Source: Dehalococcoidia bacterium
GTDB lineage: Bacteria > Chloroflexota > Dehalococcoidia > Bin125
Direction of reading: 5' to 3'
DNA length: 64,000 nt
Assembly (NCBI GenBank): GCA_022826965.1
Contig: JAJDTU010000005.1
Location: forward strand, 1 to 64,000
The notes under the pieces were generated by a model. That model had not been told where the DNA came from, did no database searches, and saw nothing but the letters and a program-made list of their open reading frames with translations. The translations under genes were made by a program, and so were the position numbers. Positions 1-64,000 of the stretch are shown here, in pieces (position 1 is the stretch's first letter; the number at the start of each line of letters is the position of its first letter).

Positions 1-585
1 GCTGCGCAAGCGCGGGCCTTTCTCGACTGGCACGAACGTCATCGGTTCTGCGCCGTCTGCGGCGACCCGACGGCGGCCATTCAGGGCGGTATCTCGCGCA
101 AGTGCACCACCTGTCCGGCCGAACACTTCCCGCGCACCGACCCGGTCGTGATCACCGTGGTGATCGACCGCGAGCGCGACCGTTGCTTGCTCGGACGCCA
201 GGCCTCATGGCCGCCCGGCATGTTCTCTGCGCTGGCCGGCTTCATCGATCACGGCGAGTCGATCGAAGACGCTGTGCGCCGTGAGGTGGCCGAGGAATCG
301 GGCATCGAGGCTGTCAACGTCCGCTATCACTCCTCTCAACCCTGGCCGTTCCCATCCTCGCTCATGATCGGCTGCCACGCCGACGCAGGCACGTCGGACA
401 TCAACTACGACGATTGGGAGATGGACGACGTCCAGTGGTTCACTCGCAGCGAGATCGACGAGTCGCTGTCCAAGCCGGCCGCGCAGCTCGGGCAGCCGGG
501 ATTGCCCGACGGCTCGCTCTCGCTGCCTGGACCGATGGCAATCGCGCACACGCTGATCAGCGCCTGGTCCAACGGCGACGTGTAG
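1..585 (+). CDS. nudC: NAD(+) diphosphatase NudC, 5'-truncated by the window edge
   Basis: Nudix hydrolase that cleaves NAD(H) or removes NAD caps from RNA in the cytoplasm. The reading frame is open to base 1, so the N-terminal domain lies outside the window. The 194 visible residues contain a zinc ribbon (Cys17, Cys20, Cys35, Cys38 of the fragment), the HFPRTDP strand, a complete Nudix box at fragment residues 80-102 (G-x5-E-x7-REVAEESG) and the SQPWPFP signature that separates NudC from other Nudix enzymes. The stop lies 43 bases before the next gene, which has its own promoter-like hexamer. Family identity is firm; substrate preference (NADH or NAD-capped RNA) cannot be read from sequence. 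Confidence 0.93.
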   Translation, partial: AAQARAFLDWHERHRFCAVCGDPTAAIQGGISRKCTTCPAEHFPRTDPVVITVVIDRERDRCLLGRQASWPPGMFSALAGFIDHGESIEDAVRREVAEESGIEAVNVRYHSSQPWPFPSSLMIGCHADAGTSDINYDDWEMDDVQWFTRSEIDESLSKPAAQLGQPGLPDGSLSLPGPMAIAHTLISAWSNGDV

Positions 586-615
586 TGCGTCACCTTCGAT
601 TTGCCAGTTTCCGAG

Positions 616-621
616 TACGAT
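616..621 (+). promoter_or_regulatory. -10 hexamer TACGAT, probable leaderless promoter
   Basis: TACGAT ends seven bases before the ATG at 629. No Shine-Dalgarno sequence lies between them, so transcription would begin at or beside the start codon. No convincing -35 box is visible. Confidence 0.4.
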
Positions 622-628
622 CTGTCGC

Positions 629-2197
629 ATGACATCACTCCGCACCCTCGCCGTCGGCGCCCTCCTCGTCTTCTTCAGTGCGCTCGCATTCGCCTGCGCG
701 TCGGAAGACGACCCAGAGCAGCAGGCAGCCGCGCAAGCGGTGGAGCAAGATCAGCCGGCCGAACCGGGACAACAACAGACGGTCGAGATCAGGTCACGAG
801 ACACGGATCAGCAGGAGCGGAGCAGCACGGGAGGTTCGGTCGAACAGCAGCAGGAGGCCGAGCAAGCGCAGGCAGCGGCGGACACCACATCAAGCGATCA
901 GCAGCACGAACAGCAGCAAGGCCGGCAACAAGGCCAGCAGCAGGGCGAGCCTCAGTCGTCCGCAGGGCAGGCGCAAGCGGACGCGCCTGAGCAGCAGGCG
1001 GAGGCTCAATCGGTCCAGCAAGAGCAGCCTGAACAGTCGCAGTCAGAGGCGCAGCCGGAAGCGGAACAGGAGCAAGAGCAGACCGCCCAATCTGCCGATC
1101 CGCCCCAACGGGACCAGCTGACCTTGCGAGCGGAAGAGATCCGCGCCCAGGCGACCGCGCCGGAGCTGACGGGCCTGAACGGCTGGCTGAACGGCGAGGA
1201 AACCTTGATCGCACTCGAACTGGCCAAGGGCAATGTCGTTCTGATCGATTTCTGGACCTACACCTGCATCAACTGCGTGCGGACCCTGCCGTTCCTGACG
1301 TCCTGGGACCAGAAGTACCGCGACCACGGTCTCGTCATCATCGGCGTGCATACGCCCGAGTTCGCGTTTGAGGAGCGGGTTGAGAACGTCCGCACCGCGA
1401 TTGCCGAGCATGACATCGAGTATCTCGTCGCCATCGACAATGACTACCAGACCTGGCGCGCGCTGCAGGGACGCCGCGGATGGTGGCCCCGGAAGTTCCT
1501 GATCGGACCGACCCCAGACGGATCGCCCATGGGTGTCCGCTACGACCACATCGGCGAGGGCGACTACGAAGAAACCGAAGTGGCCATTCGGGCGGCGCTC
1601 GAGGCAGTGGGCAAGGACTTGTCCGACGTCCCTTTCGGCGTTGATGTCGCGGTGCCGACCAGAGGCGCCACGCCCGGTCGGCAAACCCGAGAACTGTACG
1701 CCGGCTGGAGTCGGAACAACGGCGGGGGCGGTCCCTACGCCGGACAGGAAGCCTATTTCCTGGCCGGTCCTGGAATCCCCACCTTCTACACCGATATCCC
1801 GTCCGCGCAGCGCCAACACAACCTGTGGTACCTGCAGGGGGTCTGGGAGACTGATCGCGAGTCGATCGTCCATGCCCGAGAGACGAATGACCTTGAGGAT
1901 TACATCGCCCTCCTGGTCCGCGGCCGGACGGCCAACGTCGTCCTGACCGTCGCCGAGGACGGCGAGCCGTTCAACGTCTACGTCGAACTGGACGGGAACT
2001 GGCTGCAGCGCGACGAGGCCGGCTCCCACATCCAGTGGGACGACGAGGGGCGTTCCTACATCCGCGTGACCGAGAATGACCTGTACCGCCTCGTGTTCCT
2101 GCCCGAGTGGTCGGAGCATGAGCTGAAACTGAGTTCCAACTCAGACCAATTCCGAATCTTTGCGTTCACGTTCGGCTCATACGTCGGCGGCGAGTAG
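629..2197 (+). CDS. Exported Q/E-rich thioredoxin-fold protein (DipZ C-terminal-like)
   Basis: Predicted envelope thiol-disulfide protein of 522 residues. An N-terminal hydrophobic signal (residues 1-23, ending AFAC, a weak lipobox) is followed by about 130 residues of Gln/Glu/Ala-rich low-complexity linker. A redoxin domain (about 180-330) has the active site Cys213-Ile-Asn-Cys216 in the context DFWTYTCINC, typical of the DipZ/TlpA-like branch. The C-terminal 170 residues resemble the beta-rich 'thioredoxin-like C-terminal' domain found behind the DipZ redoxin domain. The membrane electron-donor domain of full DipZ (CcdA-like) is absent, so the reductant must come from elsewhere. A similar linker-plus-thioredoxin lipoprotein follows 50 bases downstream, suggesting one transcription unit. 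Confidence 0.85.
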   Translation: MTSLRTLAVGALLVFFSALAFACASEDDPEQQAAAQAVEQDQPAEPGQQQTVEIRSRDTDQQERSSTGGSVEQQQEAEQAQAAADTTSSDQQHEQQQGRQQGQQQGEPQSSAGQAQADAPEQQAEAQSVQQEQPEQSQSEAQPEAEQEQEQTAQSADPPQRDQLTLRAEEIRAQATAPELTGLNGWLNGEETLIALELAKGNVVLIDFWTYTCINCVRTLPFLTSWDQKYRDHGLVIIGVHTPEFAFEERVENVRTAIAEHDIEYLVAIDNDYQTWRALQGRRGWWPRKFLIGPTPDGSPMGVRYDHIGEGDYEETEVAIRAALEAVGKDLSDVPFGVDVAVPTRGATPGRQTRELYAGWSRNNGGGGPYAGQEAYFLAGPGIPTFYTDIPSAQRQHNLWYLQGVWETDRESIVHARETNDLEDYIALLVRGRTANVVLTVAEDGEPFNVYVELDGNWLQRDEAGSHIQWDDEGRSYIRVTENDLYRLVFLPEWSEHELKLSSNSDQFRIFAFTFGSYVGGE

Positions 2198-2247
2198 CGT
2201 TGACATGTCTGGACCGGTACACGAGGACCGATCGAGCGAGGGGTTCC

Positions 2248-3489
2248 ATGGCTTCACTTCGTAGCAATCCGCGGCTGAGCCGCTGGCGGCGACCGCTGGT
2301 ACTGTCGGCGCTCGCGGCCGCGACCGTCCTGATGTTGACGGCCTGCGCCACAACGTCCGATGACCAGCAGCAAGAGCAGCAACAGCAGACTCAACAGGAG
2401 CAGACGGCGGCCGCAGCAGATTCGTCTTCAGCAGGCACGACCAGTTCCGGCTCCACCACCGCCACGGCGCCGCAACGCACAACCGAGCGAGCCGCCGAAC
2501 CGGCCGAACAAGCGCAGCAACAACAGATGGTTGCCGAGGCTGCTCAGGAGCAGCAGTCTCAGGGCGACGCAATGCAGGAACAGCAACAGGACGACGACGG
2601 CATGGGCGGTATGTCGCCGGGCATGTCGGTCGGCATCCTCACCGAGGCCAACTATGACGACCTCAGCCCCAGGCTGCAGCTGCTGCGCGATTCCGGCTAC
2701 CCCGTCTACGTCTCCGAACAGGGCTACACGATCGCCCTCGGCACCCCCGACCTGTCGCCGGGGATCCACCGCATCTCGATTGTGATTGAGGGGCCGGAGG
2801 GCCTGGTCGAGTCGCCGGCCATGAGAATCACGGTCGTGCCGGCAGATGCTCCGGGCGAGATGGAAGAGGTGGTGGCTCGGTTCTCACGCTTCCCCGACGG
2901 CGTTCGCGGGTTCCATGTCACCGCGGTCGACTTCGCGACAGTGGGCCGCTGGAACCTGATCCTGCATATCCCGTCCGCGGACGGCTTCACCGACGTCGGG
3001 ATCGCAGTCGACATCCCGCTCGACACCCTGGCGCCGTCGGTCGGCGACGCGGCGCCGGCATCGGCCAGCCGCACCCTGCTCGACGTGCCCAACATCTCCG
3101 ACCTCTCGACCGGCGACGAGCCCGATCCCGGCCTCTACATCATCTCCCTCGCCGACGCTGTCGACGCGGCCAAACCGTTCGTCGTGGTCTTCGCCTCGCC
3201 CGGCTTCTGCACCAACGCCTTCTGCGGACCGCAGGCCGAGGTGCTGTCGGAAGTGCGCACCCTCTTCGGCGACCAGGCCAACTACATCCACGTCGACCTC
3301 TACGAAAACCCCGAGCAGGTGCGTTTCGGCGAGGAGCCGATCGAGACCCCGCTCCTTGAGGAATGGGGTCTGCACACCGACGAGTGGACCTTCGTCGTCA
3401 ACGCCGACGGCATCGTCGTTGCCCGCTTCGAAGCCTTCGCTCCCCTGGCCGAGGTCGAGGCGGCCCTGGCCGCCGTGCTCGAGGGCTAA
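2248..3489 (+). CDS. Lipoprotein with Q-rich linker and thioredoxin-like domain (CxxxxC)
   Basis: Lipoprotein of 413 residues. I chose the ATG at 2248 (preceded by GAGGGG) over an upstream in-frame TTG at 2200. The signal peptide ends in the lipobox LTAC, followed by a Gln-rich disordered stretch. A beta-rich middle region (SPGIHRISIVIEGPEG...) comes next, then a C-terminal thioredoxin-like fold with FASPGFCTNAFCGPQ. Here the two cysteines are separated by four residues rather than the usual two. Such proteins probably act in envelope thiol chemistry or metal delivery; no specific substrate can be assigned. The stop codon overlaps the stop of the convergent sulfurtransferase gene. Confidence 0.75.
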   Translation: MASLRSNPRLSRWRRPLVLSALAAATVLMLTACATTSDDQQQEQQQQTQQEQTAAAADSSSAGTTSSGSTTATAPQRTTERAAEPAEQAQQQQMVAEAAQEQQSQGDAMQEQQQDDDGMGGMSPGMSVGILTEANYDDLSPRLQLLRDSGYPVYVSEQGYTIALGTPDLSPGIHRISIVIEGPEGLVESPAMRITVVPADAPGEMEEVVARFSRFPDGVRGFHVTAVDFATVGRWNLILHIPSADGFTDVGIAVDIPLDTLAPSVGDAAPASASRTLLDVPNISDLSTGDEPDPGLYIISLADAVDAAKPFVVVFASPGFCTNAFCGPQAEVLSEVRTLFGDQANYIHVDLYENPEQVRFGEEPIETPLLEEWGLHTDEWTFVVNADGIVVARFEAFAPLAEVEAALAAVLEG

Positions 3490-4340
3490 TCGTCCGGCGT
3501 CTCGATTGGCTGGTCTAGCGCGTTGCCGTACTCGTGCCAGGAGGCGTCGTAGTTTCGGCTCTGGTTGTAGCCGAGCAGTTGCAGGAGCCAGTATCCGTGC
3601 GCCGCACGGATGCCGCCCTGTCAATACGTGGTGACCGTCTTCTCCGGCGTAATCCCGAGGTCGGCGAGCATCGCGCGCAGCTCGGCCGGCGGCTTCAGCG
3701 TCCGCACCGGGCTGTCGAGCGTGTGCAGCCACTCCAGATGCACGGCGCCGGGGATCCGTCCGCCACGTTGCGTGCCGCGCTTGTTCGCGCCAGTCCATTC
3801 GCCATCCGAGCGCACATCCCAGAACACATGGTTCTCGTCCTCAAGTGCGCCCGGGATGTCGTCCAGCCGGCAAATCGAGTCGTCATGCGGCGCTGCAGGC
3901 GTGGGGTACTCAACCGCCTGCGGGCGATAGTTGTCCCGCGACAGCGGACGCCCCTCGGCGTACCACTTGTCCAGCCCGCCGTGCAAAATCTTGAAGTTGG
4001 TGTGGCCAAAGCGATCAAACGTCCACCACACGCGGGCTGCGTAGAGCGAGCCCGATCCGTCATAAGCCACGACCGTCGTATCCGGAGTGATGCCCATCCG
4101 GCCCACGAGTCCGGCCCACGCTTCGGGATCGGACATGCCGTAAATCTGCGAGTCGTCGCGTGGATCCGTCTTCCAGTAGCGCGACAGCGACCACACCGCC
4201 CCGGGGATGTGCAGGCGGAGATACGCGTCCAGCCGATCGCAGTCCAGGACCACGACGTCATCGTCGTCGATGTGCTCCGCGAGCCAATCCGTCTCGCAGA
4301 TCAGTTCCGGCCGCACCCAGCCGTCACCTGAAGTCGTCAT
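3486..4340 (-). CDS. Two-domain sulfurtransferase (rhodanese) with UGA (Sec240) at the catalytic Cys
   Basis: Thiosulfate/3-mercaptopyruvate sulfurtransferase with an in-frame UGA at 3621-3623, codon 240, in the context TTY-U-QGGIRAAHGYW. The family active-site loop is C-(R/Q)-x-G-x-R, so the UGA replaces exactly the persulfide-forming cysteine. Forty-five further codons follow without a stop and carry the conserved end of the second rhodanese domain (LLGY...NYDASWHEYGN). Total length is 284 residues, normal for the family. The ATG at 4340 is preceded by GGGAGGGAA; an upstream TTG lies in the ribosome-binding site. A perfect 8-bp hairpin begins 9 bases after the UGA. The S41 protease gene ends 55 bases upstream, so the two may be co-transcribed. 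Selenocysteine is inferred; a plain nonsense mutation would not explain the intact downstream domain. Confidence 0.88.
3593..3611 (-). promoter_or_regulatory. bSECIS-like hairpin behind the UGA codon of the sulfurtransferase
   Basis: On the coding strand ATCCGTGC-GGC-GCACGGAT forms a perfect 8-bp stem with a GGC loop. The loop begins 17 bases after the UGA and starts with G. CAGG and CCTG outside it can add a lower stem. These features meet published descriptions of bacterial SECIS elements (apical loop about 16-37 nt from UGA, early G in a small loop). Confidence 0.75.
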
Positions 4341-4395
4341 AACGAGTTCCCTCCCCAAGACGCCTTGCGTCCCTGGCGATCAACTGGTTCGCAGA

Positions 4396-5883
4396 CTACT
4401 CCTCTGAGTCTTGCCCTGAGTTCTGCTGCGGCTGCGAATCCTGTTCGTCGCTCGCAACGTCGCGGGGCTCGGATTCGGTCGAACCGCTCGAACCCGACGG
4501 GTTGTACTCGCCTCGCAGGTATTCGATCGCGACGTACAACTGGATGTCCTGTCCGGCCTCGAAACCCGTGTCCGGGATCGCAATCTCGATGTCCGGCGCG
4601 ATACCGACCCCCTCAACCTGCGCGTTGTTGGGAGTCAGGTAGCGGGCGATGCTGACATACAGGACGCTGCCGTCCGACAGGCGGCGCGGCACGTTGACCG
4701 TGCCTTTGCCTGTCGTGGTCACGCCGATCAGCACAGCCCGACCATGGTCGCGCAGCGCAGCCGCCATCACCTCGGCGCCCGACGCGCTGTGCTCGTTGAT
4801 CAGGATCACCAGCTCGAGGTCAAGGCCCGCTCCGCCGGCGCGGTCGTTGAATACCTCTTCCTCGCCGTCGCGATTGATCTGGCGCAAGACCACGCCTTCG
4901 TCCATAAACTCGCCGGTCGTCTCAACGGTCGCCCGCAGCAGACCCCCCGGATTGCCCCGCACGTCCACGATCAGCTTCTCCAGACCCGCGTTGCGAGCCG
5001 AATCAAGCAACTCGAGCAACTCCCCTCGCGTCTCCTCGGTGAACTGGGAGATCAGGATGTAGCCAATGTCGGCAACAGGGTTCCCCGCGCGATCGCTGAT
5101 CGGCAGCGACTCGACGCTCGGCACCACAATCCGATCACGCGTCACGACGATCAGCTCCTCCTCGCCGTCGGAGTGGCGAACAAGCAGCTCGACATCGGTC
5201 CCCTTGGGACCGCGAATCACGGCGACCGCTTGCTCGAGGCTCCATCCCTCCGTCGACTCCCCGTCCACTTCAAGGATGATGTCACCCGGTCGGATGCCCG
5301 CCTGTTGCGCCGGTGAGTTGCGGAACGGACGAACGATCACGATCGCTCCGTCCACCGAGTTCACGGTCGCGCCGATTCCTTCAAACGAGCCGCCGATGTC
5401 TTCGCTGGCCAGCCGATAGCGCTCGGCGTCGATAAACACCGTGTGCGGGTCGTCCAGTGCAGTCAAAATGCCGTCGATCGCCGCCTGGCGGGCGTCGAGC
5501 GCCTCGAATCTCGCCGGCTCGACGAAGTCCTTGTCCAGCACCTCCACGATTTCATCTAGCAGCGCGAAGCGGGACAACCGACCGTCCGGGACCGCCACCG
5601 CGTCATCGTCCTCATCACCATCGTCTGACGGTTGTACAACCGCCGGAACGGCGCCTGGTGAGGATCCGTCCCGTGAACTGCGCAGCAGCCTGCCGTAATC
5701 GTCTTCGGCGTCGATCACCCGCATGGCGCCGACGCCCAGTGCAAACGCCGCACCGATCATCACGAAGACCAACAACAGAATGGACCAGCGGCTGGGACCG
5801 CCGCCGCCATCACCTGTGTCCGGAACGAATGCGCGCTGGCCTGAATCGCCGCTCGATGGCGGCTCCCATCGAAGTTCTGACAT
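4396..5883 (-). CDS. S41 family carboxyl-terminal processing peptidase
   Basis: Membrane-anchored serine protease of the CtpA/Prc group, 495 residues. Residues 33-54 form a single transmembrane helix, which places the rest outside the membrane. A PDZ domain at about 165-245 (GIRPGDIILEVDG) is followed by the S41 catalytic core, with NEHSASGAE holding the nucleophile region and TTTGKGTVN the general-base lysine. The usual SASASE is SASGAE here. An N-terminal proline/glycine-rich cytoplasmic tail and a C-terminal Ser/Glu/Gln tail flank the core. GGAGAGG lies 11 bases before the ATG. It processes or degrades envelope proteins from their C-termini. The sulfurtransferase gene follows on the same strand. 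Confidence 0.9.
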   Translation of the reverse strand: MSELRWEPPSSGDSGQRAFVPDTGDGGGGPSRWSILLLVFVMIGAAFALGVGAMRVIDAEDDYGRLLRSSRDGSSPGAVPAVVQPSDDGDEDDDAVAVPDGRLSRFALLDEIVEVLDKDFVEPARFEALDARQAAIDGILTALDDPHTVFIDAERYRLASEDIGGSFEGIGATVNSVDGAIVIVRPFRNSPAQQAGIRPGDIILEVDGESTEGWSLEQAVAVIRGPKGTDVELLVRHSDGEEELIVVTRDRIVVPSVESLPISDRAGNPVADIGYILISQFTEETRGELLELLDSARNAGLEKLIVDVRGNPGGLLRATVETTGEFMDEGVVLRQINRDGEEEVFNDRAGGAGLDLELVILINEHSASGAEVMAAALRDHGRAVLIGVTTTGKGTVNVPRRLSDGSVLYVSIARYLTPNNAQVEGVGIAPDIEIAIPDTGFEAGQDIQLYVAIEYLRGEYNPSGSSGSTESEPRDVASDEQDSQPQQNSGQDSEE

Positions 5884-5919
5884 CAGCCCAAACCTCTCCG
5901 CGCCGACGGCCCCGTCCTG

Positions 5920-5948
5920 CTGTCAACGTTATTCTTGACCTGTATCAT
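5920..5948 (+). promoter_or_regulatory. Candidate promoter for the VOC gene
   Basis: CTGTCA (5920-5925) and TATCAT (5943-5948) are separated by 17 bases and precede the ATG at 6003 by about 55 bases. The -10 matches consensus at five of six bases, the -35 at four of six. Confidence 0.4.
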
Positions 5949-6002
5949 CGCACTCAAATTACAGCGATCAGCCCGATCCACGGGAAGTCGAAGGAGGCCA
6001 TC

Positions 6003-6392
6003 ATGCCCGCAGTCGCCGGATACAGTCACGTCGCCATTTGCGTTTCCAACGTCGATGCGTCCAAACAGTTCTACGGGGAGCAACTGGGACTTGGTGAGAT
6101 CGACCGGCCCGACTTCGGCTTTCCCGGCGCCTGGTACGAAGTCGGCTCGTTGCAGTTGCACCTGATGCAGCGCGAAATGGACCAGGACGTCGAAGGAATC
6201 GGCCCGCACTTCGCGCTCTACATCCCGACCGAAGACTTCCACTCCGAGGTTGAGCGCCTGCGCGGCGACGGCGTGAGCATCATGATGGAGCCGAACCAGC
6301 GCGATCTCGACGGCATCTGGGCCGCCTTCTGCACCGACCCCGACGGCAACATCATCGAACTCACCGACATGGGGCCCGATCACCGCATATAG
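6003..6392 (+). CDS. VOC superfamily (glyoxalase/dioxygenase-like) protein
   Basis: Small metal-binding protein of 129 residues with one complete VOC module (two beta-alpha-beta-beta-beta repeats). The N-terminal strand GYSHVAICVSNVDASKQFY supplies a His ligand, LQLHLMQ another His, and the C-terminal DPDGNIIELTD the Glu ligand. The reading frame extends far upstream, but AAGGAGG eight bases before the ATG at 6003 fixes the start. The family includes glyoxalase I, extradiol dioxygenases, epimerases and resistance proteins; nothing here chooses between them. It diverges from the S41 protease gene. Confidence 0.85.
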   Translation: MPAVAGYSHVAICVSNVDASKQFYGEQLGLGEIDRPDFGFPGAWYEVGSLQLHLMQREMDQDVEGIGPHFALYIPTEDFHSEVERLRGDGVSIMMEPNQRDLDGIWAAFCTDPDGNIIELTDMGPDHRI

Positions 6393-6431
6393 GCAGCCGA
6401 CCGGTTCAGTCCGCGCGACACACCAAGCTCG

Positions 6432-6437
6432 TACGCT
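6432..6437 (+). promoter_or_regulatory. -10 hexamer TACGCT, probable leaderless promoter
   Basis: TACGCT ends six bases before the GTG start at 6444, with no Shine-Dalgarno sequence between. The same spacing recurs at several starts in this window. Confidence 0.4.
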
Positions 6438-6443
6438 GCAACC

Positions 6444-7376
6444 GTGAGCCTAGAGGCGAACACCGTCCTGATCTGTCCGGGACAAGGCGCGCAGCGCGCA
6501 GGCGGCGTGACCGACCTGGCCGCCACGTTCACAGAACTCCCAGCCGCCGGCCAGCGAGCATTCGCACTGGCTTCGTCGATCACGGGCTGCGACCTCTGGC
6601 GCCTGGGGCTCAGCCATGACCAGTCGGACGAGCTGGCGCTGCGACAACCGTCGTTGCTGCAGCCATATCTGATCGCCTGGGCCGTCGCCGAGCACGCGAG
6701 CGTGGCCGAACGGATCGGACCGCTTGCATACATCACCGGACACTCAAGCGGGATGAACTCTGCGATCGCCCTCTCCGGCGCCGTCGACCTCGAAACGACC
6801 CTGAGCTTTGCCTGGCAGTGCGGCTTGAACATGGATCGCGACTGCACGGAGATGCCCGGCGGATTGCTGGCGCTCGTCGGCGCCGGACGACAGGCCGCCG
6901 AGGCGATCGCGCTACAGTCTGGAGCCGCATTGGCCAATCACAACGCACCTGACCAGACCGTCGTTGGCGGCTCGTTCCAGGCACTGGACCGCGCCACCGC
7001 GTTGGCTCCCGAGTACGACGGCCAGGCCGTACAGTTGCGAGTCGCCGGCGCATTCCATACGCCGTCGTTTGAGCGCTCCGACAGACAGAATCGGGAGCTG
7101 ATCGCAGCGCTGCCAATCGCTGACGAGTTCACCCCGATCATTGGCAACCATTGCGGCCAGCTCATCGACTCACCGCGGCAGCTACGCGACGAGCTCAGCG
7201 CGCAGTACGTGCGGCCGGTCGAGTGGCTGTCGGCCCTCGAGACGCTTCACGCCCGGGGCGTGCGACGCTACATCACGTTGGGTCCGGGCAACGTCATGGC
7301 TGGCCTGGTGCGACGCTACGGCAAGACCGTGCCGGAACGGATTCAGATCCGGCGAATCAGCCAACTGAGTGCCTGA
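6444..7376 (+). CDS. ACP S-malonyltransferase-like acyltransferase (FabD fold)
   Basis: Acyltransferase of 310 residues in the FabD family, which moves malonyl or related acyl groups from CoA to acyl carrier protein. The N-terminal LICPGQGAQ, the nucleophile elbow GHSSG with Ser101, and the catalytic His205 in GAFHTP are all present. The canonical elbow is GHSLGE; here Gly-Met-Asn-Ser follows, so substrate specificity may differ from housekeeping FabD. No acyl carrier protein or FabH lies nearby. The GTG start is supported by a -10 hexamer six bases upstream. It is followed after 47 bases by a nitroreductase gene. Confidence 0.82.
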   Translation: MSLEANTVLICPGQGAQRAGGVTDLAATFTELPAAGQRAFALASSITGCDLWRLGLSHDQSDELALRQPSLLQPYLIAWAVAEHASVAERIGPLAYITGHSSGMNSAIALSGAVDLETTLSFAWQCGLNMDRDCTEMPGGLLALVGAGRQAAEAIALQSGAALANHNAPDQTVVGGSFQALDRATALAPEYDGQAVQLRVAGAFHTPSFERSDRQNRELIAALPIADEFTPIIGNHCGQLIDSPRQLRDELSAQYVRPVEWLSALETLHARGVRRYITLGPGNVMAGLVRRYGKTVPERIQIRRISQLSA

Positions 7377-7423
7377 ACCACGCTCGCAAACGACACGCAG
7401 GAACATGCAGGAAGACACACACC

Positions 7424-8089
7424 GTGACAACTCTTGACTCCGACTACGTCCTGACCACCACCCGTTCGGTCCGACTGCGGCTCGACTTCGACCGGCCGAT
7501 CGAACCGGAGGTGATTACCGAATGCCTTGAGATCGCCTTGCAGGCGCCGACCGCATCCAACTCGCAGCAGTGGCAGTGGATGGTCGTCACCGATCCCGAG
7601 AAGATCGCCGGAATCGCCAGAATCTACCGCGACAGCTTCATGGAACTCAGCGCGGCACGAGCGGACGAGGGACCGCGCTGGCCGGATGGTGACTCACGAG
7701 CGGCTGCAGCTGATGGCGTGACCAAATCAGCCACCTATCTCGCCAATGAAATGCATCGCTGCCCAGCCTTGCTCATCGCCTGCATCAGCGGCCGCGTCGA
7801 GCACGCCGGACACATGGCCCAGGCCGCGACCTATGGATCGATCATTCCCGGCGCCTGGTCGTTCATGCTGGCCGCCCGCTCGCGCGGGATCGGCATGGCT
7901 TGGACCACGCTGCATCTACGCGACGAGTCACTCTCGCAGGAGTTGCTCGGCATTCCCGCAGACGTCACCCAGGCCGTGCTGCTCCCGATGGCCTACTTCA
8001 CCGGCGAGACCTTCAAACCAGCGCCGAGAGTCCCCCTCGAAGAGATCGTCCACTGGAATCAGTGGGGCCGCCACACGCCCGACGCATGA
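7424..8089 (+). CDS. Nitroreductase family flavoprotein
   Basis: FMN-dependent NAD(P)H oxidoreductase of 221 residues. The N-terminal TTRSVRLRLDFDRPIEPEV matches the FMN-binding 'RRSxRxF' region, APTASNSQQWQW the flavin and substrate loop, and the C-terminal GIPADVTQAVLLPMAYF the second flavin contact. The GTG at 7424 is preceded by AGGAAG; an open frame upstream overlaps the acyltransferase and is not coding. The family reduces nitro, quinone or enone groups or removes halogens, so the substrate is unknown. A second, more distant nitroreductase lies at 52020-52646. The gene ends two bases before the stop of the convergent gene. Confidence 0.88.
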   Translation: MTTLDSDYVLTTTRSVRLRLDFDRPIEPEVITECLEIALQAPTASNSQQWQWMVVTDPEKIAGIARIYRDSFMELSAARADEGPRWPDGDSRAAAADGVTKSATYLANEMHRCPALLIACISGRVEHAGHMAQAATYGSIIPGAWSFMLAARSRGIGMAWTTLHLRDESLSQELLGIPADVTQAVLLPMAYFTGETFKPAPRVPLEEIVHWNQWGRHTPDA

Positions 8090-8091
8090 GG

Positions 8092-8541
8092 CTACTGGTC
8101 GCCTGCGGAGGCATCGCCTTCGTGTTCGCCGGCCTCTCCCTCGCCTGACATTCGGATCATCAGCAGCGCCTCTTCGCGCCCCATCCGCTCACCCTCCTCG
8201 ATTCCGGCTTCAAACGCCTCTTGGGCCACCGCCTCAAGCTGCTTGCGTCCGGCTTCGACACCGGCGAACCAGCCGTCGGGATTGGGCAGTCGGTCCAGCG
8301 AAAGCCATTCCGCTGCCTCGCGACCTCGCTGGAAGCCCTCCTCTTCACGTGCCGCCGCTGCCTCATCCTTGCCCAGGCCGACCTCCGCCTCCGCTTCCGA
8401 CCAGCCACGCTCGCGCGCGTCGCTCACATCGAGCTCGCTCGGCCCGCGATCAAAGATGCCCAGCGCGCCGCCGATAGCCGCGGTCAGCAGAATGCCCCCG
8501 GCGAAAGACAGGACCAGTGTGAGTGCGAACCTGCGTTTCAC
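8092..8541 (-). CDS. Membrane-anchored Glu/Ala-rich protein with GxxxG-type repeats (second of a pair)
   Basis: Protein of 149 residues with one N-terminal transmembrane segment (about 7-29) followed by a charged, Gly-Glu-Ala-rich helix-forming domain. It shares with its upstream neighbour the boundary motif IFDRGP-x4-DVS-x-A-x3-G, so the two are diverged paralogues. Glycines recur every four residues in several places (GFQRGREAAEW, AGIEEGERMG). The start overlaps the upstream stop by four bases (ATGA type), which indicates translational coupling. No known domain is recognised. Confidence 0.7.
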   Translation of the reverse strand: MKRRFALTLVLSFAGGILLTAAIGGALGIFDRGPSELDVSDARERGWSEAEAEVGLGKDEAAAAREEEGFQRGREAAEWLSLDRLPNPDGWFAGVEAGRKQLEAVAQEAFEAGIEEGERMGREEALLMIRMSGEGEAGEHEGDASAGDQ

Positions 8542-9083
8542 GGTTCACCTCCGCCTTCGCGCCAGCGCACCCGGCTTGCGTATCCAGGCCCGGGAGGATG
8601 GGGGACAAAGCGAGCGCCCGTCGCTTCGCCTGTCACCCGGGCCCAGCCGTTCCGGTAACCCTCCATCCACCCGGTCCGATACCGCTCGTCGATATCGATG
8701 TCCTGTGATTCCAGACCCGCCTCGTAGCCGGCTTGCCAGCTGAAGCCCTCGCGCACGGCGTTGACAATCACAGGAGCCATGCTCGTCTCCGATGCCTGGC
8801 CCTTCTTGTAGCCCTCCCACCAACGGTCGTCGATCTCATCCTCCCAGTACGCCTCGGCCGCCGCCGCACCCCGGTCAAATCCCTCTCGGTACGCCTTGCT
8901 GACGTCAGCAGTGGTCGGTCCGGAATCGAACAGGTCGGTCGAAAACCCCAGCATGCAGACCAGCAAGATGCCCGCCGCGAACGCCGCCGCGTACCAGCCT
9001 CGACTCGGCAGACCCTGGCTGCGACTCTCGCGCTCCAGTTCGCGGAGTTCAGTTCCTTCCGGGGGACGAGTCCAGTGCGCCAC
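8538..9083 (-). CDS. Membrane-anchored protein with repeated YxxGxxxG motifs (first of a pair)
   Basis: Protein of 181 residues, GTG start. A single transmembrane segment at about 31-47 follows a charged N-terminus. Behind it come LFDSGPTTADVSKAYREGFDRG, EGYKKG, AGYEAG and RTGWMEGYRNGW: aromatic-x-x-Gly-x-x-x-Gly units repeated four or five times. Regular GxxxG spacing on amphipathic helices suggests helix-helix packing, as in deca-GX3 (Yae1-like) proteins, but I cannot show homology to them. It overlaps the following paralogue by four bases and starts seven bases after the MFS transporter stop, so the three are probably one operon. Confidence 0.7.
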   Translation of the reverse strand: MAHWTRPPEGTELRELERESRSQGLPSRGWYAAAFAAGILLVCMLGFSTDLFDSGPTTADVSKAYREGFDRGAAAAEAYWEDEIDDRWWEGYKKGQASETSMAPVIVNAVREGFSWQAGYEAGLESQDIDIDERYRTGWMEGYRNGWARVTGEATGARFVPHPPGPGYASRVRWREGGGEP

Positions 9084-9089
9084 CGATCA

Positions 9090-10406
9090 TCACCCGCCTC
9101 CCGCAGGAGCGCCGGCACCGAGCGGTTCGAGCGTCGGCGGAGCCGCCCGCGTCCAACCCATCACCCGTCCCAGCAGGAGTCCTGCCAACGCAACCAACGC
9201 GCCCAGCGCGGCAACCCAGAAGATCATCTCAACATTGAAGAACGCGCCGACAATCCCGATCAGGAACGAAGCGAATCCGCCCACGTCCCAGGCCAACTGG
9301 AACGTGGCCGTGGCCCCGCCTCGCTGTGTGGACGAGACCCGGTCCACCGCCAGAGCCAACAGCCCGGTATGTGCGCCGCCCATGCCGATCCCCGTCAGTA
9401 AGCCGGCGACCCATAACATCGCCGCTGTCTCCGATTGTGCCACCAACGCCATGCCCGCGCACGTCGCAATCAATCCGGGGATGATCACGGGCACTCGCCC
9501 GATCCGATCGGAGATTCGGCCCGCCAACGGTCTCGAAAGCATCGCGCCGACGCCGCTGAACATAAAGAACAGCGCCACGAAGCCCAGATTGCGATGCGGC
9601 TGATCGGCCAGTGGCTCCAGGAATGCAGCCGCCACCGAAAACCCAAGCGTCACGCTGAGGAAGACCAGCATCGGGAAGACCGCGCGCGCCGGAATCAGTG
9701 ACTTGATCGAAACCGGTCGGTGACCGCCGGGGTGCGCTGCCGGCTCGCGCTGGAAGAACGTGATCACCAGAGACAGCACGGCCGTCGCTGCGCCAAGAAT
9801 CAGCACGCCCTCGAATCCCGCGACGAAAGCGATCGCGCCGCCGCCGACCGGGGCCAGCGTCTGCGAGAAGCTGGTCGACAGCCCGAAGAACCCCAGCCCT
9901 TCCCCACGCCGCGTTGGAGGCACAATCTCGGCCACCAATGAGCCGGCCGATGTCGGATAGCAGGCCATCCCGACTCCCTGCACGCAGCGCAATGCGAACA
10001 GCGCCCACAGGTTGTCCGTGAAGATCATCAGGATGAACGACCCGACGAAGGCCAACAGCGCCAGGCGCATCTGCCTGATCCGATGGCCGCCGTCGCTCCA
10101 GCGGCCGACAAACGGCCGCAGGAAGATCGGAATCGCCGCGTAGCCCCCCACCACGAGACCGATTTCGAACAGGTTGAACCCCAGATCGGTCATCTCGCGA
10201 GGCAGCGTCGTGGTCAGGTAGAAGAAACAGGCGAAGAACGACGCCGTGCCGAACAGCGAAAACAGGAACTGCACCGTCCACAGGGGCGGGCGCCGCGGGG
10301 GAATGCCCGACGCGACCCGCGCCACCGTGCGCAGCAAGGCGGAATGCTGAGGCGCCGGACGGGCCGTTAGCCAGTCACGCGATCCTGCACCCTCGTAGAC
10401 CGACAA
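9090..10406 (-). CDS. Major facilitator superfamily transporter
   Basis: Twelve-helix inner-membrane secondary transporter of 438 residues. The conserved MFS loop 2-3 motif appears as VGRWSDGGHRIR and again in the second half as AGRISDRIGR, consistent with two six-helix bundles. The layout resembles drug/metabolite efflux transporters (TTLPREMTDLGFNLFEIG before helix 2; GVGMACYPTSAGSLVAEI in helix 4). I accept the TTG start at 10406 because GGAG lies about eight bases upstream and no ATG suits the first helix. It follows the DUF3090 gene by 15 bases and precedes the GxxxG-repeat pair. The substrate cannot be predicted. Confidence 0.88.
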   Translation of the reverse strand: MSVYEGAGSRDWLTARPAPQHSALLRTVARVASGIPPRRPPLWTVQFLFSLFGTASFFACFFYLTTTLPREMTDLGFNLFEIGLVVGGYAAIPIFLRPFVGRWSDGGHRIRQMRLALLAFVGSFILMIFTDNLWALFALRCVQGVGMACYPTSAGSLVAEIVPPTRRGEGLGFFGLSTSFSQTLAPVGGGAIAFVAGFEGVLILGAATAVLSLVITFFQREPAAHPGGHRPVSIKSLIPARAVFPMLVFLSVTLGFSVAAAFLEPLADQPHRNLGFVALFFMFSGVGAMLSRPLAGRISDRIGRVPVIIPGLIATCAGMALVAQSETAAMLWVAGLLTGIGMGGAHTGLLALAVDRVSSTQRGGATATFQLAWDVGGFASFLIGIVGAFFNVEMIFWVAALGALVALAGLLLGRVMGWTRAAPPTLEPLGAGAPAGGG

Positions 10407-10421
10407 CGCGCGACTCCGGGC

Positions 10422-10967
10422 CTAGAAATCCGGTGGCCCGATCTCGGCGAGCGCGTCCTCCGAGTGCCCATTCGTCCGCGGACAGAGATGCTCCGCTCCC
10501 TCGAGCGGCTGCTTGCACAACGGGCAGCTTGGACGTCCGCCGGCCACCGTCTCCTCCGCCTGTACGGTGAACAGCCGCGCGACCCGCCGGTCGAGGTCGA
10601 CTCGCAGGGTGGGCATCGGATCTGCGCCGCCGCTCTCGACATCCGTGGCGAACAGCGTGATCGTGTCCGCGTCCTCGTCGTAGCCGAGCGCAATCCGGCC
10701 GGCGAGAAAGTCATGCGTGGCGCGATCGGGAAACGGTTCCAACGGCCGCGACGGCGGGCGCCGGCCGTCGCTCGCACGCCGATGCCGCGCGAGCACCTGT
10801 TGGATCGCTTCGGAGAGCGCGCTGACCTGCGTCTTCTCGCACCAGATCGAAGCCGTCGTATCGCCCGCCGTAACGCGCAGACGGAAGCGGCGCTGTCCGG
10901 GCGGGCCAATCGCCTCCGCCTCCAGCACCTCCGCCACGCCCAGGTCGTACTCGGCGCCGTTAGCCAT
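10422..10967 (-). CDS. DUF3090 family protein
   Basis: Conserved protein of 181 residues typical of Actinobacteria and Chloroflexota, function unknown. Hallmarks are the N-terminal EYDLGVAEVLEAEAIGPPGQRRFRLRV, the middle repeat of beta strands, and a C-terminal zinc-knuckle-like CPLCKQPLEGAEHLCPRTNGH. The ATG at 10967 is chosen over a TTG 45 bases upstream, because it matches the family N-terminus and has TATACT exactly six bases upstream. In related genomes this family often neighbours a histidine-phosphatase-like and an SCO1664-like gene; neither is present here. It heads the operon that continues with the MFS transporter. Confidence 0.88.
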   Translation of the reverse strand: MANGAEYDLGVAEVLEAEAIGPPGQRRFRLRVTAGDTTASIWCEKTQVSALSEAIQQVLARHRRASDGRRPPSRPLEPFPDRATHDFLAGRIALGYDEDADTITLFATDVESGGADPMPTLRVDLDRRVARLFTVQAEETVAGGRPSCPLCKQPLEGAEHLCPRTNGHSEDALAEIGPPDF

Positions 10968-10973
10968 GGGCGA

Positions 10974-10979
10974 AGTATA
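10974..10979 (-). promoter_or_regulatory. -10 hexamer TATACT, probable leaderless promoter
   Basis: TATACT on the minus strand ends six bases before the ATG at 10967. It matches the -10 consensus at five of six positions and leaves no room for a ribosome-binding site. Confidence 0.5.
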
Positions 10980-11024
10980 CCCAGCGACTACCATTTGCAG
11001 CAGTGGCGACAACGCATCACCATC

Positions 11025-11062
11025 GCCGCGCGACTAGCGCACCGCCGCGCGACTCGCGCACC
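11025..11062 (+). repeat. Two 19-bp tandem direct repeats upstream of the peroxiredoxin gene
   Basis: Units at 11025-11043 and 11044-11062 differ by one base (ctagc versus ctcgc). They lie in the divergent intergenic region between DUF3090 and the peroxiredoxin and could be a paired protein-binding site or a simple duplication. Confidence 0.6.
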
Positions 11063-11093
11063 GTAAAGCGGCCGGTAGAGTAGGAGCGCTCCC

Positions 11094-11558
11094 ATGGCAG
11101 TCGAGATCGGACAGGCCGCCCCGGACTTCACCTTGATGGACGGCGACCGCAAGGAGCACACTCTCTCCGACTATCGCGGCCAGACCGTCGTCCTGGCCTG
11201 GTACGTCCTCGCCTTCACCGGCGGTTGAACAAACGAACTGAGCCGCTTCCAGGAGCTCCATGGCGAGTTCCAGGAGGCGGGCGCCCAGGTTCTGGGCATC
11301 TCGGTCGATTCCCCCTTCGCTGCCGGCGCCTACGCCATCGAGCTCGGCCTCGAGTTCCCTCTGTTGGGCGACTTCCCCTGGGGCAAGACCGGCAACGCCT
11401 GGGGAATTCTCAACGAGGAGCGCGGCATCACCTCGCGAATCACCTACGTAATCGACCCCCAGGGCATCGTGCGCCACATCATCGACGCCCCGCGCGACTT
11501 CCATGCCCATCCCGAAGGAGCGCTAGAGTTCATCAAATCCATGGACGCCTCGCCATGA
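11094..11558 (+). CDS. Peroxiredoxin with UGA (Sec45) at the peroxidatic position
   Basis: Thiol/selenol peroxidase of the AhpC/TSA superfamily, 154 residues when UGA at 11226-11228 is read through. The codon is number 45 in VLAFTGG-U-TNELSRF, where the family has the peroxidatic Cys (TxxC; Thr42 present, the usual Pro replaced by Val38). Downstream coding continues for 109 residues with [19 protein letters not shown] and the C-terminal strand [11 protein letters not shown], all typical of peroxiredoxins. No second cysteine follows, so a one-residue mechanism needing an external thiol is likely. TAGGAG precedes the ATG. Reading UGA as stop would leave a 44-residue peptide lacking the active site. 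A hairpin can form seven bases behind the UGA. Confidence 0.87.
11235..11270 (+). promoter_or_regulatory. Possible bSECIS hairpin of the peroxiredoxin gene
   Basis: GAACT (11235-11239) pairs with AGTTC (11266-11270), and GCC with GGC further in; a weaker GCT/AGC helix can close the apical part. The structure starts six bases after the UGA. It is less regular than the hairpin in the sulfurtransferase gene and needs RNA folding to confirm. Confidence 0.45.
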
Positions 11559-11768
11559 AACAAGTTAATCGCGTAGACATTTCAACAATACGCTCATATC
11601 GAACGTACATTTAGTACAATTGTACGGTTACTAGACATAAGACGAACATTTATACAGCGTTGACAGATTAAACAAAACCCGTCACGGTAACTGCAGTCGC
11701 AGTTGCTACGTCAAGTACAATCTGCGCACAGACCGCCGGCGGCGGTGCTGCTCCTGGGAAGCTTCCAC
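11559..11768 (+). other. AT-rich intergenic island with palindromes
   Basis: This stretch is clearly richer in A+T than the flanking genes. It contains the perfect palindrome GTACAATTGTAC (11614-11625), nested in CGTACA-N11-TGTACG (11604-11626). It also has a hairpin AACTGC-AGTC-GCAGTT (11689-11704), TTGACA (11660-11665) and two TACAAT hexamers (11617-11622, 11716-11721). No ORF of note is present. The second TACAAT may serve the small gene at 11769. Confidence 0.6.
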
Positions 11769-12026
11769 ATGGTTACCGCTGTAGCCCAGGGCGTCGCTGC
11801 CCCTCGCGAGTGTGTGCACAACTGGTTGATCGATTCACCCGACGGCGCATCCTCGGTCGGACACTGTCCACGTTGTAACTCACGACGTGAGTTCTACAAT
11901 TCCATTCCCGAGGACAAACGTGTCAATAACTCGGACATCTTTAGCGGTCGTCGCGGCAGCAACAGAGAGAGCTGGAGCGACAACGACGCCGACAGCGCGC
12001 TCCGCTCGATGTACGCACGCCGCTAG
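11769..12026 (+). CDS. Small zinc-finger-like conserved protein
   Basis: Small protein of 85 residues. I place the start at the ATG at 11769 (GGGAAG eight bases upstream) rather than at an in-frame TTG at 11703. The N-terminal half carries C-x-H-N-W-L-I-x3-G-x6-G-H-C-x2-C-N-S-R-R-E-F, a compact Cys/His cluster that could bind one zinc ion. The C-terminal half is polar and Arg/Ser-rich. I recall similar short proteins with the CxHxW...GxCxxCxxxRxF pattern in Chloroflexota and Actinobacteria, without known function. The upstream AT-rich island probably holds its promoter. Confidence 0.6.
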   Translation: MVTAVAQGVAAPRECVHNWLIDSPDGASSVGHCPRCNSRREFYNSIPEDKRVNNSDIFSGRRGSNRESWSDNDADSALRSMYARR

Positions 12027-12050
12027 CTCACGAACATCCCCGGCAGACCT

Positions 12051-12056
12051 ACACTG
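12051..12056 (+). promoter_or_regulatory. -10 hexamer TACACT, probable leaderless promoter
   Basis: TACACT ends five to six bases before the ATG at 12062 and no Shine-Dalgarno sequence is present. Confidence 0.4.
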
Positions 12057-12061
12057 CCCAT

Positions 12062-12388
12062 ATGAGCACACGCGGTGGCGGCCGATCGCCTGGCGACTCC
12101 CCGGATCCCGGCATGGCGGCCGACATCTCGGCCGACCTGGCCAGCTTCGCCGTCCGCGCCATCCCGTTCGATGAATGGGTCGATATCGATACCCTCGTCC
12201 ATCGCAGCTCGGTCACATCAGGCGACTTCGATTACGTGTTACGCCCGCTTTGCCCCGACTGCGGTGTAGAAACAGAAATCGAATACGAAACGGTCGATCT
12301 CGCCTCAGATGGCGGACGCGAAGTGATTTCCGCGCTGGTCTGCGGCCCCTGTCAGGTCCTCTGGGAAGCCGAGCAGCCCGAGGAATAG
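12062..12388 (+). CDS. Small protein with two CxxC pairs (putative zinc ribbon)
   Basis: Protein of 108 residues that I do not recognise. An N-terminal Gly/Ser/Pro-rich tail is followed by a globular part (about 20-105). CPDC and CGPC in its second half, about 30 residues apart, form a plausible zinc ribbon (LCPDCGVETEIEYETVDL...LVCGPCQVLWE). The preceding gene also encodes a small Cys-rich protein on the same strand. The start codon is supported by a leaderless-type hexamer. Function unknown; a nucleic-acid or protein-binding zinc module is the most that can be inferred. Confidence 0.6.
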   Translation: MSTRGGGRSPGDSPDPGMAADISADLASFAVRAIPFDEWVDIDTLVHRSSVTSGDFDYVLRPLCPDCGVETEIEYETVDLASDGGREVISALVCGPCQVLWEAEQPEE

Positions 12389-12445
12389 TGGCTGCGACTG
12401 CATCGGCCTGCGCAGACGCATCCGGCTACCCACGCTAACCTCTAT

Positions 12446-12465
12446 CCAAACGAAGCCAAACGAAG
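12446..12465 (+). repeat. 10-bp tandem duplication ccaaacgaag
   Basis: Two perfect adjacent copies lie in the 104-base gap (12389-12492) before the MoaD-like gene. Nothing else is recognisable in that gap. Confidence 0.6.
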
Positions 12466-12492
12466 CTTGGCAGATGGAATCGAGCTCAGTCG

Positions 12493-12768
12493 ATGAGCGT
12501 GTCCGTGCGTATTCCCACCCCGTTGCGTTCCCTCACATCCGAACGCGATGTCGTTGAGGCGGCGGGAGAGACCTTGCAGCATCTGGTCCTGGACCTTGAG
12601 CGCCAGTTCCCCGGCATTGGCGAGCGAATCGTTGACGAGGACGGCGAGATCCGCCGCTTTGTCAACCTCTTCGTCAACGGCGAAGACGTGCGCTTCCTCG
12701 AGGGCCTGCATACCGTCCTGAGCCAGGGCGACGAGGTATCGATCGTCCCCGCTGTGGCGGGCGGCTGA
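12493..12768 (+). CDS. MoaD/ThiS-like ubiquitin-fold sulfur carrier
   Basis: Protein of 91 residues with the beta-grasp fold of MoaD/ThiS. Strands VRIPTPLRSLT and FVNLFVNGEDVRF, the DGDEVSIVPAVAGG-like tail (QGDEVSIVPAVAGG) and the terminal Gly-Gly needed for adenylation and thiocarboxylate formation are present. No MoeB/ThiF activating enzyme, MoaE or ThiG is nearby. The partner could therefore be outside the window, or the protein may serve another sulfur-transfer route. The crotonase gene begins seven bases after its stop, suggesting co-transcription. Confidence 0.85.
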   Translation: MSVSVRIPTPLRSLTSERDVVEAAGETLQHLVLDLERQFPGIGERIVDEDGEIRRFVNLFVNGEDVRFLEGLHTVLSQGDEVSIVPAVAGG

Positions 12769-12774
12769 TTCGCC

Positions 12775-13581
12775 ATGACCGTTCGCATCGAGACCGAAGG
12801 CAGGATCGCAACCGTCACGCTCGATCGACCCGAGCGCATGAACGCGATCAACCCGCAGATGTCGCGGCAGCTCGGCGAGTTCTGGTTCGAGTTCGACCGC
12901 AGCGACGACCTGCACGTGGCAATCATCACGGGAGCCGGTCGAGCGTTCTGCGCCGGCCGTGACCTGACCCGTCCCGACGCCCACAATGATGAAATCGATC
13001 GGGCCGCCAGATCGACGTCGAAAGCTGAGACTGAATCATCCAACTCGGCCGGTCTGTCGAGTTGGGGCCCGGACAACACCTGGAAGCCGGTCATCGCCGC
13101 CATCAATGGCTGGTGTCTGGCCGGAGGATTCGCGCTCGCGTTGTCCTGCGACCTGCGCATCATGAGCGACACCGCCCGCATCGGGTCGATGGCCCCGAGG
13201 CGCGGCCTGCTGCCCGGCGGCGGACAGGTGCAACGCCTGGCCCGTTACGTACCCTTTGGCAAGGCGCTCGAACTCCTCCTGCGAGCCAACCACTTCGACG
13301 CTCGCGAGGCGCACCGGATCGGATTGGCCAACGCCGTCACCACGCCCGAGGACTTGCTGCCCACGGCAAGGGAGTGGGCGGAAGAGATCGCTTCCAACGC
13401 GCCGCTCGCAGTGCGCGCCTCCAAGCGCGCCGCATATGAAGGCGTGTTGCTGCAATCCGGATTCGCCGAGGGCATGGGCCTCGAGTCGCAACTCTATTCT
13501 GAAATCATGGTCACGGAAGACGCGCGCGAGGGCACCACCGCCTTCGCCGAAAAGCGCCCCGCCGAGTTCAAAGGGCGCTGA
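12775..13581 (+). CDS. Enoyl-CoA hydratase/isomerase (crotonase) family protein
   Basis: Crotonase-fold protein of 268 residues acting on an acyl-CoA. The oxyanion-hole segments AFCAGRDL and NGWCLAGGF are intact, as is LALSCDLRIMSD. At the position of the first catalytic glutamate of classical hydratases (the PE before LGIIPG) the sequence reads MAPRRGLLPGGG, so that Glu is missing. The second, in KALELLL, is kept. This pattern fits an isomerase, hydrolase or other crotonase reaction better than hydration. An unusual acidic, Ser-rich insertion (SKAETESSNSAG) lies near residue 90. It sits between the MoaD-like and amidase genes. Confidence 0.85.
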   Translation: MTVRIETEGRIATVTLDRPERMNAINPQMSRQLGEFWFEFDRSDDLHVAIITGAGRAFCAGRDLTRPDAHNDEIDRAARSTSKAETESSNSAGLSSWGPDNTWKPVIAAINGWCLAGGFALALSCDLRIMSDTARIGSMAPRRGLLPGGGQVQRLARYVPFGKALELLLRANHFDAREAHRIGLANAVTTPEDLLPTAREWAEEIASNAPLAVRASKRAAYEGVLLQSGFAEGMGLESQLYSEIMVTEDAREGTTAFAEKRPAEFKGR

Positions 13582-13624
13582 CCCCAACCCCGGCGTCTTC
13601 CGCCAACCGGCAGGAGCACGCCAG

Positions 13625-15013
13625 ATGGTCGACACCTTCTCATCCCTCACCGAGATCACCCGCGCAATCCGCGAGCGGGAGGTCTCCTCGTCCGAGGTCC
13701 TCGAAGCGCATCTGGCGCGGATCGAAGAGGTCAATCCCACGCTCAACGCGGTGGTCGCCCTCTGCTCCGACCGCGCTCGAGCCGAGGCCGCGCAAGCCGA
13801 CGCTGCCATCGCCCGCGGCGATCAGCTCGGACCGCTGCACGGCGTCCCCATCACCCTGAAGGACTCCCACGACACCGAAGGCGTCATCACCACAGGCGGC
13901 ACCCTCGGTCGCAAGGAGTTCGTCCCCGACGCCGACTCCACCGTCGCCGCCCGCCTGCGCGCAGCCGGCGCCATCCTGATGGGCAAGACCAACACGCCCG
14001 AACTGACGCTCTCCGGAGAGACCGACAACCTGATCTACGGCCAGACCCGAAACCCGTTCAATGCCGAGCGAACCCCAGGCGGTTCAAGCGGCGGCGCGGC
14101 GGCCATCGTCAGCGCCGGCGGCTCCCCGCTCGACATGGGCAGCGACACCGGCGGCAGCATCCGCCTGCCCTCGCACTTCAGCGGCATCTGTGGGATCAAG
14201 CCGACCGCTGGTCGGGTACCGCGCACCGGACACATCGTGCCCTGGGGCATGGGCGCGCTCGACGCCTGGACCACGATCGGACCGATGTGCCGCTACGTCG
14301 AGGACCTCGAACTGGCCCTGCCAATCATCGCTGGCCCGGACGGTATCGATCCGTTCATCCACCCGGTCCCGCTGCGCGACTCGGCCGATGTCGATTTGAG
14401 CAGTCTCAACATCGCCTGGTACTCGGATGTCGACGGCTACCTCGAGCCCGACGAAGACACCCGCGCGGTGCTCGACGCGGCAGTGACCGCGGTGGCGGAG
14501 CGTGTCGCCTCGGTTCAGCAGGACACACCGCCCGCGCTGGCCGAGTTCGTTGACATGTGGCCGCGCGTCGGCGGCGGCGATGGCCGCGCCTGGGTGCAGC
14601 GCATGCTCGAGAAGTGGGGCACGGAGGAGGAGTCCGAGTTCCTCAAGAAGGGCTTCGACGCGATCGAGCCGACCTCAACGGGTGAGTTCACCGAATCGCT
14701 CGAGTATCAGGACCAGTTCCGCAGCCAGATGCTGCAGTTCATCCAGCCGTACGACGCAATCATCGCCCCGGTCGCGGCCCGCGCGGCGCCCGAGCACGGC
14801 GCGACCTACAGCAAAGAACTGCGAACCATGTTCTACACCGGCCCGTACAACATCGCCGGTTGGCCGGGCACCGCCTTGCGCTGTGGGACGTCAAGCGACG
14901 GACTGCCAATCGGCATCCAGGTGCTGGCCGATCCCTGGCGCGAGGACGTCACCCTCGCGCTGGCCGCGGCGCTGGAGACCGACCTCGGCGGCTGGCAGAA
15001 GCCCCCGCTCTAG
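13625..15013 (+). CDS. Amidase signature family hydrolase
   Basis: Amidohydrolase of 462 residues with the complete Ser-cisSer-Lys triad: Lys79 in GVPITLKDS, Ser154 in PGGSSGGAAA and the nucleophile Ser178 in DTGGSIR. It hydrolyses a carboxamide or a related amide; the family spans GatA, FAAH, nylon and aryl-amide hydrolases. Genomic context (no GatB/GatC) argues against tRNA amidation. AGGAG precedes the ATG at 13625; an upstream open frame overlaps the crotonase and is not coding. The end of the gene is duplicated: six codons including the stop are repeated directly behind it. Confidence 0.9.
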   Translation: MVDTFSSLTEITRAIREREVSSSEVLEAHLARIEEVNPTLNAVVALCSDRARAEAAQADAAIARGDQLGPLHGVPITLKDSHDTEGVITTGGTLGRKEFVPDADSTVAARLRAAGAILMGKTNTPELTLSGETDNLIYGQTRNPFNAERTPGGSSGGAAAIVSAGGSPLDMGSDTGGSIRLPSHFSGICGIKPTAGRVPRTGHIVPWGMGALDAWTTIGPMCRYVEDLELALPIIAGPDGIDPFIHPVPLRDSADVDLSSLNIAWYSDVDGYLEPDEDTRAVLDAAVTAVAERVASVQQDTPPALAEFVDMWPRVGGGDGRAWVQRMLEKWGTEEESEFLKKGFDAIEPTSTGEFTESLEYQDQFRSQMLQFIQPYDAIIAPVAARAAPEHGATYSKELRTMFYTGPYNIAGWPGTALRCGTSSDGLPIGIQVLADPWREDVTLALAAALETDLGGWQKPPL

Positions 15014-15030
15014 CAGAAGCCACCGCTCTA
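14995..15030 (+). repeat. 18-bp tandem duplication of the amidase 3' end
   Basis: Units 14995-15012 and 15013-15030 differ by one base. Each contains the sequence for QKPPL followed by a stop in the amidase frame (TAG at 15011, TAA at 15029), so the second copy is a non-translated echo of the gene end. Confidence 0.75.
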
Positions 15031-15035
15031 ATCGC

Positions 15036-15665
15036 TCAGTCCTCGGCAGGCACCACGCGATCGAGCCAGCCGACCAACAGCAACCAGAGCTCTTCTCGCC
15101 GCTGGCGCAACGAGTGCGTCGCGCCGTCCAGGATGTGCAGCTCCCGGCCCTCGCCCGCGATCGAGTAGACCCATTCCGACAGCCGCGGCGGCAGGCGCCA
15201 ATCGGCCCCGCCGTGCACGAGGAGAAGCGGTCGCGGAGCCAGCGAGCGCACCTCGTCCGGCTCGATGCCCATGGTCTGCGTGGAAAGCGCACACGTCCCG
15301 ACGACCAGGCCCGAACGTGCAGCCGCCCGAATCACGATCGCTCCGCCGTACGAGTGGCCAATCAACGCGACTCGCTCAATGCCCTGTTCCTCCAGCCAGC
15401 CGACGCCGGCCAGCACGTCGAAGGTGCCGTCATCGATTGGCCCCGGCGACGTCTTGATCCGGAAGTCCAGGCGCAGCACGCCAATACCGATCTCGGGCAG
15501 CGCCTCGGCGAGATCCGCATAGATTCCCTCGGCGGGTCCGTCAAAGCCGCCGTCGAAGCCGCCCACGCAAATCACCGCGCCGTGCTGCGTCCCATTCGCG
15601 CCCGGATGCCAACGCACGGCAATCGGCCCGAGGCTTGAAGAAATCGTTCGTTCGGTGCAATCCAT
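15036..15665 (-). CDS. Alpha/beta hydrolase
   Basis: Serine hydrolase of 209 residues with the nucleophile elbow GHSYGG (IERVALIGHSYGGAIVIRAAA), an acid in HGGADWRLPP and the catalytic His in DGATHSLRQR. The compact size without a lid resembles dienelactone-hydrolase or small acylhydrolase groups. The frame extends beyond the chosen ATG at 15665, but that upstream sequence overlaps the divergent gene. Only 44 bases separate it from the divergent acyl-CoA ligase-like gene, so the two probably share a control region. Substrate unknown. Confidence 0.85.
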   Translation of the reverse strand: MDCTERTISSSLGPIAVRWHPGANGTQHGAVICVGGFDGGFDGPAEGIYADLAEALPEIGIGVLRLDFRIKTSPGPIDDGTFDVLAGVGWLEEQGIERVALIGHSYGGAIVIRAAARSGLVVGTCALSTQTMGIEPDEVRSLAPRPLLLVHGGADWRLPPRLSEWVYSIAGEGRELHILDGATHSLRQRREELWLLLVGWLDRVVPAED

Positions 15666-15709
15666 ATCGCTTGATACGCTACTCCCGCGCCCATCTGGAG
15701 AGTCTTCAC

Positions 15710-17161
15710 ATGACCCTGATTGCCAGCTCCGCAGCCAATGAAGCCGACGCCCAGACCGCCCTGGCGACGGCGTTCGCTCCGCGATCCGTCGCAATCGCCG
15801 GCGTCTCGCCGCGAACGACCGGCTGGGGCGGCGGCCAGATGTTCCTGCGCGGCATTCGCAAGCTCGACCGAGTGCCGAACGTCTATTGCCTGAACCCACG
15901 CGGCGGCGAGCTCGACGACGGAACGCCGCTGTACAAATCACTGTCGGAGATTCCCGGACCAGTCGATTCGCTGATCTCGGCTGTCCCAGCCTCGGCGATC
16001 CTCGGCCTCGTCGACGACGCGATCGCCAAGGGCGTCAAGGTGATCCACCTGTTTACCGCAGGCTTCGGCGAAACCGGCAGCGCTGAGCGCGCCGACCTCG
16101 AAACAGAGGTGCTGCGCAAGCTTCGCGAGGCCGGTATCCGCCTGATCGGACCCAACTGCATGGGCGTTCACTCCACCCGCGGCGGCGTCTCCTGGATGGA
16201 AGAGGGCGCCACCACTCCCGGCCGGGTCGGAATGCTCTCGCAGTCCGGCATGAACGCGTCCGAGGTCGTCGGCGAAGGCGTTCGCCGAGGCATCACGTTC
16301 TCGAACATCGCCTCGTTCGGCAACGCCTCCGACCTCAACGAGTCGCACTTCCTCGAATTCCTCGCCAACGACAGCGACACCGACATCGTCCTCGCCTATC
16401 TCGAAGGCATCCGCAACGGCCGCCGCTTCCTCGATGTGGCGAAGCAGATGTCTCAGTCGGGCAAGCCGCTGGTCGTGCTCAAAGGCGGTCTGACCGAGGC
16501 CGGCTCTCGCGCTGCCTCGTCCCACACCGGCTCGCTTGCAGGATCAGCGCAGATCTGGAGCGCCGTACAGCGGCAGGGACGCTTCATCCCGGCCAACAGC
16601 ATCGAGGAACTGCTCGACATGGCGGTGACCATCGAGCGGCTACCCAACGTGTCCGGTCCGCGTTGCGCCGTGCTGGGCGGCGGAGGAGGCGTCTCCGTAC
16701 TGGCCGCAGACATCTGCGATCGCAACCACATCCCCGTCCCCTGGTTCAACCAGGCAACCCAGCAGGTGCTGCGCGAGTTCACGCCTGTCGCCGGCACCTC
16801 GATTCGCAACCCGCTCGATGCCGGCTTCATGTTCGAGGGCGACAAGATCGAGACGGCGCTGACGGCCGTCGCCGATGACCCCAGCATCGACTGGCTGATG
16901 GTGCACACCGGCGCAGACAGCGGCGGACCTGGCTCACGCCGCGACAACTTCGCCGAACGGATGGCGAACGACCTCGCCGATGTCGCCACCAAGCTGAGCA
17001 AGCCGCTCGCGGTCGTCATCCGACAGCCCCGCACCAACACCGGCTTCGAGCGCGGCCTCGACCTCCAGCGCCGCCTCAACGAGCGGGGTATCGCCTGCTA
17101 CCAGAGCATCGAAGCCTGCGCCCGCGCAGTGCGGCGCTACCTCGACTGGCAGAGTCGATAA
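15710..17161 (+). CDS. NDP-forming acyl-CoA ligase alpha-like protein (CoA-binding plus succinyl-CoA ligase-like domains)
   Basis: Protein of 483 residues. The N-terminal CoA-binding Rossmann domain (FAPRSVAIAGVSPR, LNPRGGELDDGTPLYKSL) is followed by two succinyl-CoA ligase-like flavodoxin domains. The phosphohistidine loop is SSHTGSLAGS and a second conserved loop is TPVAGTSIRNPLD. ADP-forming acetyl-CoA synthetases pair this with an ATP-grasp beta unit; none is fused or adjacent, so the nucleotide-binding partner is elsewhere or the protein works differently. GGAGAG precedes the ATG at 15710. A close relative lies at 52643-54097. Confidence 0.85.
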   Translation: MTLIASSAANEADAQTALATAFAPRSVAIAGVSPRTTGWGGGQMFLRGIRKLDRVPNVYCLNPRGGELDDGTPLYKSLSEIPGPVDSLISAVPASAILGLVDDAIAKGVKVIHLFTAGFGETGSAERADLETEVLRKLREAGIRLIGPNCMGVHSTRGGVSWMEEGATTPGRVGMLSQSGMNASEVVGEGVRRGITFSNIASFGNASDLNESHFLEFLANDSDTDIVLAYLEGIRNGRRFLDVAKQMSQSGKPLVVLKGGLTEAGSRAASSHTGSLAGSAQIWSAVQRQGRFIPANSIEELLDMAVTIERLPNVSGPRCAVLGGGGGVSVLAADICDRNHIPVPWFNQATQQVLREFTPVAGTSIRNPLDAGFMFEGDKIETALTAVADDPSIDWLMVHTGADSGGPGSRRDNFAERMANDLADVATKLSKPLAVVIRQPRTNTGFERGLDLQRRLNERGIACYQSIEACARAVRRYLDWQSR

Positions 17162-17164
17162 GCT
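17159..17164 (+). promoter_or_regulatory. -10-like hexamer TAAGCT before the HMA gene
   Basis: The hexamer includes the stop codon of the preceding gene and ends six bases before the ATG at 17171. Given the overlap it may be coincidental. Confidence 0.25.
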
Positions 17165-17170
17165 AGCGAC

Positions 17171-17479
17171 ATGCCCTGGATCAAACCGCACCGGCTGCTC
17201 AGAGCGCCCGACTCCCGCGTCACCGCGTTGGACGAACCGGGAGCCACGCTGCAAATCGAGGGACTCTTCTGCGGTGTCTGCGCCAATCGTGTGACCAACT
17301 CGCTCACTCAGCTCGACGGCGTCGAGTCCGCGTCTTGCGACCTCGAGAGCGCCCAGGCCACGGTCCAGCTGACCGGCCCGGTCGACGAGCATGAATTGAG
17401 ACAGGCCGTCCTCGACGCCGCGTACGCCAAACCGCTGCGACGAGCGGCAGAACGTGCAGCCAGGGCGGTCGGCCTCTGA
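17171..17479 (+). CDS. Stand-alone heavy-metal-associated (HMA) domain protein
   Basis: Protein of 102 residues with a single ferredoxin-like HMA fold. The metal loop is GLFCGVCANRV (CxxC), followed by LDGVESASCDLESAQATV and a final helix, as in CopZ-type copper chaperones. N- and C-terminal extensions are Arg-rich. No copper ATPase lies nearby. It starts nine bases after the acyl-CoA ligase-like gene and ends two bases before the endonuclease IV gene, so the three are probably transcribed together. The metal (copper or zinc) cannot be told from sequence. Confidence 0.82.
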   Translation: MPWIKPHRLLRAPDSRVTALDEPGATLQIEGLFCGVCANRVTNSLTQLDGVESASCDLESAQATVQLTGPVDEHELRQAVLDAAYAKPLRRAAERAARAVGL

Positions 17480-17481
17480 TC

Positions 17482-18369
17482 ATGGCGCGAACTCCGAGCC
17501 TCGGCGCGCATGTCTCGTCGGCCGGACGGATCGACAAGGCCGTTGAGCGCGCTCTCGACGTCGGCGCAGAGTCGTTTCAAATCTTCGGCGCCGCCCCGCA
17601 GATGTGGCGGCGTAAGCATCATCCCGACGAAGACACCGAGGCGTACCGCCAGAAGTTCCGCGACGCCAAACTGAAGTCGTCCTACATTCATGCCGTCTAC
17701 CTGATCAACCTCGCCTCTCCGGACGACGAACTTCTGCGCAAGTCGATTGACACCTTGACCGCCGAACTCGACCTCGCCTCCCGGATTGGCGCCGACGGAG
17801 TGATCTTCCACGTCGGCTCACACATGGGCTCGGGTTTCGATCACGCCTTGCCCCGCATTGCGGCCGGCATGTCGGAGGCGCTCGAACGCACCCCCGACGA
17901 TGCGCTCTTGCTCATTGAGAACAACGCCGGGGCCGGACGATCCGTCGGGTCTACGTTCCCAGAGATCTCCGCCATCATGAACGCCGTCGACCATCCTCGG
18001 GTGCGCATCTGCCTCGATACCTGCCACGCCCACGCGGCCGGATACAACGTCGCCACGATCGCAGGACTCAAGGACACCATCGACGAGTTTCAGCGCGAAA
18101 TCGGCGCCGACAACCTGCTCGCGATCCACGCCAACGACTCGAAGACCGAACTGGGCTCCGGCAAGGACCGTCACGAGAACATTGGCCAGGGCTCGATCGG
18201 CCTCAAGGCCTTCCGGCGCATGGTCAGGAATCGAGTGCTGCGCAAGGCAGCGTGGTTGCTGGAAGTCCCCGGATACGAGGGCGGCGGCCCGGGCAAGGCC
18301 GACGTAGACATGCTCAAGGCGCTGCGAGACGAACCCGAGCTGCCGCCCCTGCCCCCGTTGAAAAACTAG
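17482..18369 (+). CDS. nfo: Endonuclease IV (AP endonuclease)
   Basis: Base-excision repair enzyme that cuts 5' of abasic sites with a tri-metal centre. The 295-residue protein carries the family landmarks in order: GAHVSSAGRIDKAVERAL at the N-terminus, IFHVGSHMGSGF, LIENNAGAG (metal Glu), CLDTCHAHAAGY and HANDSKTELGSGKDRHENIGQG (His/Asp ligands). Length and motifs are those of a complete Nfo. A second base-excision enzyme, an AlkA-like glycosylase, is at 51363-52010. The gene end and the sequence behind it contain four near copies of GAAAACTAG. Confidence 0.95.
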   Translation: MARTPSLGAHVSSAGRIDKAVERALDVGAESFQIFGAAPQMWRRKHHPDEDTEAYRQKFRDAKLKSSYIHAVYLINLASPDDELLRKSIDTLTAELDLASRIGADGVIFHVGSHMGSGFDHALPRIAAGMSEALERTPDDALLLIENNAGAGRSVGSTFPEISAIMNAVDHPRVRICLDTCHAHAAGYNVATIAGLKDTIDEFQREIGADNLLAIHANDSKTELGSGKDRHENIGQGSIGLKAFRRMVRNRVLRKAAWLLEVPGYEGGGPGKADVDMLKALRDEPELPPLPPLKN

Positions 18370-18411
18370 TGGTGGAAAACTAGCCGCGAAGAAATAGCTG
18401 TGGAAACCTAG
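18359..18411 (+). repeat. Degenerate tandem copies of GAAA(A/C)CTAG between convergent genes
   Basis: Near copies end at about 18369, 18383, 18395 and 18411. The first contains the nfo stop (TAG 18367-18369) and the last contains the LysR gene stop on the other strand (18408-18410). GTGGAAAACTAG (18372-18383) and GTGGAAACCTAG (18400-18411) are the best-matched pair. Confidence 0.6.
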
Positions 18412-19376
18412 GGCGAAGCCGGCACGCGTCCCCGCGAGCCTCGGCCCGGTTGACGAATCTCCGGCATCACCTCGACTCCGAAGACATGACCGACCAGGCT
18501 CAGGAACGACAGCGCCGCATCGCTGAGCGACCGACGCCGACGCCGGATCACGGCGATGCTGCGTCGAATCGGCATCGCCGACTCAATCTCGATCGGAGCC
18601 AGCTCACCGCGGCGCAGCTCCTCCTCAACTGCGACCTTGGGCAGGAACGCCAGCCCTAAAGCCCGCAAGACGAGCCGCTTCGCCATTTCCAGGCTGTCGA
18701 CGTCAATTGAGTGCCTCGGTGCAACGCCCGAGTTATGGAACACGGCCTGGCTGATCGCGTGATAGCTGCTGCCGGTGTCGAAGAAGATCACCGCTTCATT
18801 GGCAATCTCAGCCGGTGAGATCGGTCCCTGCGCCGCAAGCGGATGATTGCGGCTCGCCAGCAGCACGATGTCGTCCTCGTAGAGCGGCACCGACTCGATC
18901 TCCGCATGACCGAGCTCGCGCTCGAAGCCAATCTGCACCTCGTCGTCCAGCACCATCTGCGATACCTCCTGGCTGCGTCCGGTGCGGATCGAGATCTCCA
19001 CGTTCGGCTGCGCCGCCGCGTAGCGTTGCAACAGTCCCGGCAGCACGTAGGTGCCGACCGTCGGCGCGGTCCCGATCACGAGGCTCCCACCGCCTCCGGC
19101 ACGCAGCGCATGCACCGCTTCGGCAGCATCCCGCGCCGCTTGAAGCGTGCGCTGCGCGTGCGGCAACAGCACACGTCCCGCATCGGTCAGACGCACCCGC
19201 CGACCCAGACGTTCAAACAACCCAACCCCAAGCTGCGATTCCATCTGGGCGATGCGAGCGGAAACCGTCGGTTGCGTCAGATTCAGGCGTTCGGCAGCCC
19301 GCGAGAACGACCGCGCCGCCGCCACTTCGACGAACGCCTCCAGCCGGGCCAGATCAATCCCGTGAATGCCCTGCAT
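18408..19376 (-). CDS. LysR family transcriptional regulator
   Basis: DNA-binding regulator of 322 residues. An N-terminal winged helix-turn-helix (ARLEAFVEVAAARSFSRAAERLNLTQPTVSARIAQME) is followed by the linker helix and a substrate-binding domain of two Rossmann-like lobes (GSLVIGTAPTVGTYVLPGLL). Residues behind about 300 are Arg/Gly-rich. The ATG at 19376 has GGGAG upstream; a GTG-type start six codons earlier is less likely. LysR proteins usually control a divergent gene, but here the upstream neighbours (ferredoxin, two small proteins) run in the same direction. The target is not obvious. Confidence 0.9.
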   Translation of the reverse strand: MQGIHGIDLARLEAFVEVAAARSFSRAAERLNLTQPTVSARIAQMESQLGVGLFERLGRRVRLTDAGRVLLPHAQRTLQAARDAAEAVHALRAGGGGSLVIGTAPTVGTYVLPGLLQRYAAAQPNVEISIRTGRSQEVSQMVLDDEVQIGFERELGHAEIESVPLYEDDIVLLASRNHPLAAQGPISPAEIANEAVIFFDTGSSYHAISQAVFHNSGVAPRHSIDVDSLEMAKRLVLRALGLAFLPKVAVEEELRRGELAPIEIESAMPIRRSIAVIRRRRRSLSDAALSFLSLVGHVFGVEVMPEIRQPGRGSRGRVPASP

Positions 19377-19397
19377 GATCCAGACTCCCACCACCGA

Positions 19398-19727
19398 CTA
19401 ACCGGAACGGACCCCGGTCTTGCGCACTGTGACATCGCCGTACACCCCCAGCTGACACGCCAGACGCACCGGATTCTCGAGCGCGTTCCGCCCGCGCTGG
19501 TTAATCAGCGCTTCCGCCTCGGCGCGGCCCATCTCCGAAAGGTGCTCCGCCCCCGACACGATCGTCACGAAGCATCCGGTACAGCGGCACTGCATGTCGC
19601 ATTGGTTGGGCCACCAGAACCCGGCGTCCCGCGCCGCCTGCATCAGCCGTTCTCCGTCGGGAACGTCAACCGTCAGTCCCGACGGCTCGATCGTGACTGT
19701 GTGACGCGTCCCGAACATGCCAACCAT
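19398..19727 (-). CDS. [2Fe-2S] ferredoxin
   Basis: Electron carrier of 109 residues with the plant/adrenodoxin-type fold. The cluster cysteines follow C-x5-C-x2-C (QCDMQCRCTGC, first, third and fourth Cys) and a distal Cys in VRLACQLGV. An extra Cys sits inside the loop. The N-terminal beta hairpin VTIEPSGLTVDVPDGERLMQAARDAGF is typical. It lies in a four-gene same-strand run with a small membrane protein, an unknown protein and a LysR regulator. The redox partner (an oxygenase or reductase) is not adjacent. Confidence 0.88.
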   Translation of the reverse strand: MVGMFGTRHTVTIEPSGLTVDVPDGERLMQAARDAGFWWPNQCDMQCRCTGCFVTIVSGAEHLSEMGRAEAEALINQRGRNALENPVRLACQLGVYGDVTVRKTGVRSG

Positions 19728-19742
19728 GACTGCTGTCCGTCC

Positions 19743-20099
19743 TCAGCCGGCGACGTCTGCGCGCCGGACGCCCGCGAACCCCAGGAAATCGTCCTCCCAG
19801 CTCAGCACCTGCTCCACAAACTGCCGCGGAACCGGTCGAATCTGCGACGTATCGATGCCATCCGTCGACAACGTGTCGGGAGGAGGCCCCACGTGAACGT
19901 TCTCCTCCGCCATCTTCGCCATCACCGCATCAACAACGGGTCCGCGAGCATCGGGATCGACGCCTTCCTCGATTGCGGTCCACTCCATGTCCAGCACCAG
20001 GTCGACGAACCCGCTCGTCACCATCAGCCCCTCCTCCGAGAGCTGCTCGGCGATCCACTCTCCGGCCTCGTTCATCAACGCCTCCGATGGTCTGGGCAT
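19743..20099 (-). CDS. Conserved hypothetical acidic protein
   Basis: Protein of 118 residues that I do not recognise. It is acidic and predicted mostly helical in the first 80 residues (EAGEWIAEQLSEEGLMVTSGFVDLVLDMEW), with a Pro-rich turn (VGPPPDTLS) and a final QFVEQVLSWEDDFLGF segment. I prefer the ATG at 20099, about seven bases behind GGGAGG, to a GTG three codons earlier. It is squeezed between a small membrane protein and a ferredoxin gene with gaps of 1-15 bases, so it is probably a real operon member. Confidence 0.6.
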   Translation of the reverse strand: MPRPSEALMNEAGEWIAEQLSEEGLMVTSGFVDLVLDMEWTAIEEGVDPDARGPVVDAVMAKMAEENVHVGPPPDTLSTDGIDTSQIRPVPRQFVEQVLSWEDDFLGFAGVRRADVAG

Positions 20100-20100
20100 C

Positions 20101-20301
20101 TCACTCACCTCCCACGATCTCCGGCCGATGACTGTCCGTAATGGTGTCCTCGCTATCCACGCCCAATCCGGATTGCAATACCACGATCACAAGGATCAAC
20201 AGAATCAGGCTGCCCACGATGAACAGGAGCGGCTTGCGTATCCGCGCCCAGAGTCGCGACGCCAGCGCGGTCGCCGTCCCAAGCGCAGCGCGAATCACCA
20301 T
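20101..20301 (-). CDS. Small single-pass membrane protein
   Basis: Protein of 66 residues with a basic N-terminus (SRLWARIRKP), one strong hydrophobic helix (LLFIVGSLILLILVIVVLQ, about 25-43) and an acidic tail. Positive charges before the helix predict the N-terminus inside. Its stop lies one base before the start of the next gene, and GGGAGG for that gene is inside its end, which implies translational coupling. No homology is recognised. Confidence 0.55.
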   Translation of the reverse strand: MVIRAALGTATALASRLWARIRKPLLFIVGSLILLILVIVVLQSGLGVDSEDTITDSHRPEIVGGE

Positions 20302-20351
20302 ACGTTCATCTTACTCACGCCCCCCATCCCTCAGCAGCGAGTCGCCCGACA

Positions 20352-20368
20352 TTGACCGCGTGGGTCAA
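20352..20368 (+). promoter_or_regulatory. Palindromic operator candidate TTGACC-N5-GGTCAA
   Basis: A perfect 6-5-6 inverted repeat lies in the 134-base divergent gap between the small membrane protein gene and the nitronate monooxygenase gene. Its size suits a dimeric repressor; the regulator is unknown. Confidence 0.4.
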
Positions 20369-20435
20369 CACAGGAACAATGCGGGAACAGGGCAGACGAC
20401 GACCTCACTACATCCCTCTGAACGGCTGGTGAATC

Positions 20436-21587
20436 ATGACTCAACCCATCCTCCACACCGAAATGTGCGACCTGCTCGACATCGAATATCCCATCGCCCT
20501 CGCCGGCATGGGCCCGACCGTCGGCGGCGGACAGGGTGGCGTCGCCGGCCCCGAACTCGTGGCGGCCATTTCCAACGCCGGCGGTCTCGGCGTGCTCGGT
20601 GCGGCCGGATTCCCGCCCGACCGCCTCGAAGCCCAGATTCGCCGCATCCAGGACCTCACCGACCGTCCCTTCGGCGTAGACATCCTCGTCCCCTCCAACG
20701 TCGCGCGTCGACCCAGCGGTCGCGAGCGGCCGAAGGATCCGCGCGACCTCCTGCCCGATGAGCACAAGGACGTCATGGGCGACATCCGCGTCAACCTCGA
20801 ACTGCCCGACGTCCAGGCGCCCCGCGCCGACGTCCGCACCCCGCGCTTCACCCCGCAGGACCAGGTCGACACCATCACCGGAATGCAGGTTCCCGTCCTC
20901 GCCACCGGACTCGGCAACCCGGCGCCCTTCGTCGACCAGGTCCACGAGGCCAATGGCAAAGTCATCTCCCTGGTCGGCAATGTCAAGAACGCCCGCCGCG
21001 TCCACGAGGGCAACGCCGACATCGTCGTCGCCCAGGGTCACGAGGCCGGCGGCCACACCGGCCGCATCGGCACGATGGCCCTCCTCCCCCAGGTGCTCGA
21101 TGCCATCGCGCCCAAGCCCGTCATCGCCGCCGGAGGCATCGGCGACGGTCGCGGTCTCGCCGCCGCCCTCGCTATGGGCTGCGTCGGCGTCTGGTGCGGC
21201 ACGGTCTTCATCCCAACCCAGGAGGCCAATCTCGACGAGTTCCGCAAGCGCCGCATCCTCGCCGCCAACGACGAGGACACCCGCGTCACCCGCCTCTACT
21301 CGGGCAAGACCATGCGCAACATCACCAACGAACTCATCGAAGCCTGGGAAGACTCCGGCACGCAGGCTCTCCCCATGGGCCTGCAGGGCCTCCTCATCGC
21401 CGACATCGCCGAAGCCGCCAAGCAGGGAGAACGAGAAGACCTCCTCATGAACGCCGCCGGCCAAATTTCCGGCCTCCTCAACGAACTCCGCCCCGCCGCC
21501 GAAGTCCTCGAAGAAATGGTCCGAGAAGCCGTCGAAGTCTTCACCTCCCGCCTCCCCGCCAACGTCAGAGTCGCCGTCGGCGCGTAG
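20436..21587 (+). CDS. Nitronate monooxygenase / FMN-dependent oxidoreductase family
   Basis: TIM-barrel FMN enzyme of 383 residues in the 2-nitropropane dioxygenase/FabK group. Key segments are IEYPIALAGMGPTVGGG near the N-terminus, GGLGVLGAAGF, the catalytic-region AQGHEAGGHTG (with the conserved His), and VIAAGGIGDGRGLAAALAMG for phosphate binding. A central insertion (about 85-140; SNVARRPSGRERPKDP...) is longer than in classical enzymes. The C-terminus is a helical extension. Members oxidise nitronates or reduce enoyl-ACP; the context gives no decision. A palindrome upstream may control it. Confidence 0.87.
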   Translation: MTQPILHTEMCDLLDIEYPIALAGMGPTVGGGQGGVAGPELVAAISNAGGLGVLGAAGFPPDRLEAQIRRIQDLTDRPFGVDILVPSNVARRPSGRERPKDPRDLLPDEHKDVMGDIRVNLELPDVQAPRADVRTPRFTPQDQVDTITGMQVPVLATGLGNPAPFVDQVHEANGKVISLVGNVKNARRVHEGNADIVVAQGHEAGGHTGRIGTMALLPQVLDAIAPKPVIAAGGIGDGRGLAAALAMGCVGVWCGTVFIPTQEANLDEFRKRRILAANDEDTRVTRLYSGKTMRNITNELIEAWEDSGTQALPMGLQGLLIADIAEAAKQGEREDLLMNAAGQISGLLNELRPAAEVLEEMVREAVEVFTSRLPANVRVAVGA

Positions 21588-21701
21588 ACCTCTTCCGGGC
21601 ATCCTTACCTGCCGCCGTCATTCCCGCGTACGCGGCGTTGACGAACGATGAAGCCTGAGCTGAGCGGCCCTGAGCCGTCTCCTGTCCGCACAAACCACGG
21701 C

Positions 21702-21707
21702 TACGCT
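21702..21707 (+). promoter_or_regulatory. -10 hexamer TACGCT, probable leaderless promoter
   Basis: TACGCT ends seven bases before the ATG at 21715 and no Shine-Dalgarno sequence is present. Confidence 0.42.
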
Positions 21708-21714
21708 ACTCACC

Positions 21715-22998
21715 ATGACCCCTGGAGCACTCGACGGCGTCCGCATCCTCGACCTCACCTCCGAGATGGGCTGGTACTGCGGCAAGCTCCTCGCCGACCT
21801 CGGCGCCGACGTGATCAAGGTCGAACCCGTCGGCGGCGACCCCTCCCGTGGCCGCGCACCGTTCTGGCAGGGCATCCCGGGCCGCGAGACCTCCCTTTGC
21901 TTCTGGTACTTCAACGCAAACAAACGCTCCGTAACGCTCGACCTGGGCCAGTTCGACGGACGCTGGCTCCTCGGTGAACTGGTCAACACTGCCGACATTG
22001 TGATCGAGTCCTGGACCGGCGCCGAACGAGCCGAGCTTCTTGAGCTTGGTGTCGATCCCGAGGCCTACATGGAAGCCCAACCGGCGCTGATCTGGGTCTC
22101 GATCACCGGCTTCGGCCTCGACGGTCCCAAGGCGGGCTGGGAAGTCACCGACATCGTCGCCCAGGCGGCCGCCGGTATCGCCACGCTGGCCGGCTACCCG
22201 GACGGCTCGCCAATGCGAATCGCCGGCAACCAGGGCTACATCGTGGCCGGCATCTCCGCGGCCCAGGGAGCGCTGTTGGCGCTCTTGCAGGCCGAAGCGA
22301 CGGGCGAGGGCCAGCGCGTCGAGACCTCAATCCAGGAAGCGCTCTCGATCTGCCAGGAGACCGCCCACCTCCAATACGACTTCCTGGGCACGTCGAGACA
22401 GCGGGTCGGCGAGACCCGGCGTCTGCCCGGAATCGGCACCTACAAGACCAGCGACGGCTACATCTTCTCGATGGTCGGCATTCCCGGCTTTGGCGCACCA
22501 TGGTCGGAAGTGATCCAGTGGATGGACGAACACGGACTCGCGGAAGATTTGACCGAACCTGCCTACCTCGAAACGTTCGCCAACTTCGATCTGAGGATCC
22601 TGCTCGAAGAGGAAGAACAGGCCAAACACGCGACAACGCTCAACCGCGCTCAAGAAGTAATCAGCAAGTTCTACGAGAGCAAGACGACACTGGAGGTATA
22701 CGAGGAAGGTCAGTCGCGCAGACTGCTCATCGGCCAGGTAGCCACGCCGGCCGACCTCGGCGAGAGCCCCCATCTCGCGGCCCGAGAGTGGTGGCTGGAG
22801 CTGAACCAACCGACCACGCTCGGCCAACCCGACGCTCAGCTACGCCTCCCCGGACCGCCCTATCGCCTCTCTGAGACGCCCGCCGCGATCCGCCGAGCCG
22901 CGCCCCAGATCGGCGAACACAACCAGGAGATCTGGGTCGACGAGGTCGGCATCCCCGCCGAAGACCTGATCGCCTTCGCCGGAGAGGGCGCGGTATGA
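21715..22998 (+). CDS. CaiB/BaiF (class III) CoA-transferase, subunit with catalytic Asp
   Basis: CoA-transferase of 427 residues. The N-terminal LDGVRILDLTSEMGWYCGKLLADLGADVIKVE starts the Rossmann part. Asp146 in WEVTDIVAQAAAG sits at the position of the catalytic aspartate of formyl-CoA transferase. It would move CoA from a donor thioester to a free acid in the cytoplasm through an aspartyl anhydride. The next gene, overlapping by four bases, is a paralogue without that Asp, as expected for a heteromeric enzyme of the type seen in succinyl-CoA-dependent transferases. Acceptor unknown. Confidence 0.9.
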   Translation: MTPGALDGVRILDLTSEMGWYCGKLLADLGADVIKVEPVGGDPSRGRAPFWQGIPGRETSLCFWYFNANKRSVTLDLGQFDGRWLLGELVNTADIVIESWTGAERAELLELGVDPEAYMEAQPALIWVSITGFGLDGPKAGWEVTDIVAQAAAGIATLAGYPDGSPMRIAGNQGYIVAGISAAQGALLALLQAEATGEGQRVETSIQEALSICQETAHLQYDFLGTSRQRVGETRRLPGIGTYKTSDGYIFSMVGIPGFGAPWSEVIQWMDEHGLAEDLTEPAYLETFANFDLRILLEEEEQAKHATTLNRAQEVISKFYESKTTLEVYEEGQSRRLLIGQVATPADLGESPHLAAREWWLELNQPTTLGQPDAQLRLPGPPYRLSETPAAIRRAAPQIGEHNQEIWVDEVGIPAEDLIAFAGEGAV

Positions 22999-24239
22999 CA
23001 TCCCCAAACGGCGCGAGACCACTCGAAGGCATCAGGGTCGCCGACTTCTCCTGGTTCGGGGTCGGGCCGATCGCCGCGCGCACCCTCGCCGACTTCGGCG
23101 CTGACGTGATCCGCGTCGAATCGGAGGCGAGGATCGACGGCCTGCGCCACGGCGAACCGATCAAACCCGGCAAGACCGGACACAACGTCTGCGCTTACTT
23201 CAACAACTTCAACGCCGACAAGCGCTCGTTCCTGCTCAACATGTCGGTCGAGGGCTCGCGCGACGTCGCCTACCGGCTAATCGAACGTTCCGACATCTTC
23301 GTTTCCAACCTGACCCCCCGCATGTTCGAGCGCTGGGGTCTGACCTACGAGGAGCTCTGCGAGGTCAAGCCCGACATCATCGCCGCCTACCAGCCGATGC
23401 TCGGGCTCTGGGGCCCATATCGCGACTTCGCCGGATTCGGAGCCGTGCTCACCCCGATCACCGGCATCTCACACCTGTCCGGCGATCCCGACCGCATGCC
23501 GGTCGGCGTGGGCACCAACTTCCCCGACTACGTCGTCAACCCCGGCCACACCGTCGTCGCCATCCTCGCCGCCCTCCGACACCGCCGACGCACCGGCCAG
23601 GGTCAGCGCATCGAGCTCGCCCAGATCGAGTCTGTCTCCGCCACCATGGGTCCCGCGTTGCTCGACTACACCGCCAACGGCGTAACCCAGCAACGCAAGG
23701 GCAATCGGTCGAGCTGGATGTGTCCACACGGCATCTTCCGCTGCGCCGACGATCCCTCCAGCCGCGAGCGCTGGATCGCCATCGCGGTCGGCGACGACGC
23801 TCAATGGGAATCGCTGTGCGCCGTCGCCGAGGGCGCACCGTTCACCGCAGACGATCGCTTCGCGACCCTGCTCGGCCGCCGCCGCCACGAAGACAATCTG
23901 AACGCGATGATCTCCGACTGGACCGCATCGTTCGACGCCGCCTCCTTGGCGATTCATCTGCAATCGGTCGGCGTCGCCGCCTCGCTCGTGCACGACGGCG
24001 AGGACATGTGCGAGCACGACGAGCACCTGGCCGAACGTGGCTTCTACGAGTATCTCGACCATCCCGAGACCGACATCTCGCTCTACGACGGCCCGATCGT
24101 CAAGCTCCACCGGACGCCGGGTTACCTCGCGTCACCGGCCCCGTTGTTCGGCGAGCACACGTACGAGGTCGCCACCGAAGTCCTCGACTACACGCCCGAC
24201 CAAGTCGCCGAGCTGACCGCCTCGGGCGTCTTCAGCTAG
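22995..24239 (+). CDS. CaiB/BaiF CoA-transferase, partner subunit lacking the catalytic Asp
   Basis: Paralogue of 414 residues translationally coupled to the previous gene (ATGA overlap). The family start GIRVADFSWFGVGPIAARTLADFGADVIRVE is clear. The segment matching the catalytic loop reads FAGFGAVLTPITG, with Gly where the partner has Asp, so it may be a structural or CoA-binding subunit. The same asymmetry occurs in the CaiB pair at 55484-57984. Its TAG stop shares the CTAG palindrome with the stop of the convergent hydrolase gene. Confidence 0.88.
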   Translation: MTSPNGARPLEGIRVADFSWFGVGPIAARTLADFGADVIRVESEARIDGLRHGEPIKPGKTGHNVCAYFNNFNADKRSFLLNMSVEGSRDVAYRLIERSDIFVSNLTPRMFERWGLTYEELCEVKPDIIAAYQPMLGLWGPYRDFAGFGAVLTPITGISHLSGDPDRMPVGVGTNFPDYVVNPGHTVVAILAALRHRRRTGQGQRIELAQIESVSATMGPALLDYTANGVTQQRKGNRSSWMCPHGIFRCADDPSSRERWIAIAVGDDAQWESLCAVAEGAPFTADDRFATLLGRRRHEDNLNAMISDWTASFDAASLAIHLQSVGVAASLVHDGEDMCEHDEHLAERGFYEYLDHPETDISLYDGPIVKLHRTPGYLASPAPLFGEHTYEVATEVLDYTPDQVAELTASGVFS

Positions 24240-25075
24240 CCGTCGCCGAACCCAAGCTGCCGTTCGAGGAACGGCCCGACCGGCCGAATCCCCTGGGGCA
24301 TGAAGTCCCAGTGACCGCACGGCAGCCAGACCAACTCCCGAGGCTCCGAGAGCTGGTCGAAGAATCGCTGGGTAGCCTCGGGCGTGATCAGGTCGTCGCG
24401 CTCACCCGCCACCACCTGGATCGCCCGACCAGCCATCATCGGAGCGTAGATACCCGGATCGGTCAGCCGGTTCGCCAGTGCGCCCGCGCTCCCGCCCCTT
24501 CCTGAGAGCGTGCTGGCGCCGGAGATGCAGAACGACGCCGCCTTCACGCGCTCGTCCAGTCCCACGAACGGCGCGCCGCGCATCCCGCCCATTGAGAAGC
24601 CGACGAAGCCGACCCGTTCGGCGTCCACCTCCGGTCGCTCCGACAGGTAATCGAGCACGCGCATCCAGTCGACCACCGTCTGTATGGACTGATCCAGCCG
24701 TCGCATCGGCCACTTCTGGAAGTCCTCCATGCCGACCGGCCGCTTCGCTCGCTCGCCATGACCGGCCTGGTCGATCGTGGCGCAGATCGCGCCTCGACCA
24801 ACCCACTGTTCGGCCGGCCAGAGCACGTAGTCACTCGACTTGTCCAATGTGCCCGGATGACCAACGAGGACTAATGGCCGGGGACCCTCAGCGTCAGCCG
24901 GCTGGAGCAGCAAACCCGACACCCGCTCCTCGTATCGCGACGTGATCTCGAACCGCTCGACCTGCATCCCTCCGCCCTCGCCCGCCGGCGCCGTGTCTGC
25001 GTTGAACGGGAAGTCCCGGTCGTAGCCAAACGCGAGTTCTCGCAGCAAATCCAGCCCGTCCGATTCATCACTCAT
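24236..25075 (-). CDS. Alpha/beta hydrolase (dienelactone hydrolase-like)
   Basis: Serine hydrolase of 279 residues. A beta-rich N-terminal part (ITSRYEERVSGLLLQPAD) leads into the alpha/beta core with LVLVGHPGTLDKS (oxyanion region), the nucleophile elbow GFSMGG, an acid in AGERDDLI and the catalytic His in LPCGHWDF. The build is that of DLH or acetyl-xylan-esterase-like enzymes. Its start overlaps the end of the large permease gene by eight bases, so it is probably the last gene of the ABC operon. Substrate unknown. Confidence 0.85.
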   Translation of the reverse strand: MSDESDGLDLLRELAFGYDRDFPFNADTAPAGEGGGMQVERFEITSRYEERVSGLLLQPADAEGPRPLVLVGHPGTLDKSSDYVLWPAEQWVGRGAICATIDQAGHGERAKRPVGMEDFQKWPMRRLDQSIQTVVDWMRVLDYLSERPEVDAERVGFVGFSMGGMRGAPFVGLDERVKAASFCISGASTLSGRGGSAGALANRLTDPGIYAPMMAGRAIQVVAGERDDLITPEATQRFFDQLSEPRELVWLPCGHWDFMPQGIRPVGPFLERQLGFGDG

Positions 25076-28000
25076 ATCTCAACGCCTCCGCAATCGTGGT
25101 CCGAGCCGCCTGTCTTGCAGGGAAGTATGTCAGCACCAGCGAGGCCAGAAACGCGCCAATCAGCATCGGCAGGATCGTGCCCAACGGCACATACATCGAG
25201 ATTTCGCCAAAGGTCCCCTCGGCGAACAGCCGCCAGGCGAGCCCAAGCGCCAGCGCCGTTCCAAGCCCGAGCCCCAGCAGCGCAATGAATCCCATCTCCA
25301 ATAGCAGTTCAAAACCGACCAGCCGCGACTGGAAGCCGATCGCTCGCAGAACGCCGATCTGTTGCCGCCGCTCAACGACCGCCCGCAGGGCGATCACTCC
25401 GAGCGCGGCGAGTCCCGCCACCAGTCCGATGCCGATGAAACCCTGGAACAGCGCCAGAATTGATGACTGCGTGCTCTGTTGGCGCTGCAGCTCGCCCTGG
25501 ATGTCGACCGCGAAGATGCGGAGCTCGCGCTCGATGCCCTGCGCAACATCGAGCGTGTCGGCGCCATCCCGGGTCGAGATGTAGTGGCGAGTCGTCTCAG
25601 CTTCGCCGATCACCTGGAGCGCAACCGATTCCGGCAGCAGCAGGGTCGGCAAGCCGCCCTCTTCGCCATCCAGATCGACGAACGCGCCGCTGATTCGCTC
25701 AAGAATGGCGATCACTTCCACCTGTCTGGCGTTCTCGCCCAGGCCCACTTCGACGACGATGCGCGGCAACAGCGTCGCCTCGTCCGTAACGCTGTCCGGG
25801 ACGGACCAAGGGTCGAGATCGGTCTCAACGAAGCCGAACGCGCCGTCGATGGCATCGACGGTCGCCACGGCAACCATCTCCCCATTGCGCAACGCCGACC
25901 AGACGGCCCGCTCGTCCTCATAGCGATACGAGATGGCCTGTAGCTTCACTTCTTGACCGTCAACGAAATCCTGGTTGATGCCGCCGATCACGACGGCGTC
26001 GCGGTCATCGATGTCGACTTCAGACAAGTCGCTCTCGACCAGGCGGATGTTGCCGTCACTATCCACAATGTGCCGTTCCTCCACGGCATCCCAACGCTCG
26101 CTGAGCACAGTGATCGCCCGGGTGCCTCGCTCGGGCCCGGCTTCGATCCGGCCGGCGTCCTCGATGTCGTCGAGCACTGCATCCGCACCGGCGTCCGCCA
26201 GTCCTGCGCGAATGTCGGAGATGGCGTTGACATCGGTGTTAAACGCGAGCACCTCAAATCCGCCGGCCGTGTCGCTGCCGGTGAACGCCTGACTGAATGA
26301 CGCATTGATCGTGCTGAAATTGACGAGTGCAAATGTGATCAACGCGATCATCGCGATCGTCATGCCCGTCCGGTATCGGGCCGCCGCCGGATAGGCGGCG
26401 GCCGTGCGAATCACCGGCGCCAGCCGGCCGATGCCGCCCACGGCCCGTCGAACCCCTTCTACGATCAGGTCCAGGTTGAACACCAGCAGCAGTGTGCCCG
26501 CTGCCGTGAGCATCGTCCCGGCAAGCACGAACAGTTCCGGTCCGCCATTGAGATTGTTGTCGAAGAACCCCTCATGCCAGTCGTTGGGGATGAACCAGAG
26601 GAACATCACGAACCCGGCCCCGACGGTGTAGAGCAGCCGCTGATTGATCCGCCGGCCGCCAAGCCGGAGCTTGTTCAGACCCATCACGATGCCCAGCGGG
26701 GTCAGCGATACGCCGGTCATGTAGAGGAAGAAGCTCTCTTGCCCCAGACCCAGGTCGAGCACGTAAAGTCCGCCAATGAGGAACAGCACCCACCACTGCG
26801 GATTCCAGCGCAAGACGCGCCAGCCAAACAACACCACCCACGGGATCAGCCTCCGAGCCGAGCGGCTGCCCATCAGGTTCAGCACCAATGCGATCGGCGC
26901 TCCCAGCACCAGAGTCAACGGCGTGGTGAGCAACAGAACCAGGCCAATCGCCGTCGTGAACACGCCCAGGATGTTCCTCGCCACTCGCCATGGAGTCAGC
27001 GGGAACGTCTCCTCGTACTGAGCTTCGGGTATGTCGCGAATCGCGGCAACGATGTTCAGCCGTGAAGCCCGGAAGCTCGAGAAGACGACCGTGATGAACG
27101 TGATCACGATCCCGATGCAGGCAGAGATCACCAGGCTCTTGATCGTGACCGTCCAGGTGAACTGGAAGCCGAAGCTCTCAAAGCCCTGGTTCAGCGCCGC
27201 AATCAAGCCGATCGCAAACAGCAGTCCCAGCACGACGCCGACCACCGCAGCGCCCATGTTGTAGACCATGCCCTCGGAGATGAACATTTGGATCAGGTCA
27301 TTGCGCTGCATGCCGACGGCGCGCGCGATACCCATCTCGGGCTTCCGCTCTTCGGCCAGCATCGCGAAGATCAGGAAGATCAGCAGGATGCCCGCGGCCA
27401 CTGAGAACGAACCCATGAACAGGAACAGAGAGGTGAAGACACTGGCGATCAGTTCGGCGTCTGCCAAGCTGTCTGCCTTGACGGCGTCGCTGGCAAACCG
27501 CGACAGCCCGTTGCTCAGGTACAGTTGCGGATTCTGGCGCTCAAGTCCTCTAATCGCGGCTTCGAGGTCGCGATCGAGCGCGTCCGAGAACTCGATCGGC
27601 GCTTCCACACCGCCCGCTCCGCTCACCAGGATCGAGTCCCAGTGGTCGGGCGCTGACAGTCGTGGGCCCAACAGGTTCTGATAGGCGTCGAGCGGCAACA
27701 GCCCGCCTGATCCACCCGCTTCGAGGTTGCCGGTCAGGACGGCGTCGCGGCCGATGGCGGCGACGGTGAACTCTCGAGCGGCGCCCAGCACGTACAGCCG
27801 AATCTGGTCGCCGGGTTCCGCATCCAACTCGAGAGCGGCGCGCTCGTTAATCACGATCTCGTTGGCGCCGACCTCGCTCAGGCGAAGCAGGTCGCCGTCC
27901 TCGTCGCGGACGGCGTCAAGACGGTCGACGGTCTGCGGGTCAACGCCGACCAGGAAGAACTGAGGCTCAATCTGTCCAGCCTCGGGATGTTCGATTGGCA

Positions 28001-28415
28001 CCAGATCGAACCGCGAGCCGAAGATCGCATCAATCCGATCGTCGCTTTCAAAGTGAGTCTGTAGATCGAGGAGCACCTGGTTCGGGATCCCGCTTCCAGT
28101 CTCCGAGGACTCGTCGGTCTCCTCTTCCGTGATGAAATGGTCGATCCGTTCCAGACTGTCAAGCGCCAGGTTGCGCACGCTGACGGCAAGCGAGTCACCC
28201 GTCGAAAACGCGATTGTGACGATGATCGTCGCCAGTGTCAGCCCCATCGTCACCAACACGGTCTGCGCTCGGCGGCGAGGAATGTTGCGCAGCCCCATGC
28301 GCACCAGGATTGGGCGCTTGAAGAAGATGAAGGCGATCACGGCGGCCGCCACGCCGGCAATGGCGACGACAATCCACATCAGCCGGATCGTGGGTAGGCC
28401 AAACAGTTCTTCCAT
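25068..28415 (-). CDS. Large FtsX/LolC-type ABC transporter permease
   Basis: Permease of 1115 residues, more than twice the usual MacB length. It appears to hold two FtsX units. The first has a membrane helix at about 12-32, an extracytoplasmic domain of about 250 residues and a helix bundle near 330-470. A middle membrane region follows (about 490-680), then a second extracytoplasmic domain (about 700-980) and a C-terminal helix bundle (GLVAGLAALGVIALRAVVERRQQIGVLRAIGFQ). The FtsX signature 'ERKPEMGIARAVGM' in the first unit is matched by 'ERRQQIGVLRAIGF' in the second. Such mechanotransmission or lipoprotein-export permeases work with the ATPase encoded next. Confidence 0.9.
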   Translation of the reverse strand: MEELFGLPTIRLMWIVVAIAGVAAAVIAFIFFKRPILVRMGLRNIPRRRAQTVLVTMGLTLATIIVTIAFSTGDSLAVSVRNLALDSLERIDHFITEEETDESSETGSGIPNQVLLDLQTHFESDDRIDAIFGSRFDLVPIEHPEAGQIEPQFFLVGVDPQTVDRLDAVRDEDGDLLRLSEVGANEIVINERAALELDAEPGDQIRLYVLGAAREFTVAAIGRDAVLTGNLEAGGSGGLLPLDAYQNLLGPRLSAPDHWDSILVSGAGGVEAPIEFSDALDRDLEAAIRGLERQNPQLYLSNGLSRFASDAVKADSLADAELIASVFTSLFLFMGSFSVAAGILLIFLIFAMLAEERKPEMGIARAVGMQRNDLIQMFISEGMVYNMGAAVVGVVLGLLFAIGLIAALNQGFESFGFQFTWTVTIKSLVISACIGIVITFITVVFSSFRASRLNIVAAIRDIPEAQYEETFPLTPWRVARNILGVFTTAIGLVLLLTTPLTLVLGAPIALVLNLMGSRSARRLIPWVVLFGWRVLRWNPQWWVLFLIGGLYVLDLGLGQESFFLYMTGVSLTPLGIVMGLNKLRLGGRRINQRLLYTVGAGFVMFLWFIPNDWHEGFFDNNLNGGPELFVLAGTMLTAAGTLLLVFNLDLIVEGVRRAVGGIGRLAPVIRTAAAYPAAARYRTGMTIAMIALITFALVNFSTINASFSQAFTGSDTAGGFEVLAFNTDVNAISDIRAGLADAGADAVLDDIEDAGRIEAGPERGTRAITVLSERWDAVEERHIVDSDGNIRLVESDLSEVDIDDRDAVVIGGINQDFVDGQEVKLQAISYRYEDERAVWSALRNGEMVAVATVDAIDGAFGFVETDLDPWSVPDSVTDEATLLPRIVVEVGLGENARQVEVIAILERISGAFVDLDGEEGGLPTLLLPESVALQVIGEAETTRHYISTRDGADTLDVAQGIERELRIFAVDIQGELQRQQSTQSSILALFQGFIGIGLVAGLAALGVIALRAVVERRQQIGVLRAIGFQSRLVGFELLLEMGFIALLGLGLGTALALGLAWRLFAEGTFGEISMYVPLGTILPMLIGAFLASLVLTYFPARQAARTTIAEALRYE

Positions 28416-28465
28416 GTTGTCCTTGCCTCAGCCTTCAGACCACACAGCCGCTCGCGATCCGTCGA

Positions 28466-29239
28466 CTAGCTGCCGAGCTCGCGGTGCACCGTCTCCCCTT
28501 CGATCAACCCGTCTCGCATGTGAATCGTGCGATTCGCCCGCCGCCCGATGTTCTCGTCGTGGGTAACGATCACGAACGTCTGCTGATTGCGCTGATTCAG
28601 GTCTTCCAGCAGTTCCATGATCTGGTTGGCATTGGTCGAATCCAGATCGCCGGTCGGCTCATCGCCCCACACGATCGCCGGGTCATTGACCAGCGCGCGC
28701 GCAATCGTGACGCGCTGCCGCTGGCCCCCCGAAAGCTGAGCCGGTCGGTGCGCCGCCCAATCGGCCAGTCCGACGTTCTCCAACGCAGCCATCGCCCGCT
28801 CCCGTGACTCGCGTTGTCCCACCCCGCCAAGCAACAGCGGGAGCTCAACGTTCTCAACCGACGAAAGCACCGGAAGCAGGTTGTAGAACTGGAAGACGAA
28901 GCCCATCCGACGTGCCCGGTGATCGGTGCGCTCGTTGTCGGGCATGTCGTGAATGCTGCGGCCCTCGACGAAAATCTCGCCGCGCTCGATTGTCTCCAGC
29001 CCCGACAGGCAGTTGAGCAGCGTGGTTTTGCCGCAGCCCGACGGTCCCATGATCGTGACCATCTCGCCGCGCGCAACCGAGAGCGTCACCCGGCGCAGCG
29101 CGTGAACCGGTTCGCCCGCACCCGCATACGTCTTGTGTACGTCCCTGGCCGCGATGATCGCCTGGCCGCTGACCTCAGCCGCGACGCCCTTCTGCGGCGC
29201 GGCCTCGATATCGATGCCAATCGGACGGTTGCTCATCAT
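28466..29239 (-). CDS. ABC transporter ATP-binding protein (LolD/MacB-type)
   Basis: Nucleotide-binding subunit of 257 residues. Walker A is GPSGCGKTT (65-73), the signature LSGGQRQR, Walker [13 protein letters not shown], and the switch His lies in VIVTHDENI. The sequence [20 protein letters not shown] is typical of the LolD/MacB/FtsE branch that partners FtsX-type permeases. The permease gene starts 50 bases downstream on the same strand, so these form one exporter. The N-terminal 30 residues before the fold are unusual and polar. Confidence 0.93.
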
Positions 29240-29401
29240 CGCCTCCAGCTTCGGCGGGTCGGTTCAGACGCGGCGCGGTTCCGACTCAGCCTATCCCGCC
29301 TCGCTGTAAGCTGAGCGTTCATTCCGGCCCAGTTTCGGGTCCGGGTCAAGACGCGAACCAACTGCGTACGAGCCGCTTACGCGGCCACAGGAGAATCGCC
29401 A

Positions 29402-29695
29402 ATGGCCGATGCCGCTGACCTCTTGCAGGTCGCCGATCAGTTCGCCCAGGACTTGGTCGCCAACAACATCGCCGCTCTGATGCCGATGTTCACGCCCGTC
29501 GGAATTGGACAGGCAATGGCGCTCCAGGCCCAGCCGGACTCGGCCGAGGGCTCGGACGAATACGAGATCGCCGACCAGGGCGACCACCTGCTGCACATCA
29601 CCTTCCGCGGCGACGACGGCGAAGGCACCATCTACACCCAGTGGGTCGAAGTGGAAGGCCTCTGGAAAGTCGACGCCATCGGCCGCCTAGACTAA
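29402..29695 (+). CDS. Small NTF2/SnoaL-like hypothetical protein
   Basis: Protein of 97 residues. The N-terminal helices (DLLQVADQFAQDLVANNIAALMPMFTPVG) and C-terminal beta strands (HLLHITFRGDDGEGTIYTQWVEVEGLWKVDAIGRLD) match a small cone-shaped NTF2-like fold, in which a W-K-V-D end strand is common. AGGAG precedes the ATG. It diverges from the ABC operon and converges on a hydratase gene. No catalytic residues stand out, and the fold is an inference. Confidence 0.65.
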   Translation: MADAADLLQVADQFAQDLVANNIAALMPMFTPVGIGQAMALQAQPDSAEGSDEYEIADQGDHLLHITFRGDDGEGTIYTQWVEVEGLWKVDAIGRLD

Positions 29696-29748
29696 CCCCC
29701 GCATCCCCTCTCCCGCGCTCCGCGTGGGAAGTTACCACCCGATCCCTT

Positions 29749-29771
29749 CTCCCCCCGCTCCGCGGGGGGAG
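29749..29771. terminator. Strong hairpin between convergent genes
   Basis: CTCCCCCCGC-TCC-GCGGGGGGAG forms a 10-bp perfect stem between genes ending at 29695 and 29798. A weaker relative (tcccgcg-ctc-cgcgtggga) precedes it at about 29711. It could end transcription from both sides, although no T-run follows. Confidence 0.55.
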
Positions 29772-29797
29772 ATGCCGCAGGCAGAGGGGGGCCTCCC

Positions 29798-30553
29798 CTA
29801 GGTCAAACTCAATCCCACATCGCCGATGCCGGGGAAGCGGATCGTCACTTCCTGACCGGCGAGCCCCGGGACGAAGACCGCAGCCGCACCCGTCGTAATC
29901 ACCTCGCCCGCCGACACGGTCATCCCGCGGTTGTTGATCTCGTTCACCGTCGCGACCAATATCTCTGTCGGATTCGGACGACCGTCGCGCCCCTCTGCCA
30001 CCGACTCACCGTCAATCAGGATCTCGCAGTCCAGCGCCACGAGTTCCTTCGACTGCCAGTCGTCGATTTCAGGACCGATGATCAGCGCCTGGTTTCCCAC
30101 ACCATCGGCGGCCATGCTCGGCATCCCCGCCCCGCCGTCAAAGCGGCTATTGGGCGCTTCGATCACGATGTACGCGTTCGATACCGCGCCGAGCACGTCG
30201 TCCTCGCTGTGGCCGCCGTCGCTCGGCGCAAAATCCCGACCCACGCGGAACGCGACCTCGGCCTCGAGGATGCAGCTCACGAACGTGTCGCCGGGGATCG
30301 AGGCCGGCGAATCCATCACCATCCCCTCGAAGAACGGCGCCAGCACCATGTCGCCATCGATCACCGCCGCTTTCCACGCAACAGCCGACGTCGGGTTCCG
30401 CGACCAGCGTTCCCAGTAGATTCGCCCGCCATCGGCCGCCGTCTCGGGGCGGCAGGACTCCGGAATCGCGGGCAACGGCAATCCGTTCGCGGTGGCCTCA
30501 TCGAGAAAATCTGCGGCTTCCTTCACCTGGGCGTCGGTCAGAGCGTCGGTCAT
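29798..30553 (-). CDS. 2-keto-4-pentenoate hydratase / FAH-family protein
   Basis: Protein of 251 residues in the MhpD-like branch of the fumarylacetoacetate hydrolase fold. Characteristic parts are AWKAAVIDGDM, a metal-binding-type segment SCILEAEVAFRVGRDF, IVIEAPNSRF, and the C-terminal PTEILVATVNEINNRGMTVSAGEVITTGAA. It would hydrate a 2-hydroxydienoate in a meta-cleavage pathway or decarboxylate a related acid. The divergent neighbour starts a thiolase-like/DUF35/SDR cluster, consistent with breakdown of a cyclic or branched acid. Confidence 0.85.
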   Translation of the reverse strand: MTDALTDAQVKEAADFLDEATANGLPLPAIPESCRPETAADGGRIYWERWSRNPTSAVAWKAAVIDGDMVLAPFFEGMVMDSPASIPGDTFVSCILEAEVAFRVGRDFAPSDGGHSEDDVLGAVSNAYIVIEAPNSRFDGGAGMPSMAADGVGNQALIIGPEIDDWQSKELVALDCEILIDGESVAEGRDGRPNPTEILVATVNEINNRGMTVSAGEVITTGAAAVFVPGLAGQEVTIRFPGIGDVGLSLT

Positions 30554-30702
30554 GTGTTGTTCCTGTCGGGCGGAGTTGCATCTCGTCTTGGCTCTCAGCA
30601 GGATAGGTCTACCTTCCTTGCCCCTGTCCTAGACTGCCCACGTTCCGCCCGATATTGACAGCAACGGCGGACTCGACGTGATGTCCTTGAGAGGAGCAGG
30701 CG

Positions 30703-31965
30703 GTGACGACCGACATTGACGCGACGGCAGGCAAGTATCTGCGCGACAAGTACGCCATCATCGGCGTCGGCGAGACGACCTACACCCGTGGTTCGGGCAT
30801 GACCACCCGCGCCCTCGGCACCTGGGCGATCAAGAACGCCATGGACGACGCCGGCATCCCTGCCTCCGAGATCGACGGCATGATGTCCTACTCCGGCAAC
30901 GACTCCACCGCGTCGCCGATGCTCGCCGGCGACCTCGGCATCAGGCTCAACTTCTACATGGACGTCCAGGGCGGCGGCTCATCTTCGGAGGCCTTAATCG
31001 GTCTGGCCATCGGTGCGATCGAAGCCGGCATGTGCGAGACCGTCGTCGTCTTCCGCTCCATGAACGGCTACTCCCAGGTACGCATCGGCGGCACCGGCGC
31101 CCGAGCCTCCGTGCCAGTCGGCGGCGACGCCCTGCACGCCGCCGCCTACGGCTGGTTCAGCGCCGGACAGAACTTCTCCCCGACCTTCATGCGCCACATG
31201 TACGACTACGGCACCACCCCCGAACAGGTCGCCATGGTCAAGGTGATCCACTCCGAGCACGCCTCCAACAACCCCAAGGCCTACTACAAGCAGCGCGTGA
31301 CCGTCGAGGACGTGGTCAACTCACGCATGATCTGCAAGCCCCTGCACCTGCTCGACTGCTGCGTCGAGACCGACAACGCCACTGCGCTGATCGTCACATC
31401 GGTCGACAAGGCCTACGACTACAAGCAGCTTCCCGCGCGAATCCTCGGTGTCGCCGGTCGCGTCTGCAAGCCGCGCATCGACATGCACTTCCAGCACGGA
31501 CCAATCTCGACCGTCGCCGGCTACTACATCAAGGACCTCATCTACCGCAACGCCGGCGTAGGCCCCGAAGACATCCAGTGCACCGGCGCCTACGACGCCT
31601 TCACCTTCACCTCGATGCTCCAGCTCGAGGACTACGGCTTCTGCAAGAAGGGCGAGGGCGGCGACTACGTCTCGTCGGGCATCATGCGCCTCGGCGGTGA
31701 ACGGCCGAACAACACATCCGGCGGCCACCTCTGCGAGGGCTACACGCACGGGATGAACATGATCATCGAGAACGTGCGCCAGCTCCGCGGCGAGGTCGAT
31801 TGCTACTGCCCGAAGGACGAGAACGACAAGCGCATCCACAGCTACAACTACGCCCCGCCTGAGGAGGGCGGCGGCTGCCGCCAGGTTCCCAACCTGGAGA
31901 TCACGCAGAACCTCGGCTGGGCGATGCCCGGTACCGGTTCCTCGCTGATCATGCGCAAGGGCTAG
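30703..31965 (+). CDS. Thiolase-like protein (lipid-transfer/SCPx-type, possible acyl-CoA retro-aldolase)
   Basis: Thiolase-fold protein of 420 residues with GTG start behind GAGGAG. The fold markers are YAIIGVGETTYTRGSG, GGGSSSEALIGLAIGAIEAG, GAYDAFTFTSMLQLEDYGF and SGGHLCEGYTHG. Where thiolases have the nucleophilic Cys, the loop reads GGGSSSEAL with Ser only. A DUF35 protein gene follows. This is the pairing seen in Ltp2-ChsH2 steroid side-chain aldolases, which also lack the thiolase Cys and use tyrosines. I therefore favour a C-C lyase over a classic thiolase, but this is inference. A paralogue lies at 58416-59606. Confidence 0.88.
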   Translation: MTTDIDATAGKYLRDKYAIIGVGETTYTRGSGMTTRALGTWAIKNAMDDAGIPASEIDGMMSYSGNDSTASPMLAGDLGIRLNFYMDVQGGGSSSEALIGLAIGAIEAGMCETVVVFRSMNGYSQVRIGGTGARASVPVGGDALHAAAYGWFSAGQNFSPTFMRHMYDYGTTPEQVAMVKVIHSEHASNNPKAYYKQRVTVEDVVNSRMICKPLHLLDCCVETDNATALIVTSVDKAYDYKQLPARILGVAGRVCKPRIDMHFQHGPISTVAGYYIKDLIYRNAGVGPEDIQCTGAYDAFTFTSMLQLEDYGFCKKGEGGDYVSSGIMRLGGERPNNTSGGHLCEGYTHGMNMIIENVRQLRGEVDCYCPKDENDKRIHSYNYAPPEEGGGCRQVPNLEITQNLGWAMPGTGSSLIMRKG

Positions 31966-32008
31966 AGCGGAACTCAGCAACGACGACGAAACCGAACAGG
32001 AGCCAACC

Positions 32009-32545
32009 ATGCCGCAGGGCGATTACCTGGGAATGACCCTCACCGTTCTCGACCTCGACCAGGAGAACCTGGCCTACTTCCAGCACTGCGCCGACCATGA
32101 CTTCCACCTGCAGCGCTGCGTCGACCCCGAGTGCGACCTGTTGCGCTACCCGCCGGGCACCGCCTGTCCGTGGTGCTCGAGCCGCGAGATGGTGTGGGTC
32201 CCCGTAGACGCCCGCGGCACGGTCCATTCCTATGGCGAGGTCCACCACGCCATCCAACCCGCCTTCCGCGAGCGCGCCCCATACATGATCCTGCTGGTCG
32301 AACTCGATACGCAGGCCGGCGAACCGACCGAGCACGAAGCCCTACGCGTGGCTGGCAATCTGGTCGACGCCGACGGCAACTTCGCCGGACCCGAGCTGGT
32401 CAAGCAGGTCGGCATCGGCTCGCGAATGCGCATGGTCTTCGCCGATGTCGCCGACGGCCTCTCGCTTCCGCAATGGACCCTCGATGAGGACGCCGAGCAA
32501 CCGGAGGCGCCCTGGCGCTACCCGCAAGAGGTCAACGGCGTCTAG
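32009..32545 (+). CDS. DUF35 OB-fold/zinc-ribbon protein, partner of the thiolase-like protein
   Basis: Protein of 178 residues. The N-terminal helix is followed by a rubredoxin-like zinc ribbon, RCVDPECDLLRYPPGTACPWC (four Cys, C-x4-C-x10-C-x2-C). An OB-fold (GTVHSYGEVHHAI...PYMILLVELD...) and a C-terminal segment complete the family pattern. DUF35 proteins bind CoA substrates and form complexes with thiolase-like enzymes encoded beside them. AGGAG precedes the ATG. The gap to the thiolase-like gene is 43 bases and an SDR gene follows after 15. Confidence 0.9.
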   Translation: MPQGDYLGMTLTVLDLDQENLAYFQHCADHDFHLQRCVDPECDLLRYPPGTACPWCSSREMVWVPVDARGTVHSYGEVHHAIQPAFRERAPYMILLVELDTQAGEPTEHEALRVAGNLVDADGNFAGPELVKQVGIGSRMRMVFADVADGLSLPQWTLDEDAEQPEAPWRYPQEVNGV

Positions 32546-32560
32546 AAACGGACCACGAGA

Positions 32561-33388
32561 ATGGCCGAGGCAGGATTCGCCCGCTTTCAGGGCAACGTCG
32601 CACTGGTCACCGGCGGCGCATCCGGCATGGGCGCCGAGGCGTCGATCCGCCTGGCGCGCGAAGGCGCAGCCGTTGCGGTGGTTGGACTCCCCGACGATCC
32701 TCGTGGCGCCGATGTCGTCAGGCAAATCACAGACGATGGCGGACAAGCCATCTACGTCGGCGCTGACGTCTCGAGCGAGGCCGATTGCGACGCCGCCGCC
32801 CAGGCGACCGTCGACGAATTCGGCCGCCTCGACCTCTGCATCGCCGCTGCCGGGATCTTGCACGCGCGCTACGTCTCCGGCGAAGTCTCCGAAGAAGACC
32901 TTGCGGCCGACCGAACCGCCGGACACATCATCAACAAACCGGTCGAGTTCTGGGAGAAGGTCCTCGCGGTCAATCTCACAGGCGTCATGCTCACCAATCG
33001 CGCCGTCGCCAGACGCATGATCGACCAGGGCGACGGCGGCGCAATCGTCAACATCTCCTCCGGAGCCGCCAAGATCCCGATGCCCGGCTCGGCCGAGTAC
33101 TCCGTCTCCAAGACCGGCGTCTGGATGCTGACCCGCTGTATCGCGCTCGAGCTCGCGCCGCACAACATCCGCGTCAACACGGTCGCGCCCGGCGTGATCG
33201 ATACCCCGATGGCGATGGGCCTCTCTCAGGATGAGGAACGCCGCGCCGCCTTCGAGCGCTTCGTCCCGCTGGGCCGTCTCGGCGAAGCCGAAGACATCGC
33301 CGAGGCGTCGCTGTTCCTGCTCAGCGACCACGCCAGTTACATCACCGGTCAGATCCTCCACCCCGACGGCGGCATCTTCACCGGCTAG
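32561..33388 (+). CDS. Short-chain dehydrogenase/reductase (copy 1)
   Basis: NAD(P)-dependent oxidoreductase of 275 residues. The cofactor motif is TGGASGMG, the catalytic set Asn in AVNLTGVML, Ser in NISSGAA and Tyr-x3-Lys in YSVSK. An insertion of about 20 residues between the NAAG-like AAAG region and the active-site helix (SEEDLAADRTAGHIINKPVEFW) is shared with the second copy at 38350-39189, as is the C-terminus ITGQILHPDGGIF. It probably oxidises or reduces a hydroxyacyl or keto intermediate of the thiolase-like/DUF35 pathway. Nucleotide identity with copy 2 is high in places. Confidence 0.92.
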   Translation: MAEAGFARFQGNVALVTGGASGMGAEASIRLAREGAAVAVVGLPDDPRGADVVRQITDDGGQAIYVGADVSSEADCDAAAQATVDEFGRLDLCIAAAGILHARYVSGEVSEEDLAADRTAGHIINKPVEFWEKVLAVNLTGVMLTNRAVARRMIDQGDGGAIVNISSGAAKIPMPGSAEYSVSKTGVWMLTRCIALELAPHNIRVNTVAPGVIDTPMAMGLSQDEERRAAFERFVPLGRLGEAEDIAEASLFLLSDHASYITGQILHPDGGIFTG

Positions 33389-33523
33389 TCGGACGTCCCA
33401 CCAATTTGACAGAACATGACACGACCCTGACCTCCCCCTTACCCTCTGGCCGTAGCGTCCGCTCCTGTGGATGAGCGTTTCTGCATCGTCTGAACTGAGG
33501 ATCGTTGAACCTGCGGAGCAGTC

Positions 33524-36289
33524 GTGAGCACACAAGACGTTGATATCGACGCACTGCTCCGAGGCGGCCGCCGACCGCGCCGACGGATCGCCCTGCTGCT
33601 GCTGTTGATTGCTGCGATCGCCGTCATCGCAGTGTTGGCCTGGTACTTCACCCGATCCGAAGAAGTCGTCGAGGTCTCGGAGCCCGAGACGACCCGCGCC
33701 TTCCTCGGACGGCTCACTTCGTCCGTTGAACTGTCCGGCTCCGCCGCGGCCGCTCAGACCTCGTCCTTGAGATTCAACATCAGCGGTGAGGTGGATTCGG
33801 TCGACGTCGAGGTTGGCGATCAGGTCTCTCGCGGCGACATCATTGCCCGACTGGAGGACAGTGACATCAGGCGCCAGGTCGAGACGGCCGAGGTGCAGCT
33901 CGAGCTCGCTCGCTTGCGACTCGAAGAACTGCTCGAGAGCCCGGCTGCTTCTCAGATCGCCGCGTCCGAACGCGCCCTCGCCACCGCAAAGGCCCAGGTC
34001 GTGAGCGCCACGCTCGAGCTCGAACAGATCGACGACCCGCCCGACGCGAGTGAGATCGAATCGGCGCAACAGGCATTGGCCAACGCGGCCACACAGCTCT
34101 CCAGCGCCGAGCAGGCCTTGGACGAGCTGACGGCCGCGGTCGATCCCGGCGACCTGGCCAGGGCTCGGCAAAGCGTCGCCAACGCCGCCGCCCAGCTCTC
34201 CACAGCCGAAGAAGCGCTGACCGATCTGACCGATCAGCCAACCGCGACCGAACTCGCCTCCGCTGACCAGGCGGTCGCCAATGCGGCCTCACAACTCTCC
34301 AACGCACAGCAAGCACTGCAAGAGCTCAAGAGCGAACCCTCCGCCGCCGAGCTCGCGTCGGCGGAACAGGCGGTAGCCGCCGCGGCCTCGCAGTTGGTCA
34401 GCGCCGAGCAGACCCTCGAAACCCTGACTGACGAACCCGACATTGCCGAGATCGAATCGGCCCGCGCGGCTGCCGTTCAAGCGCGAAATCCCGTCACCGA
34501 GGCCGAGCAGGCCGTCGACAACGCCGAAGACGCGTTGCAAGACGCGCACGAGCGCTTCTGCGACGACATCGTCGTCCTCCCCGAAATCTGCGATAGCGAC
34601 CCGCCGCTCCCCGAGTCGGAGATCGAGCTGCTCGAGACCAAGACGGACAACAGCGGCGCGACCCTCGAACGGCGGTCCCGCGCCCTGATCAATGCGCAGC
34701 GCGCATGGGAGACGGCGGTCAACTCATTCGAGAGCGCCTCCTCCAACCTGATCGCGGCAGAGGTCCGTCTGGCCGACCTGACCGACGGACCGGACCCGCA
34801 GGCGGTCGAGCAGGCCACCGAAGCAGTCGCCGCGGCGAAGGCCGCACACGACGCCGCCACAGCCAGGCTTGATGAGCTGTTGAACCCGCCAACCGAAGAG
34901 GACATCTTCCAGGCCGAGCAGGCCGTCGTCGCCGCAACGGCCGGACTCATCGCGGCCGAGTCGCAACGCGAGGACCTGCATCAGCCGCCGGATGAGAACG
35001 ACGTGTTCCAGGCCGAGCAGGCCGTCGCCGCCGCGGGCGCAGGATTGGTCGCCGCCCAGGCGGCGCTCAATGACCTGCTCGGCGATGTCGACCCGAGCGA
35101 CCTCTACCAGGCCCAGCAGACCGTAGCCGCTGCGACCGCCAATCGCCACGCCGCCGAGGCTCGCCTCGAAGAGCTGCTCGCCCCGCCGACCGATGAGGAC
35201 ATCCTCGAGGCCCAACTGGCCCTGGCCAGCGCCGAGTCGGTGCTCAAGGAAGCTCAGGCGGATCACGACGAACTCATGGCCGGACCCACCGCAACCACGA
35301 TCGCACAGCAGCAACAAAACGTTCGGCTGGCCGAGATCTCGCTCGAGCAGGCGCTCTCGACCCAACAGGATCTGCTCATCGAGGCGCCCTTCGATGGCGT
35401 CATTGAAGAAGTCAACGTCGAGCCCGGCGACCTCGTCGGGTCCAGCGAAGTCGCCTTCGTCCTAAACACACGCGACCGGATCGTGATCGAGCTCTCCGTC
35501 ACCGAAGCGGAGTGGTTCCAACTGCTCGAAGGCCAGGCCGGCGTCGCGACGTTCGACGCCATTGAGGAGACCCGCTACGCCGTCATGCTCGACACGCTCA
35601 GCCGAGTACCGACGGTCGAATCCGGAGTGGTGACCTACGCGGTCGAGGCCCGCATTCTCACGCCCGACGAACTCTCCGATGTCGAACAGGAACTCGCCGC
35701 CATCGGCGGACAGGGCGCAGTCACAGTTGGTGGAGAAGGCGCCAGCGGTGGCGTCCCCAATCCGTTCGAGGCGCCGCAGGCCAAAGCGCTGCTCGACGCC
35801 TTCGAAGCCCAGGTAACGCTGCCGCCCGACCTGACCATCCTCGAACTCCTCCGCATCCTGGTCTTTGACGAACCCATTCCCGAGGGCGTGGTCCTGCCCG
35901 ATGAATTCGACATTCCGGCCCAGTTCAAGGCGCAGATTCGCAACACCTTCCTCACCTACGAGCGACGCCTCGCCGAGTTCGAAGAAACCGGAGCGATCGA
36001 GGTGCCATTGCCCGCGCCCGGCATGACCTCGAACGTGACCTTCCTCACCGAGATCCGCGAGCAAACCGTCCAGGTCATTGTCTCCGCCGTGCGCCAGATC
36101 GACGGCGAGTTCTTCGTCGCAGTGCCCAGTGACAATCTCCAGGGCTGGGAACGCGTCGCCGTCCAGGTCGGCGAATCCGACGGCGAGCGCGTCGAGATTC
36201 TCGATGGCCTCGAAGCGGGCCAGACGCTGGTCCTCGGGGTCGACACGGAAGGAATCGCCTACGCTGCCGTGTTGCTCGGCGCGGGCTGA
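33524..36289 (+). CDS. MacA-like efflux adaptor with an unusually long repeated coiled coil
   Basis: Membrane-fusion protein of 921 residues (typical relatives have 350-500), GTG start behind GGAG. A membrane anchor at 21-41 is followed by the first half of the lipoyl domain (SSLRFNISGEVDSVDVEVGDQVSRGDIIARLE). Residues about 130-600 hold ten or eleven 31-35-residue units of the form P-x3-E-(I/L)-x2-A-x-Q-A-V-A-x-A-x2-Q-L-x2-A-E-x2-L-x2-L. The second lipoyl half (APFDGVIEEVNVEPGDLV) and beta-barrel and membrane-proximal domains follow. It should link the MacB-like permease (ATPase and permease genes follow directly) to an outer layer. Confidence 0.9.
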   Translation: MSTQDVDIDALLRGGRRPRRRIALLLLLIAAIAVIAVLAWYFTRSEEVVEVSEPETTRAFLGRLTSSVELSGSAAAAQTSSLRFNISGEVDSVDVEVGDQVSRGDIIARLEDSDIRRQVETAEVQLELARLRLEELLESPAASQIAASERALATAKAQVVSATLELEQIDDPPDASEIESAQQALANAATQLSSAEQALDELTAAVDPGDLARARQSVANAAAQLSTAEEALTDLTDQPTATELASADQAVANAASQLSNAQQALQELKSEPSAAELASAEQAVAAAASQLVSAEQTLETLTDEPDIAEIESARAAAVQARNPVTEAEQAVDNAEDALQDAHERFCDDIVVLPEICDSDPPLPESEIELLETKTDNSGATLERRSRALINAQRAWETAVNSFESASSNLIAAEVRLADLTDGPDPQAVEQATEAVAAAKAAHDAATARLDELLNPPTEEDIFQAEQAVVAATAGLIAAESQREDLHQPPDENDVFQAEQAVAAAGAGLVAAQAALNDLLGDVDPSDLYQAQQTVAAATANRHAAEARLEELLAPPTDEDILEAQLALASAESVLKEAQADHDELMAGPTATTIAQQQQNVRLAEISLEQALSTQQDLLIEAPFDGVIEEVNVEPGDLVGSSEVAFVLNTRDRIVIELSVTEAEWFQLLEGQAGVATFDAIEETRYAVMLDTLSRVPTVESGVVTYAVEARILTPDELSDVEQELAAIGGQGAVTVGGEGASGGVPNPFEAPQAKALLDAFEAQVTLPPDLTILELLRILVFDEPIPEGVVLPDEFDIPAQFKAQIRNTFLTYERRLAEFEETGAIEVPLPAPGMTSNVTFLTEIREQTVQVIVSAVRQIDGEFFVAVPSDNLQGWERVAVQVGESDGERVEILDGLEAGQTLVLGVDTEGIAYAAVLLGAG

Positions 36290-36303
36290 GGAAGCGGTCA
36301 ATC

Positions 36304-37020
36304 GTGATCCGGCTCGAACACGTCACCAGGATCTACTCAACCGGCGGCACCGAGCTGCGCGCGCTGGACGACGTCAGCCTGGAAATCCAACGTGGCGAGT
36401 TCCTCGCCATCATGGGCCAATCCGGTTCCGGCAAGAGCACGATGATGAACATCATCGGCATGCTCGACCGTCCAACCGGCGGACGCTATCTCTTCTCCGA
36501 CCAGGATGTCTCCCAACTCGATGACCAGACCCGCGCGCGTCTGCGCGGCAGCACCTTCGGCTTCGTCTTCCAGTCCTACAGCCTGCTCCCCCGTCTGAGC
36601 GCGCTGGAACAGGTCGAACTGCCGTTGATTTACCAGGGCGTCCGCGACCGTCGACGCCGTGCCGCTGAGGCGCTGGTCCGGGTCGGTCTGGCTCAACGCA
36701 TCGGCCACCGCCCGACACAACTCTCCGGTGGGGAGCAACAGCGCGTGGCGATCGCTCGCTCCCTGGTCGTCGACCCGCTCGTCGTGCTGGCCGACGAGCC
36801 CACCGGAGCGCTCGATACCGCCACCGGGCACGAGGTCATGGAACTGCTCAGCGACCTCGTCGAGCGGCATGGACTGACGGTCATCCTGGTCACCCATGAA
36901 CAGGAGGTTGCCGACTACGCCCAGCGCACAATCCGAATGCGCGACGGACGCATCACCGATGACAGCGGCGCCCCTCGCACCGAGGGCCCGACCGAGGGCA
37001 TGGAACAGACGACGGCATGA
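36304..37020 (+). CDS. ABC transporter ATP-binding protein of a MacAB-like exporter
   Basis: Nucleotide-binding subunit of 238 residues, GTG start with GAGGAAG upstream. Walker A GQSGSGKST (38-46), the Q-loop FQSYSLLPRLSALEQVELPL, signature LSGGEQQRV, Walker B VVLADEPTGALD and the switch region LVTHEQEVADYA are complete. It lies between the adaptor gene (14 bases) and the permease gene, which it overlaps by four bases. The order adaptor-ATPase-permease is the standard one for split MacB exporters in bacteria with a thick or unusual envelope. Confidence 0.95.
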   Translation: MIRLEHVTRIYSTGGTELRALDDVSLEIQRGEFLAIMGQSGSGKSTMMNIIGMLDRPTGGRYLFSDQDVSQLDDQTRARLRGSTFGFVFQSYSLLPRLSALEQVELPLIYQGVRDRRRRAAEALVRVGLAQRIGHRPTQLSGGEQQRVAIARSLVVDPLVVLADEPTGALDTATGHEVMELLSDLVERHGLTVILVTHEQEVADYAQRTIRMRDGRITDDSGAPRTEGPTEGMEQTTA

Positions 37021-38270
37021 GCGTCCTCGATGCGCTCCGCATCGCCATTCGCGCGATCATCAGCAACCGCCTGCGCAGCGCGCTGACCTTGCTCGGCCTG
37101 ATCATCGGCGTCAGTTCCGTCATCGCCCTCATCGCCGTTGGACAGGGAACCCAGAAGGGCATCACGGAGCAGATTCAAGGCCTGGGACTCAATCTGATCT
37201 TCGTCGAACCGAGCGTCACCGCCGGCGCCGGCGGTGGCGCCGGAGCGCTCAACATCCTCACCTACGGCGACTCGCAAGCCATTCTGGCCAACAACGATCC
37301 CGAGATCACCGATGTCGCCGCCCATTTGCAGGGCAATGGTCAGGCAATCGCGGGAACCAACGACGTCGCCGCTGAGGTCGTCTTCACCTGGTCCAACTAC
37401 GCCGGCGTGGTCGATGTCGAGGTCGCCAACGGCGTCTTCATCGCGCCCGCTCACGACGACGGTGCCGAACTCGTCGCCGTTCTCGGCGCGGACATGGCCG
37501 AGGCGCTGTTCGACGAATCCGATCCCATCGGCCAGGAGATGCGCATCTCCTTCTTCGGCGGGCAGGTCACCATCCCCTTCACCACAATCGGCGTCATGGA
37601 GCACGTGGGGCAGGACGGCGCGAACGTCGTCAACCGCCAGATCTTTGTCGGCGCCACCGGCCTCGCCAACCGCTTCCGCCAGTTCTTCTACACGCCCGAA
37701 GGCGATATCCGCGTCACCGGCATCGCCATCCAGACCGTGGACAACGCCGACACCGAACGGATCAAGACCCAGGTCGAGGAGCTCCTCCTCCTCCGCCACG
37801 GCGACGCCGAACCCCGCTTCACCGTCGAATCCCAGGACGAACTGCTCGAGGCCGCCGGCGATGTCGCTCGCACCCTCTCCATCTTGCTCGGCAGCGTCGC
37901 CGGTATCTCGCTGCTCGTCGGCGGCATCGGCGTCATGAACATCATGCTCGTCTCAGTCACCGAGCGCACCCGCGAGATCGGCATCCGCCGCGCCGTCGGC
38001 GCGACCGCGCGAGACATCATCCTCCAGTTCGTCACCGAGGCGCTGGCCCTCAGCGTTATCGGAGGAGTCGCCGGCATCGCCATTGGCGTCGGAGTCTCAC
38101 TATTGGTTGATGGCCAGTCCTTCGGCGAAGAGCAGCTGACCACCGTCATCCAGGCATGGAGCATCTTCGCCGCATTCGGCGTCGCCGCCGGCATCGGCTT
38201 CCTCAGCGGCATCTACCCCGCCTGGCGAGCCACCATCGTCGACCCCATCGCCGCCCTTCGGAACGAGTAA
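37017..38270 (+). CDS. MacB-like ABC transporter permease
   Basis: FtsX-family permease of 417 residues. The N-terminal SALTLLGLIIGVSSVIALIAVGQGTQKGI is the classic MacB first helix. An extracytoplasmic domain spans about 45-285 and three C-terminal helices follow, with the hallmark loop TERTREIGIRRAVGATARDI. The start overlaps the ATPase stop (ATGA). It would form the membrane part of the tripartite exporter with the preceding two genes, moving a hydrophobic compound or peptide. The last 12 bases are duplicated 13 bases downstream. Confidence 0.95.
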   Translation: MSVLDALRIAIRAIISNRLRSALTLLGLIIGVSSVIALIAVGQGTQKGITEQIQGLGLNLIFVEPSVTAGAGGGAGALNILTYGDSQAILANNDPEITDVAAHLQGNGQAIAGTNDVAAEVVFTWSNYAGVVDVEVANGVFIAPAHDDGAELVAVLGADMAEALFDESDPIGQEMRISFFGGQVTIPFTTIGVMEHVGQDGANVVNRQIFVGATGLANRFRQFFYTPEGDIRVTGIAIQTVDNADTERIKTQVEELLLLRHGDAEPRFTVESQDELLEAAGDVARTLSILLGSVAGISLLVGGIGVMNIMLVSVTERTREIGIRRAVGATARDIILQFVTEALALSVIGGVAGIAIGVGVSLLVDGQSFGEEQLTTVIQAWSIFAAFGVAAGIGFLSGIYPAWRATIVDPIAALRNE

Positions 38271-38283
38271 GCGGAACGAGTAA
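38259..38283 (+). repeat. Tandem duplication of the MacB-like gene end
   Basis: CGGAACGAGTAA occurs at 38259-38270 (with the true stop) and again at 38272-38283, a period of 13 bases. The second copy lies outside the gene. Confidence 0.75.
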
Positions 38284-38349
38284 CCCGAACCGGTATCTTG
38301 TCCGCGACCCCGCCGGTCGGCGAACGACCCCCAGTCGAGGAGTTGAACC

Positions 38350-39189
38350 ATGCCGCTGCCTCCAGAGCAATCCATGAACCGCTTCGCGGGCAAAGTGGCC
38401 GTCGTCACCGGCGGAGCCAGCGGCATGGGACGCGAGTCCTCCATTCGCCTCGCCCGCGAAGGAGCCTCGGTCATCGTCGCCGGCCTGCCCGACGACGAGC
38501 GCGGCGGGGAAACCGTCGCCCTGGTGGAAGAGGCCGGCGGACAGGCTGTCTACGTCGGCGTCGATGTCACCCGCGAGGCCGATTGCGACGCGATGGCCCA
38601 GGCCGCGCTCGACCACTTCGGTCGACTCGACCTCTGCATCGCCGCCGCCGGAATCTCCCACGCCGGCTACGTCTCCGGCGAGGTCACCGAGGGCGAGCCC
38701 CTGCTCGGTGGCTCCCATCGCCATGTGATCCACAAGCCGGTCGAATACTGGGAGAAAGTCCTCGCCGTCAACCTGACCGGCGTCATGTTGACGAACCGCG
38801 CCGTCGCCAGAGTCATGCTCGAGCAGGATCAGGGCGGCGCAATCGTCAACATCTCCTCAGGCGCGGCCAAGGCCCCGATTCGCGGCATGGCCGACTACTG
38901 CGTCTCCAAGACCGGCGTCTGGATGCTGACCCGCTGCATCGCCCTCGAGCTCGCACCCGCCGGCATCCGCGTGAACACCGTCGCGCCGGGCCTGATCGAT
39001 ACGCCGATGACGCTCGCCGTCACCACCGACGAAGAACGACGCCAGAGGCGAATCGAGAGCATCCCCCTCAATCGCCTCGGAGAACCGTCCGACATCGCCG
39101 AGGCCGCGCTCTTCCTCCTCAGCGACCAGGCCGGCTACATCACCGGCCAGATCCTCCACCCCGACGGAGGCATCTTCGTCGGCAACTAG
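38350..39189 (+). CDS. Short-chain dehydrogenase/reductase (copy 2)
   Basis: Paralogue (279 residues) of the SDR at 32561-33388. TGGASGMG, NISSGAA, Tyr-x3-Lys (YCVSK) and the shared insertion (EGEPLLGGSHRHVIHKPVEYW) are present. The gene contains stretches identical at DNA level to copy 1, for example around the segment encoding KTGVWMLTRC. It sits between two ABC transporter sets, behind GAGGAG. The direct orientation of both SDR copies around the exporter genes suggests a segmental duplication or a mobile cassette history. Reaction unknown, probably a secondary alcohol/ketone step. Confidence 0.92.
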   Translation: MPLPPEQSMNRFAGKVAVVTGGASGMGRESSIRLAREGASVIVAGLPDDERGGETVALVEEAGGQAVYVGVDVTREADCDAMAQAALDHFGRLDLCIAAAGISHAGYVSGEVTEGEPLLGGSHRHVIHKPVEYWEKVLAVNLTGVMLTNRAVARVMLEQDQGGAIVNISSGAAKAPIRGMADYCVSKTGVWMLTRCIALELAPAGIRVNTVAPGLIDTPMTLAVTTDEERRQRRIESIPLNRLGEPSDIAEAALFLLSDQAGYITGQILHPDGGIFVGN

Positions 39190-39254
39190 TCGCCCGAACG
39201 TGGGCCGATCGCGTGCGGTTTCAGCGCTAAGCTCACTCTTGGCGGGAGACGCAC

Positions 39255-40466
39255 ATGCTCACCCTGGCGATCCAACAGCTGCTGACCAAGAAGCTCCGAT
39301 CAGCCCTCACCGTCCTCGGCTTCGGCGTGTGCGTCAATCTCTACATCGTCGTCACCACCGTGATGCGCTTCATCACCGACGACCTCGATCTCCAGGTCCA
39401 GCGCTTCACCGGAATCCTCTTCGTCCAGTCGCGCGGCCTCACCGGACTCTCCGGCATCGAGTGGCCGCCGATCTCCTCCACCATCTCCATGGACGAAGCC
39501 ACCGAGGTGATCACCCGGCCCGCCGTGGATCGCGACCGCTCCACCATGGTCTCCTTCGCCGCCCTCGCCCCGCCGCCATATCCAACCGCGCCGCCCGAGG
39601 CGCTGCTCGTCGGTATCGAGGAGGGCAAGGAGGACGTCTTCCTCAACGGGGCCGCGGCAATCGCCGGACGCTGCAGCTTTCCCGAGCAGAACGGGACCAA
39701 CCCCGCGCCACCCGCGATCCTCGGCGTGCTCGCCGCGCGTCACTTTGCCCGCGTCGCCACCGCGACGACCGAGGTTCCGTCTCCGGTCGGACCGATCGCA
39801 CTGGCCGCCCTCGGCAGCAAGATCTCCGTGCGCGGCGCCGAATTCGAGGTGCAGGGAATCATCGAGCCCGAGACCAATCAGTTGCTCCGCTCCGCCGTCC
39901 TCGTCCCCCTCGAACACGCCCAGTGCGTGCTGCAAACCCCCGACTCGGTGACCGCGCTGCTCGTCTCGCCCAAGCGAGCCTCGGACATCGACCCGCTGCA
40001 GCAGATGATCGAGTCGGAGCACGAGGAACTGATGGTCATCTCCGACCGCCAACTCGTCGAGAACGCCCGCAAACTCCTTGATCGCGTCAACCAGCTGTTC
40101 GACGTCGTCCGCTGGACCTCCGTCTCCGTGGCCGCGCTGCTGATCGCCATCGTCATGTTCGTCTCGGTCCTCGAACGCACACGTGAACTCGGGACCCTGC
40201 GCGCAATCGGCGCGCCGCGCCGTGCATTGCTCTCCCTCATCCTCTCCGAGTCGGCCGGGTTCGCGATTGCCGGATCGATGGTCGGCGTTCCGATGTCGCG
40301 TGTCGTGATCAGCAAGGCGCTCGGTCCCGACGCTGCCGGACTGCGCTCGCGCGAAATCGAGTACGGCGCCGCCGGAATCCTCAGCCTCTGCTCCATGATT
40401 GCCGCGTTGATGCCCGCCTGGCGCGCCGTGCAGGTCGATCCGATCATCGCCCTGCGCTACGAGTGA
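39255..40466 (+). CDS. FtsX-family ABC transporter permease (DevC-like layout)
   Basis: Permease of 403 residues behind GGGAG. The first helix KKLRSALTVLGFGVCVNLYIVVTTVMRF is followed by an extracytoplasmic domain (about 45-275) and three helices with the FtsX loop LERTRELGTLRAIGAPRRALLSLIL. The external domain has two Cys residues (GRCSF and HAQCVL) that could form a disulfide. An ATPase gene follows after ten bases. No adaptor gene accompanies this pair, so it may share the upstream adaptor or act as a two-component exporter. Confidence 0.9.
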   Translation: MLTLAIQQLLTKKLRSALTVLGFGVCVNLYIVVTTVMRFITDDLDLQVQRFTGILFVQSRGLTGLSGIEWPPISSTISMDEATEVITRPAVDRDRSTMVSFAALAPPPYPTAPPEALLVGIEEGKEDVFLNGAAAIAGRCSFPEQNGTNPAPPAILGVLAARHFARVATATTEVPSPVGPIALAALGSKISVRGAEFEVQGIIEPETNQLLRSAVLVPLEHAQCVLQTPDSVTALLVSPKRASDIDPLQQMIESEHEELMVISDRQLVENARKLLDRVNQLFDVVRWTSVSVAALLIAIVMFVSVLERTRELGTLRAIGAPRRALLSLILSESAGFAIAGSMVGVPMSRVVISKALGPDAAGLRSREIEYGAAGILSLCSMIAALMPAWRAVQVDPIIALRYE

Positions 40467-40476
40467 GGCCGCACGG

Positions 40477-41223
40477 ATGACGGCAAGGCAGCCTCCCCCA
40501 CGGCCCGAGTCCGGCGCGAACCCGCCCCCGCTGCTCTCCGCCCGCAACCTCGAGCGCATCTATCGGCTCGGCCAGCAGACCATCCACGCCCTGCGACCGC
40601 TCGACCTTGACATCCACAAGGGCGACTTCATCGCCATCGCCGGACCGTCCGGATCGGGCAAGTCGACCCTGTTGCAACTCCTCGGACTCGTTGATTCTCC
40701 GACCGCCGGCGAAGTTCGAGTCCGCAACCGGCCCGCGCAACACCTCGGCCGAGAGCAACGCGCCGCGCTCCGACTCGGCACCCTCGGATTCGTCTTCCAG
40801 GCCTTCAACCTCCTCCAGATGCTCACCGCGCGCCAAAACGTGGAGATCGCCCTCGCCCTCGCCGGCTTCCCCCGCCGCAAACGCCGCAAGCGGGCGGAGC
40901 AACTCCTCGCCGACGTTGGCCTGGCCGAGCGCATGCAGCATCGGCCGCTGCAGCTCTCCGGCGGCGAGCGTCAGCGCGTCGCCATCGCACGGGCGCTCGC
41001 CAACGAGCCCGATGTCATCCTGGCCGACGAACCGACCGGGAACCTCGATTCCCAGACCGGCCGCGAGATCGTCCAGTTGCTCGAAGACCTCAACCGCGCC
41101 GGACAGACAATCGTCATGGTCACGCACAACCTCGAAATCGCCCGGCGCGCCGGCAGGCTCTTTCTCATGCGCGATGGACACATCGACGAGGTCGAACCCG
41201 GCAACGCTGCTGCCCTCGATTAG
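40477..41223 (+). CDS. ABC transporter ATP-binding protein (LolD-type)
   Basis: Nucleotide-binding subunit of 248 residues. Walker [10 protein letters not shown] (56-64), [20 protein letters not shown], signature LSGGERQRV, Walker [13 protein letters not shown] and the switch MVTHNLEIA are complete. An extra basic stretch [14 protein letters not shown] occurs in the helical domain. It partners the permease encoded immediately upstream and belongs to the MacB/LolD/FtsE branch of exporters. Confidence 0.94.
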
Positions 41224-41280
41224 GCTTAATCTGCGCTCAGGTTCGTCGCACCCGCGGCTGGCTCGCGTTCTGGAGGCTCC

Positions 41281-41751
41281 GTGGCCCAACAAGAGGACCC
41301 GACGGTCAGCGCCGCCCCCGGCGCGCCCGACTTCTGGCCAGAGGCGCTCGAGGTCATCGAGAGCGCTCCGATCGGGCTGTTGGCGACAACCCAGGGACTG
41401 CAACCGCACGTCAGACCCGTCGCCCCGGCCTACGTCGGACTTCATGCCTACGTGCTCACCTCCGTCAGAACGCCGAAGCTCGACCAGATCAGAGACAACG
41501 AACTGGTCGAGATCCTTCACTGGACCGTCGACTTCCGCCACCTCAACCTCGCCGGTATCGCCGAAGTCACCGAGGATCACGACACCATCGCCGACGTCGC
41601 TCCCCACTTTCCCTACGCCGTCGACGACTTCTTTGGACCCGACCTGCGAGCTCCGGCCCTGATTAAGATCGCACTCCAGAGAATCTCGATCACCACATTC
41701 GACGACATCATCGCCAACAAGCGGCCGCGAATCTGGCGGATATCCGAGTAG
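41281..41751 (+). CDS. Pyridoxamine 5'-phosphate oxidase-like flavin-binding protein
   Basis: Split-barrel protein of 156 residues, GTG start behind GGAGG. The strand pattern IGLLATTQGLQPHVRPVAPAYVGLHAYVLTSVRTPKLDQIRDNELVEI is that of general-stress-protein-26/PNPOx-like flavin or F420/haem binders. The C-terminal part (LIKIALQRISITTFDD) supplies the final strand. It probably binds FMN and reduces a small molecule or senses redox state; no substrate is predicted. The following gene has its own ribosome-binding site 43 bases away. Confidence 0.82.
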   Translation: MAQQEDPTVSAAPGAPDFWPEALEVIESAPIGLLATTQGLQPHVRPVAPAYVGLHAYVLTSVRTPKLDQIRDNELVEILHWTVDFRHLNLAGIAEVTEDHDTIADVAPHFPYAVDDFFGPDLRAPALIKIALQRISITTFDDIIANKRPRIWRISE

Positions 41752-41794
41752 CGCCGCACGGCTTCGCCGACCAGAAAGACGAGAGGACTGCAGC

Positions 41795-42739
41795 ATGCGT
41801 ATCGCGCTGATCGGACAGGCGCCCTTCGGGGCAGCGGTCTTTGAGCGACTGGTCGAGGACGGCCACGAGATCGTCGGCGTCTTCACGCCGCCCGAGCGTG
41901 AGGGCGGCCGACCGGACCCGCTCGCGCAGGCAGCCCGAGACGCCGGTATCACACTGGTGCAGCCGCGTCGCTGGCAGCGCCGAGGCGTCGTTGACGAAGA
42001 GGTCGTCGCACAGTACGAAGCCACCAAACCAGACCTCAACGTGATGGCCTTCGTCACCCAGATCATCCCCAGCCGCGTCCTCGACTTCCCGCCCCTCAAC
42101 ACGATCCAGTACCACCCGTCAATCCTGCCCAGGCATCGCGGCCGTTCGGCGATCAACCATGCCATCGTGCAGGGCGACACGATGACCGGGGTCACGATCT
42201 TCTGGGTCGACGAGGGCATCGATACGGGTCCCATTCTGCTGCAGCGCTCGTGCCCGATCGGACCGGACTCGACGATCAACGAGGTCTACCGCGACCACCT
42301 CTTCCCGCTCGGCGTCGAGACCATGTCCGAGGCGGTCAAGCTCGTCGAGGCCGGCCAGGCCCCGCGCCACGTCCAGAACGAAGCGGACATGACCTACGAA
42401 GGCCCATGGGAAGGCGACATCGCCCGCATCGACTGGTCCCAGGACGCCCAGACCGTCCACAACTTCATCCGCGGCTCCGACCGCGCCCCGGGCGCCTGGA
42501 GCGTCGTCGGAGGTGAGCGGGTCACGCTGCTCGGCTCCACCCGTTCCGATCACACCGGCGGCGCAGCCGGCGAAGTCGCCGCGATCGACAGCACCGGCAT
42601 GACCATCGTCTGCGGAGACGGCCAATCCCTCAGGGTCACCACCCTCGCCGTAGGCCGAGACCGTCAACCCGCCCAGGACTGGGCCACCGCCCACAGCATC
42701 GAAGCCGGAGCCGTCTTCGAACCACCCCCGGCAAACTAA
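41795..42739 (+). CDS. 10-formyltetrahydrofolate hydrolase/formyltransferase-like protein
   Basis: Protein of 314 residues resembling the N-terminal hydrolase domain of 10-formyl-THF dehydrogenase (ALDH1L1) more than methionyl-tRNA formyltransferase. The start RIALIGQAPFGAAVFERL...VVGVF-type strand, the catalytic His in YHPSILPRHRG, the Asp in VDEGIDTGPILLQ and the C-terminal YEGPWEGDIARIDWSQDAQTVHNFIRGSDRAPGAW follow that pattern. It likely hydrolyses 10-formyl-THF or transfers the formyl group to an unknown acceptor. The ACP-like and dehydrogenase domains of ALDH1L1 are missing. AGAGGAC precedes the ATG. Confidence 0.85.
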   Translation: MRIALIGQAPFGAAVFERLVEDGHEIVGVFTPPEREGGRPDPLAQAARDAGITLVQPRRWQRRGVVDEEVVAQYEATKPDLNVMAFVTQIIPSRVLDFPPLNTIQYHPSILPRHRGRSAINHAIVQGDTMTGVTIFWVDEGIDTGPILLQRSCPIGPDSTINEVYRDHLFPLGVETMSEAVKLVEAGQAPRHVQNEADMTYEGPWEGDIARIDWSQDAQTVHNFIRGSDRAPGAWSVVGGERVTLLGSTRSDHTGGAAGEVAAIDSTGMTIVCGDGQSLRVTTLAVGRDRQPAQDWATAHSIEAGAVFEPPPAN

Positions 42740-42747
42740 TCAAAGTC

Positions 42748-42767
42748 GGCCCCGCGAAGGCGGGGCC
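42748..42767. terminator. GC-rich hairpin behind the formyltransferase-like gene
   Basis: GGCCCCGC-GAAG-GCGGGGCC makes an 8-bp perfect stem with a GAAG loop, nine bases after the stop. It is probably a transcription terminator without T-run or a repeat-type element. Confidence 0.6.
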
Positions 42768-42795
42768 CCGCTCCCCCTGATCCCCTCCCCTCTGA

Positions 42796-42830
42796 CCCCC
42801 TCTCCCTCTGGGAGAGGGCTGGGGTGAGGG
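42796..42830. repeat. CCTCTCCC-TCT-GGGAGAGG repeat element, copy 1
   Basis: An 8-bp inverted repeat (cctctccc/gggagagg) followed by gctggggtgaggg. The same 35-base unit recurs at 43659-43693 with one difference (ggct versus gcct). Both copies lie in intergenic gaps, as expected of a dispersed palindromic repeat. Confidence 0.8.
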
Positions 42831-42922
42831 TTCCCCCCTCCGACAACCACAACACACCAACACCGAACACCCATTCGCTATAGTCAACCGAACACCTGTG
42901 CCATGTAGCAAGAAAGCCCACC

Positions 42923-43627
42923 ATGTCCATCCCGCCCAAACGACGACGCCGCGCCCTCAGCATCCACCTCCTCAGCCAGCGCGGATTCGACCAGCAGAAG
43001 ATCGCCCTCGCCCTCAACGTCTCCCGCGCCACCGTCCGCTCCGACCTCCAGCTGGTCGAAACCCACTGGAGCCAGCTCGCCGCCGCCGCGGCCGACGACC
43101 TCCTCCTCCAGTCGCTGCAACTGCTCCAGTCCCGGCTTGTCATGGCCCTCGGACACGACCCCGTCGACCACAACGCCGACCGTCTCACGCCGGTCGACTA
43201 CCTCCGCGCCCGCGACGCCCGCGAGACCCAGTTCAACAGCCTCTCCCGCGAAATCCGCCGCACCGTCCACGACGTCCACCGCCGAGCCGAACAGCGAGTC
43301 GACCAGCCCGAGCTGTTCGAGGATCTGGCCGTCGAACCACAGGAACCTGCAGAAACCATGCCGAAACTAACTAAAATTGACCACCACAACTCCACGATCT
43401 CCAGTCCAGAGCAGGAGATCGTCCCATCCGAGGCCTCAGAAGAAAAAACGCCCACCGAAACCCCCGAAACCCCCGAACCCGACGAAACCGACGCCCTGAT
43501 CCGAGAAGCCGTCCAGCGCTACCACCAACTCAAGGGCCGGCCGCAAGAGGAAATCCTCGATTCCATCCACCAACTCACCCACCCCAGCGAACAGGAACCC
43601 CCCATCTACACCGAAGCCGCCGGCTAA
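42923..43627 (+). CDS. Putative helix-turn-helix protein with disordered tail
   Basis: Protein of 234 residues. The N-terminal 50 residues (RRALSIHLLSQRGFDQQKIALALNVSRATVRSDLQLVETHW) form a convincing helix-turn-helix of the terminase-small-subunit/transposase or sigma-like type. Helical residues up to about 130 contain many Arg. Residues 140-195 are a Pro/Glu/Thr-rich disordered stretch encoded by DNA with noticeably more A. A short final helix follows. No phage genes are nearby, so I only call a DNA-binding protein. TATAGT at about 42878 may be its -10. The 16 bases at the gene end are repeated at 43697-43712. Confidence 0.65.
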   Translation: MSIPPKRRRRALSIHLLSQRGFDQQKIALALNVSRATVRSDLQLVETHWSQLAAAAADDLLLQSLQLLQSRLVMALGHDPVDHNADRLTPVDYLRARDARETQFNSLSREIRRTVHDVHRRAEQRVDQPELFEDLAVEPQEPAETMPKLTKIDHHNSTISSPEQEIVPSEASEEKTPTETPETPEPDETDALIREAVQRYHQLKGRPQEEILDSIHQLTHPSEQEPPIYTEAAG

Positions 43628-43712
43628 CCAATCCCCCTCCGCCTCCCTCCCCTTCCGGCCCCCTCTCCCTCTGGGAGAGGCCTGGGGTGAGGGTCCCCGA
43701 AGCCGCCGGCTA
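43611..43712. repeat. 16-bp direct repeats flanking a palindromic repeat element
   Basis: CCGAAGCCGCCGGCTA occurs at 43611-43626 and 43697-43712. The left copy contains the stop of the HTH gene; the right copy contains the stop of the convergent FmdB gene. The 70 bases between include the second CCTCTCCC element. This looks like a target duplication or a duplication of a once-shared CTAG stop. Confidence 0.75.
43659..43693. repeat. CCTCTCCC-TCT-GGGAGAGG repeat element, copy 2
   Basis: Second copy of the 35-base unit seen at 42796-42830, here bracketed by 16-bp direct repeats and lying between convergent genes. Confidence 0.8.
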
Positions 43713-44006
43713 GGTCATGTCCTGGACGCGTTTGCCCGAATCGACCAGCGGCGCGAATCGTGTCTTGCTCAGCGGATCATTGCGCGCCGCCTTGTCCCAG
43801 GCCGCGTCGACCATCTTCGCGTACTTGGGATGCATCTCACGCATCTTCGTCTTCTCATCCTTGATGAAGGCCGACCGCGCGATCAACCGCTCGACCTGCC
43901 CCCCGGATTCGCACTCGTCGCAGTCCGGAGCCGGTGCGTCGATCTTGCGCGCGAAGTGCTCCCACTCCTTGCCGCAGGCTCGACAGGCATATTCATAGAT
44001 CGGCAT
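43710..44006 (-). CDS. FmdB family zinc-ribbon protein
   Basis: Protein of 98 residues. The start MPIYEYACRACGKEWEHFARK and the following CDECESGG give the C-x2-C...C-x2-C zinc ribbon of the FmdB/CxxC_CXXC_SSSS group. The C-terminal half (KDEKTKMREMHPKYAKMVDAAWDKAARND) is helical and basic. The ATG at 44006 is preceded by GGGAG; an upstream open frame is not coding. Members are often small regulatory or nucleic-acid-binding proteins of unknown role. It diverges from the HtpX-like protease gene by 128 bases. Confidence 0.85.
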   Translation of the reverse strand: MPIYEYACRACGKEWEHFARKIDAPAPDCDECESGGQVERLIARSAFIKDEKTKMREMHPKYAKMVDAAWDKAARNDPLSKTRFAPLVDSGKRVQDMT

Positions 44007-44134
44007 GGCAGGCTCCCAACAACGGCAAGGCAACAGCGGCGGTCGGTTCGATCGGTCTCTCACGATGGTACGATCTCGACGTAACAGCCGCATCCAATCG
44101 GCAACCTTGATGGTGTTTTGGGGGGAGTCGGATC

Positions 44135-45124
44135 GTGTACGGATTACGCACGATGTTCCTCGTGGTCCTGATGGCCGGCCTGATGATGGTCGTCGGACTG
44201 GCTGTGGCTGGCGAGATCGGGCTGATCGTCATGGCCGTCATCGCCCTGGGCATCAACCTCTACAGCTACTACAACTCCCACTCGATGGTGCCCAAGATGA
44301 TGGGTGGCCAACTGGTCACCGCCGCCGAGGCCCCCGACCTCTTCCGCATCGTCGAGCGCGCCGCCTGCCAGGCCAAGATGCCGTTCAAGGAAGAATTGCT
44401 CTCGCAGTTCACCCTCGAACATCTAGAAGCCCGCTGTACCGGACACTGCCGCTCCGGCGACTGCCCCCGCCACATCCCGTCGGTCTACGTGATCGACACA
44501 CCGATCCCCAACGCCTTCGCCACCGGCCGGCACCCAAAGCACTCGGCCGTCGCTGCGACCACCGGCGTGATGGGACTCCTCACCCAGCGAGAACTCGCAG
44601 GCGTCATGGCCCACGAACTGGCTCACGTGACCAACCGCGACACCCTCTGGTCGACCATCGTCGCCTCGATGGCGATGGTTATCTCATTCATCGCGATGAT
44701 CGCTCAGTTTGCGCTGTTCATGGGCTTCATGTTTGGAGGCATGGGCAGTCGAGACGGTGGGGGCGGCGGCGCCGGTCACCTCGCGGGGGCACTGATCGTG
44801 GCGATCATCGCGCCGATCATTGCTGGAATGATCCAGATGGCCGTCAGCCGTCAACGAGAGCTCAAGGCGGACGACACCGGCGCCCGCCGCTGCGGCGACC
44901 CAGAAGCCCTCGCCTATGCCCTGGTCAAACTCGAGCAGGGCGTCAGGACGCCCGAATCGCGTTACGCCGCCGAGGAGATGAAGACCGCCGAGGCCGCCAA
45001 CCACATGTTCATCGTCAATCCCCTCGCAGGCGGAGCCGGCAAGTTCTTCTCAACCCACCCGCCCACGGAACAACGCGTCGAGCGACTCCGCAAGATCGGA
45101 GAAGAAATCGGCCGCCCCTTCTAG
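44135..45124 (+). CDS. htpX: HtpX-like M48 membrane metalloprotease with a Cys-rich insertion
   Basis: Membrane zinc protease of 329 residues, GTG start behind GGGGGGAG. Two N-terminal helices (7-25, 27-45) are followed by the M48 core with the zinc motif His160-Glu-Leu-Ala-His164 in VMAHELAHVTNRD, two further helices (about 175-205 and 220-245) and the third ligand in RELKADDTGA. It would degrade misfolded membrane proteins, facing the cytoplasm. Between AACQAKMP and SVYVID there is an insertion of about 28 residues with Cys101, His104, Cys105, Cys110 and His113 that ordinary HtpX lacks; it could bind a second metal. Confidence 0.9.
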   Translation: MYGLRTMFLVVLMAGLMMVVGLAVAGEIGLIVMAVIALGINLYSYYNSHSMVPKMMGGQLVTAAEAPDLFRIVERAACQAKMPFKEELLSQFTLEHLEARCTGHCRSGDCPRHIPSVYVIDTPIPNAFATGRHPKHSAVAATTGVMGLLTQRELAGVMAHELAHVTNRDTLWSTIVASMAMVISFIAMIAQFALFMGFMFGGMGSRDGGGGGAGHLAGALIVAIIAPIIAGMIQMAVSRQRELKADDTGARRCGDPEALAYALVKLEQGVRTPESRYAAEEMKTAEAANHMFIVNPLAGGAGKFFSTHPPTEQRVERLRKIGEEIGRPF

Positions 45125-45136
45125 TCGTCTAGTCGG
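45121..45136. repeat. 8-bp tandem duplication CTAGTCG(T/G) separating convergent stops
   Basis: Copies 45121-45128 and 45129-45136. The first holds the stop of the protease gene (TAG 45122-45124), the second the stop of the channel gene on the other strand (45129-45131). Confidence 0.7.
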
Positions 45137-45890
45137 TCACCCGGTCCCGCCGGCCGATCTCCTCTCGCAGCGCCTTCAACTCTTCCTGCACGGTCTTCAG
45201 CTCTTCGAGGATCTGTTCCTGCTCGACGTCCTGGCCCTGTTCGACGAACCACGCGGCGATCGTGGCGGTGACCATACCCAGGAGGGCGAAGCCCAGCAGC
45301 GTCACAATCGCGCCCACGATCCGGCCGAGCACCGTCGTCGCCTCGCGCACGCCGTCCCCGGTCGCCATCGTGTGCAGCGTCCACCACAACGCCGTATCCC
45401 AACTTTGGACCTCGCCGCCCTGTCCGTGCTCTGCGCCCCAGATCGCAGCGGTCGCACCGAACATGACCGCCACCGCCAGCACCACCGTGCCTCGCACCCC
45501 GCGACGGTCGAGCAGTGACCAGATCCGGGCCACGAAGACCACGGCGCGCAGCAGCCGCAGCGGTCGCAGGAACGGCACGGCGACAATCAGGACGTCAATC
45601 CAGTTGCGCCGCAGGAAGAGCTTGCGGTTCTCAGCCAGCCACAGGCGCGCAACCAGATCGAAGGCAAAGACCGCCCAGATGCCCCACTCGGCGTACGTGA
45701 ACGTGCGCTCGACATGCGCTTCCAGGTGCGTGAGCAAGGGCAGCACAATCAGCGGCAGCATCGCGGCCGCCAGGATCAGCAGCGGGATGTTGGTCCGCTG
45801 TTCCCATCGTTCGAGCAGCCGGTCGGAGCGGCCGGCCTTGAACTCTGTGAACGTCGAGGCCAGCGTGTCGGTTCGGATCAGCGATGCCAT
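45129..45890 (-). CDS. Six-helix voltage-gated-type ion channel with non-canonical filter
   Basis: Membrane protein of 253 residues. Helices at about 34-54, 67-84, 98-107, an Arg-rich S4-like segment (RPLRLLRAVVFVARIWSLLDRR, about 109-130), 135-152 and 187-214 fit the S1-S6 plan of Kv-like channels. A pore loop (SWDTALWWTLHTMATGDG) precedes S6. The usual filter TVGYG is absent; TMATGDG (174-180) occupies its place, so ion selectivity is uncertain. A C-terminal coiled coil (about 218-246, EQEQILEELKTVQEELKALREE) would drive tetramer assembly. The gene converges on the HtpX-like gene. Confidence 0.85.
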   Translation of the reverse strand: MASLIRTDTLASTFTEFKAGRSDRLLERWEQRTNIPLLILAAAMLPLIVLPLLTHLEAHVERTFTYAEWGIWAVFAFDLVARLWLAENRKLFLRRNWIDVLIVAVPFLRPLRLLRAVVFVARIWSLLDRRGVRGTVVLAVAVMFGATAAIWGAEHGQGGEVQSWDTALWWTLHTMATGDGVREATTVLGRIVGAIVTLLGFALLGMVTATIAAWFVEQGQDVEQEQILEELKTVQEELKALREEIGRRDRVTD

Positions 45891-45908
45891 GGCAGAAGCT
45901 CTGAACCT

Positions 45909-47843
<1,935 letters not shown>

Positions 47844-47889
47844 GTGGGGACTCCAAGTCAGGGTTTGGACTGAGTTGCACAGGTGAGCA

Positions 47890-47911
47890 GATACCGTATG
47901 CGGAGGGTATC
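47890..47911. promoter_or_regulatory. Inverted repeat GATACC-N10-GGTATC in a divergent intergenic region
   Basis: It lies between the acyl-CoA synthetase start (47843) and the carboxyltransferase start (47931), a suitable place for an operator acting on both. Confidence 0.3.
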
Positions 47912-47930
47912 AGCGGAGTGGGGAAGTCCA

Positions 47931-49454
47931 ATGGACGAAGACATCATCCAGGAAGTGATCGACGCGCGCGCACGGGCGATGGATGACGCCCGCCCCGAAG
48001 CGGTCGCGAGAGTGCACGCGAAGGACAAGTTCACCGCGCGCGAGCGAATTGCGATGGTGCTGGACGAAGACAGCTTCGTTGAGTACGGCGTGCTCGCGAT
48101 CCCCGCGAACAAGTCGATCAGCGGGCCGGCGGACGGCCTGGTGCAGGGGTTCGGCACGGTCGACGGGCATCCGGTTGGCATCGCCTCATACGACTACACG
48201 GTCCAGGGCGGCACGCAGACGGCGCTGAATCACGGCAAGTTCGATCGGCTGCTCGAGCTGGTCCACGATCGCCGTTGGCCGTTGATCACGTTCGCCGACG
48301 GCGGAGGCGCGCGAGCGCACGATCTCGCCGGATCCCAACGCGGCCTGACCGGTCGCTGGGGCACCTTCGACGGCATGGCGGTGCTCTCCGGTTGGGTTCC
48401 GACGGTGTCGGTCGTGTCGGGTCGATCGTTCGCTGGAAACGCCTCGATTGCCGGACTGTCCGACTTCATCGTGGCAACGCGAGATTCGGCGATCGGGATG
48501 GGCGGTCCGCCGCTGGTCGAAGGGGCAATGGGCTTGAAGCTGACGCCCGATGAAATCGGACCGGCGGAAATGCATGACCGGGTGGGCGGAATCGACCGGA
48601 TGGTCGAGAGCGAGGCGGAAGCGATCGACGCGGCCGGACGATATCTGCGCTACTTCCTCTACGACCTGCCAGACGGTGAGCCCGACCCGTGGGCTGAACG
48701 AATCCGCGGGATCGTCCCGTCGAACCGACGTCGGGCATATGACATGCGCAGAGTGATCCGCGCGATCATGGATCGCGACACCGTGTTCGAGTTGCGTCCG
48801 ACCTGGGCGCCGCAGTTGATCACGGCGCTGGCGCGCTTGGGCGGTCGGTCGGTTGGGATCATCGCGAATCAGCCGCTGTCGGTGATCGCCGGAGCAATCG
48901 ATTCCAACGCCTCAGACAAGATCGCCCGATTCATCCAACTCTGCGATGCGCACGAGATTGCGATGGTCTCGCTGGTCGACAATCCGGGCTATATGGTCGG
49001 GCGGCCGGCGGAGGAAGCCGGGATCGCGCGGCATCATGCGCGCCCGATCATCGCGCACCAGAATCGGACGGTGCCGCTCTACACGGTGCAGCTGCGCAAG
49101 GCGTACGGCCTCGGTCCGGCGGCGATGGGCAACTCGTACGCGCCGCGCGACATTCGCCTGGCCTGGCCGACGGCTGAGTCGGGCGGCATGGGGCTGGAAG
49201 GGGCGTCCCTGCTGGTCAATCGCGATGAGATCCGGGAGGTCGAGCAGCGGGATCCGGCAGAGGCGAAACGGATTCGCGATGAGTGGGCGACCGAGATGCG
49301 CGAGCGAAACTCGGCGATCAACGCGGGCCGCCGCTACGAATTCGACGACATAATCCCGCCCGACGAGACTCGAGACGTGCTGATCTCCATGCTGAAGATG
49401 ACGCCGCGGGCGCCGTTGTCGGCGGTCAAGAAGCATCCGGTGGATGCGTGGTAG
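47931..49454 (+). CDS. Acyl-CoA carboxylase carboxyltransferase (beta) subunit-like protein
   Basis: Carboxyltransferase of 507 residues of the propionyl/methylmalonyl/methylcrotonyl-CoA carboxylase fold (two crotonase-like halves). N-half: HAKDKFTARERIAMVLDEDSFVEYG and FADGGGARAHDLAGSQ; C-half: MVSLVDNPGYMVGRPAEEAGIARHHARPI and YAPRDIRLAWPTAESGGMGLEGA. GGGGAAG precedes the ATG at 47931. No biotin carboxylase or biotin-carrier gene is adjacent, so it may use a shared biotin component or act as a decarboxylase unit. It diverges from the acyl-CoA synthetase gene, fitting activation followed by carboxylation. Confidence 0.9.
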   Translation: MDEDIIQEVIDARARAMDDARPEAVARVHAKDKFTARERIAMVLDEDSFVEYGVLAIPANKSISGPADGLVQGFGTVDGHPVGIASYDYTVQGGTQTALNHGKFDRLLELVHDRRWPLITFADGGGARAHDLAGSQRGLTGRWGTFDGMAVLSGWVPTVSVVSGRSFAGNASIAGLSDFIVATRDSAIGMGGPPLVEGAMGLKLTPDEIGPAEMHDRVGGIDRMVESEAEAIDAAGRYLRYFLYDLPDGEPDPWAERIRGIVPSNRRRAYDMRRVIRAIMDRDTVFELRPTWAPQLITALARLGGRSVGIIANQPLSVIAGAIDSNASDKIARFIQLCDAHEIAMVSLVDNPGYMVGRPAEEAGIARHHARPIIAHQNRTVPLYTVQLRKAYGLGPAAMGNSYAPRDIRLAWPTAESGGMGLEGASLLVNRDEIREVEQRDPAEAKRIRDEWATEMRERNSAINAGRRYEFDDIIPPDETRDVLISMLKMTPRAPLSAVKKHPVDAW

Positions 49455-49469
49455 TGGTCAGCGCCGGAC

Positions 49470-50390
49470 TTATCCGCCGTCGAGATGGATCGGTGGGATC
49501 TCGATTCCGGCGGCTGCCTCGACGACGTCCTGGGCGGAGTAGTGATGCAGCTCTCCGAATCCCGCGGCCAGCATCGCCAGATACGTCTGATGGGTCGCAT
49601 TGGCGACCGGCATCGGGACTTGATGCTCTCGTGCCAGTTCCAGCGCGAGGGCGATGTCCTTCTCGGCGATGAACCCCTCTGACGTGGGGTTCTCCCATTG
49701 CTTGGCCAGCAAGTCATCGACCGTGAACATGTAGGGCCGCGCGGTGCCGAGCCGCAGCTTCTCGACCAGGTCGCGCATGTCGAGACCTGCCTTGGCTCCC
49801 AGCACCAAGGCCTCATGCACAATCATGTGGCCGCTCAGCACGATCACGTTGTTGACCAGCTTGTAGAGGCAGCCCATTCCCGCCTCGCCGAGGTGGAACA
49901 CGTTCGTGCCGATGTGTTCGAGCAGCGGACGAACGCGCTCGAACGCCTCGGTTTCGCCGCTGCCGTAAACGGTCAGGGTGCCTTCGCCAGCGCGCACGAC
50001 GCCGCCCGTGACGGGCGCATCGATGTGGACGATGCCGGCATCGGTTTCGAGTTGGACGATTCGTTGCACGCCCCGGAGTGAATTGGTGCTGAGGTCTACG
50101 TGGACGTCTCCGGGCGAGGCGCCGGCGAGGATGCCTTCCGAACCCGCGGTGGCCGCCTCGATCTGAGGCGGACCGGGCAGCGAACTGAAGACGACCGAGC
50201 AACGCGAGGCCACCTCGGCAGCGCTCGCGGCCGGTTCGGCCCCGAGTTCGAGCAGGTTCTCCATCACCTCCGGTCGCAGATCGAAGACGACGAGCTGACG
50301 CCCGCCACGAATCAGTTGACGCGCCATCGGATTGCCGATGTTGCCGGTGCCGATGAAGCCAACGAGCTGATCGCGGGAGGAGTCTGTCAT
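49470..50390 (-). CDS. 3-hydroxyisobutyrate dehydrogenase-family protein (copy 1)
   Basis: NAD(P)-dependent beta-hydroxyacid dehydrogenase of 306 residues. The Rossmann start is VGFIGTGNIGNPMARQLI, the substrate loop DAPVTGGVVRAGEGTLTVYGSG, and the catalytic Lys lies in GCLYKLVNNVI. The C-terminal all-helical domain is complete. It oxidises a 3-hydroxy acid such as 3-hydroxyisobutyrate, tartronate semialdehyde precursors or related compounds. A close paralogue is encoded 28 bases upstream on the same strand, a recent tandem duplication. Confidence 0.92.
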   Translation of the reverse strand: MTDSSRDQLVGFIGTGNIGNPMARQLIRGGRQLVVFDLRPEVMENLLELGAEPAASAAEVASRCSVVFSSLPGPPQIEAATAGSEGILAGASPGDVHVDLSTNSLRGVQRIVQLETDAGIVHIDAPVTGGVVRAGEGTLTVYGSGETEAFERVRPLLEHIGTNVFHLGEAGMGCLYKLVNNVIVLSGHMIVHEALVLGAKAGLDMRDLVEKLRLGTARPYMFTVDDLLAKQWENPTSEGFIAEKDIALALELAREHQVPMPVANATHQTYLAMLAAGFGELHHYSAQDVVEAAAGIEIPPIHLDGG

Positions 50391-50418
50391 TCAGCGCGCC
50401 ACTTTCTCAAGGTTGGCG

Positions 50419-51351
50419 CTAGAGCGAAGCTCTGCCGCCTTCAATCTGGATGGTAGGGATTTCGGTCCCGGCCGCCGCCTCGATCGCCTGCAGGGTGGCG
50501 AGGAATGACTGCTCGCCAAGTCCGGCGCTCAGCGCCCGGAGATAGGTCTGGTGCGCGGCATTGGCGACGGGCATCGGCACCTGGTTGGCCCGAGCCGCCT
50601 CGATCGCCAGGGAGACGTCCTTCTCGGCGAGACGAAGCGTGAATGACGGGTTGTCGAACCGCTTGCCCAGCAGGTAGGGAGCGAGGCCCATGTACGGCCT
50701 CGCAGTGCCGAGGCGCAGCTTCTCGACCAGGTCTTCAGGATCCAGACCAGCTTTGACGCCGAGGACGAGCGCTTCTTGCACGATCTGATTGCCGCAGAGG
50801 ATGATCACGTTGTTGAGCAGCTTGAACAGGCAGCCGGCACCGGCTTCTCCGAGGTGAAAGATGTTGGAGCCGATGTGTTGGAGCAGCGGGCGGACACGCT
50901 CGAACGCATCGGCGTCGCCGCTGCCGAGGACGGTCAGCGTGCCGGCCTCGGCGCCGGGGACTCCACCGGTGACGGGGGCGTCGATGTAACTCACCCCGAC
51001 ATCGGACTCGAGTTGGGCCAACCGGCGGACGGTCGTGATCGAATTGCTGCTCAGGTCGACGTGAATGTCACCACTGGAAGCGCCGGCCAGGATGCCGTCG
51101 GCGCTTGTGATCGCCGCTTCGATCTCGGGCGGACCGGGCAATGAGCTGAAGACAATCGAGCAACGGGAGGCCACCTCAGCGCAGCTCTCGGCAGAGTCAG
51201 CGCCTAGCTCCAGCAGGCCTTCCATGACCTCCGGGCGAAGGTCGTAAACCACGAGCTGATGACCCGCCTCGATCAGATTGCGGGCCATCGGGTTGCCGAT
51301 GTTGCCGGTGCCGATGAAGCCGATGAGTTGGTCGCGCGACGATTCGGGCAT
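50419..51351 (-). CDS. 3-hydroxyisobutyrate dehydrogenase-family protein (copy 2)
   Basis: Paralogue (310 residues) of the next gene, with GFIGTGNIGNPMARNLI, DAPVTGGVPGAEAGTLTVLGSG and GCLFKLLNNVI. The two proteins align over their whole length with few gaps; most differences lie in the substrate-proximal C-terminal domain (GLAPYLLGKRFDNPSF here, FTVDDLLAKQWENPTS there), hinting at different substrates. AAGGAG precedes the ATG at 51351; an upstream in-frame extension belongs to a false frame inside the glycosylase gene. The gap to the glycosylase stop is 11 bases. Confidence 0.92.
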   Translation of the reverse strand: MPESSRDQLIGFIGTGNIGNPMARNLIEAGHQLVVYDLRPEVMEGLLELGADSAESCAEVASRCSIVFSSLPGPPEIEAAITSADGILAGASSGDIHVDLSSNSITTVRRLAQLESDVGVSYIDAPVTGGVPGAEAGTLTVLGSGDADAFERVRPLLQHIGSNIFHLGEAGAGCLFKLLNNVIILCGNQIVQEALVLGVKAGLDPEDLVEKLRLGTARPYMGLAPYLLGKRFDNPSFTLRLAEKDVSLAIEAARANQVPMPVANAAHQTYLRALSAGLGEQSFLATLQAIEAAAGTEIPTIQIEGGRASL

Positions 51352-51362
51352 GTCCGAGCTCC

Positions 51363-52010
51363 TTAGAGGGACTGGTCCGGGGTGAACGTGTCGGCGGCGC
51401 GCCACATGTACCAGCTGCCGACGGAGCGATAGGGAGCCCACTTCGCGCCGATATCGACGGCTTCCTTCGGCGTGGGCGTATCGGCGAGACCGTAGGCGAG
51501 CTGCATCCCCTTGCGCACGCCAAGATCGCCCACCGGCAGGATGTCGGGGCGGCCAAGGTGGAACATCAGGTGCATGTGGGCGGTCCACTCGCCGACCCCC
51601 TTGACCGCAGTCAGAGCCTCGATGACGTCATCGTCGGACATGCGGTTCAGTCGCGTGAGCTTGAGCCGACCGTCGGAGGTGTGCAGCGCGAGGTCGCGGA
51701 AGTAGGACATCTTCTGGCGAGAGATGCCGCAGGCGCGGAAGTCCTCGTCGGACGTGGCCAGGATCTGCTCCGGTGTCGGCGTAGCTTCCTCGTCGCCGTA
51801 GAACCCGTACCACTTGCGCTGGATCGCCGATGCCGCCGCGCCGGCGAGCTGCTGGAAGAGGATGGACCGGACGAGGGCCGACCAGGGGTCGTTGGAGGGT
51901 CGGTGCGGGTACACGCCGTGCTCGTCGATCAGGCGTGCAAGCGTGGGGTCGACCTCGCGAAGATGCGCATTCGCCCGGCGGATCGAGAACTTGCGTCGGA
52001 TGGGAGGCAT
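51363..52010 (-). CDS. DNA-3-methyladenine glycosylase (AlkA-like, HhH-GPD)
   Basis: Base-excision repair glycosylase of 215 residues. The helix-hairpin-helix LTAVKGVGEWTAHMHLMFHLGRPDILPVGDLGVRKG spans about 133-167, with the catalytic Asp162. The N-terminal helices (DPWSALVRSILFQQLAGAAASAIQRKW) match the AlkA core; the extra N-terminal beta domain of E. coli AlkA is absent and there are no Fe-S cysteines. It removes alkylated purines. The placement inside a metabolic gene run is unusual but its stop and start are closely spaced with neighbours. Confidence 0.92.
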   Translation of the reverse strand: MPPIRRKFSIRRANAHLREVDPTLARLIDEHGVYPHRPSNDPWSALVRSILFQQLAGAAASAIQRKWYGFYGDEEATPTPEQILATSDEDFRACGISRQKMSYFRDLALHTSDGRLKLTRLNRMSDDDVIEALTAVKGVGEWTAHMHLMFHLGRPDILPVGDLGVRKGMQLAYGLADTPTPKEAVDIGAKWAPYRSVGSWYMWRAADTFTPDQSL

Positions 52011-52019
52011 GGTCGGCGG

Positions 52020-52646
52020 TCAGTCGTTCCAGCCGTTCCAATGCAGGAACTCGTCCAATGGTTTGCGTGTGACGGGGCCGAAGTTGGCGTTGGGATGACC
52101 CATCGGAATCATCGCAACCGGAGTCGCGTTCTCCGGGATGTTGAGCTCGGCTCGGAGTTGGTCCATGATCCCGTCCTGCGGAGTCGTGAGGACGGTCCCC
52201 AGGCCCTCGGCGCGGGCGGCGAGCATCATGTTCTGGATGCTGGGGTAGATGCTGCTGCCGGCCAACAGTCCTTCGGGCGCCGGCGACTGCACGCGGACCA
52301 GGCAAGGAATGATCCAGACCGGCGCGGCAGCGAAGTTGTCGAACAGATTGAACGCGCCGCGCATCATTCGACGCGTGGTCGCATCTTCAATGTCGTCGGG
52401 ATTGGGCATGTCGCCGCTGAAACGTGAGCTGAACATCTCGCGAATCGCGGCAGCCAGTCGCTCGCGGATGCCGTCGTCGGTGACCACCAGGAACCCCCAG
52501 GGTTGCGAGTTGCTGCCGCTGGGCGCCCAGCACCCGGCCTGGATGATTCGCTCAATTGTCTCGCGTTCGACCGGCTCGTCGGTCCAGCGGCGGATCGCCC
52601 GTTGCGTCTGCATGACCTCGTAGATGTCGGTCGTCTGGTTGCTCAT
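52020..52646 (-). CDS. Nitroreductase family flavoprotein
   Basis: FMN oxidoreductase of 208 residues. The start MQTQRAIRRWTDEPVERETIERIIQAGCWAPSGSNSQPWGFLVV has the FMN motif and the GSNSQPW substrate loop. AARAEGLGTVLTTPQDG and AMIPMGHPNANFGPVTRKPLDEF complete the fold. It belongs to a different branch from the nitroreductase at 7424-8089. Its start overlaps the stop of the acyl-CoA ligase-like gene upstream by four bases, so the two are translationally coupled and may act together. Confidence 0.92.
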   Translation of the reverse strand: MSNQTTDIYEVMQTQRAIRRWTDEPVERETIERIIQAGCWAPSGSNSQPWGFLVVTDDGIRERLAAAIREMFSSRFSGDMPNPDDIEDATTRRMMRGAFNLFDNFAAAPVWIIPCLVRVQSPAPEGLLAGSSIYPSIQNMMLAARAEGLGTVLTTPQDGIMDQLRAELNIPENATPVAMIPMGHPNANFGPVTRKPLDEFLHWNGWND

Positions 52647-54097
52647 GATTGTGCTCTTTCGGCCAGTCTCTCTGTGTGGCGAGTTTCCCAGGTAAGGAGC
52701 CGCCTCATGGCGCGGGCGGCATCGCGGATGTTGTAGTACAGCGGAAGTCCGGCGTCGGAGATCATACGCGCCAACCTGGCGTTGGACTGGCCGTGACGGT
52801 GATCAATGCTGATCGGCACGACCATCGCAATCGCGATGCCATGTCGTTCGCGCGCTTCGGCGATCTCGGCGATCATGTTCTGTCTCGTGTCAAGTTCCTC
52901 GTTGCCGAAGAAGCCGACTCCCCAGTTCATCCCGACCTGAACAATGATCGCGTCGATGCTCGGATCTTCGGCCACCGCGTCCACAGTGGGACGAATCCGT
53001 TCGCCGTCCCAGAGGGACATGGTGTCGACCGGGTTGCGGATGCCGGTACCGGCGACCGGCGTGACTTCGGCGAGGCGATTGAGCGTGTGCTCGCTGAGCG
53101 CGGGCAGCTGGAGGCCTTCGCGTTCGACATCGTCGGCGCCCTGCACGGAGACTCCTCCGCCGCCGACCACGAGTCCGATTCGCGGACCGGCAGGAACGGC
53201 GCGGAAGCGCCACCCGACCAGCACGTCGACCATCTCCTGCATGCTGTGAACGAGCACCGCATTCGTCTGTCGCGCAGCGGCGGCCCAGAGTTCTCCGGAA
53301 CCTGCCAGGGATGCGGTGTGCGACTGTGTCGCCCGGCCGCCTGAGGGAAGCAGCCCGCCCTTGAGGATGGCGACCGGCTTGCTTCCGGCGGCGCTGCGCA
53401 ACGACTGGAAGAAGTCTCGCGCATCGGGCATGCCTTCAATGTAGGCGCCGATGATCTCGGTATTGGGATCGTGATCGGCGTACTCGATCAACTCGGCGGC
53501 TGAGACGTCGATGGCGTTGCCGAACGAGACGACCTTGGAGAACCGAAGCCCGCGCAATGCGCCGTTGTACGTGGCGTCGCTCGCGTTCGTGCCGGATTGC
53601 GAGAAGAATGCGACCGGACCGGAATCGGTCGGCAATTGCTGAGAGAACGACACTTTGCCCTCGGGCACATAGAGGCCCAGGCAGTTGGGACCGATCAGTC
53701 GGATTCCCAGTTCATCGGCCCGCGCTTTGAGATGGTGCTGTAGCTCAAGGCGGTCGGCGATACCGGTTTCGGCGAAGCCGGCGGTGAAGAGGTGAATCGA
53801 GCGGACGCCTTTGACGGAGGCGTCTTCAAGCATCTCGAGCACATACGCCGCGGGAATCGCGCTGATCACGTGGTCGACCGGACCGGGAATGTCGGTCAGC
53901 CGCGCGTACGCCGGCAGGCCTTCGATCTCGTCAGCCTTCGGGTTGACGGGATAGATGTTGGGTTGTCCGGCGTCCTTGAGCGATTGCAGCCAGCCTCCGG
54001 GACCTCGATTGCCGCGACTGCCGCGCGAGGCGCCGACGACGGCTACGCCTCTTGGGAAGAAGATGGGGTCAAGGGGATGTGTGGTCGACGTTGGCAC
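52643..54097 (-). CDS. NDP-forming acyl-CoA ligase alpha-like protein
   Basis: Protein of 484 residues, a relative of the one at 15710-17161. CoA-binding domain: FFPRGVAVVGASRGSRGNRGPGG, NPKADEIEGLPAYARL; ligase domains: SHTASLAGSGELW with the phospho-His, and TPVAGTGIRNPVDTM. As in the relative, the ATP-grasp beta domain is missing and not encoded nearby. The GTG start has TAGACT seven bases upstream and no ribosome-binding site. A nitroreductase gene is translationally coupled downstream. Which acid it activates, and whether it needs a separate beta subunit, cannot be judged here. Confidence 0.85.
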   Translation of the reverse strand: MPTSTTHPLDPIFFPRGVAVVGASRGSRGNRGPGGWLQSLKDAGQPNIYPVNPKADEIEGLPAYARLTDIPGPVDHVISAIPAAYVLEMLEDASVKGVRSIHLFTAGFAETGIADRLELQHHLKARADELGIRLIGPNCLGLYVPEGKVSFSQQLPTDSGPVAFFSQSGTNASDATYNGALRGLRFSKVVSFGNAIDVSAAELIEYADHDPNTEIIGAYIEGMPDARDFFQSLRSAAGSKPVAILKGGLLPSGGRATQSHTASLAGSGELWAAAARQTNAVLVHSMQEMVDVLVGWRFRAVPAGPRIGLVVGGGGVSVQGADDVEREGLQLPALSEHTLNRLAEVTPVAGTGIRNPVDTMSLWDGERIRPTVDAVAEDPSIDAIIVQVGMNWGVGFFGNEELDTRQNMIAEIAEARERHGIAIAMVVPISIDHRHGQSNARLARMISDAGLPLYYNIRDAARAMRRLLTWETRHTERLAERAQS

Positions 54098-54104
54098 GCT
54101 TGAG

Positions 54105-54110
54105 AGTCTA
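54105..54110 (-). promoter_or_regulatory. -10 hexamer TAGACT, probable leaderless promoter
   Basis: TAGACT on the minus strand ends seven bases before the GTG at 54097. Confidence 0.42.
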
Positions 54111-54129
54111 AGCGTAGATAGGCGAGTCG

Positions 54130-54696
54130 CTAACGCGCGGTTGCACAGCCGCCGGCCGCGAGCGGCTCGGGCGCTTCGTCGTGGAACTCGTCGAAGAACT
54201 GCTCGATCAGATCGACGTTCAGTTCCTCCAGCGGCAGCCGCACGCCCCAGGCGACGAGCATGATCGCCGAGTCGAGCCCGCCGTACGGGGCCTGGATCAC
54301 GTAGTCGTTGCCGTTGAGATGGTCGGCGGATATCTCCGTCAGCGTGTCGAGATCATCCCGGTCGAGCGACGCGGGCGTGTACCACACGGCCACCGCGCCG
54401 TGTTCCATGGCGTGGACGACCATCTCGAACGTCGGTGTTGCGCTGTAGATGCCGCAGGCGAGCGGCCTCGGCGAGTGTTCTTCACCATACGGAGGGAGAA
54501 CGGTGTAGTCGGCCGTCTGGTTGCCGACGAGGTGAACTTGCTCTGCGGTCGTGTGCTCGTTGTCGTAGAGCTCAAGCTTGGGATGGTCGTAGATATCGCC
54601 GGTGACGGCAATGTCACCGGAACCACCGCCACCACACGCCGATAGTCCCATTGCGAGTAGCAGCGGTGCAACGAGGGCGGTGAAGAAGAGTTTCAT
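54130..54696 (-). CDS. DUF3105 lipoprotein
   Basis: Lipoprotein of 188 residues. The signal peptide ends in the lipobox LSAC, followed by Gly/Ser. The DUF3105 pattern is complete: LPPYGEEHSPRPLACGIYS, then VVHAMEHGAVAVWYTPASL, and IMLVAWGVRLPLEEL near the end. The function of the domain is unknown; it occurs in membrane-anchored or secreted proteins. The Cys in LACGIYS and one near the C-terminus are candidates for a disulfide. Its start overlaps the stop of a second DUF3105 gene by four bases. Confidence 0.85.
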   Translation of the reverse strand: MKLFFTALVAPLLLAMGLSACGGGGSGDIAVTGDIYDHPKLELYDNEHTTAEQVHLVGNQTADYTVLPPYGEEHSPRPLACGIYSATPTFEMVVHAMEHGAVAVWYTPASLDRDDLDTLTEISADHLNGNDYVIQAPYGGLDSAIMLVAWGVRLPLEELNVDLIEQFFDEFHDEAPEPLAAGGCATAR

Positions 54697-55487
54697 TCTG
54701 ATGTCCCGGCAGAGACGGTGGTGTCGCCGCGTTCCAGGCGATAGCGATCGTAGTAGCCCTCGGGGGCGTTCTGCAGGAAGGCAGCGAGTTGTTTGTCGCC
54801 TTCGGCGTCCCAGTCGGCGACACGCAACAGCGTTCTCCAGGCGGCGGCGACGATCGTCACCCCTTCGTGCTCGGTGGCGAGCCCTTCAAGCGGAACGACG
54901 GCCAGTCGTTCCCGGAACTGCCGCAGGCTCTGCATCGCGCCGAGCAAACCGCTGGGATCATCGGCGCTGTCGTAGACCTCCGGGTCGTAGTAGACGACCA
55001 CGCCGCCGCGTTCGAGCAACGGCAGCATCTCGGCCGGCTGCGGGATGAACTCATCGTCGGGCAGGTAGACATCGGCCTCGGCGCCCTCGGCTTGTTGGGG
55101 ACCTGAAGTGGGCGGGAACGAGTTGTAGGCGTCGAAGGTCTCGTCTTCGCCGAGATGCCGGCGGCCCTGGTCGGGGAAGCTCTGAACACCCTCGACTTCG
55201 ACTACATCGTCGGGCGGGAAGATGAGCTGCATGGCGAAGACGGCGATCATGGCAACGAGCAGGCCGCCGAGCAAGGCCACCGTCATGCGCGGCATGCCGA
55301 AGATCGTGGTGCGGCGTTGTGGCTGCTCGGCCTGCGATCCGGATCGTCGTCCGCCGCCTCGTCCTCGTTCCGTCGACTCGGAGCCACTCTCCTGATCCGA
55401 GCGGCGGCCGACCTCGGACTCGCCCGACGATCCGGTCGGTCGCCGTGGTCGTCGGCGACGACGGCGGCGGGCTGGTTGGTTGCTCAT
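54693..55487 (-). CDS. Membrane-anchored DUF3105 protein with Arg/Ser-rich tail
   Basis: Protein of 264 residues. A basic, disordered N-terminus (ARRRRRRRPRRP and Ser/Gly/Glu-rich up to about 60) precedes one transmembrane helix (about 68-88). An extracytoplasmic DUF3105-like domain follows, with FPPTSGPQ, LPLLERGGVVVYYDPEVY and VTIVAAAWRTLLRVADW. The HG in the usual EHG motif is RG here. It overlaps the CoA-transferase gene upstream and the lipoprotein gene downstream by four bases each, so all are coupled in one operon. Confidence 0.82.
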   Translation of the reverse strand: MSNQPARRRRRRRPRRPTGSSGESEVGRRSDQESGSESTERGRGGGRRSGSQAEQPQRRTTIFGMPRMTVALLGGLLVAMIAVFAMQLIFPPDDVVEVEGVQSFPDQGRRHLGEDETFDAYNSFPPTSGPQQAEGAEADVYLPDDEFIPQPAEMLPLLERGGVVVYYDPEVYDSADDPSGLLGAMQSLRQFRERLAVVPLEGLATEHEGVTIVAAAWRTLLRVADWDAEGDKQLAAFLQNAPEGYYDRYRLERGDTTVSAGTSE

Positions 55488-56725
55488 TGCGCGACTCCTG
55501 CGGCGATCAGTGGGCCCAGCTCTTCGTCGCTCAAGCCGAGTTGACCGCAGAGGATTTCGCGGGTGTGCTCACCGAGCAGCGGTGCGCGTCGACCGTGAGT
55601 CCACGGCGTCTCGCTCAGAATGTATGGGGCGCCGGGGAAGGTCACGGTCCTGTTGCGCTCCTCATGCTCGACGTCGACGAAGAACCCGCGAGCGTGCCAG
55701 TGTTCGTCGGCCAGGCACTCGTCAGGAGTGCGGATCGTGCTCCAGGCAGCGCCGGCGGCCTGTGCGCCAGCGTATATCTCCTCGGCCTCGTTTGCGGCAA
55801 TGAACTCGGCGATGTCGGAGAGCATGCTAGCCACCGTGGGCTGTTGCAGTCCCAGCTGACGCTTGCGGCCGTCCAGCAGCTCGAGGTCGGACAGATTCTC
55901 TCCCATTCCGCGTTCCTGGATGAATGCGACCAGCGCCAGCCAACTCGCCTCCGAGCGGGGCATGCCGAAGATGTTAATCAGTCGTCCGTCTGCGGTCGGG
56001 TATTGCCAGGGCTCTGTCGGCTGAGGACCAGCGTGGCGTCCGGCCTGGCGGATCAGCGGGTGCTGCTCGTAGAGCGCCCAGGGCGCCGAGGATTCGATCG
56101 TAAAGCCCATGCACTCGTGCATGGAGACATCGATGTGTTGCCCGAGACCGCTTTGCTGGCCCTCGTAGAGCGCGGTGCAGGCGGCGGTCGCGGCGAAGTA
56201 GCCGGCGATATGAGCAGCGTGATGTTCTGTCGGCCTGATCGGTGGCGCACCGGGGATGTTGTCGTAACCGCAACTCCCCATCGGTCCTCCGAGCGCGAGC
56301 CCGACCGCGTCGGACCAGGCGTGGTCGCGCCACGGGCCGGTCTGGCCGAAGGGCGTGAGACTGATGACGATCAACCCCTGGTAGTGGTCGGAAAGAGCGA
56401 CGGGATCAAATGGCCGGTCGCGACCGGGCTGACAGGACTCGAGCACGACATCGGATTGCGCCGCCAGCTCGAGGAAGAGCTCAATCCCGTCGGAGCTATG
56501 GAGGTCGAGCACCACCGAGCGTTTGCCGGCGGCGTAGTGCCACCAATAGAGGCTGCGCTCTGGTCCGGGTTGGTCGTCGAGGAACGGGCCGTAGGTACGT
56601 CCGACATCTCCGCCGGGCGGTTCGATCTTGATGACGTCGGCGCCAAGGCCAGCGAGCAGTTTGCCGGCGAAATGCCCCTTCGGGTCGGAACAATCGAGCA
56701 CCGTGACGCCGTCGAGCGCTCCCAT
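55484..56725 (-). CDS. CaiB/BaiF CoA-transferase, subunit with catalytic Asp
   Basis: CoA-transferase of 413 residues. GALDGVTVLDCSDPKGHFAGKLLAGLGADVIKIEPP opens the fold and DHAWSDAVGLALGGPMGSCG contains the Asp at the catalytic position. Its upstream neighbour (two bases away) is a paralogue with Gly in that position, the same asymmetry as in the pair at 21715-24239. Together they would form a heteromeric transferase. The operon continues upstream with a DUF35 protein and thiolase-like enzyme, which places the transferase at the activation step of the same route. Confidence 0.9.
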   Translation of the reverse strand: MGALDGVTVLDCSDPKGHFAGKLLAGLGADVIKIEPPGGDVGRTYGPFLDDQPGPERSLYWWHYAAGKRSVVLDLHSSDGIELFLELAAQSDVVLESCQPGRDRPFDPVALSDHYQGLIVISLTPFGQTGPWRDHAWSDAVGLALGGPMGSCGYDNIPGAPPIRPTEHHAAHIAGYFAATAACTALYEGQQSGLGQHIDVSMHECMGFTIESSAPWALYEQHPLIRQAGRHAGPQPTEPWQYPTADGRLINIFGMPRSEASWLALVAFIQERGMGENLSDLELLDGRKRQLGLQQPTVASMLSDIAEFIAANEAEEIYAGAQAAGAAWSTIRTPDECLADEHWHARGFFVDVEHEERNRTVTFPGAPYILSETPWTHGRRAPLLGEHTREILCGQLGLSDEELGPLIAAGVAQ

Positions 56726-56727
56726 GG

Positions 56728-57984
56728 CTAGCCCATTGCGCCATTCATTTGCAGCTCGGTGATGCGTTCGTCGGTGAGGCCGAGGAGTTCAGCAAAGACG
56801 TAGCGGTTGGCCTCTCCAAGCGGGGGTCCAGGTCGGTCACGATGGGCCGGCGTGCGGGAGAATTGGATTTGCAGACCGTCGGTCAGATGCTCGCCGATCA
56901 CCGGGTGGTCGCGCGTGACGGTCCACTCTCGCGCTTTCATCTGCGGATCGCCGATGACCAGGTCGACGCCATTTTGGACCACGCCCGCGGGTACGTCTGC
57001 GGCTTGCAAGCGCTGCATCAGGGCGCGACCATCCTGTCCGGCGGTCCAGGAGCCGATCTGTTCGTCGAGTTCGTCTTCGTGGCGTAGACGAGCGGGCAGG
57101 GTGGCGAAGCGGCGGTCGGTACGCCAGTGCGGATGATCGCTGACTTCGCAAAACGCCTCCCACTCGGCGTCGGAGGTGCAGGTGATCATGATCCAATTGT
57201 CGTCGCCGGCGGTCGGATAGGTGTTGTGGGGCGCGGCTTGCGGCCAGACCGAGCGATTGCCGGGCGGGTTGCCGGTCTCACGGTAGGGGCGTCCATTGAC
57301 CGTGAAGTCGAGCGTTGCCGGACCGGTCAGGGCCATGCCGGTCTCAACCTGTGAAAGATCGATCCACTGTCCGCGGCCGGAATCGCGGCGATGTTTCAGC
57401 GCAGCAGTGATCGCTGCGGCTGCGGTGAAGCCGGCCATGTGATCGAGGTATGAATAGCCCCAGCCGGCGGGCTCCGGCGCCTCGGGCAACCCCGACATCG
57501 CCGTCAGACCGCTCAATGCCTGGGCGGTCGGTCCCCAGGTCGAGTAGTCGCGCTGCGGTCCGGAGTGCCCGAAGCCCGAGAGTGAAACGTAGATGATGCG
57601 CGGATTTTCCGCCTTCTGCTCTTCGTAGCTCAGGCCCCAGTTCTCGAGGATGCGGGATGAGTAGTTTTCGACGACGACATCCGAGACACGAATCAGCCGC
57701 TTGATCAGGTCGAGACCATCGGGATGCCGGGCGTTGACGGTGATCGAGCGCTTGTTGCGATTGAGCCAGTTGAACATGGCGCCCGAGTCGGGCGGGTCGA
57801 ACCCGTTGGGATGCGGTCGACCGAACCGGATCGAGTCGAGGGTTTGTTCGTTCTCGACGCGGATAACCTCTGCGCCGAGGTCGCCCAGCAACCGGGTGCA
57901 GGTGGGCCCGGCGACGATCCACGTGAAGTCGACCACGCGTACGCCGTCGAGCGGTGGACGCGTGTTGGGCTCAGATCCGGTCAT
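56728..57984 (-). CDS. CaiB/BaiF CoA-transferase, partner subunit lacking the catalytic Asp
   Basis: Paralogue of 418 residues. GVRVVDFTWIVAGPTCTRLLGDLGAEVIRVE is the family start. The catalytic-loop segment is STWGPTAQALSG, with Gly at the Asp position. Other landmarks (GQWIDLSQVETG and PTAGDDNWIMITC) are present. The arrangement Asp-subunit/Gly-subunit is repeated in the other CaiB pair, with the opposite gene order relative to transcription. It starts 14 bases after the DUF35 gene. Confidence 0.88.
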   Translation of the reverse strand: MTGSEPNTRPPLDGVRVVDFTWIVAGPTCTRLLGDLGAEVIRVENEQTLDSIRFGRPHPNGFDPPDSGAMFNWLNRNKRSITVNARHPDGLDLIKRLIRVSDVVVENYSSRILENWGLSYEEQKAENPRIIYVSLSGFGHSGPQRDYSTWGPTAQALSGLTAMSGLPEAPEPAGWGYSYLDHMAGFTAAAAITAALKHRRDSGRGQWIDLSQVETGMALTGPATLDFTVNGRPYRETGNPPGNRSVWPQAAPHNTYPTAGDDNWIMITCTSDAEWEAFCEVSDHPHWRTDRRFATLPARLRHEDELDEQIGSWTAGQDGRALMQRLQAADVPAGVVQNGVDLVIGDPQMKAREWTVTRDHPVIGEHLTDGLQIQFSRTPAHRDRPGPPLGEANRYVFAELLGLTDERITELQMNGAMG

Positions 57985-57998
57985 CTACTGGGGTGCGC

Positions 57999-58403
57999 TC
58001 AGACCGGCTCGAACTTCGGCAGGGTGAATTCGTCGGTCACATCATCGAAGACGACTTTCACGCGCAGACCGACATGTACGTCCTCGACCGGCACGTTGAC
58101 CAGGTTCGTGTGCATCCGCGGGCCTTCGTCGAGTTGCACGACAGCGAGCGTGTAGGGAATCTCTGCCTTCCAGGATGGGTGGTAGAGCTGGTGCATGCGC
58201 ACCCAGGTGTAGACCTCGCCGTTGCCGGCGGACTCGCGCCATTCCCAGTCGGTGGACCAGTCCTTGTAGCAGCGGTCGCTGTACGGGTACTGGTAGTGGT
58301 CGGCCGAGGGGAAGTACTGAAGCAGCAGCCTGTGCTCCTTGAGGCCGTCGAAGAATGGCTGCGTGTTCTCGTCGGGATTGGGAAGCGGCTTTTCGTAGGC
58401 CAT
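57999..58403 (-). CDS. DUF35 OB-fold protein with degenerate zinc ribbon
   Basis: Protein of 134 residues beside a thiolase-like gene, as usual for the family. The N-terminal helix (PLPNPDENTQPFFDGLKEHRLLLQYF) and OB-fold (GEVYTWVRMHQLYHPSW...PYTLAVVQLDEGPRMHTNLV) are present. The zinc ribbon, four Cys in the homologue at 32009-32545, is reduced to HYQYPYSDRCYKDW with a single Cys, so no zinc can bind in the usual manner. It probably still docks onto the thiolase-like protein and binds CoA substrates. Confidence 0.85.
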   Translation of the reverse strand: MAYEKPLPNPDENTQPFFDGLKEHRLLLQYFPSADHYQYPYSDRCYKDWSTDWEWRESAGNGEVYTWVRMHQLYHPSWKAEIPYTLAVVQLDEGPRMHTNLVNVPVEDVHVGLRVKVVFDDVTDEFTLPKFEPV

Positions 58404-58415
58404 GTGCTTGACGTC

Positions 58416-59606
58416 CTAGTTGGCGTTGGGTGAGAGAATGAGCGTGCCGTGGGTGTCGAGCGTGCCGCCGTTGCCCGAGCAGAGAACGATATCGTTCTTC
58501 TCGATCTGGCGCTCGCCACCCGATCCGCGAGCCTGGATCACGCCCTCTGAGATCGGAGTCATACCCCACATGTAGTAGGACGAGAGCTGCCCGCCGCCGG
58601 TATTGATCGTTGGCAGTTCCGCCTCAGGGTCGGCGGGATCCTCGGGGTAGAGGCCGATCGCCTCGCCGGGCTTGGCCAGGCCGTAGTCCTCGATCGTGCG
58701 CAGGACGGTGTACGTGTAGCAATCGTAAAACTCGCAGATGTCGACGTCCTCAGGACCGACGCCGGCCATCCTGTACGCGGTCTCGCCGGCGATCGTGGCG
58801 CCTGAGGTGGTGCCGACCTCGACTTCGGCGTGCGGGAAGTTGCCGGGGTGCCCTTGGCCCATGCCCCAGACGTAGGCGGGAGACGACTTGAGGTCACGAG
58901 CACGCTCGGCGGTGGTGACGATCGTGCAGACCGCGCCATTGGAGACGAGGCAGCAGTCGAGCAGGTGGAACGGCTCCACGATCCAGCGGGAGTTGTGATA
59001 GTCCTCGAGCGTCAGCGGCTGGCGCATCGTGGCGTGGGGGTTGTCGACGGCGTAGCGACGCTGGGTCACCGAGACGCGGCCGAGATCGTTGTTGGTGACG
59101 CCGTAGCGCTCCATGTATCGTCGGGCGGCGAGCGCGTATGACGTGTTTGCGCCGTAGAAGCCGAAGGCGGGCATCAGTGATGCCATGCCGCTGGGTCCGC
59201 GACGCCCGGCTCCGCCGTAGGCGGCTCCGGCCGAGCCGCCCTGTTGCAGCGGGGCATCGGAGAAGATGCAGGCGACATAGTTGGCCATCCCGTGATGCAC
59301 GGCGAAGGCGGCATACTGGACCATCGCCGACGCGGTCGCACCGAAGGAATTCATGTGATTGAGCAGGCGCAGATTGCGCAGTCCGAGGTAACCCTGCAAC
59401 GGAATGCTGATCCCGGTGCCGAAGGCGCCGGTGATCCCGGGGTTGACAAGCAATCCGTCAATGTCGTCTTTCTGCAGACCTGCGTCTTCGATGGCCAGCT
59501 TGATTGACTCACCCGCGAACCATGAGGCGTCGTGTCCGTAGACCTTGCCCATCTCGGTGATGCCGAGGCCGCAGATCGCCGTCTGTCCCCTGATCGGATC
59601 GCTCAT
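58416..59606 (-). CDS. Thiolase-like protein (SCPx/Ltp2-type, possible retro-aldolase)
   Basis: Thiolase-fold protein of 396 residues. GLGITEMGKVYGHDASWF opens the fold. Around the position of the nucleophilic Cys of true thiolases the sequence is MNSFGATASAMVQYA, without Cys. Tyrosines in CEFYDCYTYTVLRTIEDYGL and SSYYMWG could serve as acid-base residues, as described for the steroid side-chain aldolase Ltp2. The DUF35 gene follows after 12 bases. GAGGAG precedes the ATG. The paralogue at 30703-31965 has Ser in place of the Cys. Confidence 0.87.
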   Translation of the reverse strand: MSDPIRGQTAICGLGITEMGKVYGHDASWFAGESIKLAIEDAGLQKDDIDGLLVNPGITGAFGTGISIPLQGYLGLRNLRLLNHMNSFGATASAMVQYAAFAVHHGMANYVACIFSDAPLQQGGSAGAAYGGAGRRGPSGMASLMPAFGFYGANTSYALAARRYMERYGVTNNDLGRVSVTQRRYAVDNPHATMRQPLTLEDYHNSRWIVEPFHLLDCCLVSNGAVCTIVTTAERARDLKSSPAYVWGMGQGHPGNFPHAEVEVGTTSGATIAGETAYRMAGVGPEDVDICEFYDCYTYTVLRTIEDYGLAKPGEAIGLYPEDPADPEAELPTINTGGGQLSSYYMWGMTPISEGVIQARGSGGERQIEKNDIVLCSGNGGTLDTHGTLILSPNAN

Positions 59607-59691
59607 GTGAAACTCCTCGCAAATTCGCGGTCAGTTTAGCAGCGGGTTGGTCTCGTTCCGGCCACGAACGCTCTGACAACGCTGCGTGCCC

Positions 59692-60504
59692 CTAGAGCAC
59701 GGTGATGTCCTCACCGCCGTCAACGTTGATCGTGTTTCCCGTGACCCAGTTGGAGTCGTCGAGGCTCAGGGCGATGATCGCCCTGGCGATGTCATCGGGC
59801 TCGGTCACCCGTCCCGACGGATTGTGATTCTGGGCGAAGTCGAGCAGTTGCATGCCGGCCGGAATCTTCTCGAGTGCCGGTGTGTGCGTGATGCCCGCCT
59901 TGATCGCGTTGGCGGCGATCCCCTGGTGCGCGAGCTCTACGGCGAGCTGCCTCAGATGCGCGGCCAACGCAGCCTTGGCCGCCGATACCGCGCCGTACTG
60001 GGGGATCACACGCAGGTCGCCACCGGAGGTCATTCCGTAGATCTTGCTGCCGGCGCTGAGCAGGCCGCGGGAGACCATGTCCTGGGTCCAGTACACAACC
60101 GAGTTGGCCATCACGTCCAGGGTCATCTCCATCTGCCGCTGCGTGATTGGTCGATCTGCCTTCTCACCGATGTATGGACCGAGGGTGCCGAAGGCGAGCG
60201 AATGCAACAGGATACGCACCGAACTCGGCCCACCATCGGCGTCGAGCTGCTCGCGCAGGGCATCCAGCATGTCCCCTCGCTTGGCAGCGTCGGCGGCGTT
60301 CAGATTGTGAAACACGGCCTGACGTCCGTGCGACTCGATCTCGCCGACGATTCGGTCCACATTGGCCATCGTCGACCGCCGATCAAGGTGAACTCCGGCG
60401 ATGTTCATGCCTGCCTCAGCCAACGCCACTGCCGTCGTACCGCCAAACCCGGAGGATGCGCCGAGAATCAATGCCCACTGACCGTCCAGCTGCGGATGTC
60501 GCAC
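59692..60504 (-). CDS. Enoyl-ACP reductase-like short-chain dehydrogenase
   Basis: Rossmann-fold oxidoreductase of 270 residues, GTG start behind GGAG. The cofactor loop is GASSGFGG and the N-terminal layout (HPQLDGQWALILGASSGFG) recalls FabI/FabL. LLHSLAFGTLGPY matches the conserved stretch before the active site. YGAVSAAKAALAAHLRQLAVEL holds the Tyr-x3-Ala-Lys-type helix and INVDGGEDI ends the fold. Whether it reduces enoyl thioesters or acts on another substrate is open. It lies between the thiolase-like and M20 peptidase genes. Confidence 0.82.
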   Translation of the reverse strand: MRHPQLDGQWALILGASSGFGGTTAVALAEAGMNIAGVHLDRRSTMANVDRIVGEIESHGRQAVFHNLNAADAAKRGDMLDALREQLDADGGPSSVRILLHSLAFGTLGPYIGEKADRPITQRQMEMTLDVMANSVVYWTQDMVSRGLLSAGSKIYGMTSGGDLRVIPQYGAVSAAKAALAAHLRQLAVELAHQGIAANAIKAGITHTPALEKIPAGMQLLDFAQNHNPSGRVTEPDDIARAIIALSLDDSNWVTGNTINVDGGEDITVL

Positions 60505-60553
60505 GGTTTGGCTCCCTGCTGCCGGCTGTTCGTGGTCCTGCCGGATTGCCTGC

Positions 60554-61879
60554 CTACAGTTGTTGGGCGTTGGTGAAGCGCCGGACGACCTCGAAGAGGA
60601 TCTGGATGCCGGTGTTCAGGCCTTCGATCGGCGTCCGCTCGTTGTGTCCGTGGACTCCGGAGGCGAGTGAGGCATCCATCAACGTGGGGACAAACCCGTA
60701 CGAGTGAACGCCGTGACGTCGCAGGACGCGGGAGTCGGTGAATCCAACACAGGTTGATGGAATGACCAGCGCGCCTTCGACTTGCTCTCGTACCACGTCC
60801 TCGATCACGCTGACCATCTCAGTCTCGAAGCTGCTTGACGGTCCCATGCTGCCAAAGACGACCTCGACGTTTACCTTTGCGTCGTCAATCACGTCGCGCA
60901 TGCTCTTGATGAAGTCGTCGTAGGATTCGCCCGGCAACAGGCGGCAATCGAGCGTGGCTTCGGCATCGGCAGGGATCACGTTGTGTTTGATCCCGCTTGT
61001 GGCGCCGGTGTTGGAGATGGTGTCCCGCGTGACGGCCGCAAAGGCCGGGTAGGTCTGGCAGAGTTTGCTGAAGCTGGGCGACGCACCGCCCCAGGCGTTC
61101 GCGTCGCGCATCCGCTGGATGGCCTCGGCGGTGTGCGGTTGCACGGTGACCGCGCGATCCCAGTTCTGAACGGCGAAGAGCGCTCGAACGAGTCGCTCGA
61201 CCGCGTTATCGCCGTGTGGCGTCGAGCCGTGGCCCGGCTGACCTTCGGCTCGAAGTTTGAGCCAGAGTGGCGACTTCTCCGAGGGCGAACAGGCGAACAC
61301 AGGCCGATTCGAGCCGAGCATGTTCAGCGCACCCATCCCGCCCTCGTTGAGCGCGAACTCGGGCTCGGTGATCCATTCCGGCTCATTCTGGTCGAGCCAC
61401 TCCATGCCGAACGACGAACCTGCCTCCTCGTCCGCCACGGCGAGGAAAACGATGTCGCGATTGGGGGTGAGATTCAGACGCCTGAACAGCAACATGACGA
61501 GCAGTTCGAGCGTGCCCATGCCCTTCATATCGAGCGCGCCGCGACCCCAGAGCATGCCGTCCTGTTCAACCGCTGCAAACGGGTCCACGTCCCAGAATTC
61601 CTCCTGGACCGGCACCACGTCGGTGTGGTTGAGGAGCATCAGGGGGCGTTGCTCACCCGTGCCGTGCAGACGGGTTCGCATCGATACCCGTCCAGGGCCG
61701 GCCTGTACGTATTCGCACTCGTAGCCCTCGGCCTCGAGGATCGGCGCGAGAAACTCGGCTGCGGCCTGCTCATTACCGGGCGGGTTGGACGTGTTGATCC
61801 GCAGATAGTCGCGCAAGACAGACGTGATCTCCGCCGTCACATCGTCCCAGTTGATGCCAAGTTGGGGTGTGGTGGTCAT
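60554..61879 (-). CDS. M20 family metallopeptidase
   Basis: Di-zinc amidohydrolase of 441 residues. Metal ligands and catalytic residues are visible: His85 and Asp87 in LNHTDVVP, Asp117 in GRGALDMKG, the Glu pair in VADEEAGSS, and a late His in GVHGHNERT. The lid/dimerisation domain (about 190-320, SPLWLKLRAEGQPGHGSTPHGDNAVERL) is complete. Relatives include ArgE/DapE, aminoacylase and carboxypeptidase G2, so it cleaves an N-acyl amino acid or dipeptide. The ATG is preceded by TATACT six bases upstream. Confidence 0.92.
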   Translation of the reverse strand: MTTTPQLGINWDDVTAEITSVLRDYLRINTSNPPGNEQAAAEFLAPILEAEGYECEYVQAGPGRVSMRTRLHGTGEQRPLMLLNHTDVVPVQEEFWDVDPFAAVEQDGMLWGRGALDMKGMGTLELLVMLLFRRLNLTPNRDIVFLAVADEEAGSSFGMEWLDQNEPEWITEPEFALNEGGMGALNMLGSNRPVFACSPSEKSPLWLKLRAEGQPGHGSTPHGDNAVERLVRALFAVQNWDRAVTVQPHTAEAIQRMRDANAWGGASPSFSKLCQTYPAFAAVTRDTISNTGATSGIKHNVIPADAEATLDCRLLPGESYDDFIKSMRDVIDDAKVNVEVVFGSMGPSSSFETEMVSVIEDVVREQVEGALVIPSTCVGFTDSRVLRRHGVHSYGFVPTLMDASLASGVHGHNERTPIEGLNTGIQILFEVVRRFTNAQQL

Positions 61880-61885
61880 GCTGCG

Positions 61886-61891
61886 AGTATA
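61886..61891 (-). promoter_or_regulatory. -10 hexamer TATACT, probable leaderless promoter
   Basis: TATACT on the minus strand ends six bases before the ATG at 61879. The same hexamer and spacing occur before the DUF3090 gene. Confidence 0.5.
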
Positions 61892-61909
61892 CGTACCAGG
61901 TCAGTGGAA

Positions 61910-62716
61910 TCAGTTCGATTCGGCCGCCTGTATGCGCTTCACTTCAGCAACAATCCGAGACATCAACTCGCCCGCCTTGTCGTGAATCGCAACGGCGCAG
62001 TATTGGGTAATGACTGTGGGATCGAGATTGACTTCGATCATCGGATGACCACGCTGGCCGACGGCGAAGGCGAAGTCTGCGGCAGGCGACACAACGGCCG
62101 TCGTGCCGACGAGAATCACGCAGTCCGCTTTGGACGACTCCTGATAGCAGCGCTGCAGGCAGTCGGGCGGAATCGGTTCTCCGAACATGACGGTGTCGGT
62201 CTTGACGATGCCGCCGCAGTGATCACAACGCGGTGGGAAGATCTCAGGGATCTCGTCGAACGGAGAGCGCGAGTTGCAGGCGATGCAGCGGAGCAGCGTC
62301 GAGCAGCCGTGAATCTCCGTCAGGCTGGCGGCGCCGGCGGCTCGATGTAGGCCGTCGACGTTCTGGGTGATGATGTGCTTGAGCACACCGATGCGCTCGA
62401 GTTCGGCCATCGCGTAGTGTGCGTCGTTCGGTTCCGCCTCGGCGATCGTCGCGGTGAGTTCGTCGGGGTTGCGCCGACGCTCGGCGACGCTCTGCCACCA
62501 CGCGGCTGGATCGGCGGAAAACTGTTCGTACTGATTCAGCGGCGGCTCGCCGTGCTTGGTCCAGAGGCCGTCCTTGCCTCGAAAGGTGGGGATCCCGGAT
62601 TCGGCGGAGATCCCGGCACCAGTGAGAGCGATGCAGTAGCGAGACTGTGCGAGCAGTCCGGCCGCTCGCTCGATCGAGTCCTGGTGCTGGTCTCGCGGAT
62701 CGGGCTGGGGGGACAT
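61910..62716 (-). CDS. cobB: Sir2-family NAD-dependent protein deacylase
   Basis: Sirtuin of 268 residues. The NAD motifs ALTGAGISAESGIPTFRG (from about 30) and QNVDGLHRAAG, the catalytic His136 in EIHG, and the structural zinc Cys144, Cys147, Cys164, Cys167 are all present. VGTTAVVSPAADFAF and EVNLDPT complete the Rossmann part. Residues for desuccinylation (Tyr-x2-Arg) are not evident, so deacetylation is likelier. It would reverse lysine acylation of enzymes such as acyl-CoA synthetases, several of which are encoded here. A short leader ORF and two hairpins lie upstream. Confidence 0.93.
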   Translation of the reverse strand: MSPQPDPRDQHQDSIERAAGLLAQSRYCIALTGAGISAESGIPTFRGKDGLWTKHGEPPLNQYEQFSADPAAWWQSVAERRRNPDELTATIAEAEPNDAHYAMAELERIGVLKHIITQNVDGLHRAAGAASLTEIHGCSTLLRCIACNSRSPFDEIPEIFPPRCDHCGGIVKTDTVMFGEPIPPDCLQRCYQESSKADCVILVGTTAVVSPAADFAFAVGQRGHPMIEVNLDPTVITQYCAVAIHDKAGELMSRIVAEVKRIQAAESN

Positions 62717-62742
62717 GTGTGGCGGTCTCTCAGATATGACAA

Positions 62743-62760
62743 CGCCCCCTGCCGGGGGCG
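62743..62760 (-). terminator. GC hairpin before the Sir2 gene (possible attenuator)
   Basis: On the minus strand CGCCCCC-GGCA-GGGGGCG forms a 7-bp stem followed by TTGTC. It sits between the leader ORF and the Sir2 start and could terminate leader transcription, though the T-run is weak. Confidence 0.55.
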
Positions 62761-62779
62761 CATCATCCTGTGTGCTTCA

Positions 62780-62797
62780 GGCTCCCTAACGGGAGCC
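62780..62797 (-). promoter_or_regulatory. Hairpin containing the leader ORF stop codon
   Basis: GGCTCCC-GTTA-GGGAGCC on the minus strand; the TAG stop of the leader ORF is at the loop-stem junction, so a ribosome finishing the peptide would open this hairpin. Confidence 0.5.
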
Positions 62798-62851
62798 AGG
62801 ACGATCGACTTGAAGTACTCCGTAAACGAGGTGAATGTTCAGCTTGCGCAT
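62786..62851 (-). CDS. Putative 21-residue leader peptide upstream of the Sir2 gene
   Basis: Short ORF (MRKLNIHLVYGV..., ending DRPGSR) with the strongest ribosome-binding site in the window, GGAGAGGAGGA, seven to eight bases before its ATG. A promoter (GTGACA-17-TACCAT) lies 30-60 bases upstream. Two hairpins follow: the first includes its stop codon and the second looks like a terminator before the Sir2 gene. The layout suggests translation-dependent attenuation, but the peptide has no run of one amino acid that would tell the signal. It could instead be a functional small protein. Confidence 0.5.
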   Translation of the reverse strand: MRKLNIHLVYGVLQVDRPGSR

Positions 62852-62882
62852 CGATTCCTCCTCTCCGTTCCCAACCGTCGTC

Positions 62883-62911
62883 ATGGTAACTGATTTGATC
62901 GAGGTTGTCAC
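62883..62911 (-). promoter_or_regulatory. Promoter for the leader ORF
   Basis: GTGACA (62906-62911) and TACCAT (62883-62888) on the minus strand with a 17-base spacer; five and four of six consensus matches. Transcription would start near 62876. Confidence 0.5.
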
Positions 62912-62996
62912 GCGCCGCCACGAGCTCCGTTCTCGGCTAAACTACCGACGTAACGAAGCCGCTCCGGACCTGTGCGTAGGCCGCTGGGAGTAGTCG

Positions 62997-64000
62997 ATGT
63001 CGAGGATCGCCCAGCCATTGGCCAACAGCCGATTCGGCGGTTGGGTGCTGGTCGAGAGTCCGCGGAGGCGTCCGGCGGATGGCGGGCAGCAATGGTCGTT
63101 GATGATTGTCGTCGCGGCGGCGTTGGTTGCGATGGCGGCGGTGGTGTTCGACATCCGCATCTCTCCGGGACGGGACACCGCAATCGTGCTGCCGTCACCG
63201 GTGAGCGTCGACTCGACCGAGGCCGCCACCGCTACGCAAGGCACCGTTGTGTCACCGGCCAACACGGCGACCGAACCCGCCGTCGCGGCGAGCGAGTCCA
63301 CCACGTCGACCTTGGTCGACCCACCGGCTCCATCAGGTCGGGAATCGGTGTCGCCCGCAAGCACGCAGACCGCGGTCGCGCCGCCGACCGCAGCGACGGG
63401 CCGCGATTCGTCCGAATCAACAGCTACCGCCGCTGCGGCCGCCAGCGAACAGGCTGCGTCCGCGACAGCCGAATCGGAGGTCGCCGCTCCGGCGTCCGCT
63501 GATGACCCGGCGTCGCGCATCCGCGAGTACCTCGGGCTCCACGCGGGGGCCCAGCTTCCCGTGTCGTTCAGCTACGAGGTGCAGCCTGGGGACACCGCGA
63601 GCAGCATTGCGGAGCGTTTCGGCCTGGAAGAAGCAACCGTTCTGTTCAACAACTGGGACATCTACAACCCGCACCTCCTGACTCCGGGCCAGCTACTGCA
63701 ACTGCCGCCGGTCAACGGCCTGGTCTACACCGTGCAGCCCGGCGACACGTTCGATGTGTTGATGGACAGATATCTGGCGGACCGCGACGCCACCCTGGGT
63801 TATCCGGCCAACGAAATTTCGAGTCCTCAACAGATCTTCGTCGGACAGCGGCTGTTGTTGGTCCATGGTTCAGCTTCGGTCGCGACGCCAGTCACATCGA
63901 CGGCCAGCCCCAGCCAACCGACGGCAACCTGGACGGAACCGCAGTTTGTCCTCTACCTGAGATACGACAAGATCAGCGACTACTTCGGCAGCCCGAGGGG
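62997..64000 (+). CDS. Membrane-anchored double-LysM protein, cut by the right window edge
   Basis: Open frame from the ATG at 62997 (GGGAG upstream) to the end of the window, 334 codons so far. A membrane helix at about 37-54 is followed by about 120 residues rich in Ala/Thr/Ser/Pro, a linker probably crossing the wall. Two LysM modules come next (FSYEVQPGDTASSIAERFGL...LTPGQLLQLPP and VYTVQPGDTFDVLMDRYL...IFVGQRLLLV). After another Thr/Pro/Ser-rich stretch, the last residues (KISDYFGSPRG) could be the start of a peptidase of the M23 type. It should bind peptidoglycan or a similar glycan. Confidence 0.82.
   Translation, partial: MSRIAQPLANSRFGGWVLVESPRRRPADGGQQWSLMIVVAAALVAMAAVVFDIRISPGRDTAIVLPSPVSVDSTEAATATQGTVVSPANTATEPAVAASESTTSTLVDPPAPSGRESVSPASTQTAVAPPTAATGRDSSESTATAAAAASEQAASATAESEVAAPASADDPASRIREYLGLHAGAQLPVSFSYEVQPGDTASSIAERFGLEEATVLFNNWDIYNPHLLTPGQLLQLPPVNGLVYTVQPGDTFDVLMDRYLADRDATLGYPANEISSPQQIFVGQRLLLVHGSASVATPVTSTASPSQPTATWTEPQFVLYLRYDKISDYFGSPR

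Follow-up and report, generated by a model that had tools for sequence, protein, structure and literature searches.

An in-frame UGA, predicted to encode selenocysteine, at the catalytic position of a two-domain rhodanese from a Dehalococcoidia bacterium

A gene for a selenocysteine (Sec)-containing, COG2897-like two-domain rhodanese is predicted on the minus strand of a Dehalococcoidia contig, at positions 3486..4340 of the window (the whole stretch of 64,000 nucleotides that was analysed), and comprises 284 residues followed by TAG. Comparison of sequences strongly supports the decoding of its in-frame UGA as Sec. The original prediction of a Sec rhodanese is thereby upheld on three grounds, namely the presence of sel genes in the genome, the exchange of Cys and UGA among relatives, and a conserved hairpin. 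The fuller reading, in which the hairpin directs Sec decoding and sulfur would be transferred through the selenol of the C-terminal domain, is considered likely.

The frame begins with ATG and runs from 4340 to 3486 on the minus strand, with GGGAGGGAA upstream of the ATG as read from the sequence. It contains one TGA (3623-3621, residue 240) in the context TTY-U-QGGIRAAHGYW. The UGA at 3621-3623 had been claimed to fall exactly on the Cys of the rhodanese loop, and this is borne out by the frame and by alignment with the Thermus rhodanese 1uar, the nearest solved structure by sequence (E 1.6e-42), in which the loop Cys aligns with residue 240. Relatives and the 1uar alignment together assign the TGA (3621..3623, minus strand) to the catalytic Cys column, where it is predicted to be read as Sec. 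The frame was also said to stay open for 45 codons after the UGA; it does stay open, but that count includes the stop, and 44 sense codons precede the TAG at 3488-3486. The N-terminal rhodanese domain (3954..4292, minus strand; PF00581, 61.4 bits) has, as read from the sequence, an Asp (AYDGSG) at the catalytic Cys position, and the C-terminal catalytic domain (3522..3848, minus strand; PF00581, 50.1 bits) spans the TGA, with one TGA inside the match. Two domains with the active residue in the second are the arrangement of the two-domain rhodaneses (COG2897/SseA), and the predicted fold is secure from homology in sequence to rhodaneses of known structure. NCBIfam holds no dedicated model for this protein; only the models for 3-mercaptopyruvate sulfurtransferase, ExtH and MoeB were matched, all below their cut-offs, the first of these (NF008557) with 108.6 bits against a curated cut-off of 250. 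Classical rhodanese loops are RKGVT for thiosulfate and G[ST]GVT for mercaptopyruvate, and the loop QGGIR fits neither.

Matches to the rhodanese at 1e-40 were found in 194 of the 393 genomes of the class that were surveyed. Exactly one TGA is present in 13 of 13 other matched members of the genus (88-92% identity) and in 5 of 5 other matched members of the family (61-80% identity). Those genus-level relatives that carry a name are metagenome assemblies of Dehalococcoidia/Chloroflexota. No rhodanese match was obtained from one further member of the genus, an assembly of 290 contigs that is 88% complete. A codon-level reading of the catalytic site in 71 loci gave TGA in 53, TGC or TGT in 18, and TAA or TAG in none; the alignment of homologues that had been suggested as a check thus shows Cys and UGA swapping at exactly the column of residue 240. 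A quick tree of 73 rows (the 71 loci and two Cys paralogues) requires nine changes between Sec and Cys, and at least seven are forced by its well-supported branches. Among 14 sequences of the genus, the part before the TGA has a dN/dS of 0.059 and the part after it, with the hairpin region left out, one of 0.064, which means equal purifying selection on both sides. An assembly error, with TGA in place of TGC or TGT, would require a single base change in what is a draft genome of 14 contigs, and a true nonsense mutation in a pseudogene is the other conceivable origin of this kind. However, the same TGA recurs in independent assemblies (13 from the genus, five from the family and dozens of distant genomes) and purifying selection continues downstream of it, and such an origin of the TGA is vanishingly improbable. 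Outside the class, other Chloroflexota (G493, G570 and G577) also have matches that contain a TGA somewhere along their length. A rhodanese from SAR324 (L068, JAPUJL010000117.1) also has TGA at the catalytic column; the usual hairpin is absent there, no selB over the cut-off was found in that genome, and the assembly may be incomplete or there may be some other cause. Two rhodanese matches, G486:C213:13387-14226 and G605:C169:8330-9166, have TAG and TAA, respectively, somewhere inside the match. The viral contigs scanned contained no relatives.

The source genome (3.0 Mb, 14 contigs, 97% complete, draft) was searched for selA, selB, tRNA-Sec and selD, as the original prediction had advised, and all of these were found. 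selA (522.9 bits), selD (351.9 bits) and selB exceed their curated cut-offs, and tRNA-Sec (70.2 bits) was confirmed by ARAGORN with the anticodon TCA. selB lies on the same contig as the rhodanese, about 430 kb off, and selA, selD and selC are located elsewhere, on other contigs. An in-frame TGA also interrupts the selD gene (L011, G000:C12:264989-265930), in the motif CGG-U-GSK, and the SelD of this genome is probably itself a selenoprotein. Among the matches listed, selA was detected in 64 of 68 Sec-type versus 52 of 68 Cys-type genomes (254 of 393 overall), the two lists being hand-read and relatedness not removed. The four Sec-type genomes without selA are 71-91% complete, and one of them (G356) has selB over the cut-off. 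Because relatedness confounds this co-occurrence and the query is less closely related to the Cys genomes, it is weak, supporting evidence.

A bSECIS element is a hairpin just after the UGA with a small loop that contains G and lies about 16-37 nt away. The bSECIS-like hairpin of the rhodanese gene (3593..3611, minus strand), assigned from its fold and conservation, has the sequence ATCCGTGC-GGC-GCACGGAT at 3611-3593, with a perfect 8-bp stem and the loop GGC at 3603-3601, 17 nt after the TGA; the spacer between TGA and hairpin is nine bases (3620-3612). Stem, loop and spacing agree with the earlier description of a perfect 8-bp hairpin with a G-starting loop nine bases behind the UGA. Folding of the 43 nt that follow the TGA gives -20.8 kcal/mol (z -3.3), and 0 of 200 shuffles were equally stable. 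A scan of the window found 264 in-frame TGAs with open flanks, 21 of which, the rhodanese TGA included, have a stem of at least 7 bp at a loosely suitable distance. The other 20 frames with TGA and hairpin were taken, by eye, as noise. Such a hairpin alone is not rare, and it is comparative evidence among sequences that puts the rhodanese hairpin beyond chance. Of the 53 Sec genes, 41 retain the complete inner 7-bp stem, as against 0 of the 18 Cys genes; these counts, like those for single pairs and codons below, come from related sequences and are not independent events. Under synonymous recoding with the codon usage of these genes themselves, the corresponding values for a 7-bp stem are 1.0% and 0.6%. 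The full 7-bp stem is missing in the remaining 12 Sec genes, mostly by the outermost pair. Stem pair 12-26 is C-G in 44 Sec genes, G-C in four and A-T in two, which is compensatory change, and the loop is GGC in 48. For the Arg encoded within the stem, CGT is used by 50 of the 53 Sec genes and by 1 of the 18 Cys genes, and it makes up 10% of Arg codons elsewhere in these genes. The conserved residues GIRAAH account for part of the hairpin conservation, and the synonymous control corrects for them. Across 14 sequences of the genus, positions +3 to +9, in the hairpin, are each occupied by a single codon, their synonymous sites being frozen, and nearby codons vary synonymously, which points to coding sequence with an RNA element superimposed on it. 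The proposed bSECIS check turned out in favour of Sec: a loop 17 nt from the UGA, conserved with covariation in the UGA genes, and a hairpin absent from the Cys genes.

The open frame through the TGA would also be expected if UGA stood for another amino acid, by general reassignment or near-cognate read-through. Against this, TGA also acts as a stop codon here. It closes 16 of the 40 long open reading frames taken from the window, which for the most part do not overlap and are not established as genes, and it is likewise the stop of several sister rhodanese genes, downstream of the Sec codon. The presence of tRNA-Sec and selA/selB, the restriction of the hairpin stem to UGA genes and the fact that the alternative residue is always Cys argue in the same direction, and such a reading of UGA is extremely improbable.

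In rhodaneses, the loop Cys attacks a sulfane-sulfur donor, and the sulfur is kept as a persulfide and then passed on; with Sec in place of the loop Cys, the intermediate would be a selenosulfide. In the proposed mechanism, the UGA would be read as Sec through SelA, SelB, tRNA-Sec and SelD, with decoding directed by the hairpin nine nt downstream. The N-terminal domain would, like that of other tandem rhodaneses, have no catalytic activity, and the selenol of the C-terminal loop (U-Q-G-G-I-R) would take sulfane sulfur from a donor, for which thiosulfate, 3-mercaptopyruvate or a persulfide are candidates. The sulfur would be held as a selenosulfide on Se and then handed to a thiol acceptor, possibly a thioredoxin-like protein, one or two of which are encoded next door. 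The fold and the position of the Sec suggest this transfer via a selenosulfide.

The gene upstream of the rhodanese (4396..5883, minus strand) encodes an S41 (CtpA-like) protease with a PDZ domain and is retained beside the rhodanese within the genus. Convergent with the rhodanese, on the plus strand, are a gene for a thioredoxin-fold protein (629..2197; Redoxin/AhpC-TSA and Thioredoxin_10) with a CINC motif and a lipoprotein-like gene (2200..3489) without Pfam match, whose product has a Cys pair in its C-terminal GFCTNAFC and whose last 4 bp are shared with the end of the Sec gene. These three genes adjoin the rhodanese in 13 of 13 genus loci and in the family member L064. The more distant loci, where flanks are short, are without that gene order, and at one of them (L047) a relative of the thioredoxin-fold protein is nearby. 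A thiol peroxidase or selenosulfide reductase built on the rhodanese fold, partnered with the neighbouring thioredoxin-like proteins, would suit the conserved thioredoxin-fold neighbour and the fact that Sec is commonest in redox enzymes (PMC9312934), but the domain layout and length are wholly rhodanese-like, and this function is unlikely.

A role mainly in selenium handling, in which reduced selenium would be bound on Sec and given to SelD in place of sulfur transfer, is also quite improbable. Rhodaneses are discussed as selenium carriers, and the probable Sec in SelD itself would suit such a role; however, the rhodanese is not linked to the sel genes, which are on other contigs or, in the case of selB, about 430 kb away, and Cys versions with the same fold occur in genomes without detected selA. 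The more specific proposal, that a dedicated selenium-handling rhodanese feeds SelD with reduced selenium bound to its Sec and thereby makes the Sec pathway reliant on one of its own products, is very doubtful. Sulfur transfer through Sec remains the preferred reading. The source genome also encodes two Cys-type two-domain rhodaneses, one with the loop CGGGIA (L115, G000:C7:72066-72875) and one with CRIGER (L110, G000:C13:340854-341624), so the Sec enzyme would be one of several tandem rhodaneses. A four-domain rhodanese protein with a 562-residue frame was also observed (G000:C12:201415-202836). The gene offers a clean case of lineage-wide Sec/Cys exchange in a sulfurtransferase, and because both versions exist in related genomes, with Cys paralogues in the same genome, any advantage of Se in sulfur transfer would be directly measurable. 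In a large group of Chloroflexota, Dehalococcoidia among them, standard gene callers would truncate the Sec rhodanese.

A Sec rhodanese of COG2897/SseA was reported in 2005 from the Sargasso Sea with a predicted SECIS (PMC1088965), again in 2008 from GOS as cd01449 (PMC2398784), and a COG2897 Sec rhodanese was listed in 2022 (PMC9312934). A 2026 review recognizes five rhodanese-like forms, with the motif UxxG in forms 2 and 4; for form 4, whose example is MCY3690685.1, its table cites the reference that it also gives for its other Sargasso Sea families (PMC13188914). A search of the literature on Sec rhodaneses in SAR202/Chloroflexi found no devoted paper. The present gene shares U-Q-G-G, which fits UxxG, and Pfam PF00581 with form 4, and motif and domain suggest that it belongs to the same family as the published examples (MCY3690685.1, MQG53192.1 and AACY01016424). 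It has in common with the published COG2897 Sec rhodaneses, which are marine, the COG2897-type rhodanese, the in-frame UGA and the predicted bSECIS. Those entries are metagenome fragments or single examples, whereas the present gene comes from a near-complete genome with Sec machinery and has class-wide relatives. The Cys-type tandem rhodaneses, such as Thermus 1uar and the E. coli 3-mercaptopyruvate sulfurtransferase 1urh, have the same domain layout and catalytic column, but the loop of 1uar is CRIAER with Cys and that of the present gene UQGGIR with predicted Sec. Overall, Sec rhodaneses have been catalogued since 2005, and the present gene is therefore a well-supported addition to a kind of enzyme that was already known.
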